Shown here in pieces: positions 1 to 64,000 of a DNA stretch of 64,000 nucleotides. Origin of the DNA: Granulibacter bethesdensis (GTDB lineage: Bacteria > Pseudomonadota > Alphaproteobacteria > Acetobacterales > Acetobacteraceae); assembly GCF_001889545.1 (NCBI RefSeq), contig NZ_CP018194.1, positions 2,630,001-2,694,000 on the forward strand, given 5' to 3'. The number at the start of each line of letters is the position of its first letter. Position 1 is the first letter of the stretch. The notes under the pieces were generated by a model. The model saw nothing but the letters and a program-made list of their open reading frames with translations, was not told where the DNA came from and made no database searches. The translations under genes were made by a program, and so were the position numbers.

Positions 1-110
1 AAATACCCAAAACTAACCCTAAGCCACTGATAAACAATAACTCATACCTGCCAAAACAACCCCAGACACATCACAATCCAACCTAAAAAATCAAAATTTC
101 CACCCAATTA

Positions 111-136
111 AAGCCTATGCGTAAAACGCATGGCTT
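111..136 (-). terminator. Terminator of the alcohol dehydrogenase gene
   Basis: An inverted repeat (AAGCC-ATGCG arms around a TTTTA loop, one extra base in one arm) lies about 10 bases beyond the stop of the minus-strand alcohol dehydrogenase gene. On the minus strand it is followed by TTTAATT, so it reads as a modest Rho-independent terminator. The rest of bases 1-147 is AT-rich and I see no gene in it. Confidence 0.6.
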
Positions 137-147
137 AAAAAGTTGCC

Positions 148-1200
148 TCACTCCTCTCGTAGCGAGGCCATGTCGATGACAAAGCGGTATTTCACGTCGC
201 TCCGCAGCATCCGCTCATAGGCTGTGTTGATGTCCTGTATCCGGATCACCTCGATATCCGCCGCAATACCTCGGCTGGCGCAGAAATCGAGCATCTCCTG
301 GGTTTCCGGGATTCCACCAATCAGGGAGCCGGCAAAGTTGCGGCGCTTGAAGATCAGGCTGAACACGGCCACCGGCAATGGATGCTCCGGCGCACCAACC
401 TGAACCAGCGTGCCATCGCGCTTCAGCAACGCGAGATAGTCGTCGATTGGATGCTGTGCCGCCACGCAGTCGAGAATCAGATCAAAGCGATTGGCCTGCT
501 GCCCCATCTCCTCCGCATTGCGGGACACCACAACCTCATGGGCGCCGAGACGGAGTGCATCTTCCTTCTTGCCGGGGCTGGTGGTGAACAGCACCACATG
601 TGCACCCATAGCTCTTGCCAGCTTCACGCCCATATGGCCGAGGCCACCAAGTCCCACGACTCCTACGACCTGACCGGGTCCGACCTTCCAATGGCGCAGT
701 GGGGAATAGGTCGTGATCCCGGCACAGAGCAAAGGCGCAGCCGCAGCCGGATCCAGCCCCTCCGGAATACGCAGCACAAAGGACTCGTCCACGACGATAC
801 TGTCGGCATAGCCCCCGAAAGTAGGGCCACCGATCACGGGATCCTGGCCGTTATAGGTCGGGTTGAAGCCTGTCTCGCAATACTGCTCCAGACCGTCGCG
901 GCAGGATACGCAACTGCCGCAGGACCCGACCATACAGCCGACACCCACCATGTCACCGACCCGGAATTTTGTGACTTCGGCCCCGGCCTCCACCACGACT
1001 CCGACGATTTCATGGCCGGGAATGCAGGGATAGACCGTGTTGTGCCACTCATTACGCGCCGTATGGAGATCAGAGTGACAAACGCCGCAATACCGAATGT
1101 CGATCCTGACATCGCGTGGTCCGGTATCGCGACGTTGAAAAACCGTTCTGGCCAAAGGCCTGTCAGCAGCTTCGGCGCTGAAACCCGTACATGTCAGCAT
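148..1200 (-). CDS. Zinc-dependent NAD(P) alcohol dehydrogenase
   Basis: A 350-residue medium-chain alcohol/aldehyde reductase of the YahK / cinnamyl-alcohol-dehydrogenase group, interconverting alcohols and aldehydes in the cytoplasm. Visible catalytic zinc ligands are Cys38 (CGVCHSD), His63 (GHE) and Cys159. The structural zinc cysteines are Cys94, 97, 100 and 108. The nucleotide-binding loop GLGGLGHMG is near residues 183-191. The length is normal for the family. The ATG at 1200 has an AGGA about 8 bases upstream. The gene is followed by its own hairpin terminator and preceded by a 118-base gap, so it is probably monocistronic. The specific substrate cannot be read from the sequence; acetic acid bacteria carry many such enzymes. 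Confidence 0.93.
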   Translation of the reverse strand: MLTCTGFSAEAADRPLARTVFQRRDTGPRDVRIDIRYCGVCHSDLHTARNEWHNTVYPCIPGHEIVGVVVEAGAEVTKFRVGDMVGVGCMVGSCGSCVSCRDGLEQYCETGFNPTYNGQDPVIGGPTFGGYADSIVVDESFVLRIPEGLDPAAAAPLLCAGITTYSPLRHWKVGPGQVVGVVGLGGLGHMGVKLARAMGAHVVLFTTSPGKKEDALRLGAHEVVVSRNAEEMGQQANRFDLILDCVAAQHPIDDYLALLKRDGTLVQVGAPEHPLPVAVFSLIFKRRNFAGSLIGGIPETQEMLDFCASRGIAADIEVIRIQDINTAYERMLRSDVKYRFVIDMASLREE

Positions 1201-1318
1201 AGGGCGTTCCTGTTCCCATCTTTGGTGGCAACACCCTAACGCTAAGGCAGGTTATATTCAAACAGGTATTCTTATATTGATTCGATTGCAGAACAGCTAC
1301 GCGATTGCTGCTTCTCCA

Positions 1319-2197
1319 TCACGCCTGCGCGGCCCTACGGGTTGAGACCCGGGCCAGCGCCGCCCAATCCCAATGCCCTTCACCATGGGCGAGGCTGTCG
1401 AGATGATTGTCCCTCAGCACGCTGGCGATCGGCAGCGGCACACGGACATTTTCCGCCGCCTCCATCGTGAGGCGTACATCCTTGAGGCCAAGAGAGAGTT
1501 TGAACCCCGCCGGCTCATACCGGTTTTCAGCAATGGCGGCCCCATATCCCTTGTAAACCGGAGCCGCAAAAAGCGTGGATGTAATCAGGTCAATGAAATC
1601 GGCTTTCGCGATTCCATATCCCTGGGACAAGGCAATACCTTCCCCCATCGCACTGATAGCGCTTGCAATCATGGTGTTGACAGCCAGCTTGACGGCATTG
1701 GCCTGCTCGGGACGATCCCCGAATGTCCATTTTCTTTGGCCAAGAATATCAAAAAGAGGCTGGACATCACGCAGAGTCCCGGCCTCGCCGGCGGTCAGGA
1801 TGTTGAGCTGACCAGCCTCGGCAACATTCACACGCCCAAGCACCGGCGCCGAGACATAGCGCACGCCCTTTTCACGATGGCACTGCTCCAGATCGACAGC
1901 ACAGGCCACTGATACTGTGGCCATATTGATATGGATGGCCCCCGGCTTCATCGCCTCCAGCCCGCCAGCATCAATCATAACAGCACGGGTGGCCACATCA
2001 TCCGACAGCATGGAGATGACCACATCTGCCCCCGCGCAGGTATCGCGAGGCGTCACCCCGGCCACAGCGCCTTCGCCCACCAACGCTGAGACAGAGTCCG
2101 GGGAGCGGTTCCAGACCCGGACCCGATAGCCAGCCTTCACCAGATTGGCAGCCATGGGCTTGCCCATCGTGCCAAGCCCCAGAAATCCGATTTCCAT
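1319..2197 (-). CDS. NAD(P)-dependent 3-hydroxyisobutyrate-dehydrogenase-family reductase
   Basis: A 292-residue beta-hydroxyacid dehydrogenase family protein (3-hydroxyisobutyrate, tartronate-semialdehyde or glyoxylate/succinic-semialdehyde reductase type). The N-terminal dinucleotide fold has GFLGLGTMG at residues 4-12. The conserved lysine segment KLAVNTM follows in the C-terminal helical domain. I place the start at the ATG at 2197 because GAGGAG lies 7 bases upstream and the Rossmann fold begins immediately; the frame stays open 16 codons further upstream without a better site. The substrate is uncertain: this family is broad and the neighbours (alcohol dehydrogenase, porin) do not decide it. 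Confidence 0.9.
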   Translation of the reverse strand: MEIGFLGLGTMGKPMAANLVKAGYRVRVWNRSPDSVSALVGEGAVAGVTPRDTCAGADVVISMLSDDVATRAVMIDAGGLEAMKPGAIHINMATVSVACAVDLEQCHREKGVRYVSAPVLGRVNVAEAGQLNILTAGEAGTLRDVQPLFDILGQRKWTFGDRPEQANAVKLAVNTMIASAISAMGEGIALSQGYGIAKADFIDLITSTLFAAPVYKGYGAAIAENRYEPAGFKLSLGLKDVRLTMEAAENVRVPLPIASVLRDNHLDSLAHGEGHWDWAALARVSTRRAAQA

Positions 2198-2293
2198 TCC
2201 GCGTCTCCTCATGGTCAGAGCTCTGCATACTCTACACGGCAACAAGCGGTTTTTTACCGCCTGCTCCGCAAACCATGAGGAATCTGACTGCTC

Positions 2294-3736
2294 TTACAGG
2301 CCCAGCATAGCCCCGAACGGCAGAATGAACGTGCCACCCACGAAGACGCCATCCTGCGGACGCTTGGCGGCGGTCGGCGTATAGTAGGAGTTCGGGTTGA
2401 CGATGTAATCGAACACCGGCTCGAACGCGACGGCGGAGTAAAGCTGGATATGCGCGTTCAGCTCGAAAATCGCCTTGTCGCGGGAGAAGTCACCGCCGGT
2501 GCCTCCGGCCACGGCATTGGCCTGCGCCAGATAGTTGGCCAGCGCGCCCGTCATCCGCTCCCACTTGATCTTGACGCCGAAACGATCATTGGGACGGCTC
2601 TGGAAAGGTGCCTGCAAGGTCGCCCCGACATAGAGATCAGATTGAATAGGAGCCGTTGCATCCAGACCCAGCCCAAGTCCGCTGTAAAGCACCAGCGCAG
2701 TCGGGGTCATAGTTTTAACTTTGCCGCCATCCGCACGCCACACTGTCTGCTGAGTATTCAGCACCAGCCCCTGCGTACCATGGGTCTGGCGGAGCGGATC
2801 ACCCGGAAAATAGGCTTTAGGCTGACCGGAGGCGGTCTTGAAGGAATTATGATCCGCATTGTTGTAAAATGCGGTCAAAGAATAGCTGCCAGGATAGGCT
2901 GAATTACTGAAATCGGTTTTCTCGCCGATTTCAACCATGGTCAACGCGCCCTTCGGCGTTTCCAGACCCCAATCCCACCCGCTGCGGCTGTTCGCATTCG
3001 GATTGGTGGCGAAAGATCCCGCCTCAACATACCAGCCCGGGCTGAAAGCGTAGCTGACCCTGCCGCCCCACATTGAATACTGCGGAGAAATATAGCCCGC
3101 GTTGATATAAAGAACGTCCTGATAACAGCTGTTGATCACCTGACAGTTCGGAGCCGCGAAATACCGGTTCGGATGTGTGCGGCCCGCTTCGATGACCAGC
3201 TTGTCATCCAGAAGATGCTGTTCATAGGTTAACAGAGACAACTGATTGGGACGAAGATTATAGGGAGGCGGATAACCGATACTGTTATCGCCGATCTCAC
3301 CCGAGATCAGAACGTTGGAGCGCAGGGTGAAAATCGTTTCCTCGAAATGGAACGTTCCACCCTTGATGCCAAGAATTTTTTCCAGATCAGCATCGGCTCC
3401 GACAATCAGATAACCTGAATTCGCAGTATTGCCGGTATAGGTACCCGCGCTCGGATTGGCTTCCATGAAATCGAGAAACGTCCCGTGCAGCTTCAGCCCT
3501 GATGCGCGAAGCCTGCGCGAGAACGGGGCCAGGATTTCCTCTTTTTTCTCCTCCGGTGTCAGCCTCGGCTTCGTCAGCCCCTCCACCACGCGGGGATTGA
3601 AATTACCCTCTGCATCCGGCTTGCGTAAAACGCCCGATGTCTGGGCATGGGCAATACTGCCGCCGGCCAGCACCATATTGATCATCACCATGGCCGTCAC
3701 AGCGGCCCGCCGCCCTGTCTGCCTACCCATCGCCAT
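2294..3736 (-). CDS. oprB: Carbohydrate-selective porin, OprB family
   Basis: A 480-residue outer-membrane porin of the OprB family. It begins with a basic and hydrophobic signal peptide ending near AHA-QTS (about residue 32). A beta-barrel sequence rich in aromatic and Gly residues follows, ending in a short aromatic/hydrophobic C-terminus as usual for barrels. OprB porins admit glucose and other sugars or polyols to the periplasm, which fits acetic acid bacteria that oxidise them there. The ATG at 3736 is preferred over the GTG one codon upstream because a GGGGGGAG sits 8 bases before it. The region between this gene and poxB contains a perfect 26-base palindrome that may be its operator. 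Confidence 0.9.
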   Translation of the reverse strand: MAMGRQTGRRAAVTAMVMINMVLAGGSIAHAQTSGVLRKPDAEGNFNPRVVEGLTKPRLTPEEKKEEILAPFSRRLRASGLKLHGTFLDFMEANPSAGTYTGNTANSGYLIVGADADLEKILGIKGGTFHFEETIFTLRSNVLISGEIGDNSIGYPPPYNLRPNQLSLLTYEQHLLDDKLVIEAGRTHPNRYFAAPNCQVINSCYQDVLYINAGYISPQYSMWGGRVSYAFSPGWYVEAGSFATNPNANSRSGWDWGLETPKGALTMVEIGEKTDFSNSAYPGSYSLTAFYNNADHNSFKTASGQPKAYFPGDPLRQTHGTQGLVLNTQQTVWRADGGKVKTMTPTALVLYSGLGLGLDATAPIQSDLYVGATLQAPFQSRPNDRFGVKIKWERMTGALANYLAQANAVAGGTGGDFSRDKAIFELNAHIQLYSAVAFEPVFDYIVNPNSYYTPTAAKRPQDGVFVGGTFILPFGAMLGL

Positions 3737-3859
3737 CACTCGTCTCCCCCCAGTAAAGAAGCAGGACGACTGACTTTTCTTCCCGATCAGATTGATTCGA
3801 TGCGTTCTGAAAAGCGCATTCGTTCTTCTGTCGTGATGATGAGTGGATCAGACAGGACA

Positions 3860-3885
3860 GAGGATACGTCATATGACGTATCCTC
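3860..3885. promoter_or_regulatory. Perfect 26-bp palindrome in the poxB-oprB gap
   Basis: A 13+13 base perfect dyad centred on CATATG lies 24 bases beyond the poxB stop and about 124 bases upstream of the oprB start. No T-run follows it on either strand, so it does not look like a Rho-independent terminator. A dimeric regulator site for oprB or an mRNA 3' hairpin for poxB are the alternatives. Confidence 0.45.
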
Positions 3886-3909
3886 CCCCTCATGTATCAG
3901 GGCGTCCCC

Positions 3910-5643
3910 TCAGCGGAACAGGTTGGTGCGCGCCATCTCCAGCACGGAATCGCCACGGCCACTCATCACCGCGCGCAGCATGTAAAGGCTGAAGCCCTTG
4001 ATCTGCTCCGGGCTGACTTTCGGCGGCATGGACAGTTCCTGACGATTGACCACCGCATCCAGCAAAGCCGGCCCGGGATGGTTCAGAATATCCCGCACGG
4101 CCTCATCCAGCTTGCCCGGATCCTCGACCCTGCGCGCATACACGCCGCAGGCACGGGCCATGGCTGCGAAATCGGGGTTGTCCAGCGCCACGCCGCTTTC
4201 CAGCAGACCTGCCGCCTTCATCTCCATTTCGACAAAGCCGAGCGTGCCATTGTTGAACACCACGATTTTCACAGGCAGGCGATGCTGAACCAGCGTCAGG
4301 AAATCGCCCATCAACATGGCGAAACCGCCATCGCCCGACATGGAAACGATCTGCCGTCCAGGTTCAGCCACCTGCGCTCCGATCGCCTGAGGCAGCGCAT
4401 TGGCCATCGATCCATGCGCAAAAGAACCGAGCAGGCGGCGGCGGCCATTCATCTTCAGATAGCGTGCGGCCCAGATGGTCGGCGTGCCGACATCACAGGC
4501 AAAGACAGCATCCTCACTGGCGTGCTCGCTGAGAAGCCGGGCCACGTGCTGCGGATGTATCGGGGGACGGCCCGCCTTTCCATCAGCCAGATCATCCAGA
4601 CCTTTCCGGGCCTTCAGGTAATGCTTACGGCAGGTATCCAGATGCGCCGTATCCTGTTTGGCTTTCAGACGCGGCAGCAGGGCACTGATCGTGGCACTGA
4701 CATCACCCACAACACCGAGATCAATCCGGGTGCGACGGCCCAGATTTTCCGGACGCAGATCGACCTGCGCGATTTTTGCCTCTTCCGGGAAAAACTGCCG
4801 ATACGGAAAATCGGTCCCGAGCATCAGCAGCATGTCACATGATTCCATGGCGTAGTAACCGGACGAAAATCCGATTAATCCCGTCATGCCGACATCATAG
4901 GGATTGTCGTATTCGATCCATTCCTTACCACCAAGCGCATGCACGACAGGAGCTTTCAAATGCTCCGCCAGCGCCACCACCTCATCATGCGCACCGCGGC
5001 AGCCGCGTCCACACATCAGTGTGACCTTACCAGCTGCCTCCAGCAGTGCTGTCAGGGCATTCAGCGATTCTTCAGAGGGAGACGTCACCGGGGGCTCCGG
5101 ACAGAGCGCCGTTTTCGTCGCGACCACCGGCGCTGGAACCTTCTTCATCGCGACGTCACCGGGGATCACAATCACCGCCACACCACGATGGCCGATAGCG
5201 GCCCGAATCGCGGTGTTCAAGGTACGGGGCATCTGATCGGGGTCAGAGACTGTTTCGCAATAGACACTGCATTCCCGGAACAATGCTTCCGGTCTGGTCT
5301 CCTGAAAGTAGTTCGAACCGATTTCCGCCGTCGGAATATGGGCGGCAATCGCCAGCATCGGGGTGCGAGAGCGCTGCGCATCATACAAGCCGTTGATCAG
5401 ATGCAGGTTGCCCGGCCCGCAGGAACCGGCGCAGACTGCGATCTGGCCAGTCAATTGAGAGTCCGCGCCGGCCGCAAAGGCCGCGGATTCTTCATGGCGC
5501 ACATGGATCCAGTCCATGTCCGGCCGTCGTCGCAATGCCTCCGTGATAGCGTTCAGGCTGTCGCCCACAACACCATAGACGCGCCGGACACCGATCACGT
5601 GCAGTGTCTCAGCCAGTATTTCCGCGACTGTTGATTCGGCCAT
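3910..5643 (-). CDS. poxB: Pyruvate dehydrogenase (quinone) / pyruvate oxidase, ThDP enzyme
   Basis: A 577-residue thiamine-diphosphate enzyme close to E. coli PoxB (572 residues), which oxidatively decarboxylates pyruvate to acetate and passes electrons through FAD to membrane ubiquinone. The catalytic Glu is at residue 51 (RHEES). The central FAD-binding domain follows. The ThDP/Mg motif runs from GDG at 437-439 to NN at 464-465. The C-terminal tail of about 25 residues corresponds to the membrane-associating end of PoxB. Acetate formation from pyruvate at the membrane fits an acetic acid bacterium. A different ThDP family member (acetolactate synthase or a decarboxylase) is possible but less likely given full-length PoxB-like features. 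Confidence 0.88.
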   Translation of the reverse strand: MAESTVAEILAETLHVIGVRRVYGVVGDSLNAITEALRRRPDMDWIHVRHEESAAFAAGADSQLTGQIAVCAGSCGPGNLHLINGLYDAQRSRTPMLAIAAHIPTAEIGSNYFQETRPEALFRECSVYCETVSDPDQMPRTLNTAIRAAIGHRGVAVIVIPGDVAMKKVPAPVVATKTALCPEPPVTSPSEESLNALTALLEAAGKVTLMCGRGCRGAHDEVVALAEHLKAPVVHALGGKEWIEYDNPYDVGMTGLIGFSSGYYAMESCDMLLMLGTDFPYRQFFPEEAKIAQVDLRPENLGRRTRIDLGVVGDVSATISALLPRLKAKQDTAHLDTCRKHYLKARKGLDDLADGKAGRPPIHPQHVARLLSEHASEDAVFACDVGTPTIWAARYLKMNGRRRLLGSFAHGSMANALPQAIGAQVAEPGRQIVSMSGDGGFAMLMGDFLTLVQHRLPVKIVVFNNGTLGFVEMEMKAAGLLESGVALDNPDFAAMARACGVYARRVEDPGKLDEAVRDILNHPGPALLDAVVNRQELSMPPKVSPEQIKGFSLYMLRAVMSGRGDSVLEMARTNLFR

Positions 5644-5723
5644 CAGAAGCTCTGTCCCTTTGCTGCAGGGTACTGAGCATGCACGAAACAGGCGCAGTAT
5701 GCGCTCTGCAAATTTACCCTGCG

Positions 5724-5753
5724 CAAAAAAATCCCTCGCCCAAGCGAGGGATT
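5724..5753 (-). terminator. Rho-independent terminator after the nitronate-monooxygenase-type gene
   Basis: The minus strand reads a 10-base stem AATCCCTCGC with a four-base loop, then TTTTTTT, just 21 bases beyond the stop at 5775. This is a strong intrinsic terminator separating this gene from poxB. Confidence 0.88.
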
Positions 5754-5774
5754 AACAACCGCCAGAAATCCAGC

Positions 5775-7187
5775 TCAGCGCCCGGTCATGATCCGGTCAA
5801 CAAGCTGCTTGACGGTGGGGATGAAGCCGTTCGCATAAAACGGGTCAGTGCCGAACCGATAGGCATTGTGACCGCTGAACATCAGATTGTCCTCGATCAC
5901 GTCCGGGTCATTCTTGTGATGCCCGATCGTCTGCAAGGTCTTCTGAATGCAGAAACTGCGCGGATCAGCCTTGCGGCCATTGGTATGGTTCTCGGAACGC
6001 TGGCTCCAGTTGGAGAAACGACATTCCGTCAGGCACCCCATGCACGCGACCTGATCGGCCTGGATTGTGGCAGCCTGATCGGGGGTGACGAAAATCAGCG
6101 TGGAATCGGGTGTGCGCAGAGCCTCGATAAATCCGGCCTGTTCCCATTCCTGCACCCGCCGGAGATCGGCTGGGGTCAGATAGACGGGACGCTTGCGTGG
6201 CCCCACCCCATACACCGCCGTATGCTCGCCGATCGCCTCACCCGTGTAGGCAACCTGACGGTCGCTGCGGGCGCGGAGTTCCTGCATAAAACGATTGTTC
6301 ACGGCCGACGAGTAAAACCCGGTCGGACTGAACGGGTTCAGGAACACATCCCCCGGTTTCAGGGAAAGCAACTTGGCCTTCCATTGCTCCGATACCGGGC
6401 TTTCGCGGGTGAGCAGGGGACGGGTGCCAAACTGGAAGGCGACGGGGCCGAGTTCGGGATTATCGATCCAGTCTTCCCACTCCTCCAGCCACCAGACGCC
6501 ACCCGCCATGATGATGGGGGTCTCGCCAAGGCCGAACTGACGCATCTGGTTGCGCAGCGCCAGCACGCGGGGATAGGGATCTTCCGGCCGGTTCGGATCT
6601 TCCGTATTGGAAAGCCCGTTATGGCCGCCCGCAAGCCAGGGATCTTCATACACCACGCCGCCCAGCAGACTGGCGGCCTTGTGGTAGGCGCGCTTCCACA
6701 GCGCATTGAAGGCGCGCGCGGAGGAAACGATCGGGTAATAATGAATGCCGAAATGGGTAGCGATCTCGGACAGGCGATACGGCATGCCGGCACCGCAGGT
6801 CAGGCCATGCACCAGACCTTTCGCGCCTTCCAGAATGCCTGTGATCACCCGCTCCGCCCCGCCCATCTCCCACAGGATATTGGCGTGGATGCGGCCCCGG
6901 CCGTTGGATTCCTCATGCGCCTGCCGGGCCTGCTCAATCCCGCCGCGAATGGCGTAATCAACCAGTTCGTCATGCCGTTCCCGACGGGTACGGCCCCGGT
7001 AGATCTGTTCGATCAGCCGGCCACTGGAATCATGGCTGTCAGCGTTCACCGCGCTGAAGGTTCCCACCCCACCGGCAGACGCCCAGCAGCCGGAAGAACG
7101 TCCGTTGGAAACAGCAATGCCCTTGCCGCCTTCCACCAGCGGCAGAACGTCAACACCGCCCATACGGATCGCGTTAATGGCCTTCAT
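5775..7187 (-). CDS. Nitronate-monooxygenase / 2-nitropropane-dioxygenase-type flavin oxidoreductase
   Basis: A 470-residue FMN-dependent TIM-barrel protein of the NAD(P)H-dependent flavin oxidoreductase / nitronate monooxygenase superfamily. The early GGKGIAVSNG segment and the Gly-rich SAGGVGTFS, GLTCGAGMP and IIMAGG segments match that fold. It is about 100 residues longer than typical nitronate monooxygenases. The extension (residues about 375-470) carries a cysteine cluster CMGCLTEC plus a later Cys, which resembles an Fe-S or zinc site. The start is the ATG at 7187, with GAGAG upstream, rather than the adjacent GTG. Function beyond a flavin oxidoreductase is not established; the Cys-rich C-terminus argues against a plain nitronate monooxygenase. 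Confidence 0.85.
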   Translation of the reverse strand: MKAINAIRMGGVDVLPLVEGGKGIAVSNGRSSGCWASAGGVGTFSAVNADSHDSSGRLIEQIYRGRTRRERHDELVDYAIRGGIEQARQAHEESNGRGRIHANILWEMGGAERVITGILEGAKGLVHGLTCGAGMPYRLSEIATHFGIHYYPIVSSARAFNALWKRAYHKAASLLGGVVYEDPWLAGGHNGLSNTEDPNRPEDPYPRVLALRNQMRQFGLGETPIIMAGGVWWLEEWEDWIDNPELGPVAFQFGTRPLLTRESPVSEQWKAKLLSLKPGDVFLNPFSPTGFYSSAVNNRFMQELRARSDRQVAYTGEAIGEHTAVYGVGPRKRPVYLTPADLRRVQEWEQAGFIEALRTPDSTLIFVTPDQAATIQADQVACMGCLTECRFSNWSQRSENHTNGRKADPRSFCIQKTLQTIGHHKNDPDVIEDNLMFSGHNAYRFGTDPFYANGFIPTVKQLVDRIMTGR

Positions 7188-7311
7188 CACTCACTCTCTT
7201 CCGCAATCTGCCAGAACCCGGGAGGAGGTCTGACCGATCCTGACCGTCTCCGGTCCTTATCAGCGTCTCCGGCAGGCTGCCCCTGAACGGAACAGCCCGC
7301 CAGATCACGTC

Positions 7312-9474
7312 TTACTCAGCCAGATCGCCCTCGCCGCGACCATTTCTGCCACCTTTGGGGCCGACCTTGTCAGAGATGTCCTCGCCCGTGGCCTGATCAA
7401 CCACCCGCATGGACAGTTTCACCTTGCCGCGATCGTCAAAGCCGAGAACCTTCACCTTCACCGCATCACCGACATTGATGACGTCGGAGGTCTTGTTGAC
7501 CCGGCCCTGCTGAAGCTCGCTGATATGCACCAGCCCGTCGCGAGAGCCGAGGAAATTGACAAAGGCGCCGAAATCAGCGGTCTTCACCACCTTGCCGTTG
7601 TAGATCTTGCCCACTTCCGGTTCGGCCACGATGCCCTGAATACGATCAATCGCCTTCTGGGTGCTTTCCTCGCTGGTCGAGGCGATCTTGATGGTTCCAT
7701 CATCCTCGATATCGATCTTCGCACCGGAGAATTCAACGATCTCCCGGATCACCTTGCCGCCGGTGCCGATCACTTCGCGGATCTTTTCCTTCGGCACGTT
7801 GATGACGGTGATGCGCGGCGCAGTCGCGGCGACGGAGCCACGGGCACCGGTGATCGCCTTCGCCATTTCGCCCAGAATGTGCATGCGGCCGTCACGGGCC
7901 TGCTGCAGGGCGATGCGCATGATCTCGGTGGTGATGGAGGTGATCTTGATGTCCATCTGCAGGGAGGTCACGCCCTGCTCGGTTCCGGCCACCTTGAAGT
8001 CCATGTCACCAAGGTGATCTTCATCGCCGAGAATGTCGGACAACACGGCAAAGGCGCGATCTTCCTTGATCAGGCCCATGGCGATACCCGCCACCGGACG
8101 CTTCAGCGGCACGCCCGCATCCATCAGCGCCAGAGAGGAACCGCACACGGTCGCCATGGAGGACGAGCCGTTGCTCTCCGTGATCTCACTGACCACGCGC
8201 AGGGTGTAGGGGAAGGCGTCCTTGGCCGGCAGCACCGGATGAACGGCACGCCAGGCCAGCTTGCCATGGCCGATTTCACGACGGCCCGGGCTGCCCATAC
8301 GACCGGCCTCACCCACGGAGTAGGGAGGGAAGTTGTAGTGCAGCATGAAGTGGCTGCGATATTCGCCGGTCAGGGCGTCCACCACCTGCTCATCCTGCCC
8401 GGTGCCCAGCGTGGCCACGCAGAGCGCCTGCGTTTCACCACGGGTGAACAGCGCGGAGCCATGGGCGCGCGGCAGAATGCCGACCTCGCCGATGATCGGG
8501 CGCACAGTGCGGGTATCACGGCCATCAATGCGGATACCGGTGTCGAGGATCGCGTTACGGACGATATCCGCTTCCAGATCCTTCAGCATCGACTTCGCAA
8601 TGGATTCCTCCGGCGTACCGCCGATACCCAGCGTTTCGATGATCTGCTTCTTGGCGGCGGAAATCTTCTCCTGACGAAGCTGCTTCACCTTTTCCTGATA
8701 GGCATTGCTCAGCAGGGTGCGGCCAGCCTCGTTCAGGCGCTGCTTCAGCGCGACATGCTCCGGATTCTGCTCGGGCAGGCTCCAGGGATCGCGGGCGGCG
8801 TGTTCAGCCAGGGCGATGATCGCATCGATCACCGGCTGGAAGCCTTTATGGCCGAATTCAACAGCGGCCAGCATCTGATCTTCGCTCAGCTCTTCAGCCT
8901 CACTCTCAACCATCAGCACACCTTCCGCGGTGCCGGCGACCACCAGATCCAGCTTGCTTTCGGCGCGCTGCTCAAGGGTAGGGTTCAGTACGAATTCGCC
9001 ATTCACCAGACCGACGCGGGACGCCGCGACCGGGCCGAAGAACGGAATGCCGGACAGGGTCAGCGCCGCGGAGCAACCGATCAGGGCGACGATATCCGGG
9101 TCATTCTCCATATCGTGCGACAGCACGGTGGCGATGACCTGAACCTCGTTATAGAACCCTTCCGGAAACAGCGGGCGGATCGGACGGTCGATCAGGCGGG
9201 AGACCAGTGTCTCATGCTCGCTGGGACGGCCCTCACGCTTGAAGAAGCCACCGGGGATCTTGCCCGCGGCGAAGGCTTTTTCCTGATAGTTGACGGTCAG
9301 CGGGAAGAAATCCTGACCGGCCTTGGCGGATTTCGCACCGACCGCTGTACACAGAACGATGGTGTCACCCAGCCGGGCCAGAACGGCACCGTCGGCCTGA
9401 CGGGCGATCTTGCCCGTTTCCAGTACCAGCGTGCGTCCACCCAGATCGAGTTCCTTGCGGAAATAATTGAACAT
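7312..9474 (-). CDS. pnp: Polyribonucleotide nucleotidyltransferase (PNPase)
   Basis: A 720-residue PNPase, full length, which phosphorolytically degrades RNA 3'-5' in the cytoplasm and joins the degradosome. Two RNase PH-like domains (about residues 5-235 and 310-540) are separated by the helical domain. A KH domain follows with the segment [12 protein letters not shown] (about residue 565). An S1 domain has [16 protein letters not shown] (about residue 630). The C-terminus is a short Gly-rich tail. The ATG at 9474 has GGAG 6 bases upstream. It follows rpsO on the same strand with a 355-base structured leader, the usual rpsO-pnp arrangement in which PNPase and RNase III act on the leader. 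Confidence 0.99.
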
Positions 9475-9829
9475 GCAGTCTCCGTCTCTTGCGGTGTTTT
9501 GAGTGCGCTGCGAGGCGGAGTCCGGCGGCTCGGGCTACAGGGATCGCGGCCTGCATGGATGCAGCCGCTTGCCGTGTAGCCGGAGACGCCGATCAAATTC
9601 CGCCACCCGGCGCGGTTCGGTCACTCTCTTACAGGAACAGGCGCGATAGCCCAAATCCTAATCGTCGCACCCTGTCCAGGGTGCGGGGTCCAGAGTGCGC
9701 GGGGGAGAAAAATGCTTCTCCCATGCTCCATCCCTTTTGGCATCCGGCCCTGCCGGAGCATAGGGTTGAAGAAGTCCGGCGGAGGCCAGCCTGGGCTGAC
9801 CCCCTTTATTCCGGTTGGCAACGCCAAAA
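9475..9829 (-). other. Structured rpsO-pnp intergenic region
   Basis: This 355-base stretch has no convincing gene. On the transcribed minus strand it holds three hairpins. One is at 9784-9801, just after rpsO, with 8 pairs including a U-G wobble. One is at 9743-9757. One, the 9-base perfect stem CGCACCCTG, is at 9666-9685. None is followed by a T-run, which fits partial readthrough and RNase III/PNPase control as known for rpsO-pnp in E. coli. Bases 9475-9660 show no further element that I can support. Confidence 0.55.
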
Positions 9830-10099
9830 TTAGCGGCGCAGGCCCAGACGCTTGATCAGCGCGTCATAACGGGCAACTTCCTTACGCTTCAGATAGTCCA
9901 GCAGACCACGACGCTGGCCAACCAGCATCAGCAGGCCACGACGGGAATGGAAGTCCTTCGCGTGGGTCTTCAGATGTTCGGTCAGATTGGCGATACGCTC
10001 GGAGAGCAGGGCAATCTGCACTTCCGGGCTGCCGGTATCGTTGGCGGCGCGGGCATATTCGCTGATCAGCGCCGTACGGCGCTCTGCGGTAATCGACAT
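9830..10099 (-). CDS. rpsO: 30S ribosomal protein S15
   Basis: An 89-residue S15, exactly the usual length, binding 16S rRNA in the central domain of the 30S subunit. Typical segments are [15 protein letters not shown] and [19 protein letters not shown], and the C-terminal helix ends LIKRLGLRR. The ATG at 10099 has GGAG 6 bases upstream. It sits between truB and pnp in the standard order. Confidence 0.99.
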
Positions 10100-10134
10100 C
10101 GGTCACTCCATGATTCAGGGTTGCAGTGGACGCG

Positions 10135-11058
10135 TCACATCATGCGCTCAGGCCGCAGCAGACCATCCTGCAAGCGACACAGACCAACGACGCGGCTCCC
10201 CGCCATGGCACGCACCAATCCACCATCGGGATCGATCCGGTCTGGAATACGGCCCATCAACGGGATCAGGCTGAGCGCCTGCCCATGGGAAAGGCCGGTG
10301 GCCTCCTGCTCGGTCAGGGCCAGCGCCGGGATGTCGGCCAGCGCGGTCGCGACCGGAAGCAAAAGGTCCGGGGAAGCGTGGGGGGTATCGCCGGAAGCAA
10401 GCGCCTTGTCCAGTGAAATAGCCGTCGCCTCCGTAAAGGGGCCGACCCGCAGCCGACGCAGGGCAGCGATATGGCCCACTGTTCCGCAGGCGCGGGCGAT
10501 ATCGCGGGCAAGGCTGCGCATATAGACGCCCTTGCCGGACTGGACCTCGAACACCGCCAGATCATCATTCAGACGCTCGATCAGTTCGAACCGGTCCACC
10601 CGTGCGGGACGGGGCGGCAGATCGGGCGGACGCCCATCCCGCGCCATGTCATAAGCGCGCTCCCCCGCCACCTTGATGGCCGAATAGGCGGGAGGAATCT
10701 GCATGATCGTACCGCGAAACCCCTCCAGCGCCGCACGCAGCGCATCATCGGTGGGGCGCACCGTGCTGGTGGCCGTTACTGCGCCCTCGGCATCGTCCGT
10801 GTCGCGCGACTCGCCCATTTTCAGGGTGAAATGGTACAGTTTCGTGCCATCCATGACGTATGGAACGGTCTTGGTCGCCGCCCCGAACGCAATCGGCAAC
10901 AGACCGGTCGCGAGAGGGTCCAGCGTGCCGCCATGCCCCGCTTTCTGGGCGTCGAAACCGCGCTTGACCCTGTTCACCACATCGGTGCTGGTCATGCCCT
11001 GCGGCTTGTCAATGATCAGCCAGCCATCCAGAGGCCGGCCTTTTCTGCGTCTGTTCAT
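10135..11058 (-). CDS. truB: tRNA pseudouridine(55) synthase
   Basis: A 307-residue TruB, which makes pseudouridine 55 in the T-loop of tRNAs. The start region has GWLIIDKPQGMTS. The catalytic Asp lies in GHGGTLDPLATGLLP (about residue 45), followed by the conserved Y/KxY segment and the C-terminal RNA-binding region. The ATG at 11058 is preferred over the in-frame TTG two codons upstream. The gap to rpsO is 35 bases, so truB-rpsO-pnp is one operon. rbfA and infB, which usually precede truB, lie 48 kb away on the same strand. Confidence 0.98.
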   Translation of the reverse strand: MNRRRKGRPLDGWLIIDKPQGMTSTDVVNRVKRGFDAQKAGHGGTLDPLATGLLPIAFGAATKTVPYVMDGTKLYHFTLKMGESRDTDDAEGAVTATSTVRPTDDALRAALEGFRGTIMQIPPAYSAIKVAGERAYDMARDGRPPDLPPRPARVDRFELIERLNDDLAVFEVQSGKGVYMRSLARDIARACGTVGHIAALRRLRVGPFTEATAISLDKALASGDTPHASPDLLLPVATALADIPALALTEQEATGLSHGQALSLIPLMGRIPDRIDPDGGLVRAMAGSRVVGLCRLQDGLLRPERMM

Positions 11059-11249
11059 GCTCAAAAACTATCCCGGCCCACCCAAAGGGCCACCTCCCGG
11101 CAGCCCGGCCGCGGGCCTGTAACATGGGATGACCAGATCGGATATGCCCCGCTTTCCCATATCCGGCATGTGCATCCGCCACAGCATGAGATGACCATGG
11201 ACCGGAGGCAGACTTGCCAGTCTCCTCATGCTATGGCTCAAAAGAGTAA

Positions 11250-12260
<1,011 letters not shown>

Positions 12261-12333
12261 CCTGCATACATCCCGTCAGACCCGGCTTCATGGCCATCCG
12301 GAGCTGACGGATTTCATTAAAGGAGATTATTCG

Positions 12334-12564
12334 ATGCGCCTTTCCCGCGCGATTTTTCTGACCATTCCCGCCCTGATTGCGACATCCGGCCTGCTTGGCC
12401 TGACGGGCTGTGAACGCGAAGCCCCCATGGAACGCGCCGGGGCCGCGCTGGACCGGGCCGGGACCAAAACCGGTGAGGCCGTCGGCACCGCCGCCGACAA
12501 GACCGGCAAGGCCCTGAACAATGCCGGCCAGTGGGTTGATCAGAAAATCAACGACAAGAAGTAA
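12334..12564 (+). CDS. Small lipoprotein, hypothetical
   Basis: A 76-residue predicted lipoprotein. The signal sequence ends in the lipobox LTGC, giving an acylated Cys26. The mature part is an alanine-rich amphipathic helix with repeated G-x-A and T-x-K-x-G spacing (DRAGTKTGEAVG, DKTGKALNNAGQ). The ATG at 12334 has AAAGGAGA 8 bases upstream; the frame is open further upstream through the gmd end but that part lacks a ribosome site. A strong terminator follows directly. The function is unknown; such short helical lipoproteins are often envelope stress or entericidin-like proteins. Confidence 0.82.
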   Translation: MRLSRAIFLTIPALIATSGLLGLTGCEREAPMERAGAALDRAGTKTGEAVGTAADKTGKALNNAGQWVDQKINDKK

Positions 12565-12590
12565 TCCTGTTCGGATTGCGAGGATGAAGA

Positions 12591-12616
12591 CCCCCGCTTT
12601 CAGGCGGGGGTTTTTC
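12591..12616 (+). terminator. Rho-independent terminator after the small lipoprotein gene
   Basis: A stem CCCCCGC / GCGGGGG with a 6-base loop (TTTCAG) is followed by TTTTTC, 27 bases beyond the lipoprotein stop. It also lies 12 bases from the pbpC stop on the other strand. Confidence 0.92.
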
Positions 12617-12627
12617 ATTATCAGGGC

Positions 12628-14667
12628 TTACGGAGCCGCAACGTCCTGCGCCTCCACCATCAACCTGACGTCTATCGAATCCGATCGTCCTGCGCTGTCC
12701 TGCACAGTCAGGTGATGAAAGCCCGGCCCATCCTGTCCCTTTGATGGCGTCCAGACCGGACTCCGCCCGGGAAGCAAGGGCGGCAGAGTCCGGCCATCCA
12801 CCATCCACCGGTAGGGAGGCTTGCCCTCCGCGGCCCGCAGATCGACCGGCTGCCCATCGCTGCTGTCGATGACTGCTCCCCTGGGAGGAAACAGGATGCG
12901 CGGCCCCGGCGCTGTCACGGACTGCCCAAGACGGGCCAGCCCTGGCCCCAGTCGCCCTTTTCGTTCCGGGGCCGCCACCGTCAGAGGTGCCTCCGGCGGC
13001 AGAAGATCGAACAACCGGAACAGCACGGGGCCTGAGGCGGTCAGACCGTACGCACCGGGTCGAGGGGCGCCGTCTTTTCGCCCGCTCCAGACCACGATCG
13101 TGTAGAGGGGGGATACGCCCACCGACCATGCATCCCGGAATCCATAGGATGTCCCGGTTTTATAGGCGATGGGGCGCTCCGGCTTCGCCACGCCATCCGG
13201 CAGGGAAGTATCACGCAGACTATCCAGCACCGCCGCAGCAGAAGCAGCAGAGCACAGCCGCCCATTCTCCACCGCCGGACCATCCCGGCGCAGTGTGAGG
13301 GAAGACATGATCCCCCCGGACGCCAGCCCGGCATAGAGTGCGGCCAGATCCTCCATTCGCACCCCTGCCCCGCCCAGCGCCAGCGACAGACCGGCGGAGG
13401 AAGCCCCCCTTGGCAGCCGCACTGTCATACCCGCAGCCCGCAGAGCCGCCAGAAAACGATCAGGGCCGAGCCGCGCCAGCAAGGCCACCGCCGGAATATT
13501 GAGCGATCCTTGCAGGGCTCGACGGGCCGTGACATCGCCATGCCAGCGATGATCAAAATTATGCGGGGCATAGGTGCTGACCTGCAAAGGCGCATCAGCA
13601 ATCAGCGTATCAGGAGCCGCAAGCGCATGGTCGAACGCCATGGCATACAGAAACGGCTTCAGCGTGGAGCCGGGGGAACGGATCGCCCGCACCATATCCA
13701 CCATCCCGGCCGGGCCGAAATAATGGCCGCCTCCGACATAGGCCAGCACGGCGCGATCCCTGTTGCGGATGACCAGCGCCGCCATATCGGCACCTGATCC
13801 GTTCCATTGCTCCAGCTGGCTGATGATAATCTGCTCGGTGCCGGACTGAAGATGGCGATCCAGCAGCGTCTCCACCGGTCCGGCATCGCGCCCGAAGCGA
13901 GCGATGAGGTGCCGCGCAAAAACCGGAAATCTGTGCCAGCGCATAGCGGGCCAGATGGCAGCAGAGCCATTCGGTTTTCCATGCTCCACGATGTCCAGGA
14001 CATGCGCGGCCCCGCGACGGGCAGCCTCCTGATGCCGGTCGGGGCGGCGACTGGTCGGGCTTTGCGGAATGGCGACCAGCAGGGAAGCTTCCTCCCTGCT
14101 CAGGTGATCCGGTTCATGGCCGAACCAGATCAGGGATGCACTGCGCACCCCTTCGACATTGCCACCCATGGGAACCAGCGTCTCATACAGGGCCAGCACC
14201 CCCTCCCGCCCGAGATGCGCCTGCAACTGCACCGCCCGCGCCATTTCCAGCAGTTTGGCGGGAATACCCCGCCAGTTGCGGGCATGGCGATACTCCGGAT
14301 GCAGCAAACGCACGGTCTGCATGGCAATGGTCGAGCCGCCCGACACCACCCTGCCATGCCGCAGCACCTGCCAGCTCGCCCGCAAGACGGAAAGAGGATT
14401 CACGCCCGGATGCCATGCAAACCACCGGTCCTCGCGCTCCAGCAACAGAGAGCGGTAGAGCGGCGCCACCCCTTCCATGCGTGGGCGCAGCCGCCAGAAC
14501 CCGTCGGACGTCACGGCAACGTTCAGAATCCCGTCCGAGGAGTCACGCAGCTCCGTCGAAAGCCGCGCCGCACGGGACAGATCGGGCGGACAGGCCACGT
14601 CCAGCGCCAGCAAACCTGACGGCAGCAGCACGACCGCCAGCACAGCCAGCCGCCCTTTACCCAGCAT
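12628..14667 (-). CDS. pbpC: Penicillin-binding protein 1C
   Basis: A 679-residue bifunctional class A penicillin-binding protein of the PbpC type, anchored by an N-terminal hydrophobic segment and acting in the periplasm. The GT51 glycosyltransferase domain has EDRWFAWHPGV (catalytic Glu, about residue 77) and SGGSTIAMQ. The transpeptidase domain shows SxxK as STLK (about residue 335), SxN as SLN, and KTGTS. The C-terminal about 90 residues form the PbpC-specific domain. The start is 3 bases after the stop of the alpha-2-macroglobulin gene, so the two are cotranscribed. Pairing of pbpC with an alpha-2-macroglobulin gene is known in many proteobacteria. Confidence 0.96.
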   Translation of the reverse strand: MLGKGRLAVLAVVLLPSGLLALDVACPPDLSRAARLSTELRDSSDGILNVAVTSDGFWRLRPRMEGVAPLYRSLLLEREDRWFAWHPGVNPLSVLRASWQVLRHGRVVSGGSTIAMQTVRLLHPEYRHARNWRGIPAKLLEMARAVQLQAHLGREGVLALYETLVPMGGNVEGVRSASLIWFGHEPDHLSREEASLLVAIPQSPTSRRPDRHQEAARRGAAHVLDIVEHGKPNGSAAIWPAMRWHRFPVFARHLIARFGRDAGPVETLLDRHLQSGTEQIIISQLEQWNGSGADMAALVIRNRDRAVLAYVGGGHYFGPAGMVDMVRAIRSPGSTLKPFLYAMAFDHALAAPDTLIADAPLQVSTYAPHNFDHRWHGDVTARRALQGSLNIPAVALLARLGPDRFLAALRAAGMTVRLPRGASSAGLSLALGGAGVRMEDLAALYAGLASGGIMSSLTLRRDGPAVENGRLCSAASAAAVLDSLRDTSLPDGVAKPERPIAYKTGTSYGFRDAWSVGVSPLYTIVVWSGRKDGAPRPGAYGLTASGPVLFRLFDLLPPEAPLTVAAPERKGRLGPGLARLGQSVTAPGPRILFPPRGAVIDSSDGQPVDLRAAEGKPPYRWMVDGRTLPPLLPGRSPVWTPSKGQDGPGFHHLTVQDSAGRSDSIDVRLMVEAQDVAAP

Positions 14668-14670
14668 GGA

Positions 14671-17600
14671 TCAACGCACACCGACCCGCGTGACACCGGC
14701 TTCCGTGCGGGCCATGACGGACGGGCGATACATATCCTCGACAATCGCTTCGGGACGGGTAAACTGTCCGGGGGTTACCAGGCGCACAATATAGGCCACC
14801 CGGAATTCCCGGCCTGACAGGCCGTGATGGTCGTCATCGTGATCCTCGTAGCGCCGACTTCCCTCCTGCCCCAGCACAAAAGCAGCCACGAAACGGTCAT
14901 CGCGGGCCTGCCAGCTTTGCAGCGAAGACAGATCCTGAAGGAATTCATACCCTTTCACGCTGCTCATCGGCGCCTCGATTTCCCAGCCCGCCGGTAGCAT
15001 ATCCACCAGCACCGTCTGATGATTGCCATCATCCCTGACCTGACCGGACAACGCGACGATCAGCCGGTCATTCTGCCGCAGACGTTGCGGATCAACCGGC
15101 GATCCATCCATGTTCAGCAACGTGCGGGTCAGGGTGTAGCCAGCCTCGATCGGCTTCGGTGACGCTTTCGGCGTTCCCGTCACAGTCACTGTACGGAAAA
15201 GCCGCGCCTGCGTGTCATTGCGGACCGCATATCCGCTGGCCAGTTGCCCCGGCGTGGGTGACAGCGCCATCGGCAGCGCACCTGGCCGGGATACGCCGTT
15301 CACTGTCAGCAACGATCCGCTTTTGATCGGCGCTCCGTTCTGTAATTCATGCGCCGCCATCAGCAGCCATGCCTTTTCCTGCGTATTCAGGCTCTCCGGC
15401 TGAAGGTTCTGATTCTGCACGCTCGCCAGCAGGGAGGTCGCAAGATCGTCATTGCGCGTTTCCGCCGCAATCGCGATCAGCGCCGCCATATCACGCAGCG
15501 GTGTGTAGTAGAAACCACCCATCCACTCGCCGGGTACAGAGGACAGTTTGAGATTGGCGGATGCCAGCCGGAACAGCTTTTTCGCCCGCTCCGTATCGCC
15601 GGTGAGGGAAGCAGCCCCCGCGAGTTGAGCGAGCGCAATCGCCGGGGCCGGTTTGCCGTTCTCGAACGTCACACTGCCCGACTCCGGCTTGTCGCCACCC
15701 ATCCAGCCGAGACTGTCACTGATACGGTGCAGCAGGGCCGCATCCACCTGACCACCCGAGCGGGCCAGCAGATAAAGGCCATACACGACCGTCACATCCC
15801 GGCTGGCGTGATAATAACCGCTTTCCTCGTTGCCGGAGCCGGATACGATGGCCTGAACATTGGCCAGCCCGCGACCGAGCGCCGCATCGGGAATATCAAA
15901 ACCGGCCTGCCGTGCATGCACCAGAAAATCAACGGTATAGATGTTCAGCCAATCCGAAGCCCCGTTATCGCCCAGACGCCATAAACCGAACCGGCCGGTT
16001 GCGCCCTGACGATCGAGAATCGTGTCGATCGCTCCCTGCACACGCTGAATGACGGCGCGGCTTTCCTTTCCGTCCCTCCCAATCAGGGTCGGATCATTGA
16101 AATAGAGCAGGGGCAGGGCCGCAGAGGCTAACTGCTCCGTGCAGCCATACGGATACTGGTACAGCGACCGCAGCAGACCGACGACATCGATTCCGCCGAA
16201 ACGGTTATAGCCGACGGAAACCGACACACTGCCGGGGGCGAAGCTTTTCTGTGCAAGCGGATCGTAGCTCCATAACTCTCCCGGTGTCTGAATGGCGGTC
16301 TGCGCAATGCTGAAGGGGAAATGAGGCTCCCGTACCGCAATCTCGTCATGATGGGTGACATGGAACCCGTTCGGGCCCGTGACCTCGGTCTCCATGGTCA
16401 GGATGCCGTCACCACTGGCAGTCAGAGTGAGCGGATCAGCCACGCGATCCCCCGGCTTCAGATCATAGTCCAGCGCATGTTGTGCACTGACCTGGCCGGG
16501 CCCCTGAGTCGTGATTTTCACGGTGTAGCGGCCTGCCGCTCCGTCAACATCATGCAGTTGCAACACTGGCTGCGCGACATCGCCCGGTGCCAGAAAACGC
16601 GGCAGTGCCAGAGTGACCACCACCGGATCACGCACCGTCAGCGGTGCATCCGCATGACCCAGCGCCTGCGGATCATAGGCCACCGCCATCAGGCGCAATT
16701 CACCCTGAAAATCCGGTATGTTCAGTTCAATGGTGGCATTGCCCTTCGCATCCAGCGCCACCGGTCCCCGGAACAGCGCCACGGTCCGGCTGCTGCGCAC
16801 CGGCAGGGCAGCCCCGCCCAGATCATCATCCCCGCCGCCACCGCCTTCATGCACCGCGCCGACACGGGCATCATCATCCAGCAAGCGACCGTAATCATCG
16901 CGCATGGACACGCCCAGACGCTGTTTTGCGGCCAGCGCACCCAGCGGATCCGGCGCGTGAAATTTCGTAATCTGGAGGATACCCTCATCCACTGCGGCCA
17001 GCGTGACATACGCGGATTGCGGTGTGTCGCCATTCGACCGAGCGACATGCACCGGCACCTGAATGGACTGACGCGGCAGGGTCTGCTGCGGGGCTTTCAT
17101 CTCCACGGTCAGGCGATGCGCGGAGGTATCCGTGGCGATCCAGGCAAGCCCCACCGCCCGCACCGGATCATGCGCCCGACGCTTCTGATCCAGCGGCCTG
17201 TAGAGCGTCACCAGAACATACGCCCCTGCCCCCCAATCCTCCGCAGCTTTCACATCGACTGTCAGGCCGCCCGCAGGAACCGCAATATCACGGGTTTCCA
17301 GCACCCGACTGTTGGCAATGACGATCTCCGCACGACCGGCAAAAGGCGCGTCGATATGCAGCCGGGCTGTCTCTCCTGCTTTCAGAGTGTTTTTATCAGC
17401 GGAGACAGCCAGCTTATCGGGACTATCTGCATTCATATCGGTGGAGGATTGCCAGCCGGAAGAAAATCTCATGCTGGTGACAGCCCCGCTGGCCTCATCC
17501 GAGACGATCAGCCGGTAGGTGCCCCATGGCAGGGAACGCGCGATTCCAGTCTTGCCGTCCGCAGTGCTGTCCACCGTGCCGGACGCCACCGTGCGATCCA

Positions 17601-19650
17601 CGACATGATAATGATACGTCCAGTGGCTGCCGTTTTCACGCAGCCAGTCCCAGTGCCGCTCCTCCTCCACCAGAGCCCAGTGCAGGCCGGGATGCGCCAC
17701 CGGTTTGCCATCGGTGGAGAACGTGCCAACCCGGAAACGGGCGGGCGTATCCTCCTTTACCTGATCGCCGGAAAATTCCGGCAGCAAGCCGATCAGAAGG
17801 GGTTTTGTCCGCAGCCTGATCTGCTGGCTGGCCTCCACCACCCGCCCGCTCGGCTCCGCCATACCGGCGACGAATGTCGCGATCAGGGGGGAGGCAACAG
17901 AATCGGGCAGTTTGGGGGTGACGTCGATTGCCACCTTTCCCGCCGCATCGGCATCAGGCAGTTCGACCGGCGTGGCATTTTGGGCCACGGTCTCATCCAC
18001 CACACCGAAATGCCAGCCTTTCAGACCGGGTACCGGTTCGGGGTCAGGGGCAAATTCCAGCCGCGCTTCCGCATGCAGCCCGACAGCCGGAGCACCATAC
18101 AGGAACCGGCCCGTCAGCGTGCCGGTGATATGCTGGGTCGGACCAACTTCTTTCGGCAATCCATCCAGCGTCACCGCAAGCGTCTGCGGCACGAAATCCC
18201 TCACCTGCACCTGCAGCGCACCAATCGGCGGTCTGGTGGGATCGGTCAGCGCCTCGATGGTCCAGTTGCCGTGAGAGGATGGGTCAGGCAGCGTAAAATC
18301 ATGCCGGAAACCGCCAGACGGGCTGGATTTGGCATCCAGCGTGATGCGCTTTGCCTCCATCCCGTTCGGACGGCGCAACACCAGACTCAACGGCATGGCG
18401 GCGGCTGCATCCAGCGAACGCTGACGCAACAACGCCATGACATGGATCGTCTCGCCGGGGCGGTAAATGCCGCGATCCGCGTAAAGATAGGCTTCGATCG
18501 GGCCGGGAGGCTGCCGCCCGGACACACCGCGGTCAGACAGATCGAAAGGTTGACCTTCCAGACTCTGGACCGCGATATCCCCTTTCTCCCCATGTGCAAT
18601 CAGCAGTGCTGGCCCAGCCGCTCCGACTCCGGCCAGCAATGGGGCCGCAAAATGCGCTTTGCCGGAGGAATCGGTTTTCGCAGTGGCCAGCACATCCTGC
18701 CCGCGCGAGAGTAGATGAAGGGTCAGCCCGGCCTGCGGCATCGCATCAGACAGCGCGCGTGCCACCACAGTCAGCCCATCCTCACCCTGCCATGTGGACA
18801 GGCCGGTACGGGTGGCGATCAGCCAGTGCCCCGCAATGCTGCTTTCATACACATCACCATTATCGCTGCTTCCCTCATCACTGCCGGGCAACAGGGAAGC
18901 AGCCGGACGATCCGCATTTTCCGCGATGACCAGATACGCGCCAGCCTCTTCCGGCTTGATGATGGAAGGGATCGGGAAGGCCGTTTCAACGGTCGCGTTC
19001 TTCTCCGACGCCGCACCGGTTCCGGTCTCCATCGTGCCGGACCAGATTTGTGTCGCATCGCTCTGTAACAGACGGCGGAGGTCCCATACCGAGAAACTCT
19101 GTTTGCCGAGATCGATATCACGTCCGTACTGCCCCGTATTCGTCAGTTTGCTGGACAGCAGACGTTCGCCCATACGGAACACCCGGACCCGCACCCGTCG
19201 CGTATTCACCGTCTGGATCGTCAGGCCGGAGGAGGTGGCGCGCGACAGGATCCAGCCTTTGCCACCAACTGCAATCATCGGATCGCGATCGGGCATTGTC
19301 GCCTTGACGGTAAAGGCACGGCTGGTCTTCTGACCTTTGCTGCCCGTCACACCGGGCAGAACGGTGATGGTATAATCCCGGCCCGGGGACAGGCCATCCA
19401 CACAAAGACGGTTTGCAGTCACGCGGGTGACGATCCGGGCGGCCGGAGATACTTTCAGAAAGCCGGCTTCATTGGCGCCTGCCTCGGTCGAGAGCTTGTC
19501 ATCGAATCTCAGGCACAGACCGGAGCGGTCGGCTGTCTGCTCGGGGGCCACACCCCGAAACTGCAACGCCTCCTGCCCAAGGGCAGGGTTTGCGGCCAAT
19601 CCCGCCAACAGAGCCGCAGTCCAGAATCGTGTTGCAGCCCTGGCAGACAT
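14671..19650 (-). CDS. Bacterial alpha-2-macroglobulin (YfhM type)
   Basis: A 1659-residue protease-trapping protein, matching the usual about 1650 residues. The N-terminus is a cleavable signal peptide ending near ALGQE. It lacks the lipobox Cys of E. coli YfhM, so it is predicted to be free in the periplasm. Repeated macroglobulin beta-sandwich domains fill the first about 900 residues. The thioester motif CTEQ is at Cys1170 within YPYGCTEQ, in the helical thioester domain. The ATG at 19650 is chosen because GGAGG lies 8 bases upstream; an in-frame TTG 8 codons earlier has none. It is cotranscribed with pbpC, consistent with guarding peptidoglycan repair against proteases. Confidence 0.95.
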   Translation of the reverse strand: MSARAATRFWTAALLAGLAANPALGQEALQFRGVAPEQTADRSGLCLRFDDKLSTEAGANEAGFLKVSPAARIVTRVTANRLCVDGLSPGRDYTITVLPGVTGSKGQKTSRAFTVKATMPDRDPMIAVGGKGWILSRATSSGLTIQTVNTRRVRVRVFRMGERLLSSKLTNTGQYGRDIDLGKQSFSVWDLRRLLQSDATQIWSGTMETGTGAASEKNATVETAFPIPSIIKPEEAGAYLVIAENADRPAASLLPGSDEGSSDNGDVYESSIAGHWLIATRTGLSTWQGEDGLTVVARALSDAMPQAGLTLHLLSRGQDVLATAKTDSSGKAHFAAPLLAGVGAAGPALLIAHGEKGDIAVQSLEGQPFDLSDRGVSGRQPPGPIEAYLYADRGIYRPGETIHVMALLRQRSLDAAAAMPLSLVLRRPNGMEAKRITLDAKSSPSGGFRHDFTLPDPSSHGNWTIEALTDPTRPPIGALQVQVRDFVPQTLAVTLDGLPKEVGPTQHITGTLTGRFLYGAPAVGLHAEARLEFAPDPEPVPGLKGWHFGVVDETVAQNATPVELPDADAAGKVAIDVTPKLPDSVASPLIATFVAGMAEPSGRVVEASQQIRLRTKPLLIGLLPEFSGDQVKEDTPARFRVGTFSTDGKPVAHPGLHWALVEEERHWDWLRENGSHWTYHYHVVDRTVASGTVDSTADGKTGIARSLPWGTYRLIVSDEASGAVTSMRFSSGWQSSTDMNADSPDKLAVSADKNTLKAGETARLHIDAPFAGRAEIVIANSRVLETRDIAVPAGGLTVDVKAAEDWGAGAYVLVTLYRPLDQKRRAHDPVRAVGLAWIATDTSAHRLTVEMKAPQQTLPRQSIQVPVHVARSNGDTPQSAYVTLAAVDEGILQITKFHAPDPLGALAAKQRLGVSMRDDYGRLLDDDARVGAVHEGGGGGDDDLGGAALPVRSSRTVALFRGPVALDAKGNATIELNIPDFQGELRLMAVAYDPQALGHADAPLTVRDPVVVTLALPRFLAPGDVAQPVLQLHDVDGAAGRYTVKITTQGPGQVSAQHALDYDLKPGDRVADPLTLTASGDGILTMETEVTGPNGFHVTHHDEIAVREPHFPFSIAQTAIQTPGELWSYDPLAQKSFAPGSVSVSVGYNRFGGIDVVGLLRSLYQYPYGCTEQLASAALPLLYFNDPTLIGRDGKESRAVIQRVQGAIDTILDRQGATGRFGLWRLGDNGASDWLNIYTVDFLVHARQAGFDIPDAALGRGLANVQAIVSGSGNEESGYYHASRDVTVVYGLYLLARSGGQVDAALLHRISDSLGWMGGDKPESGSVTFENGKPAPAIALAQLAGAASLTGDTERAKKLFRLASANLKLSSVPGEWMGGFYYTPLRDMAALIAIAAETRNDDLATSLLASVQNQNLQPESLNTQEKAWLLMAAHELQNGAPIKSGSLLTVNGVSRPGALPMALSPTPGQLASGYAVRNDTQARLFRTVTVTGTPKASPKPIEAGYTLTRTLLNMDGSPVDPQRLRQNDRLIVALSGQVRDDGNHQTVLVDMLPAGWEIEAPMSSVKGYEFLQDLSSLQSWQARDDRFVAAFVLGQEGSRRYEDHDDDHHGLSGREFRVAYIVRLVTPGQFTRPEAIVEDMYRPSVMARTEAGVTRVGVR

Positions 19651-19834
19651 TTTTTCATCCTCCGGTGCTTTCAATCAGAAAGCAGCAAGAAGGATCACAA
19701 TACAAAATTCAAGACGCAACATTGTGTTTTCGATCTGAAATTGGACCGCGAATTATCCATCCTTACGGAATCAATGGGCCAATACTGAAACCGGCGCCAT
19801 TTTCACGGCGCCGGTTCTGATCAGAATGATCTGC

Positions 19835-20170
19835 TTATTTAAAGAATACTGCCGCAGGCCCGCTCGCACGCGGAGGACCAGGCGGTGGCCCCGGGGGAGG
19901 TCCGGGCGGCGGACCGGGCCGTGGTCTCGGCGGTGGTGGACCCGGAGGAGGGGGAGGAGGCGGGCCGCCCCAGCGGCGGCCGCCTCCCCAATAAGGCCCA
20001 CTCCAGTAGGGGTTGCCGTAATAACCGGGATACCCGCCGCCCCAGTAAGGGCCGCCGTACCCACCCCCGTAGCCACCAAAGCCCCCTACATCCGAGCAAG
20101 CTCCCACCACCAGCACAGAGGAGAGGAGCAGGCAACGTGTCATCCAGCGAAGAGCGATACGATGAATCAT
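19835..20170 (-). CDS. Gly/Tyr- and Pro-rich lipoprotein, hypothetical
   Basis: A 111-residue low-complexity lipoprotein. The signal sequence ends in the lipobox VGAC (Cys25). The mature protein has a Gly/Tyr/Trp-rich stretch (about residues 30-65), followed by a Pro-rich stretch with runs of P and repeated GPPP units. Such sequences are flexible and probably span the envelope, but no enzymatic motif is seen. The ATG at 20170 follows AAAGG by 5 bases and is preferred over an in-frame start five codons earlier. An imperfect dyad (TTTAC-N5-GTAAA, about 20235-20255) lies upstream. The 160-base gap to the macroglobulin gene holds no visible terminator. Confidence 0.7.
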   Translation of the reverse strand: MIHRIALRWMTRCLLLSSVLVVGACSDVGGFGGYGGGYGGPYWGGGYPGYYGNPYWSGPYWGGGRRWGGPPPPPPPGPPPPRPRPGPPPGPPPGPPPGPPRASGPAAVFFK

Positions 20171-20299
20171 GACACCTTTAGACACCTATAAAGTGGCCAG
20201 ATCATGGCGGCGGGGCGTGAGGATTCCAACGTTTACCGATCGTAAAGTTTCCAGGCTGAGATACCCCTTTTCTGCATGCACAAAAATGTATGAGAGCAA

Positions 20300-20530
20300 T
20301 CAGGGAGGAGGATCAGCCGGTCTTCCCGGCGGAAGAGCCGGTGCCCCCGTCAAGTTCCTGACTCCAGGGGCATATGGATCAATCCCGTAAGGACCGCTGG
20401 CATTGCCCGGCTTATAGCCGGCTCCTTCATATCCTTCATTCTGCGCACATCCGGCCAACATCAGACCGAAGGCCAGCAGCAGAAAAGAACGACGGACGAC
20501 ACCATCACGGCATAAACGCATCCCTATCAT
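20300..20530 (-). CDS. Small lipoprotein downstream of the acyltransferase fusion
   Basis: A 76-residue predicted lipoprotein (73 if the second ATG at 20521 is used). The lipobox LAGC places the acylated Cys at residue 28. The mature part is Gly/Pro/Tyr-rich with no recognised domain. Its ATG overlaps the stop of the preceding acyltransferase gene as ATGA, so the two are translationally coupled. Coupling to a phospholipid-repair enzyme suggests an envelope role, but this is inference only. Confidence 0.68.
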   Translation of the reverse strand: MIGMRLCRDGVVRRSFLLLAFGLMLAGCAQNEGYEGAGYKPGNASGPYGIDPYAPGVRNLTGAPALPPGRPADPPP

Positions 20531-23500
20531 AGCAGAGTTTCCGCCTGACGCCGCACGGCGGGATGGTCGATTTTGCCGCTGCCCATCAGGGGCAGCGCAT
20601 CCACCGTCATGATCACCGCCGGGACCATCATTTCAGAGGCACCGGCGGCCCTGGCATGGGCCAGAAACGCCTGTTTGGACGCATCAGCCTGCGTGGTCAG
20701 CATCACAATCCTCTCCCCCTTGCGGCCATCCGGCAAAGACGTCGCGGCCGACATTGCATCCGGCCAGAGATCGGAGGCAAGAGCCTCCACCGCCGCCAGT
20801 GAGATCATTTCTCCGCCCAGCTTCGCAAAACGTTTGGCGCGCCCCTGAATGGTGACGAAACCGTCCGCGCCGATGGTGACGATATCACCCGTATCGTGCC
20901 AGCCATCCGGTGGGGGCTCAATGACGCCCGGTGCATCGGTGCGCAGATAACCCAGCATCACATTCGGTCCCCGCACCCACAGACGCCCCCCCGTTTCAAC
21001 CCCTGGCACCGGCTCCAGACGCGGCACGATCCCCGGCAGCAGACGCCCGACCGTGCCGTAACGATTATGCATCGGCGTGTTCAGGGCCAGCACCGGTGAG
21101 GTCTCCGTCACGCCATACCCCTCCAGCACACGCACGCCGAATTTTTCCTCATAGACATGGCGGGTCACCGCTTTCACTGGCTCCGCCCCTGCCACGACAT
21201 AACGCAGGGCGCGCATATCATAGGGATGCGCCATACGCGCATAGCCCATCAGAAACGTGTCCGTGCCCAGCAGGATGGTCGCATTGGTGGCGTAAATCAG
21301 CTCCGGCACGATGCGGTAGTGCAGGGGCGAGGGATACAGATAGCTCGGCACCCCGAAAGACAACGGCAGGACCAGTCCCGCCATCAACCCGAAAGAGTGA
21401 AATACGGGCAGCACATTGAACACCTTGTCCTGCCGACCGAAATCAATCACCGCAGCCGTCTGTGCGGAATTCGCCAGAATATTCCGGTGGCTGATCACAA
21501 CGCCCTTCGGTGTCCCCTCCGAACCGGAGGTAAACAGAATGGCCGCCGGCGCATCAGGGTTCCGACCCGGCACCAACGCCCGGGATTTGGTCAGAAGCCC
21601 GCGGATCTTTTCCCCTTTGCTCAGACCGGCCCGCACATCTTCCAGATAGACGATGCGCTGACTGGCAGAAAGGGCCTCGATCACCGGCTCCAGCGCCGCC
21701 TTGCTGATGAAAGCGCGAGAAGTAATCACTGTTTTCACCTGCGCAGCCTGACAAGCCGCCAGCAGATTGGCCGCGCCCGCCGTGAAATTCAGCATCGCCG
21801 GAATCCGGCGGGCCGATTGCAGCGCGAAAAACGTCACCGCGGTGGCATTGGCGTTTGGCAACAGAACACCCAGCGCCTCATCCGGTCCGGCATACACACT
21901 CAGCGCACGGCCCAGCACCGCCGCACCTGTCATCAGGCGGCTGTAGGTCAGCGGACCGGTGACCGGATCCTCAATCGCCACGCGCCGCCAGCCATGCAGG
22001 CGGGCCGCCTGTCGCACCGCATCGAACAGCGTGTGATCGACCGGGGTCGTGCGCCAGATGAGATCGGTCATCACATCATTCAGCGCACGGCCCGCAACCT
22101 CCCTGCGACGACGACCGATCAGACCGGCGGGGACTTCCAGACGTTGCGGCGCCAGCGCCGTGACCCGTACCTTGGGGAAGAGGCGACGCGGTGCCTGTTT
22201 CCGGTTGAGGCGACTGAACGGTGTGTATTCCAGACCGCTGAGACGGACCGGAATAACGTCCGCCTCGCTCCGTTCCGCGATCATCGCCGCGCCGTCATAG
22301 ACCTTCATCAGGCTGCCGGTGACGGTGATACGGCCCTCCGGGAAGATAATCAGCGGATCGCCCGCTTTTACGGCGTTGATCAGCGTGCGGGTGGCAAACG
22401 GCTTCGCTGGCTCGATCGGCAGCGCGCGCACGAAACGCAGGAAAGGCCGCACCCAAAATTTTTCAGACACGGAGCGATCAATCGCGAAAACCGGCTCCTG
22501 TTCCAGCAAGGCCAGAGACAGCACGGCGTCCAGCCAGCTGACATGGTTCAGCGCGATCACAGTACGCGGACCGGTGCGGGACAGATATTCGGCCCCCTGC
22601 AACTCGACCCGGTAGACGATGCGAAACAACAGCCAGATGGCATCCCGCAGCGCATTGGTGGGCAGAAATGCCAGAGCCAGACCAGCCACCCCCAGACTGG
22701 CCATGCCGAGCAGTCCGAACAGCATACCACTGCCCAAACCCATCAGTTGCAGCACCGCCACCAGCAGACCGCCAGCGACCATACCACCCGCCGAGATGAT
22801 ATTCGCGGCCGCCACCACCCGGGCGCGCTCGGATTCAGCAGCCCATGCCTGCAAGGCGGAAAAAGACGGCACGGCAATCAGACCAGCCGACACCGCCAGC
22901 AGGACCAGATCAACCATCACATGCGGCACGCCGGGCTGGTGCAGGAACATTCCGAGCGGCAGATCATACCCGGTACCCGCCGGGACATGCGCAATCACCC
23001 GCCACAGATCGAGACCGGCCAGCCCTTGCAAAACCGCCCCCAGCACCGAAGGCAGCAGCGCGATCCGTCCCCCACCCAATGCCGCCGCCAGAAAGGAGCC
23101 GAGCGCCACACCAATGGAGAACACCGTCAGCGCCAGCGTCACCGCCAGTTCATTGCCATGCAGCACGGATTTCACCAGCGGCCCCAGCAACGACAGGGCC
23201 ACAGCCCCCGATACCCAGAACCATGCAGCAATCAATGCAGTCCGCCACAGCCGCTTTTCTTCCCACAACTGACACAGCAGGGAACCGGTGGAGGCCAGAA
23301 TATTAGCGCGGACCCGAAGGCCCGGTACAGCAACACCGGTCGCCGGAATACGCCGCGCAAACAGGAAGGAAAGCACGGCAAACAGCGTCACCACCACGGC
23401 GAACACCGCAGGGGGCGCCCCCCTTGCCGCCAGTCCGCCCGCAACAGTTCCCAGCAGGATAGAAACGAAAGTCGCCGCCTCGATCAGCGCATTCGCAGCC

Positions 23501-23943
23501 CCCAGACGGGTCTGGGGCAAATGATCCGGCAGGATGGCGTATTTCACCGGCCCGAACAGGGCAGACAAAGTGCCGAAACAGAACAGCGCCAGAAACAGCA
23601 ATGGCAAAGAGTGCAGCAGAAATCCTGTCACGGCCAGAATTGCCGCCGGAATTTCTGCCGCCTTCAGCCATGTGGCGACGCGGGCCTTGTCATGCCCATC
23701 CGCCAGCTCTCCCGCCAGACCGGACAGCAGAAAAAAGGGCGCGATAAACACCGCGCCCGCCAAAGTGACCAGAGCTTCCCCACCATGCCAGGCACCCTGA
23801 TGACCACCGACACCCCAGAGAATCAGGAAAACCAGCGCATTCTTCAGAAAATTATCATTGAACGCCGCAAAGAACTGACACCAGAACAGCGGTGCAAACG
23901 CCCGCTCGGCCAGCAACGGACGCCGCTCGGGCGGGCGCTCCAT
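20527..23943 (-). CDS. aas: LplT-PlsC-acyl-ACP synthetase fusion (lysophospholipid repair)
   Basis: A 1138-residue three-part inner-membrane protein. Residues 1-420 are a 12-helix MFS transporter like LplT, which flips lysophospholipids inward. Residues about 430-620 are a PlsC-type acyltransferase with the NHVSWLD (H-x4-D) motif and FPEGRIT. Residues about 640-1138 are an AMP-forming acyl-ACP synthetase with FTSGSEGTPKG and the YGVTETSP and DTGDI motifs. Together they import and reacylate lysophospholipids. In E. coli these are two genes, lplT and aas. The ATG at 23943 is chosen because AGGAG is 6 bases upstream; the ATG two codons earlier abuts it. The fusion is known in several proteobacteria. 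Confidence 0.93.
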   Translation of the reverse strand: MERPPERRPLLAERAFAPLFWCQFFAAFNDNFLKNALVFLILWGVGGHQGAWHGGEALVTLAGAVFIAPFFLLSGLAGELADGHDKARVATWLKAAEIPAAILAVTGFLLHSLPLLFLALFCFGTLSALFGPVKYAILPDHLPQTRLGAANALIEAATFVSILLGTVAGGLAARGAPPAVFAVVVTLFAVLSFLFARRIPATGVAVPGLRVRANILASTGSLLCQLWEEKRLWRTALIAAWFWVSGAVALSLLGPLVKSVLHGNELAVTLALTVFSIGVALGSFLAAALGGGRIALLPSVLGAVLQGLAGLDLWRVIAHVPAGTGYDLPLGMFLHQPGVPHVMVDLVLLAVSAGLIAVPSFSALQAWAAESERARVVAAANIISAGGMVAGGLLVAVLQLMGLGSGMLFGLLGMASLGVAGLALAFLPTNALRDAIWLLFRIVYRVELQGAEYLSRTGPRTVIALNHVSWLDAVLSLALLEQEPVFAIDRSVSEKFWVRPFLRFVRALPIEPAKPFATRTLINAVKAGDPLIIFPEGRITVTGSLMKVYDGAAMIAERSEADVIPVRLSGLEYTPFSRLNRKQAPRRLFPKVRVTALAPQRLEVPAGLIGRRRREVAGRALNDVMTDLIWRTTPVDHTLFDAVRQAARLHGWRRVAIEDPVTGPLTYSRLMTGAAVLGRALSVYAGPDEALGVLLPNANATAVTFFALQSARRIPAMLNFTAGAANLLAACQAAQVKTVITSRAFISKAALEPVIEALSASQRIVYLEDVRAGLSKGEKIRGLLTKSRALVPGRNPDAPAAILFTSGSEGTPKGVVISHRNILANSAQTAAVIDFGRQDKVFNVLPVFHSFGLMAGLVLPLSFGVPSYLYPSPLHYRIVPELIYATNATILLGTDTFLMGYARMAHPYDMRALRYVVAGAEPVKAVTRHVYEEKFGVRVLEGYGVTETSPVLALNTPMHNRYGTVGRLLPGIVPRLEPVPGVETGGRLWVRGPNVMLGYLRTDAPGVIEPPPDGWHDTGDIVTIGADGFVTIQGRAKRFAKLGGEMISLAAVEALASDLWPDAMSAATSLPDGRKGERIVMLTTQADASKQAFLAHARAAGASEMMVPAVIMTVDALPLMGSGKIDHPAVRRQAETLL

Positions 23944-23980
23944 GGTCATCTCCTATAACAGGGGCTAAGGCACGGAAGCT

Positions 23981-24433
23981 TTATTCGAGTTCGAGAGTGC
24001 TCGTAGGCAACGGACGGGCCCGCCGATTTTCATCAATGGCGACAAACACGAACACGGCCCGCGTCACCTTGCGGTAATCTTCCGCAACGCGCGGGCGTCG
24101 CCACGCCTCCACCGCAATCCGCATCGAACTGCGACCGGTGGAGAGCAGCTTCGCATACAGGCTGACCTCATCTCCCACCACCACCGGAGCCAGAAAGGCG
24201 ATCGAGTCGACAGCGACCGTGACGCAGCGGCCCCGCGCATAGCGTGTGGCCACATTTCCGGCTGCCATATCCATCAGCGACATCAGCCAGCCGCCGAAAA
24301 TATCACCTGCCGGATTCGTATCCGCCGGCATGGCGATGGTACGGATCATGGGCGGCTCGGTGGGCGGGCCTTCACCTTCGGACAGTTCAGGATCCTCAGC
24401 ATGAGAGGAAGAGGTTAAGTCTGGATCGGACAT
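23981..24433 (-). CDS. Acyl-CoA thioesterase, hotdog fold
   Basis: A 150-residue single-hotdog thioesterase of the YciA/BFIT group, hydrolysing acyl-CoA in the cytoplasm. The characteristic segments are [21 protein letters not shown] (catalytic Asp region), [17 protein letters not shown] and a long beta strand ending [12 protein letters not shown]. The ATG at 24433 is favoured by GAAGG 6 bases upstream; earlier in-frame GTG and ATG codons would add 8-9 residues. It lies 37 bases upstream of the lysophospholipid-repair gene on the same strand, so both may share a promoter and a membrane-lipid role. Confidence 0.9.
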
Positions 24434-24649
24434 TCGAACCTTCGCTTTTTCCGGCATCACCTGATGAGGGATCAGGAACAGGGAAGCCCCGTTCTCCTGA
24501 CCGGTTTATTCGCTCCTATCCTGTTGCATCGCTTCATGCCGGTCCATAGTCAGGGCAGCACGAAATCCTTTAAAGGTCACCTGCCTGACAGGCAGCGTGA
24601 CGGCAAGGCCGGGCAATTCCACATCCGGTCCAGTGATGAGAACGGCAGC

Positions 24650-25288
24650 ATGACCGATACAGCGACCTCTTCCCAGCCAGACAGCTCTATCCCGGCAGCC
24701 CTCCCTGCACTGGATGACAGGCTGGCAGCTGCCATTTTCCGGGAGGGGCGAACCTTTGACCGCTGGAAACCCCAGCCGGTCAGTGATGAAACCCTGCGCG
24801 CCGTCTATGATCTGGCCCGGCTCGGCCCGACATCCGGCAATTCCTGTCCGGCCCGGTTCGTTTTCATCCGCCATCCGGAAGCGAAGCAGAAGCTGCGCTC
24901 CGCCCTGTCCGGCGGGAATGTCGAAAAGACCATGCAGGCGCCCGTCACGGTCATCGTCGCGCATGATCCGTTATTTTACGATAAACTGCCGCATTTGTGG
25001 CCTTATGAGGATGCCCGCGACTGGTTCGTGCATAATGCGGCGCTGGCCGAAGAAACCGCGATCCGGAATGCCACCCTGCAAGGGGCTTATCTGCTGCTGG
25101 CTGCCCGTACAATCGGGCTGGATGCCGGCCCCATGTCTGGCTTCGACCGGGCGAAGGTCGATTCCGCTTTTCTGATGCCGCAGGGTTGGCGCAGCGAATT
25201 TCTGATCAATCTCGGCTATGGCGATCCTGAAGACCTCCCTCCCCGCGCACCGCGTCTGACATTCGAGGAAGCCTGCGAGATCCTGTAA
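24650..25288 (+). CDS. Malonic semialdehyde reductase / nitroreductase family (RutE-like)
   Basis: A 212-residue FMN-dependent nitroreductase-fold protein that most resembles RutE / HadB-type malonic semialdehyde reductases. Visible motifs are [17 protein letters not shown] (FMN binding, about residue 62), the segment [19 protein letters not shown], and [11 protein letters not shown] in the C-terminal half. The remaining rut genes are not nearby, so pyrimidine catabolism is not implied. The ATG at 24650 begins a plausible N-terminus; its ribosome site is weak (GAGAACGG). It is divergent from the thioesterase gene, with 216 bases between. Confidence 0.85.
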
Positions 25289-25308
25289 TCCTCGTTTTTT
25301 TGAAGGGC

Positions 25309-26883
25309 CTACAGGGACACCGCACTGTCCTGATGGGGCGGAGGGGTCTGAAAAGCGGATGAGGCCAGCCCGATACCTGAATCCCCCACGCCTGAATCCC
25401 CGGCACCTGTGTCATTGTCTCTGGGCAGCATCCCGGTCGGTGATTTCTCCCACACGGGAAGCCAAAAGGCGAAAATGCTGCCTTTCCCCTGCTCGCTCTC
25501 GATGAACAACTGGCCACGATGACGGTTGACGATGTGCTTGACGATCGCCAGGCCCAGCCCGGTGCCGCTGGCCGCACGGGACCGTGCCTTGTCCACCCGG
25601 TAGAATCGCTCCGTCAGGCGCGGCAGGTGCATGCGTGAAATACCGGGACCATCATCCCTGACCTTCACCAGCACACCACGCCGTTTCAGGCCGTAAGCAT
25701 TCAGGGAAACATCCTGCTCAGGCTGGGCAGTCGAAATGCCCGTCTCCAGGCCGGTCTCGATGGCGGTCATCGTGACCTCTCCGCCGTCACGCCCGTATTT
25801 GATCGCGTTGTCCAAAAGATTCTGCAAAACCTGCGTCAACTGATCCGCATCCCCGGCCACTTTCGGCAGAGGCGGCAGGTTCAGTTGCAACCGCATGTTC
25901 CGTTCCTGAAGGCGTGGCTCGAACGCCTCGATCTGACGTTCGATCAGCTCATTCAGCATGACCGGGCGGTCCGGGCGCTGGTGCTCCATCAATTCGATCC
26001 GCGACAGGCTGAGCAGATCATCGATCAGCCGGTTCATCCGCTCGGCCTGCTCTGCCATGATGCCCAGGAAACGGGCCTGGGCTGGAAGATCTTCGGCGGC
26101 GGGGCCACGCAAGGTCTCGATAAAACCGATCAGGCTGGCAAGCGGTGTACGCAACTCATGGCTGGCATTGGCGACGAAATCGGCTCGCATCCGCTCCACC
26201 GCCGCCTCCCTTGAGCGGTCCGACAGAACCAGCAGGGCATTACCCGTTTTCTGAAGATCAGGCTCCAGATGCAGGATTGTCGCCTCGACCTCCCGCTGCA
26301 TCGGCGCAGCCAGCACGATCCGGGCATTCTGGCGGATGCGGGTTTCGTACGCTTTCGTCACCGCCGCCTGAATGCCAGGATGACGCAGCACAGCCGGAAG
26401 ATCGCGGCCAAAAGTCGTGCGGGCCGCCTCGTTACGGCGCGCAGGCATGCGACGCTCGTCCAGAATGATCAGCGGATCGGGCAGTTTTTCAACAATCGTT
26501 TCGTTCAGCAGGGCGCGATCATCGGCTGCCGCAACCTGAAGCGCAAAAGCGCCGGTCACGCGGCGGGTTTCCGCTTTCAACCAGTGCGGCGCCCCCCATG
26601 TCACCCGCCCATCATGCGGCGCATCCGCCTTCATGCCGTCACCCGCACGAAGAGCAGTATACAATTCTCTCAATTCGATGACCCGCAATGAAGCTGCCAA
26701 CAGCGCCAATGCCACGATGATCGACGCGGTGATCGCACATTCCCGCCATGCCAGAAGCTGAAACGCGGCCAGTGCGCCCAGCAGCAGCAGGAAGGGCAGA
26801 CTCAGCCGCACGGCCGTCTGCCAGAACAACGTCATGCCCGGCGGTTTGATCGCCGGAGGGGGGGGAGGAAAAGTCAGGGGCAC
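25309..26883 (-). CDS. phoR: PhoR-type sensor histidine kinase
   Basis: A 524-residue membrane histidine kinase. Two transmembrane segments lie near residues 25-65, and a PAS-like region covers about residues 120-210. The phosphoacceptor His is in the H-box NASHELRTPLASLIGF (about residue 240). The ATPase domain has the N-box DNAIKYG, DDGPGIS and GTGLGLAIVKHIV. The architecture matches PhoR, the phosphate sensor, but phoB and pst are not in the window. The annotated start is a GTG (MPLTF); the next in-frame ATG at 26835 (MTLFWQ) is an equal candidate because neither has a clear ribosome site. Confidence 0.85.
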   Translation of the reverse strand: MPLTFPPPPPAIKPPGMTLFWQTAVRLSLPFLLLLGALAAFQLLAWRECAITASIIVALALLAASLRVIELRELYTALRAGDGMKADAPHDGRVTWGAPHWLKAETRRVTGAFALQVAAADDRALLNETIVEKLPDPLIILDERRMPARRNEAARTTFGRDLPAVLRHPGIQAAVTKAYETRIRQNARIVLAAPMQREVEATILHLEPDLQKTGNALLVLSDRSREAAVERMRADFVANASHELRTPLASLIGFIETLRGPAAEDLPAQARFLGIMAEQAERMNRLIDDLLSLSRIELMEHQRPDRPVMLNELIERQIEAFEPRLQERNMRLQLNLPPLPKVAGDADQLTQVLQNLLDNAIKYGRDGGEVTMTAIETGLETGISTAQPEQDVSLNAYGLKRRGVLVKVRDDGPGISRMHLPRLTERFYRVDKARSRAASGTGLGLAIVKHIVNRHRGQLFIESEQGKGSIFAFWLPVWEKSPTGMLPRDNDTGAGDSGVGDSGIGLASSAFQTPPPHQDSAVSL

Positions 26884-26993
26884 GGAGGCAGGCTCAATGA
26901 AAACAGGGCGTCAGCCTAACTCAGTTACGCTCCGGGCGGCAGTCACACCGTGTGACACTTCAAACACAATGAAACCAGCGCCCGGCTCTGTCA

Positions 26994-28214
26994 TCAGCTT
27001 CCGGCAGAGTTCAGCTTCTGCGGAGCAGGTTCAATCATTTTGGGACTGCCCGACTCTATCTCATACAACGCCAGCCCGCGGCTGACCTTTCCATCCGGAT
27101 GCAGCACCAGCACCCCATCCACGCCCGCAAACCCGGCCGGTCGGGTCAGGCTGTCCACCGACACGCTGCCTTCACTGGCAATGACCCGCGCGATGGAGGC
27201 GGCATCATAGGCCAAATCCTGCAAAGCCAGCGGTGCCGAGCCATATTTTGCCTGATAACGCTGCACATAATCAGTGCGCGTGGCCTGATCAGGGGCCGCA
27301 TACCATGCTCCGTTCAGCGTATTGCCAGCCCCCGCACGGGCACGTTCCGATGACCACAAGGCAGGCCCCATGATACGCACCGTCGGGGTGTTGATATCAT
27401 AATAGGGCAACAGACTGCCGATCTCGGCCAGACGGGTTCCGACATCTGCAAGCAACAGCGCATCGAAAGGCGGCGGCGGAACGGAGCTGCGCGACAACTC
27501 TGCTGCCAGTTTGCGATCACCGCTCTTTTTGGCCGCACGGATTTTTTGCTCCAGTGGCCCGCGACGGCTGGCATAACCGGACAGGTCACGCACGGTGGCG
27601 TTCATGGCCTCCATCCCGCCGGAGTAATGCCGCACCGTGGCATCCGGCGCAAACTGCACCAGCGCCCGGCCCATGGCAGAGCCCAGCTCGGTATTCGGCA
27701 GCAGAGCTGCAATACGGGTCCTGCCCTGTGCGCGTGCGGCCTGCACCAGCCGCTCTACCTGCTGATCCGGGGTCAGCCCCATCACCCATACACCGGGCTG
27801 GGCCTGGGACGGGCTGGAGGTAAAGGCGAGGACGGGTATCCCGGCCTGCCGGGCGGGCGCTGCCGCCGCGCCGGTTTCAGCCGCGCTGAACGGGCCGAGA
27901 ATCATGTAGGCACCGCCCGCTACCGCTGCCTGGGCTGCCTGTGCCGCACCGTTGGGCGTGCCATGCGTATCAATCGGCTCCAGACGCGGGGAACCGGGGA
28001 CATCAAGCGCCAGCTGCGCCGCCTTGAGCATCGCCTGCCCGCGCGGAGCCTCGGGACCGGAGAGCGGCAACAGAATCGCCAGATGGTCCAGTTTACCGTT
28101 ACCCTGCCCTGCGCTACCGCTGAGACGGAATGGGCCGCTACCCCCTGAAAGGGTGTTCGAGCACCCCGCCAGTGCCAGACTGGCCACGAGGAGAGACAAT
28201 GTCCGACGCCGCAT
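26994..28214 (-). CDS. Penicillin-binding protein activator (LpoA-like lipoprotein)
   Basis: A 406-residue lipoprotein whose lipobox LAGC gives Cys18. The rest is a periplasmic-binding-protein fold like the C-terminal domain of LpoA, which activates PBP1A from the outer membrane. Typical segments are LAILLPLSGPEAPRGQAMLKAAQLAL and GAYMILGPFSAAETGAAAA. E. coli LpoA is longer (678) because of an N-terminal TPR domain that is absent here. The ATG at 28214 is supported by AAAGGGG about 6 bases upstream. It overlaps the divergent rsmI start by 16 bases; the yraL(rsmI)/yraM(lpoA) divergence is conserved in proteobacteria. A generic amino-acid-binding protein is the alternative. Confidence 0.85.
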   Translation of the reverse strand: MRRRTLSLLVASLALAGCSNTLSGGSGPFRLSGSAGQGNGKLDHLAILLPLSGPEAPRGQAMLKAAQLALDVPGSPRLEPIDTHGTPNGAAQAAQAAVAGGAYMILGPFSAAETGAAAAPARQAGIPVLAFTSSPSQAQPGVWVMGLTPDQQVERLVQAARAQGRTRIAALLPNTELGSAMGRALVQFAPDATVRHYSGGMEAMNATVRDLSGYASRRGPLEQKIRAAKKSGDRKLAAELSRSSVPPPPFDALLLADVGTRLAEIGSLLPYYDINTPTVRIMGPALWSSERARAGAGNTLNGAWYAAPDQATRTDYVQRYQAKYGSAPLALQDLAYDAASIARVIASEGSVSVDSLTRPAGFAGVDGVLVLHPDGKVSRGLALYEIESGSPKMIEPAPQKLNSAGS

Positions 28215-29206
28215 GCGATCCCCTTTCCACCGGTACATCTCTGCCCGATGCCCACATCCGGCAGGCAAACGCAGAGAACCCGGCCATTGTTGCACAACCC
28301 GCCCGAACGACGGAACAGGACGATCCGGACGAACAGGCCCGTGCTCTTCCCGCTGGTCTTGCGCCTTCCGGTCTTGTGCTCGTCTCCACGCCGATCGGCA
28401 ACCTTCAGGACATGTCGACACGTGGCATTGAGACACTCAGACACGCCGATATGATCCTGTGCGAGGATACCCGCACCACCACCCGCCTCTGCACTGCTTT
28501 CGGCATCAACCGCCGTCTGGAAGCCCTGCATGAGCATAATGAGGAAGCCCGGATTCCCGCCCTGCTGGGCATGATGCGGGCCGGGAAGCGGCTGGCGCTC
28601 GTCTCCGATGCCGGCACACCGCTGGTCTCCGATCCCGGATTCCGGCTGGTGCGTGCCGCCCTTGCCGAAGGGCTTCCGGTAACCGGCATTCCGGGCGCCA
28701 ATGCGGCCCTGCTGGCCCTGACCCTGTCCGGCCTGCCGCCGCATCCCTTCCTGTTCCTGGGCTTCCCCGCCCCGAAGGAGGCCGCGCGACGCACCGGCTT
28801 TACCAGCTTACGGGCGGCAGAGGCAGCCGGGCTGAGCACCACCATGATCTGGCACGAGGCTCCTCACAGGCTGGCAGCCTGCCTGCATGACATGCTGGCC
28901 GTTTTCGGGGATCGCCCCGCCGCCGTCGCGCGGGAACTGACCAAGCGGTTCGAGGAAGTCCGACGCGGCTCTCTCTCCGACCTGACCCGGCATTATCAGG
29001 CCCATGAAGCACGCGGCGAGATCACCGTGCTGCTCGGCCCCGCCCCGGCAGAACAGGCCACGGCGCAGGATCTGGATACCGCCCTGTTGCAGGCGCTGGA
29101 AACCCACAGCGTCAAGGATGCGGCCGCCCTGGTGGCAACCGCCATCGCCATGCCGCGCAAACAGGTTTATGCGCGCGCCTTGCAGCTTCAGCAGCAGTCG
29201 AAATGA
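28199..29206 (+). CDS. rsmI: 16S rRNA 2'-O-ribose C1402 methyltransferase
   Basis: A 335-residue RsmI, which methylates the 2'-O of C1402 in 16S rRNA using S-adenosylmethionine. The tetrapyrrole-methylase fold shows LVLVSTPIGNLQDMSTRG, ILCEDTRTT, LVSDAGTPLVSDPG and GIPGANAALLALTLSGLP. The C-terminal domain is present. The N-terminus carries about 55 extra residues before the conserved fold. The ATG at 28199 has GAGGAG about 7 bases upstream. The downstream neighbour is a tRNA gene rather than the YraN gene that usually follows in alphaproteobacteria. Confidence 0.97.
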   Translation: MSDAACDPLSTGTSLPDAHIRQANAENPAIVAQPARTTEQDDPDEQARALPAGLAPSGLVLVSTPIGNLQDMSTRGIETLRHADMILCEDTRTTTRLCTAFGINRRLEALHEHNEEARIPALLGMMRAGKRLALVSDAGTPLVSDPGFRLVRAALAEGLPVTGIPGANAALLALTLSGLPPHPFLFLGFPAPKEAARRTGFTSLRAAEAAGLSTTMIWHEAPHRLAACLHDMLAVFGDRPAAVARELTKRFEEVRRGSLSDLTRHYQAHEARGEITVLLGPAPAEQATAQDLDTALLQALETHSVKDAAALVATAIAMPRKQVYARALQLQQQSK

Positions 29207-29229
29207 TCCGGTGAGGACAGGGAGGGGAG

Positions 29230-29306
29230 TGGTGTCCCCGGCGGGATTCGAACCCACGGCCCCAGGATTAGGAATCCTGTGCTCTATCCTGCTGAGCTAC
29301 GGAGAC
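29230..29306 (-). tRNA. tRNA-Arg (anticodon CCU)
   Basis: A 77-base cloverleaf on the minus strand with the 3' CCA encoded. The acceptor stem pairs GTCTCCG with CGGGGAC, including one T-G pair. The anticodon stem is CAGGA/TCCTG with loop TTCCTAA, giving anticodon CCT and thus reading AGG as arginine. The T arm has the usual GTTCGAATC. The gene lies tail-to-tail with rsmI. Confidence 0.96.
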
Positions 29307-29416
29307 ACTGCTTCTCATCATACCCGATCCTGAAATTCTTGCTACCCCGTGCCGCCCCGGCCCGCACTCGGACAGCGCCGTCTTGACTTCGTCGAGCGAG
29401 CGCCGATGCTCCTGAT

Positions 29417-30436
29417 ATGGACCCGCAAACGCTGCATCATTCCCTGCTGACTTTCGACAGCCATATCGACATCCCATGGCCGGACGGGCCGGGAGCGTTC
29501 GAGGACAGCCCGAGGCGGCATGTCGATATTCCCAAAATGGAGCGCGGCTCGCTCTCCGCCGGATGTCTGGTGGCCTATGTGCCGCAGGGGCCGCGCACCG
29601 ATGAAGGCCGCAGCGCTGCCCGCGACCGCGCCATGGCCATGCTGGAAACGATCCGGCGAATCGGCGAAGAGGCTGCCTCCCACGGTAAATCCGTGCGCGT
29701 GGTCGATACCGCCGACGCCATCGAAGCGGCCCATCGCGACAAGGCCATCGCCATTCTTCCGGCGGTCGAGAACGGCTATGCCATGGGCACCGATCTGACC
29801 GTGCTGGACCGGTTCCGTGCTTTGGGGGCGCGGTATCTGACCCTGACCCATAACGGCCATAACGACATTGCCGACTCAGCCCGCCCCATTCCGGCACTGG
29901 GTGATGACGGGCCGGAGCATCATGGCCTGTCCGCACTGGGGCGGGACGTCATCCAGCGCCTCAACCGGCTTGGGATGCTGGTCGATGTCAGCCATGCCTC
30001 GAAAGAGACCATGATTCAGGCGGCCGATCTTTCCACCACGCCGGTCGTGGCCACACATTCCTGTGTCCGGGCGCTGTGCGATCATCCGCGCAATCTCGAT
30101 GACGAACAGCTCGATGTGCTGAAAAGCACGGGGGGGCTGATCCAGATCACCGCCATGGACGGATTCCTGCGCAAGGGGGGCACGCTGGAAACGGTCAGCG
30201 TCGCGGATTTTGTCGATCACATTGATTATGTGGTGCGCCGCATCGGCATCGCGCATGTCGGCATTTCCTCCGACTTTGATGGCGGCGGAGAAATCACCGG
30301 CTGGCGAAATGCAGCGGACAGCCCGAACCTGACCGCCGAACTGGTGAAGCGCGGCTATGATGAAGCCGCCATCCAGGCATTCTGGGGTGGCAATTTCCTG
30401 CGTCTGTTACGAATCGCGGAGCAGCGTGCGGGCTGA
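29417..30436 (+). CDS. Membrane-dipeptidase family peptidase (M19)
   Basis: A 339-residue renal-dipeptidase-type metallohydrolase (peptidase family M19), cleaving dipeptides with a binuclear zinc site. The N-terminal metal motif is DSHIDIP (H-x-D, about residue 15). Next come LTHNGHNDIAD, the VDVSHASKETM segment, and TPVVATHSCVRALCDHPRNL. The C-terminal GISSDFDGGG is also typical. No signal peptide is visible, so it is predicted cytoplasmic. The length is normal (about 330). It has no clear operon partner; the region after its stop is the non-coding stretch with a Fur-like site. Confidence 0.93.
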   Translation: MDPQTLHHSLLTFDSHIDIPWPDGPGAFEDSPRRHVDIPKMERGSLSAGCLVAYVPQGPRTDEGRSAARDRAMAMLETIRRIGEEAASHGKSVRVVDTADAIEAAHRDKAIAILPAVENGYAMGTDLTVLDRFRALGARYLTLTHNGHNDIADSARPIPALGDDGPEHHGLSALGRDVIQRLNRLGMLVDVSHASKETMIQAADLSTTPVVATHSCVRALCDHPRNLDDEQLDVLKSTGGLIQITAMDGFLRKGGTLETVSVADFVDHIDYVVRRIGIAHVGISSDFDGGGEITGWRNAADSPNLTAELVKRGYDEAAIQAFWGGNFLRLLRIAEQRAG

Positions 30437-30476
30437 ACGGATTGTAACGCTGCTCCTGAATTCATGGTGAATCAGA

Positions 30477-30512
30477 TCGGGGCGGCTGGCCCTCCCGTGC
30501 CAACCGCCCCGA
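30477..30512 (-). repeat. Long inverted repeat, 14-pair hairpin
   Basis: The arms TCGGGGCGG and CCGCCCCGA (9 pairs) continue for four more pairs past one mismatch, around an 8-base loop. The mismatch is C-A as plus-strand RNA but a U-G wobble as minus-strand RNA, so the minus strand folds into 14 continuous pairs. No T-run follows on either strand. Confidence 0.6.
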
Positions 30513-30774
30513 CAGCAAGGGGAAACCATGCCACACCTCGCTTTCCCCTCGCCTCCAGACGACACGCCAACCCCTTTATGGCAGGCCGTCCGGGCGTTCC
30601 CTTCCGCCGAGCAGGGGGCTTTGCGGAACAGAACATCTCCCTATCAATCTGTTCCTTCCTTCCGAACGGGACGAAAACCGGTCTGATGACCGATGTACCG
30701 GCGGGGGCCAGCACCGTTCGGATGGATGGAACATCGCCCACAGTCTTATCAGTCGCCCTCCGGAAACAGCGATT

Positions 30775-30793
30775 GATAATGATTCGCATTTAA
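30775..30793 (-). promoter_or_regulatory. Fur-box-like site (intergenic)
   Basis: GATAATGATTCGCATTTAA matches the classical 19-base Fur consensus at about 13 positions. The block TGATTCGCA-N2-TAAAG also occurs with identical spacing in the Fur-like site at 47283, in the same orientation. There is no gene with a clear start directly behind it. Confidence 0.5.
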
Positions 30794-30835
30794 AGATGAG
30801 AATGAGTCTCGTCAAGCCTCTTTTTTCAGGCGCCC

Positions 30836-31486
30836 TTATTTCGTGCCGAACAGGCGATCCCCCGCATCACCAAGGCCGGGCCGGATATAGCCATTCGCAT
30901 CCAGCTCCCGATCCAGCCCGACGGTAACGATCTCGATATCCGGATGGTTGGAGGCCAGATGACGCACCCCTTCCGGCACTGCCAGCAGGCACAGGAAAAC
31001 GATCTGTACCGCTCCGGCCTGTTTCAACCGCGTGATCGCCGTTACCGCCGACCCTCCGGTGGCAAGCATCGGATCAACCACCACCACCAGCCGCTCGGCA
31101 ATATCGGCGGGGAGTTTCAGATAATACTCCACCGGCATCAGCGTCGCCTCATCACGATACAGACCGACATGGCCGACCCGGGCAGCGGGGATCAGCTCAA
31201 GCAATCCATCCAGAAGCCCGTTGCCAGCCCGGAGAATCGAGACCAGACACAATTTCTTGCCAGTCAGAACCGGGGACCGCATCTTCTCCAGCGGCGTTTC
31301 AATCTCGATATCCTCGACAGGCAGGGCGCGCGTGACCTCATACCCCATCAACAGGCTCATCTCCCGCACCAGACGGCGGAATTCCCCGGTGGACGTGTCA
31401 TGACGCCGCAGCAAGGTCAGCTTGTGCTGCAACAGCGGGTGACGCAGCACTGTCAGAGTTGGGAAGGTCTCATCTGTCCGGTCCAT
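30836..31486 (-). CDS. upp: Uracil phosphoribosyltransferase
   Basis: A 216-residue Upp, salvaging uracil with PRPP to UMP. The family segments are [35 protein letters not shown] at the N-terminus, the PRPP loop [12 protein letters not shown] (about residue 133), and the uracil-binding C-terminus ending [11 protein letters not shown]. The ATG at 31486 matches the conserved start and has AGGG about 5 bases upstream; the open frame upstream is not conserved-looking. Its start is close to and divergent from mobA. Confidence 0.98.
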
Positions 31487-31565
31487 GTACCCTGCCCCGC
31501 TGCTTTCACCGCATCGTGGCATGTCTGTATGGCCGGGCGCCAGACAGGAAGCGAACAGAATCACG

Positions 31566-32246
31566 ATGGCAGATGATGGTCCTGCCATACCCGGCATCGT
31601 TCTGGCCGGTGGTCTGGCCCGCAGAATGGGCGGTGGCGACAAGGGTCTGTGCCTGCTTCATGGCCGTCCGCTGCTGGCCCATATCTGCGCCCGCATCCGA
31701 CCTCAGGTGACCATGCTGGCCCTGAATGCCAATGGCGATCCCTCCCGTCTGACGCAGGTTCTGAGCCGTGAGCCGGATTATTCGGCATGGGCGCCGGCCG
31801 CAATCCTGCACGACCAGATCCCGGACTTTCCCGGTCCCTTGGCGGGTGTGCTGGCAGGATTGGCATGGGCCGAGTCGCATGGTTTCACCCATATGCTGAG
31901 TGTACCAGGCGATACGCCCTACCTGCCGCCCGATCTGGTCCACCGCCTTTGGATTGCCCGGCAGAGCCTGACCGAAACCTCACAGGAAGCAGCCGGAACC
32001 GCTATCGCCCTTGCCCGTTCCGGGGACCGCACCCATCCTGTCATCGGCATCTGGCCAGTCATGCTGAAAGATGCCCTGTCGCAGGCGCTGCACAATGGCA
32101 TGCGGCGCATCGGCCAGTTCACTGCCGCTTTTCCGGTGGCTCATGCCCAATGGGCCATGACCGACGCAGGTGATCCATTCATCAATATCAATACTCCAGC
32201 CGATCTGGACCATGCCCGGCTTGCAGGAGCAGCCTTCCCGTCATGA
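31566..32246 (+). CDS. mobA: Molybdenum cofactor guanylyltransferase
   Basis: A 226-residue MobA, joining GMP to molybdopterin to form the MGD cofactor of DMSO-reductase-family enzymes. Signature segments are [19 protein letters not shown] (nucleotide binding, about residue 9), [15 protein letters not shown], and [13 protein letters not shown] (metal-binding Asp). The ATG at 31566 is chosen because the fold begins there; an in-frame ATG at 31521 is possible. No strong ribosome site is visible. Its stop overlaps the next gene's ATG as ATGA. Confidence 0.93.
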
Positions 32247-33259
32247 CCGACCTCTCTTACGATCCGCAGACCTTGCTGGACCCGGAAGCGGCCGGATTTC
32301 TGGCCCGTATGCAGCAACCGGACCGGCCACACCTGCACACAATGCCACCGGAACAGGCACGGGCGATCTATGATCGCGGTCAGTTGCATCTGAACCCGGA
32401 CCCGCCGCCAATTGCCGAGCGCCACGACCTGGCCTGCCCGGTGGAAGGGGGCGAGATCATCTTGCGGCTTTACCGCAATGCACCGCCCTCTCCGGAAGGC
32501 GATCCCGTATTCGTTTTCTTCCATGGCGGAGGCTGGGTGCTCGGCACGCTGGACACGCATGACGTGCCCTGTCGCCAGATTGCCATTGCCGCCGGAATCA
32601 CCGTTATTTCAGTCGGGTATCGCCTGGCGCCGGAGCATAAATTCCCGACCGCGGTCAATGATGCCATCGCCGCCTGCCAGTGGATCGCACACAATGCCGC
32701 GATGCTGGGCATCGACCCGGCGCACATCGCGGTCGGCGGTGACAGTGCCGGTGGCAATCTTGCGGCTGTGCTCTGTCTGACGGCACGGGACCAGCCCATC
32801 CTGCCCCATCCGATCCGCCAGCAGATCCTGCTCTATCCCAGCACGGATATGAGAGGACGGCAGGCCAGTCACACCCTGTTCGGACAGGGATTTGGCCTGA
32901 CCTCCGACACAATGCGATATTTCCTGACGCATTACCTCAGCTCACCGCACGATATACGGGACTGGCGCGCCTCTCCATTGCTGGCACCACGCCATGATGC
33001 CCTGCCGGAAGCCCTGATCATCACCAGCGGTTGCGACCCGCTGCGTGATGAGGGGGAAGACTATGCCATCAAACTGCGCGAAGCCGGGGTGGCAGTCTCG
33101 ATGCAGCGTCTGGAAGGGCAGATCCATGGCTTCCTGACCATTGGCCGCTATTTATCCGCAGCCGGGGACACCATCGCCACGATCGCGGATTGTCTGCGTC
33201 GGCTTCAGGGGAAAAAGCCTACTCCGTTCACGACATCCTCCCCGGTCAGCCAGGGATAG
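32243..33259 (+). CDS. Alpha/beta-hydrolase esterase (hormone-sensitive-lipase type)
   Basis: A 338-residue serine hydrolase of the HSL / acetyl-esterase family. The oxyanion motif is FFHGGGWVLG (about residues 90-99). The nucleophile Ser is in GGDSAGGNLAAV (about residue 172). The catalytic Asp is in SGCDPLRDEGEDYA and the His in GQIHGFL. There is no signal peptide. The gene is coupled by an ATGA overlap to mobA and overlaps the convergent lipoprotein gene by 55 bases at its 3' end. The natural ester substrate is unknown. Confidence 0.9.
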   Translation: MTDLSYDPQTLLDPEAAGFLARMQQPDRPHLHTMPPEQARAIYDRGQLHLNPDPPPIAERHDLACPVEGGEIILRLYRNAPPSPEGDPVFVFFHGGGWVLGTLDTHDVPCRQIAIAAGITVISVGYRLAPEHKFPTAVNDAIAACQWIAHNAAMLGIDPAHIAVGGDSAGGNLAAVLCLTARDQPILPHPIRQQILLYPSTDMRGRQASHTLFGQGFGLTSDTMRYFLTHYLSSPHDIRDWRASPLLAPRHDALPEALIITSGCDPLRDEGEDYAIKLREAGVAVSMQRLEGQIHGFLTIGRYLSAAGDTIATIADCLRRLQGKKPTPFTTSSPVSQG

Positions 33260-33699
33260 TAGTCGTTGAACCCGGAATAGGTCGGCATGCCCCCTCCCAT
33301 CATCATGGGGGAGACCATGGCGGGAGACGGGGTGGGCTGAGCAGAAGCGGCAGGCTGCTGACTGGCCGCCTTGGCCTTCATCATGGCGGCGACATATCCG
33401 GCGGCCATGAGCACATTGCCGTGCTCCTGCATGCAGGTGAGATAATCCGGATAGGAATAAGTCCGCTTTGGTTCAGAAGCCGGCAGCCGGGCCAGCAAAG
33501 CCGGATCACCCGCCTTGTCGCGGCAGCTTTTGCCATCACTGCGATACTCTGCCAGCGATTTATACGGTCCCGGCAGAGCCACCAGCGGATTGCGGGGCGG
33601 TCTGGAATGTGTCGAGCATCCGCTCACCGCCATCATGACGGCCAGCCCGGCCAGAGAACCAATCCGCCTTCCATCCCGTTTCATCCGCGCATCCTTCAT
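33205..33699 (-). CDS. Lipoprotein, hypothetical, Met-rich tail
   Basis: A 164-residue predicted lipoprotein with lipobox VSGC (Cys28). The mature region has two further cysteines in CRDKAG and YLTCMQEHG. An Ala/Gln/Pro linker then leads to a Met/Gly-rich segment (MMMGGGMP), and the protein ends in an aromatic stretch. The ATG at 33699 has a strong AAGGAGG 9 bases upstream, better than an internal ATG five codons later. It overlaps the convergent esterase gene by 55 bases. No family is recognised. Confidence 0.75.
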   Translation of the reverse strand: MKDARMKRDGRRIGSLAGLAVMMAVSGCSTHSRPPRNPLVALPGPYKSLAEYRSDGKSCRDKAGDPALLARLPASEPKRTYSYPDYLTCMQEHGNVLMAAGYVAAMMKAKAASQQPAASAQPTPSPAMVSPMMMGGGMPTYSGFNDYYPWLTGEDVVNGVGFFP

Positions 33700-33859
33700 C
33701 CCGTCCTGCCTCCTTGAACCGCTTTTTCGCGCGACAGGAAAGGCGCGACTAGCGTAGACCCACCCCTGTCCGATTGCCACCTGCGGTCGCGGCGGAGCAA
33801 GCAGCCCCTGCCAACAGGGACCGCCCCCCGATGATCCCGCCCTGAAACGGAGACATGTT

Positions 33860-34276
33860 TTGTCCGATATCGGTAGCCCGTTCGACCACAAGGAAACGCC
33901 GCGCCTCATGGAAGATGCCGGCCGCGCCATGCCCGGGCTGATGGCCCATGCCCTGCGCGTCATCATCTGGGGCACATTGCACTTCTTCCTGTCGCTGATC
34001 GAGCAGATCGCAGCCCTGTTCGCACCATTGCTGCTGGTTGTCGGCGGTATCTGGCTGGCGGTCAGGCACGCCGCAGGAATGGTCAACGTGCAGGAAGAGC
34101 ATGTGCAGGAAGCCATCAGTCAGGCCACATCCGTTCTCGGCCATGATGTCATCATCGCCGGTCATACACTGTCACCGTTGGGACTGATTATTGACGGGCT
34201 GATTCTGGTTGCAATCGCTGCCGCCTGTCACACATTGGGGCTGGTACTGGTCAACGAAATGTATGCAGACAAATGA
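33860..34276 (+). CDS. Small integral membrane protein, hypothetical
   Basis: A 138-residue membrane protein with two or three hydrophobic helices: about residues 32-64 (one long hydrophobic stretch) and about 106-132. The start is a TTG at 33860 with GGAG 7 bases upstream; no in-frame ATG has a ribosome site near it. The middle region holds an acidic EEHVQEA segment. The stop overlaps the ATG of the next lipoprotein gene (ATGA). I see no family signature. Confidence 0.7.
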   Translation: MSDIGSPFDHKETPRLMEDAGRAMPGLMAHALRVIIWGTLHFFLSLIEQIAALFAPLLLVVGGIWLAVRHAAGMVNVQEEHVQEAISQATSVLGHDVIIAGHTLSPLGLIIDGLILVAIAAACHTLGLVLVNEMYADK

Positions 34277-34419
34277 AGCAGCTTTCCCGCCTTTTCATTC
34301 TTGCCCTGCTGACACTGACTCTGTTCGGACTGACCGCCTGCCATACCGGGCGCTTCCAAAGCCAGGACGGTCGGATTCGGGGTGGCTATGTCAGCGGCGG
34401 TATTGGACCGGGATTCTGA
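34273..34419 (+). CDS. 48-residue lipoprotein
   Basis: A very short lipoprotein: a hydrophobic signal sequence with lipobox LTAC (Cys23), then a 25-residue hydrophilic and glycine-rich tail ending in GGIGPGF. Its ATG overlaps the stop of the membrane-protein gene, so both are expressed together. The size and composition resemble entericidin-type lipoproteins, but the function is not known. Confidence 0.65.
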   Translation: MKQLSRLFILALLTLTLFGLTACHTGRFQSQDGRIRGGYVSGGIGPGF

Positions 34420-34520
34420 CTTCGTTTTATCGATAAAAATTATAAATCATATAATAAGATTTTTTTAAATTTCCATTGACGGTGCCGTGCAGCCTTCACA
34501 CAGTAAGGCTGTCTGATGAC

Positions 34521-34715
34521 GGCGTGCGGGAGAGTGCTTTCCCTCCTCACGGAGAATGGCCGCCGAAGGAGCAACCCCCCGGGAACCTCTCAGGCCCATG
34601 AACCGCACGCTCAGGACACTCTGGAGAGAGGCCCGGCAGGGTCCGCCGAAGGGGAAATCCGGCTTTTTGCGGAAACGCCAGCCGGATGACGCTCTCAGGC
34701 ACCAAGACAGACGGG
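34521..34715 (+). ncRNA. Tandem glycine riboswitch
   Basis: Two glycine aptamers in series upstream of malate synthase. The first (34521-34611) has GGGAGAG, GCCGAAGG and CTCTCAGG at 34528, 34562 and 34587, closed by arms GGCGTGCGG and CCGCACGC. The second (about 34612-34715) has GGAGAGAG, GCCGAAGGGG and CTCTCAGG at 34623, 34645 and 34692. The spacing is typical of the cooperative tandem class. No intrinsic terminator is visible before the start, so control may act on ribosome access: GTTCC just downstream can pair with GGAAC around the ribosome site. An AT-rich stretch (34430-34475) upstream probably holds the promoter. Confidence 0.95.
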
Positions 34716-34780
34716 GGCGACGGGCACGCAGAGACACGTGACCGGTCGCGTTCCCAATCTTGTCGAGGAACCGGATCACG

Positions 34781-36997
34781 ATGAACGCGATCACCCTTTC
34801 CACCCGATCCATTCTGCCCTCCGGCCTTCAGATTGCGCCGGTTCTGCACCGCTTTGTGGAAGATGAAGCGATGCCCGGAACGGGCATCACGGCCGAGGCA
34901 TTCTGGGCCGCACTCGCCGCCGCCCTGCGCACATTGACCCCCGCAAACGCCGCCCTGCTTGAGCGACGGAATGCGTTGCAGGCCGAGATCAACCAGTGGC
35001 ACCACACCCATGCCCTGCCACAATCCGGCGTCAGCGCTGCACTGGCGGCACAATCCGACGCCTACCGCGCGTTTCTGCATGAAATCGGCTATCTGCTGCC
35101 GCCACCGGCCGCGTTTCAGGTCGATACCGCACAGGTGGATGATGAGATCGCCCATATCGCCGGGCCGCAGCTTGTCGTTCCGGTGAACAATGCACGGTAT
35201 GCTCTGAATGCCGCCAATGCGCGTTGGGGCAGCCTGTATGATGCGCTGTACGGCACAGATGCCGTCGGACGTCAGCAAAGCGCGACGCGCGGCTATGATG
35301 AAGCACGCGGAGCCGAGGTGATAAGACATGGCCGCGCCGTGCTGGACATCGCAGCCCCTCTGGCCGAAGGCAGCCATGCCGATGCCATGCTCTATGCGGT
35401 GCATAATGGCAAGTTACGGATCGCGCTGGCCAACGGACATGTGACCGGGCTGTGCGATGAGTCCGGATTCTGCGGATATACCGGCGCGCCTGATGCACCG
35501 CGCAGTATTCTGCTGGTCCGGCACGGACTGCATCTGGAAATCCTGTTCGATCGCGACCATCGCGTCGGTCGCAATGATAAAGCCGGTATTGCCGATCTGC
35601 TTCTAGAATCTGCCCTGTCCACCATCATGGATGCGGAAGACTCTGTCGCGGCAGTGGATGCGGAGGACAAGGTCGAGGTCTATCGCAACTGGCTGGGTCT
35701 GATGCGCGGCGACCTGACCGTCCGGTTCGAGAAAAACGGTGCCTCCGTCGCGCGTAGCCTGCATCCGGACCGGGTTTACACCGCTCCGGACGGTGGCAGC
35801 AGCCTGACATTGCCCGGCCGGTCCCTGCTGCTGATCCGCAATGTCGGCCATCACATGATGACCGATGCCGTCACGCTGGACGGGGCAGAGGTGCCGGAGA
35901 CCATTCTGGATGCATTCATCACCAGCCTGATCGCACTGCATGATCTGCGCGGGCAGCCCGGCAGGCACATCACCAACAGCCGGAGCGGCAGCCTGTATAT
36001 CGTCAAGCCGAAAATGCACGGACCGGATGAGGTGGCCTGGGCAGGGCGGTTGTTCAGCGCGGTGGAAGATGCACTGAATCTGCCCCGCAACACCATCAAG
36101 ATGGGCATCATGGATGAGGAACGCCGGACCAGCCTCAATCTGGCGCGTTGTATCGAAGCAGTCCGCAGCCGGGTGTTTTTCATCAACACCGGTTTCCTGG
36201 ACCGCACCGGAGACGAAATCCATACCAGCATGGAAGCCGGTCCCATGCTGCGCAAGAACGACATGAAGCAGACTGCGTGGTTCACGGCTTATGAAAACGG
36301 CAATGTGGATACCGGGCTGGCCTGTGGTCTGCCCGGCCATGCCCAGATCGGCAAAGGCATGTGGGCCGCCCCCGACAACATGGCGGCGATGCTGGCCGAG
36401 AAAATCGACCACCAGCGCGCCGGAGCCAATACTGCCTGGGTTCCCTCCCCCACCGCCGCCACGCTGCACGCGCTGCATTATCACCAGATCGACGTGGCCC
36501 AACGGCAGGCCGCCATTGCCAGAGAAGGGGCCCGCACCTCCCTGCACGCCCTGCTGACCCTGCCATTGCTGGATGAGGCGGGAAAACTCACGGCTCAGGA
36601 AATCAGGGACGAGCTGGACAACAATGTTCAGGGTATTCTGGGCTATGTCGTCCGCTGGGTGGATCAGGGGATCGGCTGCTCCAAAGTGCCGAATATTTAC
36701 AATGTCGGCCTGATGGAGGACCGCGCCACGCTGCGTATTTCCGCCCAGCACATCGCCAACTGGCTGCGCCATGGCGTGGTGAGCCGGGAACAGGTCGAGG
36801 AAACACTGCGCCGCATGGCCGTGGTGGTGGATGGACAGAATGCGGGCGACCCCGCCTATCGACCCATCGCACCCGCCTTCGATGGTCCAGCCTTTCTAGC
36901 CGCGCGGGATCTGATCTTCGCTGGCACTGAGCAGCCGAATGGCTATACCGAATTCGTGCTGCATCGTCGCCGTCGGGAGGCCAAAGCCGGGGCCTGA
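34781..36997 (+). CDS. glcB: Malate synthase G
   Basis: A 738-residue malate synthase G, which condenses glyoxylate with acetyl-CoA to malate in the cytoplasm. The length matches GlcB (723 in E. coli) rather than the shorter AceB. Family segments are [25 protein letters not shown] and [15 protein letters not shown], and the C-terminal helical domain with its catalytic Asp is intact. The ATG at 34781 has GAGGA about 11 bases upstream; an in-frame TTG at 34760 overlaps the riboswitch platform and is less likely. The glycine riboswitch directly upstream implies that its level follows glycine, a source of glyoxylate. No glycolate oxidase genes are adjacent. Confidence 0.98.
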
Positions 36998-37009
36998 ACA
37001 GCGTTCCGA

Positions 37010-37609
37010 TCATCCCGGTTCATGATGAGCCGGGATGATCCCCCGTAACTGCCAGCGTCTATCCCCCGCATTCATCTCAACACGCGAGAGCGGCGCAATG
37101 TCGATCCTCCAGAATGCATCGGCCGGCGCAGCCAGCGCGTGGATGACAGCAGCCCGCATCACGGCAGCATGCGTCACCGCCATGACATACCCATCTGAAT
37201 GATCGGCCACGCCATCCAGCCACGCAGATACACGGCTGAGCAGAGCGGAGATCGACTCCCCGCCATGCGGCGCTGCATCAGGGTCTTTGATCCATGTCTG
37301 GACCGCCGACGGCATGGACTGCGCACAATCAGCCATGGTTCTGCCGCGCCATGCGCCGTAATCCAGATCCGCCAGCGCCGCTGTTATCTCCGTCCGCCCG
37401 GCCCGTTCAGGCAGGTGCAAAGCCTCCGCCGTCTGCTGCACCCTTGATGCGGGGGAAAGGAACAGGTGAGCCATTTTGGCAGGCAGAGAGGAATTCCATG
37501 TGGCCAGACGCTGTCTTTCCCGCTCCCTGATCGGCTCATCGTGTGGAAACCGCGCCTGACGGGTAGCTTCGGTGGCTGCATGACACAGCAGGATCAGACG
37601 AAGCGTCAC
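37010..37609 (-). CDS. Histidine-phosphatase-superfamily protein with altered RHG motif
   Basis: A 199-residue phosphoglycerate-mutase-like protein. The usual RHG/RHA catalytic start is here CHAAT (Cys9-His10), so the phosphate-binding Arg is replaced by Cys. Further conserved parts are SPASRVQQTAEAL, the acidic LDYGAWRG and the second catalytic His in AVTHAAVM. The start is a GTG at 37609 following AAGGGGAG; an ATG 11 codons earlier lacks a ribosome site. It is divergent from the cobalamin riboswitch and cbtBA, which suggests a cobalamin/cobalt link such as a CobC-like role. Whether it is an active phosphatase is doubtful. Confidence 0.82.
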   Translation of the reverse strand: MTLRLILLCHAATEATRQARFPHDEPIRERERQRLATWNSSLPAKMAHLFLSPASRVQQTAEALHLPERAGRTEITAALADLDYGAWRGRTMADCAQSMPSAVQTWIKDPDAAPHGGESISALLSRVSAWLDGVADHSDGYVMAVTHAAVMRAAVIHALAAPADAFWRIDIAPLSRVEMNAGDRRWQLRGIIPAHHEPG

Positions 37610-37662
37610 AGCCTTCTCCCCTTCGCAAAACACGCTTTGCATTGACAGGAAAGGCCGGGATT

Positions 37663-37762
37663 TTCTACGGTCCGTCCACTGCAAACATATGGAAGCCGGT
37701 GTAAATCCGGTGCGGTCGCGCCACTGTAATCAGCCTGAGAGGGCTGAAAGTCAGACCCTGTT
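37663..37762 (+). ncRNA. Cobalamin riboswitch
   Basis: The conserved core is visible: GAAGCCGGTGTAAATCCGG at 37692-37710, then GCGGTCGCGCCACTGTAA at 37712-37729, and a B12-box-like AGTCAGACC at 37749-37757. The outer stem pairs GGTC upstream with GACC at the end. The first downstream gene is cbtB, 70 bases on. Regulation is probably through its ribosome site: CTCC elements between the aptamer and start can pair with AGGAG. The ends are approximate. Confidence 0.92.
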
Positions 37763-37831
37763 TTTGCAGACTCTATCCATTTCACCTCCCGTTTCACCGG
37801 GGCGCGTCTCCCCGTCAGGAGTTTCTATCCA

Positions 37832-38053
37832 ATGTCTGCCATTTATTCAGCCATTCCCCGTCCAACCGACACCCCGCTGCCTCGTCCTGTTCCGCTGCGA
37901 GATCTTCTGCCCTGGACGCTGTTTGGGGTGGTCATGCTGCTGGCGCTGTATTTCGTCGGGGTTGAGGAAGGGGCAACCTCCCTGATTTCCGGCATGTATG
38001 TACATGAATTCGTGCATGACGGTCGGCATCTGCTCGGCTTTCCCTGCCACTGA
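37832..38053 (+). CDS. cbtB: Cobalt transporter subunit CbtB
   Basis: A 73-residue membrane protein with one transmembrane helix (about residues 26-46) and the CbtB C-terminal histidine signature HEFVHDGRHLLGFPCH, thought to bind cobalt. The ATG at 37832 follows AGGAG. It is the first gene behind a cobalamin riboswitch and is followed after 21 bases by cbtA, so the system imports cobalt when cobalamin is low. This gene order and riboswitch are the standard arrangement for the family. Confidence 0.95.
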   Translation: MSAIYSAIPRPTDTPLPRPVPLRDLLPWTLFGVVMLLALYFVGVEEGATSLISGMYVHEFVHDGRHLLGFPCH

Positions 38054-38074
38054 CGCCGCTATTCTGACCGTATC

Positions 38075-38836
38075 ATGATCCGGACATTGTTGATCCGGGG
38101 CATGCTTGCCGGGTTTCTGGCAGGTATTGCCGCGTTCGGGTTCGCGCGCCTGTATGGGGAACCGCAGGTAGACCGCGCCATCGCCTTTGAAGCTGCCGCT
38201 GAACACGCAGCCCATCACACTCATCAGGCATCTGACGGCACCGCAGAGGAAGCAGACGCCGAACCTGAACTGGTATCCCGCACCACTCAGGCCGGGCTGG
38301 GGCTGCTGACCGGGGTGACCGTGTACGGGACCGCTTTTGGCGGTCTGTTCAGCCTCGTTTTTGCCGCCATGCTGGGCCGCCTGCCACTTGGTCCACGTGG
38401 CCTGTCCGCCTTGCTGGCAGGAAGCGGATTTGTCGCCATCTGCCTCATACCTGGGCTGGTCTATCCACCCAATCCCCCCGCCATCGGACAGGCTGATACC
38501 ATCACCCAGCGCACCGCCCTGCATTTCGAGATGCTGCTGATCTCCCTGTCAGCCATGACACTGGCCTTTGTGATCCGGCAGCGTTTCGCAGCGCGCTGGG
38601 GCGGATGGAACAGCACGCTGGCCGGGATCGTTTTCGCTCTGCTGGCCCTGCTTCTGATCGGGCATGCCATGCCGGTCATCAACGAAATACCGGTGACATT
38701 TCCTGCTGATCTGCTCTGGCATTTCCGGGTTGCTTCCTTTGGCACCCAGGCCGTGCTGTGGGGAGTGATCGGTATCAGCTTCGGCTGGTTTGCAGAGCGG
38801 CAGATACAACACTCATCCCGCCCCACAAACCACTAA
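38075..38836 (+). CDS. cbtA: Cobalt transporter subunit CbtA
   Basis: A 253-residue membrane protein with about five or six transmembrane helices, matching CbtA. After the first helix there is a hydrophilic His-rich loop (EHAAHHTHQ, about residue 47), a likely metal site. The gene follows cbtB closely, and both are under the cobalamin riboswitch. Its 3' end is only 10 bases from the convergent siderophore monooxygenase stop, with no visible terminator. Confidence 0.94.
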   Translation: MIRTLLIRGMLAGFLAGIAAFGFARLYGEPQVDRAIAFEAAAEHAAHHTHQASDGTAEEADAEPELVSRTTQAGLGLLTGVTVYGTAFGGLFSLVFAAMLGRLPLGPRGLSALLAGSGFVAICLIPGLVYPPNPPAIGQADTITQRTALHFEMLLISLSAMTLAFVIRQRFAARWGGWNSTLAGIVFALLALLLIGHAMPVINEIPVTFPADLLWHFRVASFGTQAVLWGVIGISFGWFAERQIQHSSRPTNH

Positions 38837-38845
38837 CCCGGCCCT

Positions 38846-40168
38846 TTATTCAGCCGCGAGACAGGAAGTTTCATCCTCCCTTTCTCCCCAATCCATCAGC
38901 GGCTCCTGCTCCTCCAGATCGAAATGCGGTCGGCCGAGCAGGCTGTTGATGATTGTCGCCGCCCGCCATGCCATCAGACTGAGTTGAGGCTCGGCAATCC
39001 CATGGCTGTGACGCCCGGCATTCTGGACAAAGATGCGGGCGGAAGCAGGACCATCCCAGACAGCCGAAAAGTCGGGCCGCAATGTGTAACGCCCTTCCTC
39101 ATCCAGTTTGAGGCGCTTCTGGAGCGACCCCAAACAGGCTGGTACCACTGACTTGTATCCGGTTGCACAGATCACCGCATCCCCGGTCACCTCATCCATC
39201 TGGCCATCGAGATGATGACGCAGATGCAAGGTGATCCCTTCTCCCTGACGCCTTGCAGCCTCCGCCTCCCGATATGGCATCAGCCGCACGAAGTCGCGTC
39301 GGCCATCGAGATGCCGGATCTGGTACAGCGCGCGATAGATCTCGTTCAGCGTGGTCGGGGAAGCCCCGTCACTTGCCAGCTTCTGCGCGGCAACATGACG
39401 TGCCCTCAGATCAGGCGGCAATCCATGGAAGCGCGCAACATAGGCCGGCGTAAAATACTCGTTGCTGAAAGCCACTTCATCCAACGATGAGAAATTCATC
39501 CGGCGCGTGATCCAGGTTATCCCCCTCACCCGGTCCGGCCCCCGACGCAGCAGATCAAGCACAATTTCCGCGCCGCTCTGCCCGCCACCGACCACAATGA
39601 CATGGCGGCCCGTATAATCACGGTCTTTCTCGGCAAAACGGGATGTATGCAGGCACATATCTTCCAGACCAGCCGCCCAGCGCGGCAGATAGGGATGATG
39701 TCCCGTTCCGATCAACACATTGCGCGATCTGACTTCACCATGGCGATGCGTCAGCACAAAGTGACGGCCATCGAAATCAACGGATTCCACCGGTGTTCCG
39801 AAATGCAGCGATGGAAGCTGCGCCGCCACCCAGCCTAGATAATCATCGAATTCCCGGCGATAGATTCCATCAAATCCAGCCGTGATGAATTCGTAGAACC
39901 GGCGCCGTGCCACCAGATAGGAAGTAAAGCTGAACGGGCTGGTCGGCTGCACGGCGCTGACCAGATCCTTCAGCCATGACGTCTGCAAGGTCACATCAGG
40001 CAGCATCATGCCAGGATGCCAGGCGAAGCGCGGGCTGCGATCAAAAAACTGCGCCTGCACCTCCGGCACAGCATCCAGCAGGGCTGCGACGCTCAGATTG
40101 AACGGCCCGATCCCGATTGCCGCAAGATCCTGCAACGGAGACGCAGAAAACTGAAAACGATCCGTCAT
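38846..40168 (-). CDS. Siderophore lysine/ornithine/diamine N-monooxygenase (IucD/RhbE type)
   Basis: A 440-residue FAD/NADPH monooxygenase that N-hydroxylates an amine for a hydroxamate siderophore. The FAD motif is AIGIGPFNLSVAALL (about residue 16), the NADPH motif VVGGGQSGAEIVLDLL (about residue 190), and ATGYKSVVP the conserved D/ATGY segment. The ATG overlaps the stop of the upstream synthetase as TGATG, with GGAG 8 bases before it. It is the last of four coupled biosynthesis genes. The natural amine (lysine as in aerobactin, or 1,3-diaminopropane as in rhizobactin 1021) cannot be read from sequence. Confidence 0.93.
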   Translation of the reverse strand: MTDRFQFSASPLQDLAAIGIGPFNLSVAALLDAVPEVQAQFFDRSPRFAWHPGMMLPDVTLQTSWLKDLVSAVQPTSPFSFTSYLVARRRFYEFITAGFDGIYRREFDDYLGWVAAQLPSLHFGTPVESVDFDGRHFVLTHRHGEVRSRNVLIGTGHHPYLPRWAAGLEDMCLHTSRFAEKDRDYTGRHVIVVGGGQSGAEIVLDLLRRGPDRVRGITWITRRMNFSSLDEVAFSNEYFTPAYVARFHGLPPDLRARHVAAQKLASDGASPTTLNEIYRALYQIRHLDGRRDFVRLMPYREAEAARRQGEGITLHLRHHLDGQMDEVTGDAVICATGYKSVVPACLGSLQKRLKLDEEGRYTLRPDFSAVWDGPASARIFVQNAGRHSHGIAEPQLSLMAWRAATIINSLLGRPHFDLEEQEPLMDWGEREDETSCLAAE

Positions 40169-42045
40169 CAGGCTATACTCCCTGACTGCAAAGCTGCATG
40201 TTGGTGTAAGGAATGATTCCAATCACCCCGCAGTGACCAGTCATCATAAAGAGGATTGTGAAGAGGTGTTCCGATTTCAGGTTTCGGCCGGACCGGCGTG
40301 TCGCCATACCCGATGGAGAAACGGGCGCGGTTGATGCAGATACGCATCATGGTCGGGGTAAAAAGATCAAACATCTCAAAACGCCCCGCCAATTCCGGAC
40401 AGCGTGCCTGGTATTGACGGATGACACGGGCAAGACCCTGATAAAAAGCCTGCTCGGGATATCCATCATGCACCAGCAAAGCATCAGACAGGAACCGGAG
40501 GACGCTGACAAAATGGCCCGTCTGGAGGTGATGAATCAGATGCTCAGCCGGACGTCTGCCGACCTGATCAGCCAATCCTTCCGGCAGGGTTTCATGCTCC
40601 GGCAAAGCAGGCGTGACGAGATCGAAATCCCCCTGCAAATCCTTCAGCGCCACACCACAGGGTATCCAGTCTTTCAATAACAGCGTGACATTCTGCCCAT
40701 GCGCGATAAACCCGGCGCCATACCGGCACATCAGGTGATAGAGCGGGACCACGACAGAAGAAAACAACCTCTCCAGCCAGATGTCGCACGGCATGGAAGA
40801 ACGGCGGATACAGGCCGAGATCAATGGCACGCCATCCCCGCCACATACCTGTAATGCCCCCAGCATGATGGCACGCTCATCCGCTGCCAGTGACGGCTCC
40901 GCGCGCTGCCGCCATACTGCACCAAGCAGTTCATGAAAACGGTAGGGAGCCTGAGCAATTTTTCCGTATACAGTCTGCGGCACCGCATAACCGGCCATGT
41001 CCCGCAGGATCAGGACTTTCGTAGTCTGGAAAACAGAATCTTTCGCGACACATTCACTCAGCCATGATGAAAGGCCGACACCGGTCAGAATGCCTTTACC
41101 AGGCAAGCCTCGCCATGCAGACGTATTCAGAATGGTTACCGGCAATTTGATATCATGCGTCGCCGCTCTTTCCGCATTGGCCAGCGTCCGCAGGGATTGC
41201 TGTGGTCGATAAAGATCACCCCGTTCACCCAGTGGCACAATCCTGCCTGACGCAATATCGGCTGCAAAATGCGTCTGGATATAATTCTGCCACTGCCATG
41301 GATGCACCGGGATCAAACGATGACTGATCCTGTCGAATCCACGGTCGAACAGAATACGATCAATCTCCCGCAGATCATCGACACGCAGCATTTCCGACAG
41401 AAGATCATCTTCGCTGATATCACGCGTCATCCCACCCAGACAGGCTTCACGCGCCACAGCAATCCAGTGCAGGCGGAACACGGAATCATATTCAGGAGCA
41501 TAGGCCCGCTGATCTTCCAATCCCCAGCCAACCCTGCCTTTCGAGGCCGGGGCTTTGGGATGCCCATCCAGCCTGGCCTGCAAACGATCATTGTCGAGAT
41601 CAAGCATGGAAGTCGCAGACAGACCATCCCGTCTTCTCAGCAGTTCCATATCTGTTTGCAGCGTGGCGTACAGCTCCTGCAGATACATTGCCAGTGTTGC
41701 ATCACTCATACCCAGTGCAGCCTGCGCATCCACATAAAACTGCGCAGCATCATGGGCTGGTATTTCTTCTCCCTTTTCAATCCTGACGATACTATCAGGA
41801 TCAATCGTCAGCTGTCCCCAGATACGCGGCTCCGCTTCACACCGGTAATGCACATCACCAAAGCGGAACATCCATAATCCGCCCGCTTCTTCCTCGGGAT
41901 GAAATGCTTCCTCATAGGCCAGCTCAGACAGGGATTTGGCAAGACAGGTCAGATTGACGCGCCGCCACAGAGAGGCCTGCAAGGAGGCCTGGCGCAGAGC
42001 ATCCTGACGATCACGCATCACGCTGAATTCATTGGATACCTTCAT
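40168..42045 (-). CDS. NIS siderophore synthetase, IucA/IucC family (RhbF-like)
   Basis: A 625-residue NRPS-independent siderophore synthetase, forming an amide between a citrate carboxylate and an N-hydroxy-N-acyl-diamine with ATP. The conserved segment PVHPWQWQNYI is near residue 250. The C-terminal FhuF-like region that ends the family is present (DLFTPTMMRICINRARFS). The ATG at 42045 overlaps the preceding acetyltransferase stop as ATGA, with GGGAG 8 bases before it. A second IucA/IucC gene lies two genes upstream, as expected for a symmetric bis-hydroxamate citrate siderophore. Confidence 0.94.
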   Translation of the reverse strand: MKVSNEFSVMRDRQDALRQASLQASLWRRVNLTCLAKSLSELAYEEAFHPEEEAGGLWMFRFGDVHYRCEAEPRIWGQLTIDPDSIVRIEKGEEIPAHDAAQFYVDAQAALGMSDATLAMYLQELYATLQTDMELLRRRDGLSATSMLDLDNDRLQARLDGHPKAPASKGRVGWGLEDQRAYAPEYDSVFRLHWIAVAREACLGGMTRDISEDDLLSEMLRVDDLREIDRILFDRGFDRISHRLIPVHPWQWQNYIQTHFAADIASGRIVPLGERGDLYRPQQSLRTLANAERAATHDIKLPVTILNTSAWRGLPGKGILTGVGLSSWLSECVAKDSVFQTTKVLILRDMAGYAVPQTVYGKIAQAPYRFHELLGAVWRQRAEPSLAADERAIMLGALQVCGGDGVPLISACIRRSSMPCDIWLERLFSSVVVPLYHLMCRYGAGFIAHGQNVTLLLKDWIPCGVALKDLQGDFDLVTPALPEHETLPEGLADQVGRRPAEHLIHHLQTGHFVSVLRFLSDALLVHDGYPEQAFYQGLARVIRQYQARCPELAGRFEMFDLFTPTMMRICINRARFSIGYGDTPVRPKPEIGTPLHNPLYDDWSLRGDWNHSLHQHAALQSGSIA

Positions 42046-43088
42046 CTGATGCACTCCCTGAAAAAGTGATCACGCGTGCAGGTAATCAGCATCGAACGCT
42101 TGTGCGGAAAATCGAATTCATATTCCAGCGTGTAACCGGATTCCTCACAGAGCCGCAGCATATTGCTATGAGTGGCACTCGGCTCTCCCACGACTTTTCG
42201 TGTTCTGCAATCATCAAGAAACAGGCAATGCGTAATCGTCCGGAACCATGCCAGCGTACGGTCACGGCCAAGATGGCGTTTTTCGCCTACCAGTACATGC
42301 CAGCCACGATCATAATCATCGGCCTCATAATGCGGGCCGAGCCTGTCTTCCTTGCCCCAATAGATCTCGAAATAGGTCGATGGCTCCCCATCCAGTTCGC
42401 CGATCACGGAGAATGCATGCGGATCAGCCTCCATACGATGCAGATAGGCTTCATGCTTTTCAATCGGGCCGGCTTCATCCCAGAATTTCGCCACACGCGG
42501 CTGGTTCTGCCACATATGGAACAGTTCAAGATCACGGCCGATATCCAGTGCACGCAAGGTAAATTCATGACCGGTTATGGCATCACGCCGTCGATAGAAC
42601 ACACCTTTCGGGGCTGGCGGACGCAACGGATGATCACGCCCATCTGCGAGTGTACGACGCAGAAGCGGTTGGCGATGTGCAGGCGGACCGGCCTGCCAGA
42701 AATCCCTTTGCTGACGATGCCCCTGCCGGTACAGCAGAGCGGTATTATTCCGTATCTCATGAATCGGAAACGATGCATCGGCAGGATCGGAAACTAATTC
42801 CAGAGGAACTGAAAAACAATCAGCCCCTTCTGAAAAAGCATAATCAGCCAGTACATAGATCAGAAAATTTCTGTCCTTTTCCGGCACAGACCAACACAGG
42901 CCAATGGCTTTGGCAAATTCCTCCTCGAAATGAAGGCGCGTATGGGCGGCGACCGACCCATTGAGCAGTATGCTCAGTTCGCCTTCTTTCATGATCATGA
43001 CAGAGCGGCCATGTGCATCCCGGAATGTCCAGACCGGAGTCATATCCTTAACCGATCGCTCAACCGGATGCTCCAGAACACCACTCAT
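42042..43088 (-). CDS. Siderophore N-acetyltransferase (RhbD/IucB type)
   Basis: A 348-residue protein acylating the hydroxylamine from acyl-CoA during siderophore assembly. The C-terminal about 190 residues are a GNAT domain of the siderophore-specific subgroup, with the family segments FHMWQNQPRVAKFWDE and YFEIYWGKEDRLG. The N-terminal about 150 residues are a further domain typical of RhbD/IucB-like proteins. The ATG at 43088 overlaps the upstream synthetase stop as ATGA; the longer open frame upstream has no ribosome site. Confidence 0.9.
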   Translation of the reverse strand: MSGVLEHPVERSVKDMTPVWTFRDAHGRSVMIMKEGELSILLNGSVAAHTRLHFEEEFAKAIGLCWSVPEKDRNFLIYVLADYAFSEGADCFSVPLELVSDPADASFPIHEIRNNTALLYRQGHRQQRDFWQAGPPAHRQPLLRRTLADGRDHPLRPPAPKGVFYRRRDAITGHEFTLRALDIGRDLELFHMWQNQPRVAKFWDEAGPIEKHEAYLHRMEADPHAFSVIGELDGEPSTYFEIYWGKEDRLGPHYEADDYDRGWHVLVGEKRHLGRDRTLAWFRTITHCLFLDDCRTRKVVGEPSATHSNMLRLCEESGYTLEYEFDFPHKRSMLITCTRDHFFRECIR

Positions 43089-44977
43089 GGCCGCACCAGC
43101 GGATTGGGAACAGATACATAACTGGCAAGGGGGCTGGCAGTATCCGCGTTTTCGTTGACATCCCTCAGATACGTCATCACATTGCCTTTCATCCAGATCG
43201 ACGGACAATCCAGCAGATAGCGAATGACGGACTGATCACGCAGCCCATCATCACTCATGGATTGAAGCCTTTGCCGTAAAATACCCAGAAGGGTCTGTTC
43301 CTGTGCAACTTTGTCGAGCACAAGTGTATCAAGAACACCGAACACGGAATTACCGATCAGATAATACCCGATCAGCTGCGGCCCCAGTGCGGCATCAATG
43401 ATATTGTCTGTCCATCGTCCCAGCTCCGGCACGTGGGTCCGCAGAGTCTCGATCATATCAGTTGCAATCGCCGTACCCTGACAATCACGGAACCAGGCCT
43501 GTTCCGGCCAGCCATTCTGCAAACCAAGCACGACATTCTGCTGATGGGCACTCATCATCACACCATGACGGGCATGGAGATACAGCACAGGCTCCATCAG
43601 AATGCCGAGGAAACGACGGAACCATTCCTCAGCAACATCAGACTGGCTGCGTTTATCGCGTGTAGCAATCATATGGATGATATGGCCCAGTCTGCTGGGA
43701 GCGCTGCTGTCGAACAGATCATCCTGACAAAGCGTCGCAAGCATCGCGGCATGACGACCACCCGCATATACTCCATTGGCTTTATCAGAAAATGGATTCT
43801 CCCTGAAGACAACAGAGCTTTCGATCAAAATCTTCCCATCGGGCCCTTTCAGCGACAAATGAGCAGGTTCTTCGATCACTGAAAAACCCTGATAGCGGGC
43901 AAAGACATCCTGCCCGACCGGGCCACGCAGCAGACGCGCCAGATGCAGGCCACGATCAAGCTCGCGCGGCAGAATCGTGCGGATTGAATTGGTAATCCGC
44001 ATCGACAGCGAGAATTTCATCATCAGTGGAGACTGCGCACTCCATAAACTGCGCAGGGATGCAGTCGCGCGGAATTGCGGTCCCATGACGCCCAGATCGC
44101 GCAACCGGTCCTCCATGCGCAGACTGGCAAGTTCGGGCAGGCACAGAAGATGACCGGCCTGCCAGGGATGAACCGGCAACAAGATCCAGCCTTCCGGAAC
44201 GGCACGCAGTATTTCCTGACCAGCATCGGTCGATGCAACCATATCTTTCAGCAGGGACTGTATATCGGCCACATGAACACTGTCGCCAATCATATGATCC
44301 GGATGGACTGCGAACCAGCGTAACGCGAAGCTGTTGCCATGATCAGGTCCGTACGCCGCATCCTCACTTTCGGATAAGCCTTCACGGAATTTGGGCGCGG
44401 GATGAAACGGATGGCCCAGGATCAGACCCTGTTCCGCCGTGATAAAATCAGGCACATTCTCTGTCTGATCATGTGTTCTATATTGATGACTGAGCAAGGC
44501 GGCTGAGACACGTTCGGCGCTGTCCATGACACGTTTACGGAAAGTCATCCTGGTCGGCAGGGATGCCGCCTGAGCAAAAGCCGTGTGATCCAGAAGAAGA
44601 TCCAGCAGCAAACGCATATCGACCGATCGCGTGGTACCATGACGCCGCAGCAGTGGAGACCCCGCAAATCTGAACCGCCCGGTTTCAGTGGAGGCGGCAA
44701 GCGGCAGCAGCAACTCCCCTTCCTGCAACAACAGGGGAACTGAAACCGCACCGGCCGGACAATGCACATATGCCCCACATCGTGCTGCAGCTTCCTGCGG
44801 ATCGAGCTTTTTCCAGCCACGCCATTCGCGCAGTAAACCGTTCAGCAATGTCGTCGCCGCCATTCCGGCCTCAAAGGGACGACGTTCAATGCATGCTGAC
44901 GTATCGCGGGTATCCATGGCTTCCAGCACAGGCGTTTCCCTTTCTGTTGCATATCGTGCCGCTTTGCGGAGAATCAC
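43085..44977 (-). CDS. NIS siderophore synthetase, IucA/IucC family (RhbC-like)
   Basis: A 630-residue synthetase, the first gene of the siderophore operon. Typical segments are GHPFHPAPKFREG (about residue 205) and LLPVHPWQAGH (about residue 285), with the FhuF-like C-terminal part. The start is uncertain: the longest frame begins with a GTG at 44977 behind a weak AAG, while an ATG about 20 codons later (MDTRDTS) lacks a good ribosome site. A Fur-like box at 44991-45009 lies immediately upstream in the shared divergent promoter with the exporter. Confidence 0.92.
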   Translation of the reverse strand: MILRKAARYATERETPVLEAMDTRDTSACIERRPFEAGMAATTLLNGLLREWRGWKKLDPQEAAARCGAYVHCPAGAVSVPLLLQEGELLLPLAASTETGRFRFAGSPLLRRHGTTRSVDMRLLLDLLLDHTAFAQAASLPTRMTFRKRVMDSAERVSAALLSHQYRTHDQTENVPDFITAEQGLILGHPFHPAPKFREGLSESEDAAYGPDHGNSFALRWFAVHPDHMIGDSVHVADIQSLLKDMVASTDAGQEILRAVPEGWILLPVHPWQAGHLLCLPELASLRMEDRLRDLGVMGPQFRATASLRSLWSAQSPLMMKFSLSMRITNSIRTILPRELDRGLHLARLLRGPVGQDVFARYQGFSVIEEPAHLSLKGPDGKILIESSVVFRENPFSDKANGVYAGGRHAAMLATLCQDDLFDSSAPSRLGHIIHMIATRDKRSQSDVAEEWFRRFLGILMEPVLYLHARHGVMMSAHQQNVVLGLQNGWPEQAWFRDCQGTAIATDMIETLRTHVPELGRWTDNIIDAALGPQLIGYYLIGNSVFGVLDTLVLDKVAQEQTLLGILRQRLQSMSDDGLRDQSVIRYLLDCPSIWMKGNVMTYLRDVNENADTASPLASYVSVPNPLVRP

Positions 44978-44990
44978 CTTGCGGCATATT

Positions 44991-45009
44991 GCAATTGATA
45001 TTCATTCCT
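44991..45009. promoter_or_regulatory. Fur-box-like site in the divergent siderophore promoter
   Basis: GCAATTGATATTCATTCCT matches about 12 of 19 positions of the classical Fur consensus, centred between the siderophore operon (minus) and the MFS gene (plus), which are 46 bases apart. Iron repression of both genes is the expected result. In alphaproteobacteria RirA or Fur/Mur could be the actual regulator. Confidence 0.5.
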
Positions 45010-45023
45010 AATTTAATGCCAAA

Positions 45024-46307
45024 ATGCAACCCCGAAACACCTCCCTCTCCGCGGGCATCAGCCCTGCTGATCCAGCATCGCCCGATGCGATCACTTTGTC
45101 GTGCTCAGATCGTCTCGGCTTTGCTTCGCTTGTCTGCTGTGTAGGGCTGACGCAATCATCATTGATTGCATTTCTGCCGATTTTATCGAGCAAAACAGGA
45201 TTATCTGTTCTGTCACTTGGTATTGTTACCAGCTGTGGAATGCTGGCCATGCTTGGTGGTGCGCCTCTGGCAGGATGGTTGAGCGATCGGGCCGGTCGAC
45301 GCCAGACTTTGATGGCCTGCCTTGCCATTTTCTGCGTAGCCCAGCTTTTTCTGGCGGGCATTGTATCAGCGGCGATGAACGGGACTTTAACCCCTTCACT
45401 CTGTCTCGGACTGTTGATGATATGCCGTCTGTTACATGGCATCGCGACAGGTGGCCTGCTTCCAGTGGCACAGGCCTGGGTCGCTGATCTGACCGGAATT
45501 CAAGGTCGTATGGCGGGGCTTGCCGCCATCAGCGCCGGGTTCAGTGCCGGTCGGCTGGCAGGTCCGCTGCTGGTCTCGGCCACTTTACCGCTGGGGGCCA
45601 CGATGCCGCTCTGGATCATGGCGCTGCTGCCCCTGCCACTCGGCAGCATCCTGTTGCGCCGCCCGCCCCCGGAAAGCGGTCATAGGAACATCAGGCCCCG
45701 ATCAGGGACTGCATGCTGGCGCGATCCGGCGATTCGGCGGTTGCTGATATTGGCCGCCATCGTCAACATTGCTTTTGGCACCTTGCATTTCGTGCTTGGC
45801 CCCTTGTTCCAGCACAGGCTGGGCTGGACCGCACAGTTGGCCGGAATCAGGCTGGGCTGGATCACCGCCCTGATGGCAGCCCTGATGCTGGCAAACCAGA
45901 TGAGCGTCATTCCCCGTCTGACCGCATGGCCCCGGCACACTCTGGCGGTCGGCATAGCCGTGATCTGGCTATCCGCACTCTGTCTGACCTGCGGACAGAG
46001 CGTGTGGAGCCTCGGGGCCGGTGTCTGCCTGCTCGGGCAAGGGCTGGCCTTAGCGGGTCCGGCCTGCGCGGCCCTGGTCAGCATTGCCGCCGGAGGAAGA
46101 CAGGGGGCTGCCTCCGGGCTGTTATCCTCCGTTCTGACGCTGGGGTATGCTGCGGGAGCCACGCTGGGCGGTTTTCTGTTCACCCTGGGCAATGCATGGC
46201 CCGCTGCGACCGCCCTGGTGATCCTGCCGCTGATCCTGCCGTTTTTCCCGCTCCGGGAATCATGGACAAAGCCGTCCGATAATCGGCAGATAGCAGGTGA
46301 TGCGTAA
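45024..46307 (+). CDS. MFS transporter, probable siderophore exporter
   Basis: A 427-residue major-facilitator protein with 12 predicted helices. The loop between helices 2 and 3 has the family motif GWLSDRAGRRQTLM (about residue 88). The N-terminal about 25 residues are hydrophilic. It is divergent from the siderophore biosynthesis operon and shares its Fur-like promoter, so export of the product is the likely job; import of the ferric form, as for RhtX, is the alternative. It overlaps the next gene by 8 bases. Confidence 0.87.
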   Translation: MQPRNTSLSAGISPADPASPDAITLSCSDRLGFASLVCCVGLTQSSLIAFLPILSSKTGLSVLSLGIVTSCGMLAMLGGAPLAGWLSDRAGRRQTLMACLAIFCVAQLFLAGIVSAAMNGTLTPSLCLGLLMICRLLHGIATGGLLPVAQAWVADLTGIQGRMAGLAAISAGFSAGRLAGPLLVSATLPLGATMPLWIMALLPLPLGSILLRRPPPESGHRNIRPRSGTACWRDPAIRRLLILAAIVNIAFGTLHFVLGPLFQHRLGWTAQLAGIRLGWITALMAALMLANQMSVIPRLTAWPRHTLAVGIAVIWLSALCLTCGQSVWSLGAGVCLLGQGLALAGPACAALVSIAAGGRQGAASGLLSSVLTLGYAAGATLGGFLFTLGNAWPAATALVILPLILPFFPLRESWTKPSDNRQIAGDA

Positions 46308-47058
46308 AGACGAAGACATAGCGGCATGGTGCGAGGCACGTATGGCCTCTCCTGCCGATTTTTCTCCGGCTGATGGCGTGGACGTCTCCCTGCTGACACG
46401 GCGGGAGACACTGGCCCCCGGTATAGAGCGATTCGCCAAAACCCTGCCTGCAGGCGCCGATCCACGCGCCATCGGGTCACTCTGGAGCAAGGCCTACACG
46501 CGGGCCGTGCTACCATCGCTGTTTATTCTGGCCATTCGGGACGGGCGCAACGCGCTTGATCCCGCACAGGCCGTGCCGCCCGGACTGGTTCTGCTCAAGG
46601 ATCGCCCGGATCAACTGGCACTGGATGCAGCCCTCCCGCCACGCCAAACGCCTGAGCAGATCATGACCATCGCGCTGGGGCAGCATATGCAAAGCGTGTT
46701 CACCGCGTTGCGGGACTGCACTGGCCTTTCCCCGCGCGTGGCATGGTCCAATGCGGGCAACATGGCTGATTTCCTGTTCCGCCGCATGGCCGAAACGCCA
46801 TCATTGGCCGATCAGGCCGCGCAGTATGAGGCCCTGATCATGGAGCCACGCCAGACCCCGTGGTTTCCACGCCAGAACTGGCTGCATGCACCATTGCGAA
46901 CCGTCTCTGTCATACTGGACGGAGAAGCGGTTCCGCTGCGTCAGCGGCGGATCTGCTGCCTGCGGGACAGGGTGCCGGGCATGACGCTTTGCTCCACCTG
47001 CCCCAGATTATCGGAGGCAGAGCGCCGCGCGCTGGTCGGTCAACGGCACCGCCACTGA
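46300..47058 (+). CDS. FhuF-like ferric-siderophore reductase
   Basis: A 252-residue cytoplasmic protein of the FhuF type, which releases iron by reducing the Fe(III)-siderophore. The C-terminal [2Fe-2S] motif CC-X10-C-X2-C is at Cys219, 220, 231 and 234. The upstream part has the family's FhuF fold (segments SLWSKAYTRAVLP and GLSPRVAWSNAGN). The ATG at 46300 is preferred over the GTG one codon earlier. The gene overlaps the MFS gene, so exporter and reductase are coexpressed. Confidence 0.9.
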   Translation: MRKDEDIAAWCEARMASPADFSPADGVDVSLLTRRETLAPGIERFAKTLPAGADPRAIGSLWSKAYTRAVLPSLFILAIRDGRNALDPAQAVPPGLVLLKDRPDQLALDAALPPRQTPEQIMTIALGQHMQSVFTALRDCTGLSPRVAWSNAGNMADFLFRRMAETPSLADQAAQYEALIMEPRQTPWFPRQNWLHAPLRTVSVILDGEAVPLRQRRICCLRDRVPGMTLCSTCPRLSEAERRALVGQRHRH

Positions 47059-47077
47059 TCCTGTCCACGTGCCCCTG

Positions 47078-47248
47078 TCAGGCAGGCAAAGCGTAATGAG
47101 CGGCCGTTTCCGGCGTATACTCATCACCCCCTATTTCATCCGGGGCGCCAAACTCCAGAGTATCGTCCAGCAATCGTGGCGCCGCTGGCCGGTTTGCGGC
47201 CATCAGGCTGACAAGGGTGGCAGTGCCAAGTGAAAAAGTGCGTTCCAT
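47078..47248 (-). CDS. 56-residue hypothetical protein behind a Fur-like promoter
   Basis: A short gene too small for most callers: 56 residues, beginning MERTFSLGTATL and ending HYALPA. It has an acidic, proline-containing C-terminal half and no transmembrane helix or cysteine. The ATG at 47248 has GGAG 7 bases upstream. A promoter with -35 TTGCGA and -10 CATACT, 17 bases apart, sits at 47275-47303 and overlaps a strong Fur-like box. It converges on the FhuF-like gene, whose stop is 19 bases away. I do not recognise a family; the iron-regulated siting next to the siderophore genes is the only functional hint. Confidence 0.65.
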   Translation of the reverse strand: MERTFSLGTATLVSLMAANRPAAPRLLDDTLEFGAPDEIGGDEYTPETAAHYALPA

Positions 47249-47274
47249 CACACGCTCCAGCCGGTGATCTGCCG

Positions 47275-47303
47275 AGTATGTCGATAATGATAGTGATTCG
47301 CAA
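47275..47303 (-). promoter_or_regulatory. Promoter overlapping a Fur-like box
   Basis: On the minus strand TTGCGA (47298-47303) and CATACT (47275-47280) are 17 bases apart. The Fur-like box GATAATGATAGTGATTCGC (plus strand, 47283-47301) matches about 15 of 19 consensus positions and covers the space between them. The transcript start would lie about 20 bases before the ATG at 47248. The next 170 bases up to the hydrogenase-like operon hold no clear gene. Confidence 0.6.
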
Positions 47304-47476
47304 CTAAAGACTGCTCGACCGGCGGTAAAAAGGGGAATAGCCGTCTCGGCGCGTATCCAGCTAAATTCAACAGGAAGATGCTTCCGTGATGACGAGGCTC
47401 CCGGCTATGTTTTTGCGGTGATCACATGCACCGTTTTTCAATCGCGCCTGACCTGTCCCTGTAAAGGGTTGTAGGC

Positions 47477-49600
47477 ATGGCCATTCTGCCCATCCTGCTC
47501 TGCGCCTTTGCCTGCCTGGGACTGGCGGGCGAAAGGCTGATGGCCGCACCGCCGCGGCAGGATCGCCGGATCCTGCCGGCACGGCTGAAGCGGCTGATGC
47601 TGTGCCACATCGTGCTGTGTGCCGTGGGGGGCATGGCCTGCCTGTCTGTTCTGCTCGGGGGCGCGTCATGGAATGGAACAGCATGGGTTGGCGGCGCCCT
47701 GCCCGCGCTGGTGTCGGATGCCGTTGCCCTGCGTCTGGGGCTGGACGGATTTTCCGCCTTTACAGCGCTGGCCGGATTCTGTGCGCTCGGGCTGGCCAGC
47801 GCCACCGGGCTGGATCGACCCGGAGGAGGAGCCACGCGGCTGGCCTTTGTAACAGCCGCGTTGATGCTGACCGTCATGGCAGCCGATGTCATGACACTGG
47901 CAGGAGGCATCGCCTTGCTTTTCGTCGCCCTGTGGGCCTGCCCTACGCATGACGGCCCTACGCATGACGGCCCTACGCATGACGGGGCGTCCCCCGGCAC
48001 GGAAACGAACACGTTCAGCCCGGCCCATACCCCGCCCCATTCGGGGAATGCGGCCGCCATTGTAGGGATTCCGCTGCTGATCATCTCTACGGTCATGCTG
48101 ATGCAGCACGTCTCTCCCGCAGGCAGGGGGCCGGTACAGGGCGTCGAGTCAGCCAGACCGCTGGTCTGGATTGCCCTGTTACTGCTGACCATCGTCGTTC
48201 TGACGACGATGGCCGCCCTGCGTGCCCCCTCCTCCGAGCTATCCCGGATCGTGACAGAGGAGCACACGTCCGGGCCGGAACCGGCGGCCCCGGACCTTGC
48301 CACCCTTACCCCTGCTTTGCCGGTACAGCGCAGCCCGGCCCCGGCCCTTGCCACGCCGGCGCAGATCGTCCGGCCTGCTTTGCAGGTGATTGTGCCGGTT
48401 TATCTGCTCGGACGGCTGGGACTCGATTTCCTGCGTAAGGCGGGGGGACCGGGAGAAAGCACTCCACTGATGCTGGCCGGAGCCATTCTGGCCCTGGCCG
48501 GTGGAATCAGCACCTTGCGGGGACGCAGCATTGGCCGCTGCGTGAATGGAATGGCGGACAGCCAGACCGGTCTTGCGATTCTGGGCTGCGGGCTGGCCGT
48601 GGCCGCCATGGCGGTTGATCTGCCCGATCTTGCCAGCCTTGCCCTGGCTTCCGTCCTGATCATCGTCCTGTCTGCCGCCCTGCTGATGCCAGTGTTGGGG
48701 ACCGGAACCACACTGATCGAGGAAGGGGCCGGCACCACCATGCTGGACCGGCTTGGCGGCATCATCATCGGGATGCCACGCATCGCCCTGCTGACCGGCG
48801 CAGCCTGCCTGGCCGGCGCAATGCTGCCGCCTTCCCCGCTTTATGCCGGGCGTTGGATGCTGGTTCAGGCCCTGATCGGCGGGCAGAGAATTCAGGACGC
48901 CGGTCTGGATGCCTTGCTGACGCTCGGGCTGGTCGCTACGGCACTGGCCTCGGGATTGGGAATAGCAGCGGTGCTGCGCCTGATCTGCATCGCCATTCTC
49001 GGCCGCCCCCGTGCGCCACGGGCCGCCGCCAGCACGGAGCCGCGCCGTCCCGCCGGGCTACGGGCCATGCAGGCAGGGCTTGCGGCCTGTATCGTGTCAG
49101 GGCTGATCCCCGGCCCTGTCCTGCACCTCCTGCACGGGGCGCTGGCAGTGCTGTGCGGTCATACCATGGATGATCGGACTGGCTGGATCGGGATCAGCGC
49201 GCAGGTCGACAGCATGCTGAGCTACACCCCGTTGTGGATCGCGCTGGCGCTGATCTGCGGCACCGCCCTGCTGCGGCACTTCCTGCACGGGCGGCGCAGC
49301 ACGACCCGGAATGCCGCGCCATGGAATGATGGCGATGCACCGGCACCACCCTGGCTACCCTTCGGCGATCCGGCCACCCAGCCCGATCCTGATTCGGTGG
49401 CCGATACTTTCCTGGCCCCGCTGCCGCCCCTGAAACCCACCCATCCGGCCCTGTCCGGCCTGCAGTCGCTGCTGCGGATGATCCTGACAGCCAGGCTGCC
49501 GGGTCGGGCAGAACGTTTCATCCCGGCCGGGGCCTCTGTCGGGCTGCTGGCAGTGCTCTGCCTGCTGCTGGCCATGGCCGCTCTGGAGGCACGGCCATGA
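47477..49600 (+). CDS. hyfB: Hydrogenase-4/complex-I-like antiporter subunit, HyfB type (divergent)
   Basis: A 707-residue membrane protein with about 14 hydrophobic helices, positioned as the HyfB/NuoL-like subunit. The short LDGFSAFTALAG segment (about residue 90) matches the family. The canonical PLHxWLP-A-H proton-channel segment is not recognisable: the equivalent part is a Pro/Ala-rich linker. A 15-base unit is tandemly repeated three times at 47941-47985 and encodes PTHDG three times in a loop. The ATG at 47477 has AAAGGG 9 bases upstream. It is the first of six ATGA-coupled genes. Confidence 0.7.
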   Translation: MAILPILLCAFACLGLAGERLMAAPPRQDRRILPARLKRLMLCHIVLCAVGGMACLSVLLGGASWNGTAWVGGALPALVSDAVALRLGLDGFSAFTALAGFCALGLASATGLDRPGGGATRLAFVTAALMLTVMAADVMTLAGGIALLFVALWACPTHDGPTHDGPTHDGASPGTETNTFSPAHTPPHSGNAAAIVGIPLLIISTVMLMQHVSPAGRGPVQGVESARPLVWIALLLLTIVVLTTMAALRAPSSELSRIVTEEHTSGPEPAAPDLATLTPALPVQRSPAPALATPAQIVRPALQVIVPVYLLGRLGLDFLRKAGGPGESTPLMLAGAILALAGGISTLRGRSIGRCVNGMADSQTGLAILGCGLAVAAMAVDLPDLASLALASVLIIVLSAALLMPVLGTGTTLIEEGAGTTMLDRLGGIIIGMPRIALLTGAACLAGAMLPPSPLYAGRWMLVQALIGGQRIQDAGLDALLTLGLVATALASGLGIAAVLRLICIAILGRPRAPRAAASTEPRRPAGLRAMQAGLAACIVSGLIPGPVLHLLHGALAVLCGHTMDDRTGWIGISAQVDSMLSYTPLWIALALICGTALLRHFLHGRRSTTRNAAPWNDGDAPAPPWLPFGDPATQPDPDSVADTFLAPLPPLKPTHPALSGLQSLLRMILTARLPGRAERFIPAGASVGLLAVLCLLLAMAALEARP
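47941..47985 (+). repeat. Three perfect 15-bp tandem repeats inside hyfB
   Basis: Three identical copies of CCCTACGCATGACGG in a row encode Pro-Thr-His-Asp-Gly three times in a loop of HyfB. Copy number is likely to vary between strains, because slippage would stay in frame. Confidence 0.95.
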
Positions 49601-50520
49601 CGGGAAGCTTCTTTTCCCCCGGACTGTATATCGTGCTGCACCTCATCCTGCTGGCCCTGCTGGCACCGCTGGTGACCGGGATCATCACCAGCATCCGCAT
49701 CAGGGCCAGTGGAGGCGGCTGGCTGTCTCCCCTCGCGCCTTACACATGGCTCCGGGCGACGATAAAGCACGGCATCGTCATTCCCGCGCAGGCAACCAGC
49801 CTGTTCTTGCTCCTGCCATGCGTCTCCCTGATTGCAACCGCGCTGGCCGCCTTTCTGACGCCTTCCTTTCTGATCGATGGCCCTGTGACCGGAGGGGGTG
49901 ACGCCATCCTCATCCTGGGCCTGCTGTCACTGTCCCTGATCGCCAGAGTGATGGGGAGCATGGATACGGGGCTGAGCCAGAACAGCATTGGCACGCTGCG
50001 ACAGGGCGGGGAGGCTGGCTGGATGGAGCTGATCGTGACCCTCAGCCTCTCCGCCCTGACGATGCTGGGCGGAAACCCGGTCCTGACAGCCCTGCATACG
50101 ACCGGGATGATGCCCGGTGGCGCCTTGCTGATCTCACTGCTGCTGCCCGGCCTGTGCCTTGCCGCGCTGGCCGGCGCAGGGATGTTGGGCACGCCATCGG
50201 ATGACATGGCGCATCTCTCCGGCCCGCTGCTGGCCATGGCTTCTTATGAACAGTCCCTGCGTCTGCTGACCTGGATCAGCATCATGGCGGTCGTGTTTCT
50301 GCCTTTTGGCATGATCTCCCTTCAGGCCGGCCTCCTGCACTGGGGCTTCGCCATTCTGACATGGGGGGGCAAAATCCTGTTTCTCGCCGTCCTGCTGGGT
50401 CTGGCGCAGGCGCGGCTGCCTTTTCCGGCGGCCGGACGGGGGGCTGCGTTCCTTCTGCTGGGCAGCGTCTTTACCCTTCTGGCCGTCCTGTGCCTGCTGG
50501 CGGGACAATATCCGGCATGA
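49597..50520 (+). CDS. hyfC: HyfC/NuoH-like membrane subunit
   Basis: A 307-residue protein with about eight transmembrane helices, the NuoH/HyfC-type subunit that carries the quinone or cation channel in the family. The DTG segment (SMDTGLSQ, about residue 128) matches the family's LDTGS. The basic loop normally reading GPSxLQPYxDLLKLxxK is altered to GGGWLSPLAPYTWLRATIKHG, losing the conserved Pro-Ser and several Lys. The start overlaps the hyfB stop as ATGA. Confidence 0.75.
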   Translation: MTGSFFSPGLYIVLHLILLALLAPLVTGIITSIRIRASGGGWLSPLAPYTWLRATIKHGIVIPAQATSLFLLLPCVSLIATALAAFLTPSFLIDGPVTGGGDAILILGLLSLSLIARVMGSMDTGLSQNSIGTLRQGGEAGWMELIVTLSLSALTMLGGNPVLTALHTTGMMPGGALLISLLLPGLCLAALAGAGMLGTPSDDMAHLSGPLLAMASYEQSLRLLTWISIMAVVFLPFGMISLQAGLLHWGFAILTWGGKILFLAVLLGLAQARLPFPAAGRGAAFLLLGSVFTLLAVLCLLAGQYPA

Positions 50521-51218
50521 CCATCACACCAGGCACCGTTTTCCTCCCGCTTCTGGCGATGATTCTGTTCTCAGCCATGATCGCCGCGCTCTGTACCAGG
50601 CTTCGGGCCGCGCGACAGGTCGTGCTGGCCCAGACCATGCTGGTGACAATCGTGGCCGCGATGAATGCCTTGTTAACGGCTTTCTGTCTGCCTGATCGTC
50701 CGGCCTGGCCCATGGCCGGAGTTGCTCTCACGGTGCTTCTGGCAGGATTGTTTCTTGGGCAAAGATGGCGGAGCAGGTCGCTCGCCCTGTCATCAGAACC
50801 GGATCTCAAAACCGGTCAGCCAACCCTGCCCGATACGGTCTGGATGATAGGAACCGGCCTGATTATCGCCCTGGTCGTCTCCGGCGGCATCGGATTAACG
50901 CCCATTGTCTCTCACGCTCCGGTATCCACCGCGACGCTATCCACATCACTGCCCGATCCCGCAACGGTGATCGCCATCAGCCTGACGATGGGGATGCTGT
51001 CTCTGCTCTGGCTGGCCCGTGACAGCAGGGTCGATTTCCTCGGTCCGGCACTGCTTCAGGCCGGGCTGGCAATCGCACTGGTCATGAGTGCACTGGATAT
51101 TCACCGGCTGATGCCGCTCTACAGTCTGCTGGGCCTGCTGCCCGCCCTGCTGACGGAGGAAGCCTTCCGCCTCCTGCGCCAGCGGGAAGCACGGGCTGAG
51201 ACGGAGGCTGCACCATGA
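50517..51218 (+). CDS. hyfE: HyfE-like membrane subunit
   Basis: A 233-residue protein with about six or seven hydrophobic helices, at the HyfE/NuoK-like position. The C-terminal helix pair (VDFLGPALLQAGLAIALVM and LMPLYSLLGLLPALL) fits the HyfE layout. It overlaps the hyfC stop as ATGA and is coupled in the same way to hyfF. The sequence is divergent, so the assignment leans on gene order. Confidence 0.7.
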   Translation: MTITPGTVFLPLLAMILFSAMIAALCTRLRAARQVVLAQTMLVTIVAAMNALLTAFCLPDRPAWPMAGVALTVLLAGLFLGQRWRSRSLALSSEPDLKTGQPTLPDTVWMIGTGLIIALVVSGGIGLTPIVSHAPVSTATLSTSLPDPATVIAISLTMGMLSLLWLARDSRVDFLGPALLQAGLAIALVMSALDIHRLMPLYSLLGLLPALLTEEAFRLLRQREARAETEAAP

Positions 51219-52618
51219 CGGATCATGCCCCCGATTGGCTTTCCCTTCTGACCGATCCGGCATGGTGGCCATGGCTGCTGCCACTGCCGTCGCTGTTGAC
51301 CGCCGCACTGAGCATGGCGCTGTCCGGCTGGCAGGGAGCAGCCTGGGCCGGTCTGGTATCAGCCTGTCTGACGCTGGGCTTGGCAGGGGGATTGGCAGCG
51401 GGATTGGCAGGAGGGCTGGCAGGGGCTTCATTGACCGCCATGTCCGCTGATCCGGCCGCGGGAGGAGCATTGCTGACGGCCCTGATCAGCGTGATGGCCG
51501 CCACAGCCTGGCTTGGCTGGTGCGCGGATGAGGTCGCTGCCATGCGTATCTCCCTCACCCGGCTGAAAATCCTGGCGGTCGGGCAGCAAACCGCGTTGGC
51601 GGGAATTCTGCTGGCCTTTGCCCCCTCTCCCTGGGCAGGCTGGGCCGGGATCAGCATCGCCATGGCCGTGCTGACTGTTCTGGCTGCCTTTTCCCCTTCC
51701 GCGGCCATGTCCCGGCGGGGAGAGACGCTGACAGTCGGGATGATGGCCTGTCTGCTGTCCCTGTTCGGCCTGATCATCCTTCAGGCGTCCTCCTCCGGTC
51801 TCCTTTTCTCCGGACAGGGGCACGGTCTGGTCCGCACCATGCCAGGCCTGATCTGCCTCGCCGCCGGGCTGGCCGTCCCCGCCGGCCTCGCCCCGGTGCA
51901 TCAATGGCTGCGGGAGACCGTCAGCGCCCTGCCACCGCCAGGACAAGCGCTGATCACCGGCGGGCTGCCTGCTGCCGCCCTGCTGTTCATGCTGAAACAG
52001 TCCGGCGCGGGCATGCCGCCTTTTATCTATGGCACGCTGGGGATTCTCTCCGTACTGGCCGGTGCGGTGCTGGCGATCCGCTGCGGCTTCACCCTTTCAT
52101 GGCGCTGGAGCGGACCACTCTCCTGTCTCGGCGGCGGCTGTCTGGCGGGTGGGAGTCAGGGTCTGCTCTATCCGGCGCTCGGGCTGCTGGCCCTGAGCGC
52201 CTGTCTGCTGCTCGACGGCCGAGCACGGCAGGTGGGAGCTGTCTCCGACCATACACCCTCCCCGCAGGGACATGGCGGGTTGGATGCATTGCGACTCGCG
52301 GCCCGTTTCAGTCTGGCGGGGCTGCCGGGGGGCACTCTGGCGGGACTGATCACCCTGCTGTCCGGGACTGCCCTGACGCATCCTCTTCTGGCCCTGCTGC
52401 TGGCGGCCGGGCTTGGAAGCAATGGCTATGCGCTGCTCCGTCAGGCGCCGATGCTGCGACCCGCCCGAAGGCCGCCGACACCCTCCCGCGCCTGTCTGCC
52501 GCTTGATATGACCGCAACCCTGCCCGCCCTGATTCTGCTGCTGACCTGCATCCTGCTGGGGCTTGGCAATGGGCCATCCCGCTGGTTCGCCTCTGCTGCC
52601 GCTGCGGTGACACAATGA
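51215..52618 (+). CDS. hyfF: HyfF/NuoN-like antiporter subunit (divergent)
   Basis: A 467-residue membrane protein with about 14 helices. The antiporter-like segment LAPVHQWLRETVSALPPPGQALITGG (about residues 228-253) clearly corresponds to the PLHxWLPxAHxxAPxxxSA motif of the family. The Lys that normally follows in the next helix (SGVxxK) is replaced (GGLPAAA), and the second His of the motif is missing. A Gly/Leu/Ala-rich stretch near residues 55-70 is low-complexity. Coupled to hyfE and hyfG by ATGA overlaps. Confidence 0.78.
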   Translation: MTDHAPDWLSLLTDPAWWPWLLPLPSLLTAALSMALSGWQGAAWAGLVSACLTLGLAGGLAAGLAGGLAGASLTAMSADPAAGGALLTALISVMAATAWLGWCADEVAAMRISLTRLKILAVGQQTALAGILLAFAPSPWAGWAGISIAMAVLTVLAAFSPSAAMSRRGETLTVGMMACLLSLFGLIILQASSSGLLFSGQGHGLVRTMPGLICLAAGLAVPAGLAPVHQWLRETVSALPPPGQALITGGLPAAALLFMLKQSGAGMPPFIYGTLGILSVLAGAVLAIRCGFTLSWRWSGPLSCLGGGCLAGGSQGLLYPALGLLALSACLLLDGRARQVGAVSDHTPSPQGHGGLDALRLAARFSLAGLPGGTLAGLITLLSGTALTHPLLALLLAAGLGSNGYALLRQAPMLRPARRPPTPSRACLPLDMTATLPALILLLTCILLGLGNGPSRWFASAAAAVTQ

Positions 52619-54171
52619 GTAGTCTGGACTCCCTGTTGCAGGGCGCCGACACCGAGGCCACCCACCATGATGCCGCCACCCATACCGTGGCACGGAGGCT
52701 ACTGACCGCCCCGCTCTGGCAGGAACTTGCAGCCAGCCCCCAGGCCGGGTTGCTGGCGCTCTGGGCCGATCAGGCGCGCTGCCATGCCTTGTATCGCACC
52801 GCGCATGGCATCCTGCCGGTGGCAACCCCGATCGAAGGGGGGCGCTTCCCCGCGCTTTCCCCCTTCCGTCCCGCCGCGGCATGGCAGGAGCGGGCCATCC
52901 GCGATTTGTGGGGCTATGAGGCCGAGCACGGCGTGGATAGCCGCCCATGGCTCGATCACGGCAGATGGCCGATGAGTGCCCCGCTTTCCGCCCGGCCCGG
53001 ACCGCCTTTGCCACCGCCCGAGCAGGCGGAGTGGCGGATGGCCTCGCCCTTTGCCTCCTCCTTTGTATCGCCCCGGCCCGATATCACGCTGCACGAGCGC
53101 AGCATTGGGCCTGTGCATCCATTGATGCGGGAGCCGGCACAGTTGCGCCTGCATCTGCATGGCACCATCATCCGGCAGGCGGAATGGCGGCTTGGCTATA
53201 CTCATCGCGGTATCCCGTGGCTGATGCGCGGGAAACCCCTGCGGGACGCGATCAGGATCGCAGCCCGGATCACCGGCGATGCAGCGCTCGCCCACGGTCT
53301 GGCCTTCGCCCGTGCCGCCGAGGCCGCCTTGCGGCTGGAGCCGCCTCCCCGCGCCCTGCTGCTGCGTGGCCTGATGAATGAGCTGGAACGCTGTACCGTC
53401 CATCTGTATGTCCTCGCCACCACGGCCAGCGCCGCCGGCGCCGACACCTATGCCGCGAAACTGTCCACATGGCGGGAGCGTCTGTTGCGCGCCATTCAGG
53501 ATGCGTTTGGCAACCGCATGATGATCGACCAGCTTATTCCTGGCGGGGTGCTGACCGATCTTCTGGACGGCACCGCACTGGAAACAGTCTTGCAGGCCCT
53601 CGGCCGGACCATGCCGGAGCTGATCGAACGCTATGAAACGGCTGCCAGCCTGAGTGGGCATGGATTCTGCGCCCGTCTCCGTGGCTGTGCTGTCCTGTCC
53701 GGATCGGATGCTGTTTCCCTCGCCGTACCTGGCCCCGCCGGACGCGCATCGGGCCGGCCCCATGATCTGCGCACCACCTGGCAACAGGCTCCGCATGGCA
53801 CGGTGCACAGGCTGGTGCTGGCAAATGGCGACGCGGATGCCAGAATGCGGGTCCGTCTGGCCGAAATTCAGGAGAGCCTGCGGCTGGCACTGCTGTTTCT
53901 GGATTCCCTGCCGGTCGGACCGATTGCCAATCCCATGCCGATCGGCACAGGCAATGCCAGCGGAGAAGGTTATGGCGGGGTGGAATCGGCCCGTGGCGCA
54001 TGCTGGCACTGGCTGCGCATCGAGGGCGGAATGGTGGTCTCCGCCCATGCGGCCGATCCATCATGGCGGCTGATTCCCGCTATTGAGGCCGCTCTGCCCG
54101 GCACGGACATTGATCTGCTGGGAGTGGCGCTGGCCTCTTTCGCGCTCTCGCCCGCCGGGGCTGATCTGTGA
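52615..54171 (+). CDS. hyfG: Hydrogenase-large-subunit-like protein (HyfG type) without NiFe ligands
   Basis: A 518-residue soluble subunit with a NuoC-like N-terminal part (ERAIRDLWGYEAEH, about residue 95) and a NuoD/hydrogenase-large-subunit-like part. In HycE-type proteins the NiFe ligands lie in RxCGxC; here the segment reads RITGDAALAHG, with Thr220 and Ala223 in the cysteine positions. The C-terminal DPCxxC motif is also absent: the protein ends SFALSPAGADL. So no NiFe site can form. This agrees with the Ehr (energy-converting-hydrogenase-related) idea. It is coupled to hyfF and followed 7 bases later by hyfI. Confidence 0.85.
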   Translation: MSSLDSLLQGADTEATHHDAATHTVARRLLTAPLWQELAASPQAGLLALWADQARCHALYRTAHGILPVATPIEGGRFPALSPFRPAAAWQERAIRDLWGYEAEHGVDSRPWLDHGRWPMSAPLSARPGPPLPPPEQAEWRMASPFASSFVSPRPDITLHERSIGPVHPLMREPAQLRLHLHGTIIRQAEWRLGYTHRGIPWLMRGKPLRDAIRIAARITGDAALAHGLAFARAAEAALRLEPPPRALLLRGLMNELERCTVHLYVLATTASAAGADTYAAKLSTWRERLLRAIQDAFGNRMMIDQLIPGGVLTDLLDGTALETVLQALGRTMPELIERYETAASLSGHGFCARLRGCAVLSGSDAVSLAVPGPAGRASGRPHDLRTTWQQAPHGTVHRLVLANGDADARMRVRLAEIQESLRLALLFLDSLPVGPIANPMPIGTGNASGEGYGGVESARGACWHWLRIEGGMVVSAHAADPSWRLIPAIEAALPGTDIDLLGVALASFALSPAGADL

Positions 54172-54178
54172 GACACTC

Positions 54179-54703
54179 ATGAGATGGTTTCCGTCCCTTC
54201 AGGCTTCCCATCCCGGGCTGTGGGATGATGCCGCCAGCCAGCCGCATGCGGAAACCGTCGCCGCACTGATCGCCCGGCGCAGAAGCAGCGCACGGCCAAG
54301 GCTGGGACAGGCCCTGTCCATCCTGCATGCAGAGAGCGGCGGAGGCAGCGCCTGCCTGCTTGAACTGGAGGCATTGCGCGCCGCGCCCGGTCTGCTGGCC
54401 CGTCATGGATTACGGTTTGTCGCCTCGCCGCTGCATGCCGATATCCTGCTGATCACCGGCTATGGCTGCCACAACCTGACGAGCGCCATCCATCAGGCAT
54501 GGGAGGCGATGCCAGGCCCGCGATGGGCCATCGCCGTCGGTGACGGAGCCGCAGAGGGTAATCCGCTGCATGGAAGCTATGCCAGCACCGGCACTATGGA
54601 AGACATCCCTCTTGATCTGGTCATTCCAGGCAGTCCCCCTGCAGCGGACACAATCCTGTCCGGCCTGCGCGCCCTGGTCGCAGCCAATGCTGATCCGGCC
54701 TAG
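54179..54703 (+). CDS. hyfI: NuoB/HyfI-like small subunit with eroded N2-cluster ligands
   Basis: A 174-residue protein of the NuoB/HycG family, which normally binds the [4Fe-4S] N2 cluster. The alignment is clear around SPLHADILLITG and LVIPGSPP. Three of the four ligand positions are changed: CNGC reads G56-S-A-C59, the GAC position reads GDGA (Gly123), and PGCPP reads PGSPP (Ser152). Only Cys59 remains. Together with HyfG this implies a complex without its usual redox centres. The ATG at 54179 follows the hyfG stop by 7 bases. Confidence 0.85.
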   Translation: MRWFPSLQASHPGLWDDAASQPHAETVAALIARRRSSARPRLGQALSILHAESGGGSACLLELEALRAAPGLLARHGLRFVASPLHADILLITGYGCHNLTSAIHQAWEAMPGPRWAIAVGDGAAEGNPLHGSYASTGTMEDIPLDLVIPGSPPAADTILSGLRALVAANADPA

Positions 54704-54967
54704 AAACTGACCTTAACAGCGGCTGATCAGTCGCATGACAAGCAGAGGCTGCCTCTTCCCGAAATCGCTTGTCGCCCCTGGACCGCCATTCACATCATCC
54801 GTGGTACACCTCCATGATCCGGTGCTGTACGGACCATTTTCCGGTGTCCGCCCATGCTGTCATGACCCTTCACAGACGTTGGAACAGGGCTATTTTATCC
54901 TTCCACGCTGGACCCTGATGGCCAGGATTGGGTAAATCGCTCTCCTTCACAGCGATAAGTGATCTTC

Positions 54968-55225
54968 ATGTCCATGACCCGTACTGATATCGACCGCGTG
55001 CAGACCTACCTGCGCCGCCTGCTTGGCACCGACCGGATTCAGCTGATTGTCCCGCCCAAGGCTGGACTGTCCGTAGAAGTGGCTGTTCAGGATGAAGTCA
55101 TTGGCACGATCCACAAGGACACCGATGATGGTGAAATTTCCTATTCCGTGCACCTGACCATTCTTGAGGAAGATCTTCCTCCAGCGCCGAAAGCTGCTCC
55201 CGTCAAAACAGCCAGAACACGCTGA
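54968..55225 (+). CDS. DUF3126 family protein
   Basis: An 85-residue (83 if the second ATG is used) small cytoplasmic protein of the alphaproteobacterial DUF3126 family. The family segments DIDRVQTYLRRLLG and DEVIGTIHKDTDDGEISYSVHLTIL are present, and a Lys/Pro/Arg-rich tail follows. The function of the family is unknown. The gap from hyfI (about 265 bases) shows no further gene; an open frame there lacks a ribosome site. Confidence 0.85.
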   Translation: MSMTRTDIDRVQTYLRRLLGTDRIQLIVPPKAGLSVEVAVQDEVIGTIHKDTDDGEISYSVHLTILEEDLPPAPKAAPVKTARTR

Positions 55226-55238
55226 TTATTCGGTATGC

Positions 55239-55283
55239 GGGATTTCGTTTTCGGGGGCGTGCGCTCCCCGAAGGCGAAATCCC
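55239..55283 (+). terminator. Hairpin after the DUF3126 gene
   Basis: Nested arms GGGATTTCG / CGAAATCCC and TTCGGGG / CCCCGAA form a long stable hairpin 13 bases beyond the stop. The following TTCATTGTGTTC is only weakly T-rich, so it may be a terminator or an mRNA 3' end. The AT-rich stretch from about 55300 to 55450 probably holds the promoter of the next gene. Confidence 0.6.
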
Positions 55284-55486
55284 TTCATTGTGTTCATCGT
55301 GTCGGAATTTTTTTACCGGTGCGGGATAAAAAATTGTGAACACTCAACCTAAAGTTTACAAAATCCAAATAGTTTATAAATAAAAACCATAATAACCAAA
55401 AAATTATATTTCTTTTTTGTTAGAAATTTCTTGCCAAGAAACAGGATTTTGGCTTTCTTTGGTCCGCGAACATAGGAGCCAAGTCC

Positions 55487-55855
55487 ATGGCTATTTCCGT
55501 CTGGCAAAAGAAAAAAATGTTCCAAAATGCTCGCGACATGCAATCCCCGCCATCGGAAACCCCGTCAAATGTGATTTCATTGCGGGGTGGAGATACACCT
55601 GCTGTGGAAAACATTCTAAACGTGCTGATCTTTGACCCTGATTTCTACCGCTCGCGTTATATTGATGTCGCTGAAGCCGGTATTGATCCAGTTGACCATT
55701 ACTTTACTGTTGGCTGGAGAGAAGGACGGCAGCCCAACGCTGCGTTCGACCCGGAAGCCTATCAAAATGCCAACCCGGATGTTCGGGACGCACAGATTAA
55801 TCCCTTCGCCCACTATCTGCTGAGAGGATACCGGGAAGGTCGCCCGCTGCGGTAA
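55487..55855 (+). CDS. Short repeat protein of the glycosyltransferase-associated FDxxxY...NPDV type
   Basis: A 122-residue soluble protein whose C-terminal about 75 residues hold two copies of a 35-residue repeat: FDPDFYRSRYIDV-...-HYFTVGWREGR and FDPEAYQNANPDV-...-HYLLRGYREGR. This repeat is usually found inside or at the ends of large glycosyltransferases; here it is a separate protein. The ATG has AGGAG 9 bases upstream. It precedes a large glycosyltransferase, with a hairpin between. The function is unknown; scaffolding or sugar-chain binding is a guess. Confidence 0.78.
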   Translation: MAISVWQKKKMFQNARDMQSPPSETPSNVISLRGGDTPAVENILNVLIFDPDFYRSRYIDVAEAGIDPVDHYFTVGWREGRQPNAAFDPEAYQNANPDVRDAQINPFAHYLLRGYREGRPLR

Positions 55856-55945
55856 AGCATAGAATGCCAGAGATAGAAAATAATCTCCTTTTCCGCGTCT
55901 TTCTGAGTTCTATATTCATATTATGGTTCCCCCCCTGCCTGACGG

Positions 55946-55973
55946 CCTCCATCTGTTTTGATGGAGGGTTTTC
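55946..55973 (+). terminator. Hairpin between the repeat protein and the glycosyltransferase
   Basis: CCTCCATC pairs with GATGGAGG around TGTTTT and is followed by GTTTTC. It looks like an intrinsic terminator or attenuator 91 bases beyond the repeat-protein stop and 30-56 bases before the glycosyltransferase start. Confidence 0.65.
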
Positions 55974-56001
55974 ATGCCAATCAAGAAAATGAGGCCGGAT
56001 T

Positions 56002-58968
56002 TTGACGAGCAAGATCGTAGCCAGGCGGGTTGAAACCGGCCTCAATATTACGTTTGAGCCTTTTCTGGTCTCCACAATGCCGGAATTTGCTTCCGTCGTG
56101 CTGGATCAGATACTGACCACCACCATCCCCCTGAAACCTGGCAAAGGCGGCAAGCTCATCGCTGATATTGCCCTGCCGGATTCCCAGATTCTTCATACGC
56201 TTGAACTGCTGGACCCCCTCTCCGGACGGTCCCTGTTCGATGCCGCTTATTCACTGGCAGATTTCTACAGGCTTGAGGCCGAAGAACATGTTGTGAGCGA
56301 CGGGCGGCTGACCGGACGTTTTTCCGCCAGCGCCTTTCTGGCAGACCGATTGCTGGTCGATCTGACCACTGAAAATGACGTGATCGTCGCACGTGGTTTC
56401 GCCATACGGCAGAAAAAAACTGCCCGTCTTGCAGAGTATACGTTCGATATCCCGCTTTCCCTGATGTGTCGACCGGATGAAACAATCATCGCCATCATCC
56501 GTATTGCCGGCGCCGTCATTCATACCCCTGTGACCATTACGGCAAAGGACATCGGATGGCTCGGTTTCGTGGATCTGGTGCAGGCCGGGCTGGTATCCGG
56601 CTGGGCCATTGATCTGACCGGCGCCGGTCGCCGTGTAGCGCTGGATCTGATCGTCAATAATGAGGTGATTTCACAGATTATCGCAGATGATTTCCGGCCC
56701 GACCTGCAACATACCGGAATCAGTGATGGACATTCGGCCTTTTCATTCAGCCTGACATCGAAGCCGGGTTTCAAAGGCCCCTCTCCGGCACGGGTCGTCG
56801 TCTCCGGAACGGAGATGACTCTGATCAATGGATCATTCCAGGCCACACCACCTTCCAGCATTCGCGGCTGTTTCGACATTCTTCATGGCATGTCCGCCCA
56901 TGGCTGGGCCGTTGATCTGGATAATCCCAAAAAACCGGTCAAAGTTGAAGCCATCTGCAATGGCAACATCATTGGCACCGCGGAAGCCAAGCTGTTTCGC
57001 GGCGATCTGCTGGATGCCGGATATAATAATGGTCTCTGCGCGTTCAAAATCGATATTGGTACACAGCTGCTCGATCTTCTCGGACAGGATGTGCTGGTGC
57101 GTATTGCCGGAACAGACCAATACCTGATCGGATCACCGCGGGTCGCACAGCAGAACAAGCATATTCTGCGCTATCTTCAGCCACAGCGGGAGGTTCCGCC
57201 TGCCGTCGTGCCTCGTCTGAAGCGGATGATGAATTATCGTGCCGGGCCAGTACGCCTTTCAATCATTATGCCAGTGTATAATACACCACAGAGCTGGCTG
57301 ATTGAGGCCCTGAACAGCGTCCGCGCCCAATGGTGCGATAACTGGGAGCTGCTCTGCATCAACGATGCCTCCCCCGAGCCTCATGTCGAAACCATCCTGC
57401 GCGCCTATGCACAGCAGGATCCCCGCATCCGTATCCTGCGAACCGGTGAGAATGTCGGCATTGCCCGGGCAACGAATTTTGGCCTGCGTGCCGCATCCGG
57501 GCAATACGTCACCTTCATGGATCATGATGATTATCTGGAGCCTGACGCCGTCTATCATCTTCTGAAAGCAGCCGGAGAAACACAGGCGGATTTCATCTAT
57601 TCCGATGAAGCCACCACGGATGAAAACATCGCCAGCATCGCCGAAGTGCGTGGCAGGCCTGCTTTCTCCCATGACTATTATCTGTCCCATCCCTACTTCG
57701 TGCATATGCTCTGCCTGAAGCGCGAGCTGGCTCATCAACTGGGCGGGTGGGATGAAAGCATGGCGATTTCGGCAGATGTCGATTTCGTGCTGCGTATCAT
57801 CGAACATGCCCGCACCATCGCCCATGTTCCACGGGTGCTGTATCGCTGGCGCACCCATGGCGGCAGCACCGGCCATTCCAAGAAACAGCAGGTTATGGAG
57901 GCCACGCAGAAAGCCATTCAGGCGCATCTCGATCGCCTGAAAACCGGTGCGACGGTCGAGGAAGGCGTATGGTTCAATCAGTTCCGCATCAACTGGCCGA
58001 AAAGTCAGGGCAGGGTGCTGATCGTTATCCCGACCAAGAACAAGGCCGATCTGGTCAAAACCGCGGTCGAGTCCATCGAGCGAACAACCCCGCCCGATGT
58101 GGATTACCGCATCGTCGTGGTCGATCATGAATCCACCGAGCCGGAAAGCCAGAAATATTTCCGTGCTCTGGCCAAGCGGCATATCGTGATGCCGTATCGA
58201 GGTCCGTTCAACTATTCGAAAATCAACAATGAAGCCGTTAAAAAACACGGTGATGATTGCGAATTCGTCCTGTTCCTGAACAATGATGTCGAGGCCATCA
58301 CGGATAACTGGATCGACCGTATGCGCAGCCTTGCCAACCGTCAGGAGGTTGGCGCTGTCGGTGCATTGCTGCTGTATCCCGACAAGCGTGTGCAGCATGC
58401 GGGTGTGATCATGGGATTCAATGAATCCGCTGATCATGCCTTCAAATTCGTCGATGCCTACCTGAATGACAAGGGGCGTCGGAATCTCGGCTATAATTGC
58501 AGCCTCAGTTCAGTACGAGACTATTCTGCTGTTACCGCGGCCTGTCTGATGATGCGGAAATCCGTGTTTGATCAACTCGGTGGTTTTGAGCCCAGATTCG
58601 GTGTTGGATTCAACGATACCGATCTTTGCCTGCGGATCCGGGAAGCCAATCTGAAAGTGCTGTATGATGGCGCCACGGTCCTGTTCCACTATGAAAGCGC
58701 CACGCGCAGCCAGACCAAGCAGGTGATGCATCCGGAAGACACCGATTATCTGCTGCAACGTCATGCCGAGATTCTGAAAAACGGTGATCCTTTCTATAAC
58801 CCCAATCTCAGCTATGTGACGCAGGATCACGTTCTGCGTGAAGACAATGGCTGCAAATATTTCAGTGTCCGGGTGACGGAAAAACCGGTTCCCGAAACCA
58901 CGGCTTCTGTAACCGCGTCGCCGAAACCGGCCAGAAAACAGAAGCGGCAAATAGCCATACCAGCCTGA
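56002..58968 (+). CDS. Two-domain family 2 glycosyltransferase
   Basis: A 988-residue cytoplasmic enzyme. Residues 1-410 are an unassigned region with repeated beta-sandwich-like segments (SGWAIDL and HGWAVDL, residues about 200 and 300). Residues about 415-640 are the first GT2 domain (SIIMPVYNTP, MDHDDYLEPD near 505). Residues about 670-930 are the second (LIVIPTKNKADL, LNNDVEA, FNDTDLCLR). Such enzymes usually build surface polysaccharide. The start is a TTG at 56002 with GAGG 7 bases upstream. A 19-codon frame starting at 55974 overlaps it in another frame, so the true start is uncertain. Confidence 0.9.
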   Translation: MTSKIVARRVETGLNITFEPFLVSTMPEFASVVLDQILTTTIPLKPGKGGKLIADIALPDSQILHTLELLDPLSGRSLFDAAYSLADFYRLEAEEHVVSDGRLTGRFSASAFLADRLLVDLTTENDVIVARGFAIRQKKTARLAEYTFDIPLSLMCRPDETIIAIIRIAGAVIHTPVTITAKDIGWLGFVDLVQAGLVSGWAIDLTGAGRRVALDLIVNNEVISQIIADDFRPDLQHTGISDGHSAFSFSLTSKPGFKGPSPARVVVSGTEMTLINGSFQATPPSSIRGCFDILHGMSAHGWAVDLDNPKKPVKVEAICNGNIIGTAEAKLFRGDLLDAGYNNGLCAFKIDIGTQLLDLLGQDVLVRIAGTDQYLIGSPRVAQQNKHILRYLQPQREVPPAVVPRLKRMMNYRAGPVRLSIIMPVYNTPQSWLIEALNSVRAQWCDNWELLCINDASPEPHVETILRAYAQQDPRIRILRTGENVGIARATNFGLRAASGQYVTFMDHDDYLEPDAVYHLLKAAGETQADFIYSDEATTDENIASIAEVRGRPAFSHDYYLSHPYFVHMLCLKRELAHQLGGWDESMAISADVDFVLRIIEHARTIAHVPRVLYRWRTHGGSTGHSKKQQVMEATQKAIQAHLDRLKTGATVEEGVWFNQFRINWPKSQGRVLIVIPTKNKADLVKTAVESIERTTPPDVDYRIVVVDHESTEPESQKYFRALAKRHIVMPYRGPFNYSKINNEAVKKHGDDCEFVLFLNNDVEAITDNWIDRMRSLANRQEVGAVGALLLYPDKRVQHAGVIMGFNESADHAFKFVDAYLNDKGRRNLGYNCSLSSVRDYSAVTAACLMMRKSVFDQLGGFEPRFGVGFNDTDLCLRIREANLKVLYDGATVLFHYESATRSQTKQVMHPEDTDYLLQRHAEILKNGDPFYNPNLSYVTQDHVLREDNGCKYFSVRVTEKPVPETTASVTASPKPARKQKRQIAIPA

Positions 58969-58998
58969 TCTGATCTGTTCAGAAACCCGAATATAAAA

Positions 58999-59031
58999 AC
59001 GGCCAGACAAAAGCGTCTGGCCGTTTTTTTT
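58999..59031. terminator. Bidirectional Rho-independent terminator
   Basis: ACGGCCAGAC / GTCTGGCCGT with a six-base loop is followed by TTTTTTT on the plus strand and by TTTTTATATT on the minus strand. It ends the glycosyltransferase gene and the rbfA operon, which converge here. Confidence 0.93.
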
Positions 59032-59054
59032 ATGATTCACAGAATCCTGCCGGC

Positions 59055-59471
59055 TTATTCGTCGAGATCCCGCTTAACCTCCGGACGGCGAAGCAGGGAA
59101 TCCACATGCATCGCGTATTCCAGAGCCGAGTCTGGCTGAAAATGCAGCTCTGGCGCATAACGCAGCCGCATCACCTTGGCTACTTCTCCACGCAGATAGG
59201 TCGCAACACGCTTCAGATTAGGCAGAAGCGGTTCGATCTCACTGCTGCCCAGACGGGAGATGAACACGGTGGCGTGTTTCAAATCCGGGCTGATCCGCAC
59301 TTCATTGATTGTAAAAGTGGTCGTGGCCAGTTCCGGGTCCCGGAATTCCTGACGTGCGAACACCCCGGCCAGCACGTGGCGGATTTCTTCCGCTACACGC
59401 AGCTGACGCTGGGATGGCGCACCTTTCGGAATGCCAGCAGGCCCGGAGGAGGAGGGCGGACGGCTGCTCAA
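59055..59471 (-). CDS. rbfA: Ribosome-binding factor A
   Basis: A 138-residue RbfA, which helps mature the 5' end of 16S rRNA and binds the 30S subunit. The KH-like fold shows [44 protein letters not shown], and the C-terminal [23 protein letters not shown]. Its ATG overlaps the infB stop as ATGA. It is the last gene here before a terminator; truB, which usually follows, is 48 kb away. Confidence 0.97.
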
Positions 59472-62212
59472 GCGGGAACAAGCTCCGTCTCATAGCATTC
59501 AACGACATCGCCTTCCTTGATGTCATTGTAGCCTGCGAAGGACAGACCGCACTCGTAATTGCGGGCCACTTCCTTCACATCATCCTTGAAGCGCTTCAAC
59601 TGGCTCAATTCACCCGTGTGAATGACAACGTTGTCACGCAGCAGACGCACGCCACAGCCACGCTTCACCACACCTTCGGTCACCATACAGCCAGCGACCT
59701 TGCCGACCTTGGTAATTTCGAAAACCTTGCGGATCTCGGCATAGCCCAGGAACTTCTCACGCTGTTTCGGCGCGATCTTGCCGCGTACCAGCGCCTCGAT
59801 ATCGTCCGCCACTTCATAAATGATGGAGTAGTAACGGATATCAACACCCTCGCGCTGGGCAAGCTCACGCGCCTGATTGGTTGCACGCACATTGAAGGCG
59901 ATCAGCACGGCATTGGAAGCCTTGGCCAGCTGCACATCGCTTTCACTGATCTGACCAACCGAGGACAGCAGGGTGCGAACCTTGACCTCTTCGTGTTCCT
60001 GCTTCTGCACGGTGGTGGCAATTGCCTCCGCGCTGCCCTGCACGTCAGCCTTGATGACGACAGCAACTTCTTTCTGCGCGCCAGCCTGAATGCGGCTGAG
60101 CATCTGCTCCAGCGTGCCACGGCCGGCGGCAATACCGGCGGCCATTTTCTCGCGGATCTTGCGCTGACGGAATTCGCTGATTTCCCGCGCCCGGCTTTCG
60201 TTTTCCACCGCGACGAAAGGCTCGCCCGCCGAGGGAACCCCGGCCAGACCAAGAATCTCCACCGGTGTCGAAGGCAGGGCTTCTTTCATCTGCTGGCCCT
60301 TATCGTCCAGCATGGCGCGCACGCGGCCCCATTCCGCCCCGGCGACGACAATGTCGCCCTGACGCAACGTGCCTTTCTGCACCAGCACGGTGGCCACAGG
60401 ACCACGTCCGCGATCCAGACGGCTTTCCACCACGGTGCCCTCAGCAGCCCGATCCGGATTGGCCTTCAGATCCAGCACTTCCGCCTGAAGCAGAATGGCT
60501 TCTTCCAGCTTGTCCAGATTCTGGCGCTTGAGAGCCGAAACCTCGACATCCTGTGTATCGCCGCCCATTTCCTCGACCACGATTTCGTGGTGGAGCAGTT
60601 CCTGGCGGACACGGCCCGGATTGGCCCCCGGCTTGTCGCACTTGTTGATGGCAACAATGATGGGCGCGTTCGCGGCCTTGGCATGTTTGATGGCCTCGAT
60701 CGTCTGCGGCATCACGCCATCATCCGCCGCTACCACCAGCACGACGATATCCGTCACCGATGCACCGCGAGAGCGCATGGCGGTGAAGGCTTCGTGGCCG
60801 GGCGTATCCAGAAAGGTCAGCTTCTGCCGGGAGGGCAAAGTCACCTGATACGCACCGATATGCTGGGTGATACCGCCCGCTTCGCCCGCCGCCACATCGG
60901 TGGCACGCAGCGCATCGAGCAGCGAGGTCTTGCCGTGATCGACATGCCCCATGACCGTCACCACAGGCGGCCGCGGCTGAAGGTCGGAGTCGATATCGCT
61001 GATACCTTCCAGACCGACTTCCACATCGCTTTCGCTGACGCGACGGACGCGATGACCGAATTCCTGCACGACCAGTTCGGCGGTATCGGCGTCGATGGTC
61101 TGGGTAACGGTAGCCATCATGCCCATGCGCATCAGCTGCTTGATGACATCGGCAGCCCGCACGGCCATACGGTTGGCAAGTTCACCCACCGCAATGGTTT
61201 CCGGCAGCACGACATCGCGCACCACTTTCAGCTGATCAGCGCGCAGACGTTCCAGTTCCGCCTGCCGGCGTTCACGGTCACGCTGACGACGCATCGAGGC
61301 AATGGAGCGCGTACGCTCATCCTCACCCTCGATCGCGGCGCGCACATCAATGCGGCCACCACGACGCGGTTCAGCAACGGCTTTTTTAGCAACCGGAGCT
61401 GCCGCCTTGCGCGGTGCCGGTGCACCGCCGCCGCCTGTACGGCGCGGCTTGCGTTCTTCATCACCCTCCTCCCCACGTTCCCGCAGACGCAACGTCTGCG
61501 GAGCGGACGGTGCTGAAACGGGAACCTTGGAGGGGATCGGCGCAGGGCGGGACGGACGACGAATATCATCCGACGGGGCTGAGCGAGAGGGTGCAGACCG
61601 CGAAGGGGCTGCCGTACGCTCACGCTGGGCCGGAGGAGGCACAGGAGGCGCCTCGACCGGCGGCGCGGATTCGGCTGCCTTACGGGCCGCTTCTGCGGCA
61701 ATCCGGTCGGCCTCTTCCTGTTCCTTGCGACGTGCCTCTTCTTCAGCGGCGCGTTTGGCTTCTTCCTCGCGACGGCGTGCTTCCTCGGCAGCAGAGAGGA
61801 TCGAGATCTTCTCCTGCTCCCGGCGCTCCACCTCACGGCGGGCAGCCTCGACACGCTGCTGTTCCAGCACGCGCTGGCGAATAGCCAGTTCCTGCGCCGT
61901 CAGAGCGCGGCCTGCGCCCCCTGCACCACCACGACCGGAGCCGCGATTACCACCACCACTGCGTGGCGTACCCTGTGGGGCATTGCCGCCCTGCGGGGCG
62001 GGTGCGCTGCTGCTGCCGCCTTCCGGGGCCGAAGGAGCGCCAGGCTGTAATCCGCGCTTCTTGCGGACCTCAACCTGCACAACCTTCGAACGTCCGTGGC
62101 TGAAGCTTTGCCGCACGGATCCGGCATCCACGGTACGGCCCAGCTCCATTCGGCCAGCGGGCCGAAGCGACAGCCGGCCCTTGCCCGCGTCCTGATCGTT
62201 GCCTTCGCTCAT
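59468..62212 (-). CDS. infB: Translation initiation factor IF-2
   Basis: A 914-residue IF-2 that places fMet-tRNA on the 30S subunit with GTP. The N-terminal about 300 residues are charged, Ala/Pro/Arg-rich coiled-coil sequence, as in other alphaproteobacterial IF-2. The G domain has the G1 loop GHVDHGKTS (near residue 420), DTPGHEAF and NKCDKPGA. The following beta-barrel and C-terminal tRNA-binding domains are complete. The start lies just after the DUF448 gene. Confidence 0.98.
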
Positions 62213-62220
62213 CTAACGCC

Positions 62221-62880
62221 TTAACCCTCAATCGTGTCGCCGGTGAGTCCGGCCAACCGTTCCGCCTCAATCTCCAGCCGCGTGGCCAGAGCCCCCGGCG
62301 TAACCGCAATATGCACGGCATGATCGCGGCCAAATATCCGTCCCAGTTCCTCACCGCTCAGCGGCGAGATGACCAACACGGTCCTCTGTCCCGACAGGAA
62401 ACGCGCCCTTTCGTCCGGACTGCCATCAGCAGCCTGCACAATCAGCGCCGCCCGACCGGCGACCAGCCATTCGCGGGCTTTGGTATAACCCGCCACTGCC
62501 TGCCCGGCGCGGCGCGCCAGACCAAGGCAATCCGTAACCCGTCGCAGAAGGCCATGCCGTACCCTATCGGTCAGATCGGGCGGAACAACCACCTGTGCGC
62601 GCGCAGCCCTGGCGAAGGCACCCCGGCGCTGGGCTGTTTCTAACACATCGCGCCGTGCGCTCAACCATATTCCCCTGCCCGGCAGGGTTGCCGTCAGGTC
62701 AGGGACCACCGAGCCGTCAGGACCAATAACAAAACGGAGCATACGGGCACGTTCACCCTGCACCCGCGTGACGACACAACGGCGCAGTGGCCCCCGCTCG
62801 TCCTGCTCATCATCCGCGTTGTCCAGCGAATCGTCTGGCACTGTGGGCGCGTCAGGCGTGGTCAGCCTCCTGTTCCTCAT
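62221..62880 (-). CDS. YlxR (DUF448) and L7Ae-like RNA-binding protein
   Basis: A 219-residue protein of the nusA-infB cluster. The N-terminal YlxR domain has the signature RRCVVTR (about residues 30-36) and a basic strand. The C-terminal half (about residues 120-210) is an L7Ae-like fold (LGLARRAGQAVAGYTKAREWLVAGRAALIVQAADGS), which probably binds RNA. The ATG at 62880 overlaps the nusA end by 29 bases; a GTG further in is possible. No clear ribosome site precedes either. Confidence 0.85.
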   Translation of the reverse strand: MRNRRLTTPDAPTVPDDSLDNADDEQDERGPLRRCVVTRVQGERARMLRFVIGPDGSVVPDLTATLPGRGIWLSARRDVLETAQRRGAFARAARAQVVVPPDLTDRVRHGLLRRVTDCLGLARRAGQAVAGYTKAREWLVAGRAALIVQAADGSPDERARFLSGQRTVLVISPLSGEELGRIFGRDHAVHIAVTPGALATRLEIEAERLAGLTGDTIEG

Positions 62881-64000
62881 CGGTGAACCAGTGGGCGCGG
62901 GCAGCCATGATGATCTCATTGGCCGTCTCTTCGTCCATGGCATCGCTGCCGACGATTTCCACCAGCTCGTCACCGGCCAGATCGGCCAGATCGTCAAGGG
63001 TTTTCACGCCCTTTTCCCCCAGCGCCACCAACATGGCAGGCGTCAGCGTTTCGATATCGGCGATCTCGTCGGTAACACCCAGCGCCTTGCGCTTGTCATC
63101 CATCTCATTCGCACGACGGGTCAGATCAACCTCGGCGCGACGGATCAGCTCTTCTGCCACGTTCTCGTCGAAACCCTCGATTTCACTGAGTTCTTCCACG
63201 GGGGAGAAAGCCAGTTCCTCGACTGTGGTAAAACCTTCCGTCACCAGCAGACCGGCGATCACGTCATCGACATCCAGCGCATCAACAAACAGGCTGGTGC
63301 GCTTGCGGAATTCTTCCTGACGGCGCTCGCTTTCCTCGGCCTCGGTCAGGATGTCGATATCCCAACGGGTCAACTGGCTGGCGAGGCGGACATTCTGGCC
63401 ACGGCGACCGATTGCCAGACTGAGCTGGTCATCCGGCACGACGACTTCAACGCGGCCTGCTTCCTCATCCATCACCACCTTGGTGACTTCAGCCGGAGCA
63501 AGCGCGTTCACCACGAAGGTCGCAGCCTGCGGGCTCCAGGGGATGATGTCGATCTTCTCGCCCTGCAACTCGGCCACCACCGCCTGAACACGGCTGCCGC
63601 GCATACCGACGCAGGCGCCGACCGGGTCGATGGACTGGTCACGGCTGATCACCGCCATTTTCGCACGGCTGCCGGGATCGCGGGAAACCGCCTTGATCTC
63701 GATGATACCATCGTAGATTTCCGGCACTTCCTGCGCGAACAGCTTGGCCAGGAAATTCGGATGGGTGCGGCTGAGAAAAATCTGCGGGCCGCGCGGCTCT
63801 TCACGCACATCATAGATATAGGCCCGCACGCGGTCGCCATTGCGGAAGCTTTCACGGGCAATCAGCTCGTCACGCCGCAGCAGCGCTTCGGACTTGCCAA
63901 GATCGACCATCAGATTGCCGTATTCGGTCCGCTTGACCACACCGTTGATGATCTCGCCCACGCGATCCTTGAATTCGTCGTACTGACGGCGACGCTCATA
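62852..64000 (-). CDS. nusA: Transcription termination/antitermination factor NusA, 5' end outside the window
   Basis: The C-terminal about 382 residues of NusA; the reading frame continues past base 64000, where the start of the gene lies. Visible are the S1 domain (GEIINGVVKRTEYGNLMVDLG), the two KH domains (VGMRGSRVQAVV and IGRRGQNVRLASQL) and the C-terminal acidic repeats with helix-hairpin-helix segments. NusA binds RNA polymerase and nascent RNA. The following DUF448 gene overlaps its stop. Confidence 0.97.
   Translation of the reverse strand, partial: YERRRQYDEFKDRVGEIINGVVKRTEYGNLMVDLGKSEALLRRDELIARESFRNGDRVRAYIYDVREEPRGPQIFLSRTHPNFLAKLFAQEVPEIYDGIIEIKAVSRDPGSRAKMAVISRDQSIDPVGACVGMRGSRVQAVVAELQGEKIDIIPWSPQAATFVVNALAPAEVTKVVMDEEAGRVEVVVPDDQLSLAIGRRGQNVRLASQLTRWDIDILTEAEESERRQEEFRKRTSLFVDALDVDDVIAGLLVTEGFTTVEELAFSPVEELSEIEGFDENVAEELIRRAEVDLTRRANEMDDKRKALGVTDEIADIETLTPAMLVALGEKGVKTLDDLADLAGDELVEIVGSDAMDEETANEIIMAARAHWFTDEEQEADHA

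Follow-up and report, generated by a model that had tools for sequence, protein, structure and literature searches.

We found that the six-gene operon at positions 47477-54703 of the window, the 64,000-nucleotide stretch of Granulibacter bethesdensis DNA analysed here, probably encodes a form of the six-subunit Ehr (energy-converting-hydrogenase-related) complex HyfBCEFGI that has become redox-dead and uncoupled and is maintained by selection. The first-pass annotation had described an Ehr-type complex in which iron-sulfur ligands and channel residues have disappeared too, a step beyond the loss of the NiFe site, and alignments bore this out. As judged from these alignments, the feature that is special to the window's genus is the loss of the N2 ligands, not the loss of the NiFe site or the erosion of the membrane arm.

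Operon layout and subunit identity

All six genes lie on the forward strand and encode a HyfB-like antiporter-type subunit (47477..49600; 707 aa), a HyfC-like (NuoH/HycD-like) subunit (49597..50520; 307 aa), a hydrophobic subunit in the position of HyfE (50517..51218; 233 aa), a HyfF-like antiporter-type subunit (51215..52618; 467 aa), a HyfG-like large subunit (52615..54171; 518 aa) and a HyfI-like small subunit (54179..54703; 174 aa). Re-deriving the coordinates gave the same close coupling as first described, with ATGA overlaps at 49597, 50517, 51215 and 52615 and the ATG of hyfI at 54179, 7 bases past the hyfG stop codon. Subunits were recognised with profile HMMs built from core relatives only and compared with shuffled sequences. 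The assignment to HyfB, C, E, F, G and I homologues was thereby upheld in part: HyfB (164 bits), HyfC (92 bits), HyfG (421 bits) and HyfI (151 bits) were clear, HyfF was weak, and HyfE, which gave no match to the core-relative HyfE profile above shuffles, is assigned by position and size only. HyfF carries the motif AGLAPVHQWL and scored 10.4 bits on the HyfF core profile, on which the best of 200 shuffles reached 5.6 and the window's own HyfB 10.6; its score against Pfam Proton_antipo_M was 19.8 bits, under the family cut-off of 21.5. HyfB matched NCBIfam hydrogenase 4 subunit B with an E value of 2.5e-31, below the model cut-off.

No ferredoxin, flavin or dehydrogenase subunit was seen in the operon. 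The lack of a HyfA or HyfH gene, pointed out at first reading, holds for the operon and is not distinctive, as three annotated Rhizobium/Azospirillum operons also list neither. None of the neighbouring genes points to a client complex, and a separate complex I is represented elsewhere in the genome by NuoB- and NuoD-like genes, the two genes looked at. The Ehr BCEFGI type of Rhizobium johnstonii 3841 pRL11 has the same six-gene order, no annotated HyfA/HyfH and a HyfG without NiFe ligands; it differs in that channel residues and HyfC loop are preserved and N2 has its four cysteines; of these features the window retains a single cysteine.

HyfG lacks the NiFe ligands and keeps part of a proton relay

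Alignment with E. coli HycE and Pyrococcus MbhL placed R218-I-T220-G-D-A223 of HyfG at the position of RxCGxC and revealed no C-terminal DPCxxC, in line with the claim that all NiFe-ligand motifs are gone; both motifs that mark the large subunit of group 4 NiFe hydrogenases are missing. As for the Hyp maturation genes of that group, judged on HypD alone, a search found HypD neither in the window genome (G000) nor in any of the 20 genomes scanned; the same search was positive in 4 of 14 control genomes. The missing ligands and the absence of a HypD hit rule out a NiFe hydrogenase. The ligand loss is family-wide in Ehr-type relatives and ordinary for this family. A notion that relatives retain one NiFe cysteine (SFNC) was abandoned, given that this Cys aligns with the DPC proline and the two ligand columns hold Ser and Gly. 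The accessible part of PMC6349859 likewise describes an Ehr large subunit without Ni and Fe ligands, as in the window's HyfG, and offers a function there as a suspicion only, namely that Ehr complexes couple redox reactions to the translocation of charge.

HyfG retains E173, H263, R377, E417 and R460, equivalent to HycE E193, H284, R395, E437 and R478, whose proton-relay roles are taken from the accessible text of PMC9474812. The relay is not whole, because the equivalent of the HycE canopy aspartate D529, an Asn in relatives, is Ala in the window. Compared with core relatives, HyfG has lost 38 of 117 conserved columns. E. coli formate hydrogenlyase/hydrogenase-3 and -4 (HycCDEG, HyfBCGI) share homologous HyfB, HyfC, HyfG and HyfI, and several HycE relay residues recur in HyfG; unlike these enzymes, the window's complex has neither NiFe ligands nor normal proximal-cluster ligands, and its operon encodes no ferredoxin subunit and no formate dehydrogenase.

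HyfI retains one of four N2 cysteines in the window's genus

Alignment of HyfI to solved homologues and relatives upheld the earlier count of one N2-cluster cysteine in four, with Cys59 retained and Gly56, Gly123 and Ser152 at the remaining ligand positions. The protein has two cysteines in total, Cys59 and Cys97, the latter overlooked at first, ruling out a misalignment that hides the N2 cysteines. The complex I pattern, a NuoB-type adjacent cysteine pair with the other two N2 ligands, is absent. One ligand in four is found in 3/3 genomes of the genus; nearly all relatives scored keep the proximal [4Fe-4S] ligands, the cysteines having been scored, among 208 genomes matched, in the first-alignment set and in 30 hand-picked, mostly weaker ones, with two or more genomes (L021/L155; L137/L209) counted in more than one tally. 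Omitted from the first alignment were L031 (hydrogenase-like), L034/L035 (NuoB) and loci in which no linked HyfI was found. Among the Acetobacteraceae scored, reduction to one ligand occurs only in the window's genus. The wider HyfI searches would miss a badly eroded HyfI; in one of them the window's own scored 108.6 bits, level with NuoB, and 32 matches lay above 200 bits, 30 of them retrieved. The first-pass annotation had held that relatives with the cysteines would count against its reading; such relatives exist and do not overturn the observation, since their cysteines mark the loss in the window's genus as derived and not as an alignment error.

Cys97 is present in 3/3 genomes of the genus, with Thr, Ala or Ser in 24/24 other aligned relatives. 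It adjoins the T93-G94 loop, and in homologues of solved structure the loop that bears it is presumably close to the cluster. Cys59 and Cys97, together with Ser152, might serve as ligands of a rebuilt cluster. A cysteine at this column was also found in L075 and in 4 of the 88 core relatives, a set that includes L137, mostly beside the normal four ligands, so Cys97 need not be a ligand.

The membrane arm is eroded in the window and in other Acetobacteraceae

The first reading, that the channel Lys and most of the antiporter His/Pro motif are gone from HyfF and HyfB, proved correct. Other residues stand at Glu, Lys and His positions that 95% or more of core relatives share, both in HyfF (E139>S, K228>P, H343>G, K347>L; Rhizobium numbering) and in HyfB (E143>A, H344>I, H348>A, K352>M, E407>R; same numbering), the N-terminal half of HyfB being too diverged for residue-by-residue alignment. 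HyfB keeps 49 of 114 conserved columns and HyfC 34 of 80; in HyfC 12 columns are gapped, all within the coupling loop at 202-218, from which 14 residues are missing. Overall, the four membrane subunits keep 22-43% of the conserved columns, which describe the canonical type, since rows below score thresholds and eroded loci were excluded from the core sets; the HyfI core set behind these column counts includes L137. Hence both the antiporter-type channel residues and the HyfC coupling loop of the BCEFGI type are missing from the window. At the level of sequence, these losses speak against a proton transporter in the window's complex, and the divergence of HyfE and HyfF is too great to prove that the arm still forms.

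Loss of the membrane arm is also seen at several Acetobacteraceae loci whose HyfI has its full set of four N2 cysteines. When the eight loci labelled as having an eroded arm were placed on a quickly built, long-branched tree, three or more changes were required, so that erosion has probably set in repeatedly. In G024, G010 and G003 the HyfI gene was at first suspected to be lost; this was rejected, as the gene is present but unlinked from the operon, with 4, 4 and 3 cysteines kept, respectively.

A rhizobial clade without N2 keeps the arm

In a separate rhizobial clade (5 genomes, including L137), three or all four of the N2 cysteines are gone. The six subunits of this clade otherwise retain almost all conserved residues (HyfB 114/114, HyfC 80/80, HyfE 45-46/46 and HyfF 94/94 columns, in comparisons whose HyfI core set leaves out L137), indicating that such a complex does not depend on N2 and can persist without its known cofactors.

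The operon is under purifying selection

In each of three species of the genus all six reading frames are open and free of internal stops, despite the 510 and 516 substitutions by which the window differs from the other two and an expected nonsense share of about 2% of random single changes. dN/dS over the operon was 0.09-0.39, indicating purifying selection and excluding the pseudogene-like value near 1 that had been named as a check. HyfG had the lowest values (0.09-0.14), as low as those of neighbouring genes; HyfI ranged from 0.29 to 0.39, and the values of up to 0.38-0.39 in HyfI, HyfC and HyfE indicate that constraint on these subunits is relaxed. pN was below pS in 12/12 tests (p about 0.004 for HyfI, at most 4e-4 for the others), which together with the open frames rules out pseudogenes.

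What the complex may do

We propose that the subunits would still assemble, with HyfC and HyfI anchoring HyfG at the inner membrane face, and that no electrons would pass and no protons would be driven through the arm. The selected function would most likely be structural or allosteric, or else the binding of a ligand where the NiFe site used to be, with what survives of its proton relay, and might support another respiratory complex; that it is specifically structural or allosteric we put forward as a tentative suggestion. The accessible part of PMC10715153 describes in Acetobacteraceae a cytochrome bc1 that is deranged and, according to its authors' suggestion, stabilises complex I. This is a respiratory complex of the same bacterial family kept after metal-ligand loss with a proposed structural role; it is unrelated to the window's complex, and the sole hydrogenase mentioned in that part is of type 1.

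The operon could instead be a slowly decaying relic that has lost its use and is heading for pseudogenes, its residual constraint dating from the recent past. The poor column retention of the membrane subunits, the relaxed constraint on HyfI, HyfC and HyfE and the occurrence of other family members with eroded arms and an unlinked HyfI would fit such decay, which is nevertheless unlikely in the face of six genes free of stops in three species and a HyfG as constrained as its neighbours. Hardly more probable, and if anything slightly less so, is a cofactor-free ion or small-molecule machine comparable to DAB and Mrp, in which proton movement would be coupled to a non-redox reaction or binding at HyfG. 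The rhizobial clade with its intact arm and the partly retained HyfG relay favour this reading, as does DAB2, described in the accessible text of PMC13144422 as a complex-I-like, redox-free CO2-uptake complex whose DabB2 lacks key ion-pair motifs. DAB2 resembles the window's complex in a complex-I-like membrane subunit operating without redox chemistry, but has two subunits, with a carbonic-anhydrase-like DabA, and HyfG or HyfI homologues are not mentioned in that text. Whatever holds for the rhizobial clade, the channel residues and HyfC loop are gone in the window's genus, making coupling through the arm unlikely there.

Least probable of all appears an enzyme that is still redox-active and would use quinone, flavin or a new cluster held by Cys59, Cys97 and further ligands. 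HyfG and HyfI do descend from redox subunits, and both cysteines occur in all three species; however, three of the four usual ligands are gone and two cysteines are all that HyfI has, the Cys97 column bears cysteine in relatives outside the genus, the operon shows no ferredoxin, flavin or dehydrogenase subunit, and the rhizobial clade likewise does without N2.

Implications for complex-I-like machines

A published cofactor-free Ehr complex or cysteine-less HyfI/NuoB was not found in the literature searched, whose coverage of subscription papers was thin, so that absence is not proven. Ehr complexes are widespread, and the selected, redox-dead complex proposed for the window suggests that hydrogenase/complex-I-like machines can be retained for work other than electron transfer. 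Two separate lineages, of which one has intact proton machinery, have naturally lost N2 ligands. This provides an evolutionary test of the redox-coupling view and argues against a need for electrons to pass through N2 in whatever selection maintains. More speculatively, a BCEFGI Ehr complex need not be a redox machine at all, and its conserved work may be a reaction or a binding event in HyfG that involves no electrons and is linked to the movement of protons in the arm. The rhizobial clade would then have dropped the last Fe-S cluster with nearly all else intact, and the Acetobacteraceae would represent the opposite extreme, in which the proton path is also dispensable and the window's genus is left with a metal-free, HyfG-centred module. 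The loci form a comparative series (cluster lost and arm kept, arm eroded and cluster kept, both lost) with which to ask how tasks are divided among the parts of a complex-I-like machine.

HyfI of Granulibacter retains one N2 cysteine and the operon is under purifying selection

Aligning HyfI with its homologues, we found that Cys59 is the only cysteine left of the four that bind N2, the proximal [4Fe-4S] cluster, in the window and in both other genomes of the genus, as the first-pass annotation had proposed for the window. Relatives that keep the cysteines, which that annotation had named as counting against its reading, do exist (24/24 other relatives in the first alignment), whereas the genus itself is uniform in having Cys59 only (3/3). 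All four cysteines were present in 79 of the 80 named loci, the exception being L137, in 28 of 30 loci of a class sample (the others being L165, where the contig cuts the gene, and L170 of genome G086, which reads CCCA at the four ligand positions) and in 28 of 30 hand-picked, mostly weaker family members (the others being L176, also cut, and L177 of G003, reading SCCC). The ligands persist even in the strongly diverged relatives scored, and loss of three of them within an intact HyfI gene is rare among the relatives scored. HyfI of all three genomes also carries Cys97 (codon 54467-54469), a position occupied by Thr, Ala or Ser, mostly Thr, in the 24 other relatives of the alignment. This shared gain counts against simple loss of N2. 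Cys97 may have arisen by chance, given that Cys also occurs at this column in 4 of 88 core rows and in locus L075, or it may belong to a rebuilt site.

Values of dN/dS near 1, expected of pseudogenes, were not seen: the operon genes gave 0.09-0.39 across the three species. Comparing the window with the other two species gave 0.12-0.14 for HyfG, 0.22-0.24 for HyfB, 0.22-0.28 for HyfF, 0.25-0.39 for HyfE, 0.38 for HyfC and 0.37-0.39 for HyfI, and between those two species 0.09-0.34 for the six genes; four flanking genes gave 0.02-0.23. pN was lower than pS in 12/12 tests (largest p = 0.0041, HyfI), and the six frames are all open across the three species with length differences of at most 12 codons.

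A rhizobial clade lacks an intact N2 ligand set and keeps its membrane arm

L137 comes from a MAG named Mesorhizobium, and two further genomes of its genus are in the same N2-less state, the gene being present in 3 of 7 genomes of that genus. Searching 394 genomes of its family yielded 21 scored HyfI sequences, 16 reading CCCC and five with a ligand set that is not intact (SSEN, SSEN, SSDN, CADD and DPAD). The five form one clade with support of 1.0 (FastTree, six subunits, ligand columns taken out). With conserved columns defined as those of at least 95% identity in core relatives (the sets comprise 67-89 sequences and exclude eroded loci), HyfI of the three closest genomes retains 54/58, the four cysteines being the only columns gone, and the other subunits retain 114/114 (HyfB), 80/80 (HyfC), 46/46 (HyfE), 94/94 (HyfF) and 115-116/117 (HyfG), at dN/dS of 0.008-0.16. 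The two other members keep 114 columns in HyfB, 80 in HyfC, 45-46 in HyfE, 94 in HyfF, and 114 and 116 in HyfG; each has one additional HyfI column gone, and L233 still has Cys as first ligand. Close relatives with four cysteines (L235, L236) retain 58/58 HyfI columns. No second Ehr-type HyfI was found in the L137 genome, where the only match was at NuoB level. The replacing residues vary among members, which makes it improbable that this clade has acquired a fixed metal site of a new kind. As judged from these columns, the clade shows a complex kept with full proton machinery and without the N2 ligand set. Loci tied to it are L137, L212-L214, L233 and L234, with three or four N2 cysteines gone.

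Erosion of the membrane arm in Acetobacteraceae

The window's membrane subunits retain 49/114 (HyfB), 34/80 (HyfC), 10/46 (HyfE) and 29/94 (HyfF) conserved columns, and its soluble subunits 79/117 (HyfG) and 40/58 (HyfI). Its HyfC is short of 14 residues in the loop PVDNPATHLELTMVHEAMVLEYSG, into which 12/12 gapped conserved columns fall. The suspected loss of channel residues holds against core relatives, the Glu, Lys and His set being gone from HyfF and HyfB. By this comparison the genus has kept a module that lacks both the N2 ligand set and the proton machinery. Arm erosion also occurs in Acetobacteraceae L049, L050, L061, L066, L068 and L071; L075 and L116 show part of it, and every one of these loci retains four N2 cysteines. 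Among eight loci that we label acetic-acid-bacterium-type, HyfF scored below 25 bits in 8/8 and HyfB in 6/8, and multi-helix ORFs occupy the HyfF/HyfB places in L030, L028, L029, L027 and L023. In a quickly built HyfG tree the window's genus falls together with L061, L066, L068, L071 and the eight acetic-acid-type loci (SH-aLRT 97; long branches); as the eroded-arm state (eight loci) requires at least 3 changes on this long-branched tree, erosion probably arose more than once. L028, L032 and L024 (G024, G010, G003) have HyfI at a separate genomic location, not linked to their HyfG operon. Of 7 acetic-acid-type loci examined, 4 (L028, L029, L030, L032) have an aldo/keto-reductase-like ORF, judged from its N-terminus, upstream of their eroded operon.

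HyfG is the best-conserved part of the complex

Absence of the NiFe motifs from HyfG was upheld by alignment to E. coli HycE and Pyrococcus MbhL, T220 and A223 occupying both N-terminal nickel cysteine positions and DPCxxC not being found, but not as a special trait. A survey gave 74 HyfG matches from 72 of the 80 named loci; the 72 that span the NiFe site all carry R-x-S-G-D-S-T or near variants, none has both cysteines together, and L127 has one. Being family-wide, the window's ligand loss is, on these alignments, an ordinary Ehr feature. Ehr complexes are described as lacking the Ni and Fe ligands, with coupling of redox reactions to charge translocation as their suspected role (PMC6349859). 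HyfA/HyfH are unlisted in three annotated relative operons (two Rhizobium, one Azospirillum), and HypD was not found in the window genome or 19 others in a search that matched 4 of 14 controls. The HycE-like subunit of one family member, L031 (G031), retains RVCGIC and DPCYSC, and this locus is apparently a real group 4 hydrogenase.

The HycE loop and proton-pathway residues E193, H284, R395, E437 and R478 (PMC9474812) align with E173, H263, R377, E417 and R460 of the window HyfG; H263, R377 and E417 are invariant across 30 HyfG sequences, and E173 and R460 are not on the invariant list. The canopy aspartate D529 of HycE is not retained, being Asn in relatives and Ala in the window. In both the rhizobial clade and the window's genus the best-conserved part is soluble HyfG, beside HyfI, and the comparison suggests that the window complex would have a HyfG-centred role, structural or ligand-binding. 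Precedent for a structural role comes from a deranged bc1 complex of Acetobacteraceae, for which stabilising complex I is a role suggested in PMC10715153, and DAB2, described in PMC13144422 as redox-free, is a precedent for a complex-I-like machine working without redox.

Operon layout and neighbouring genes

The six genes lie on the plus strand (47477-54703) in the order HyfB-like (707 aa), HyfC-like (307 aa), a HyfE subunit named by position (233 aa), HyfF-like (467 aa), HyfG-like (518 aa; Pfam Complex1_49kDa, 1.4e-24) and HyfI-like (174 aa; Pfam Oxidored_q6, 4.3e-14), with ATGA overlaps at four junctions and 7 bases from HyfG stop to HyfI start. The membrane subunits had no Pfam match above cut-off, and the top NCBIfam match of HyfB, hydrogenase 4 subunit B, fell far below the model's own cut-off. 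Directly upstream, siderophore-synthetase-like, MFS and FhuF-like genes (43085-47058; the first two named from translations) form a likely siderophore locus, and a DUF3126 gene lies downstream. No helix-turn-helix gene was seen among window ORFs 5' of HyfB; rhizobial operons have a small one directly 5' of HyfB (L141, 6473-6769; L143, 6473-6769, annotated; L137, 2065-2364, an ORF judged by eye). The window HyfB carries three copies of a 15-base in-frame repeat (PTHDG; 47942-47986), whereas in the two sister species THDG occurs once.
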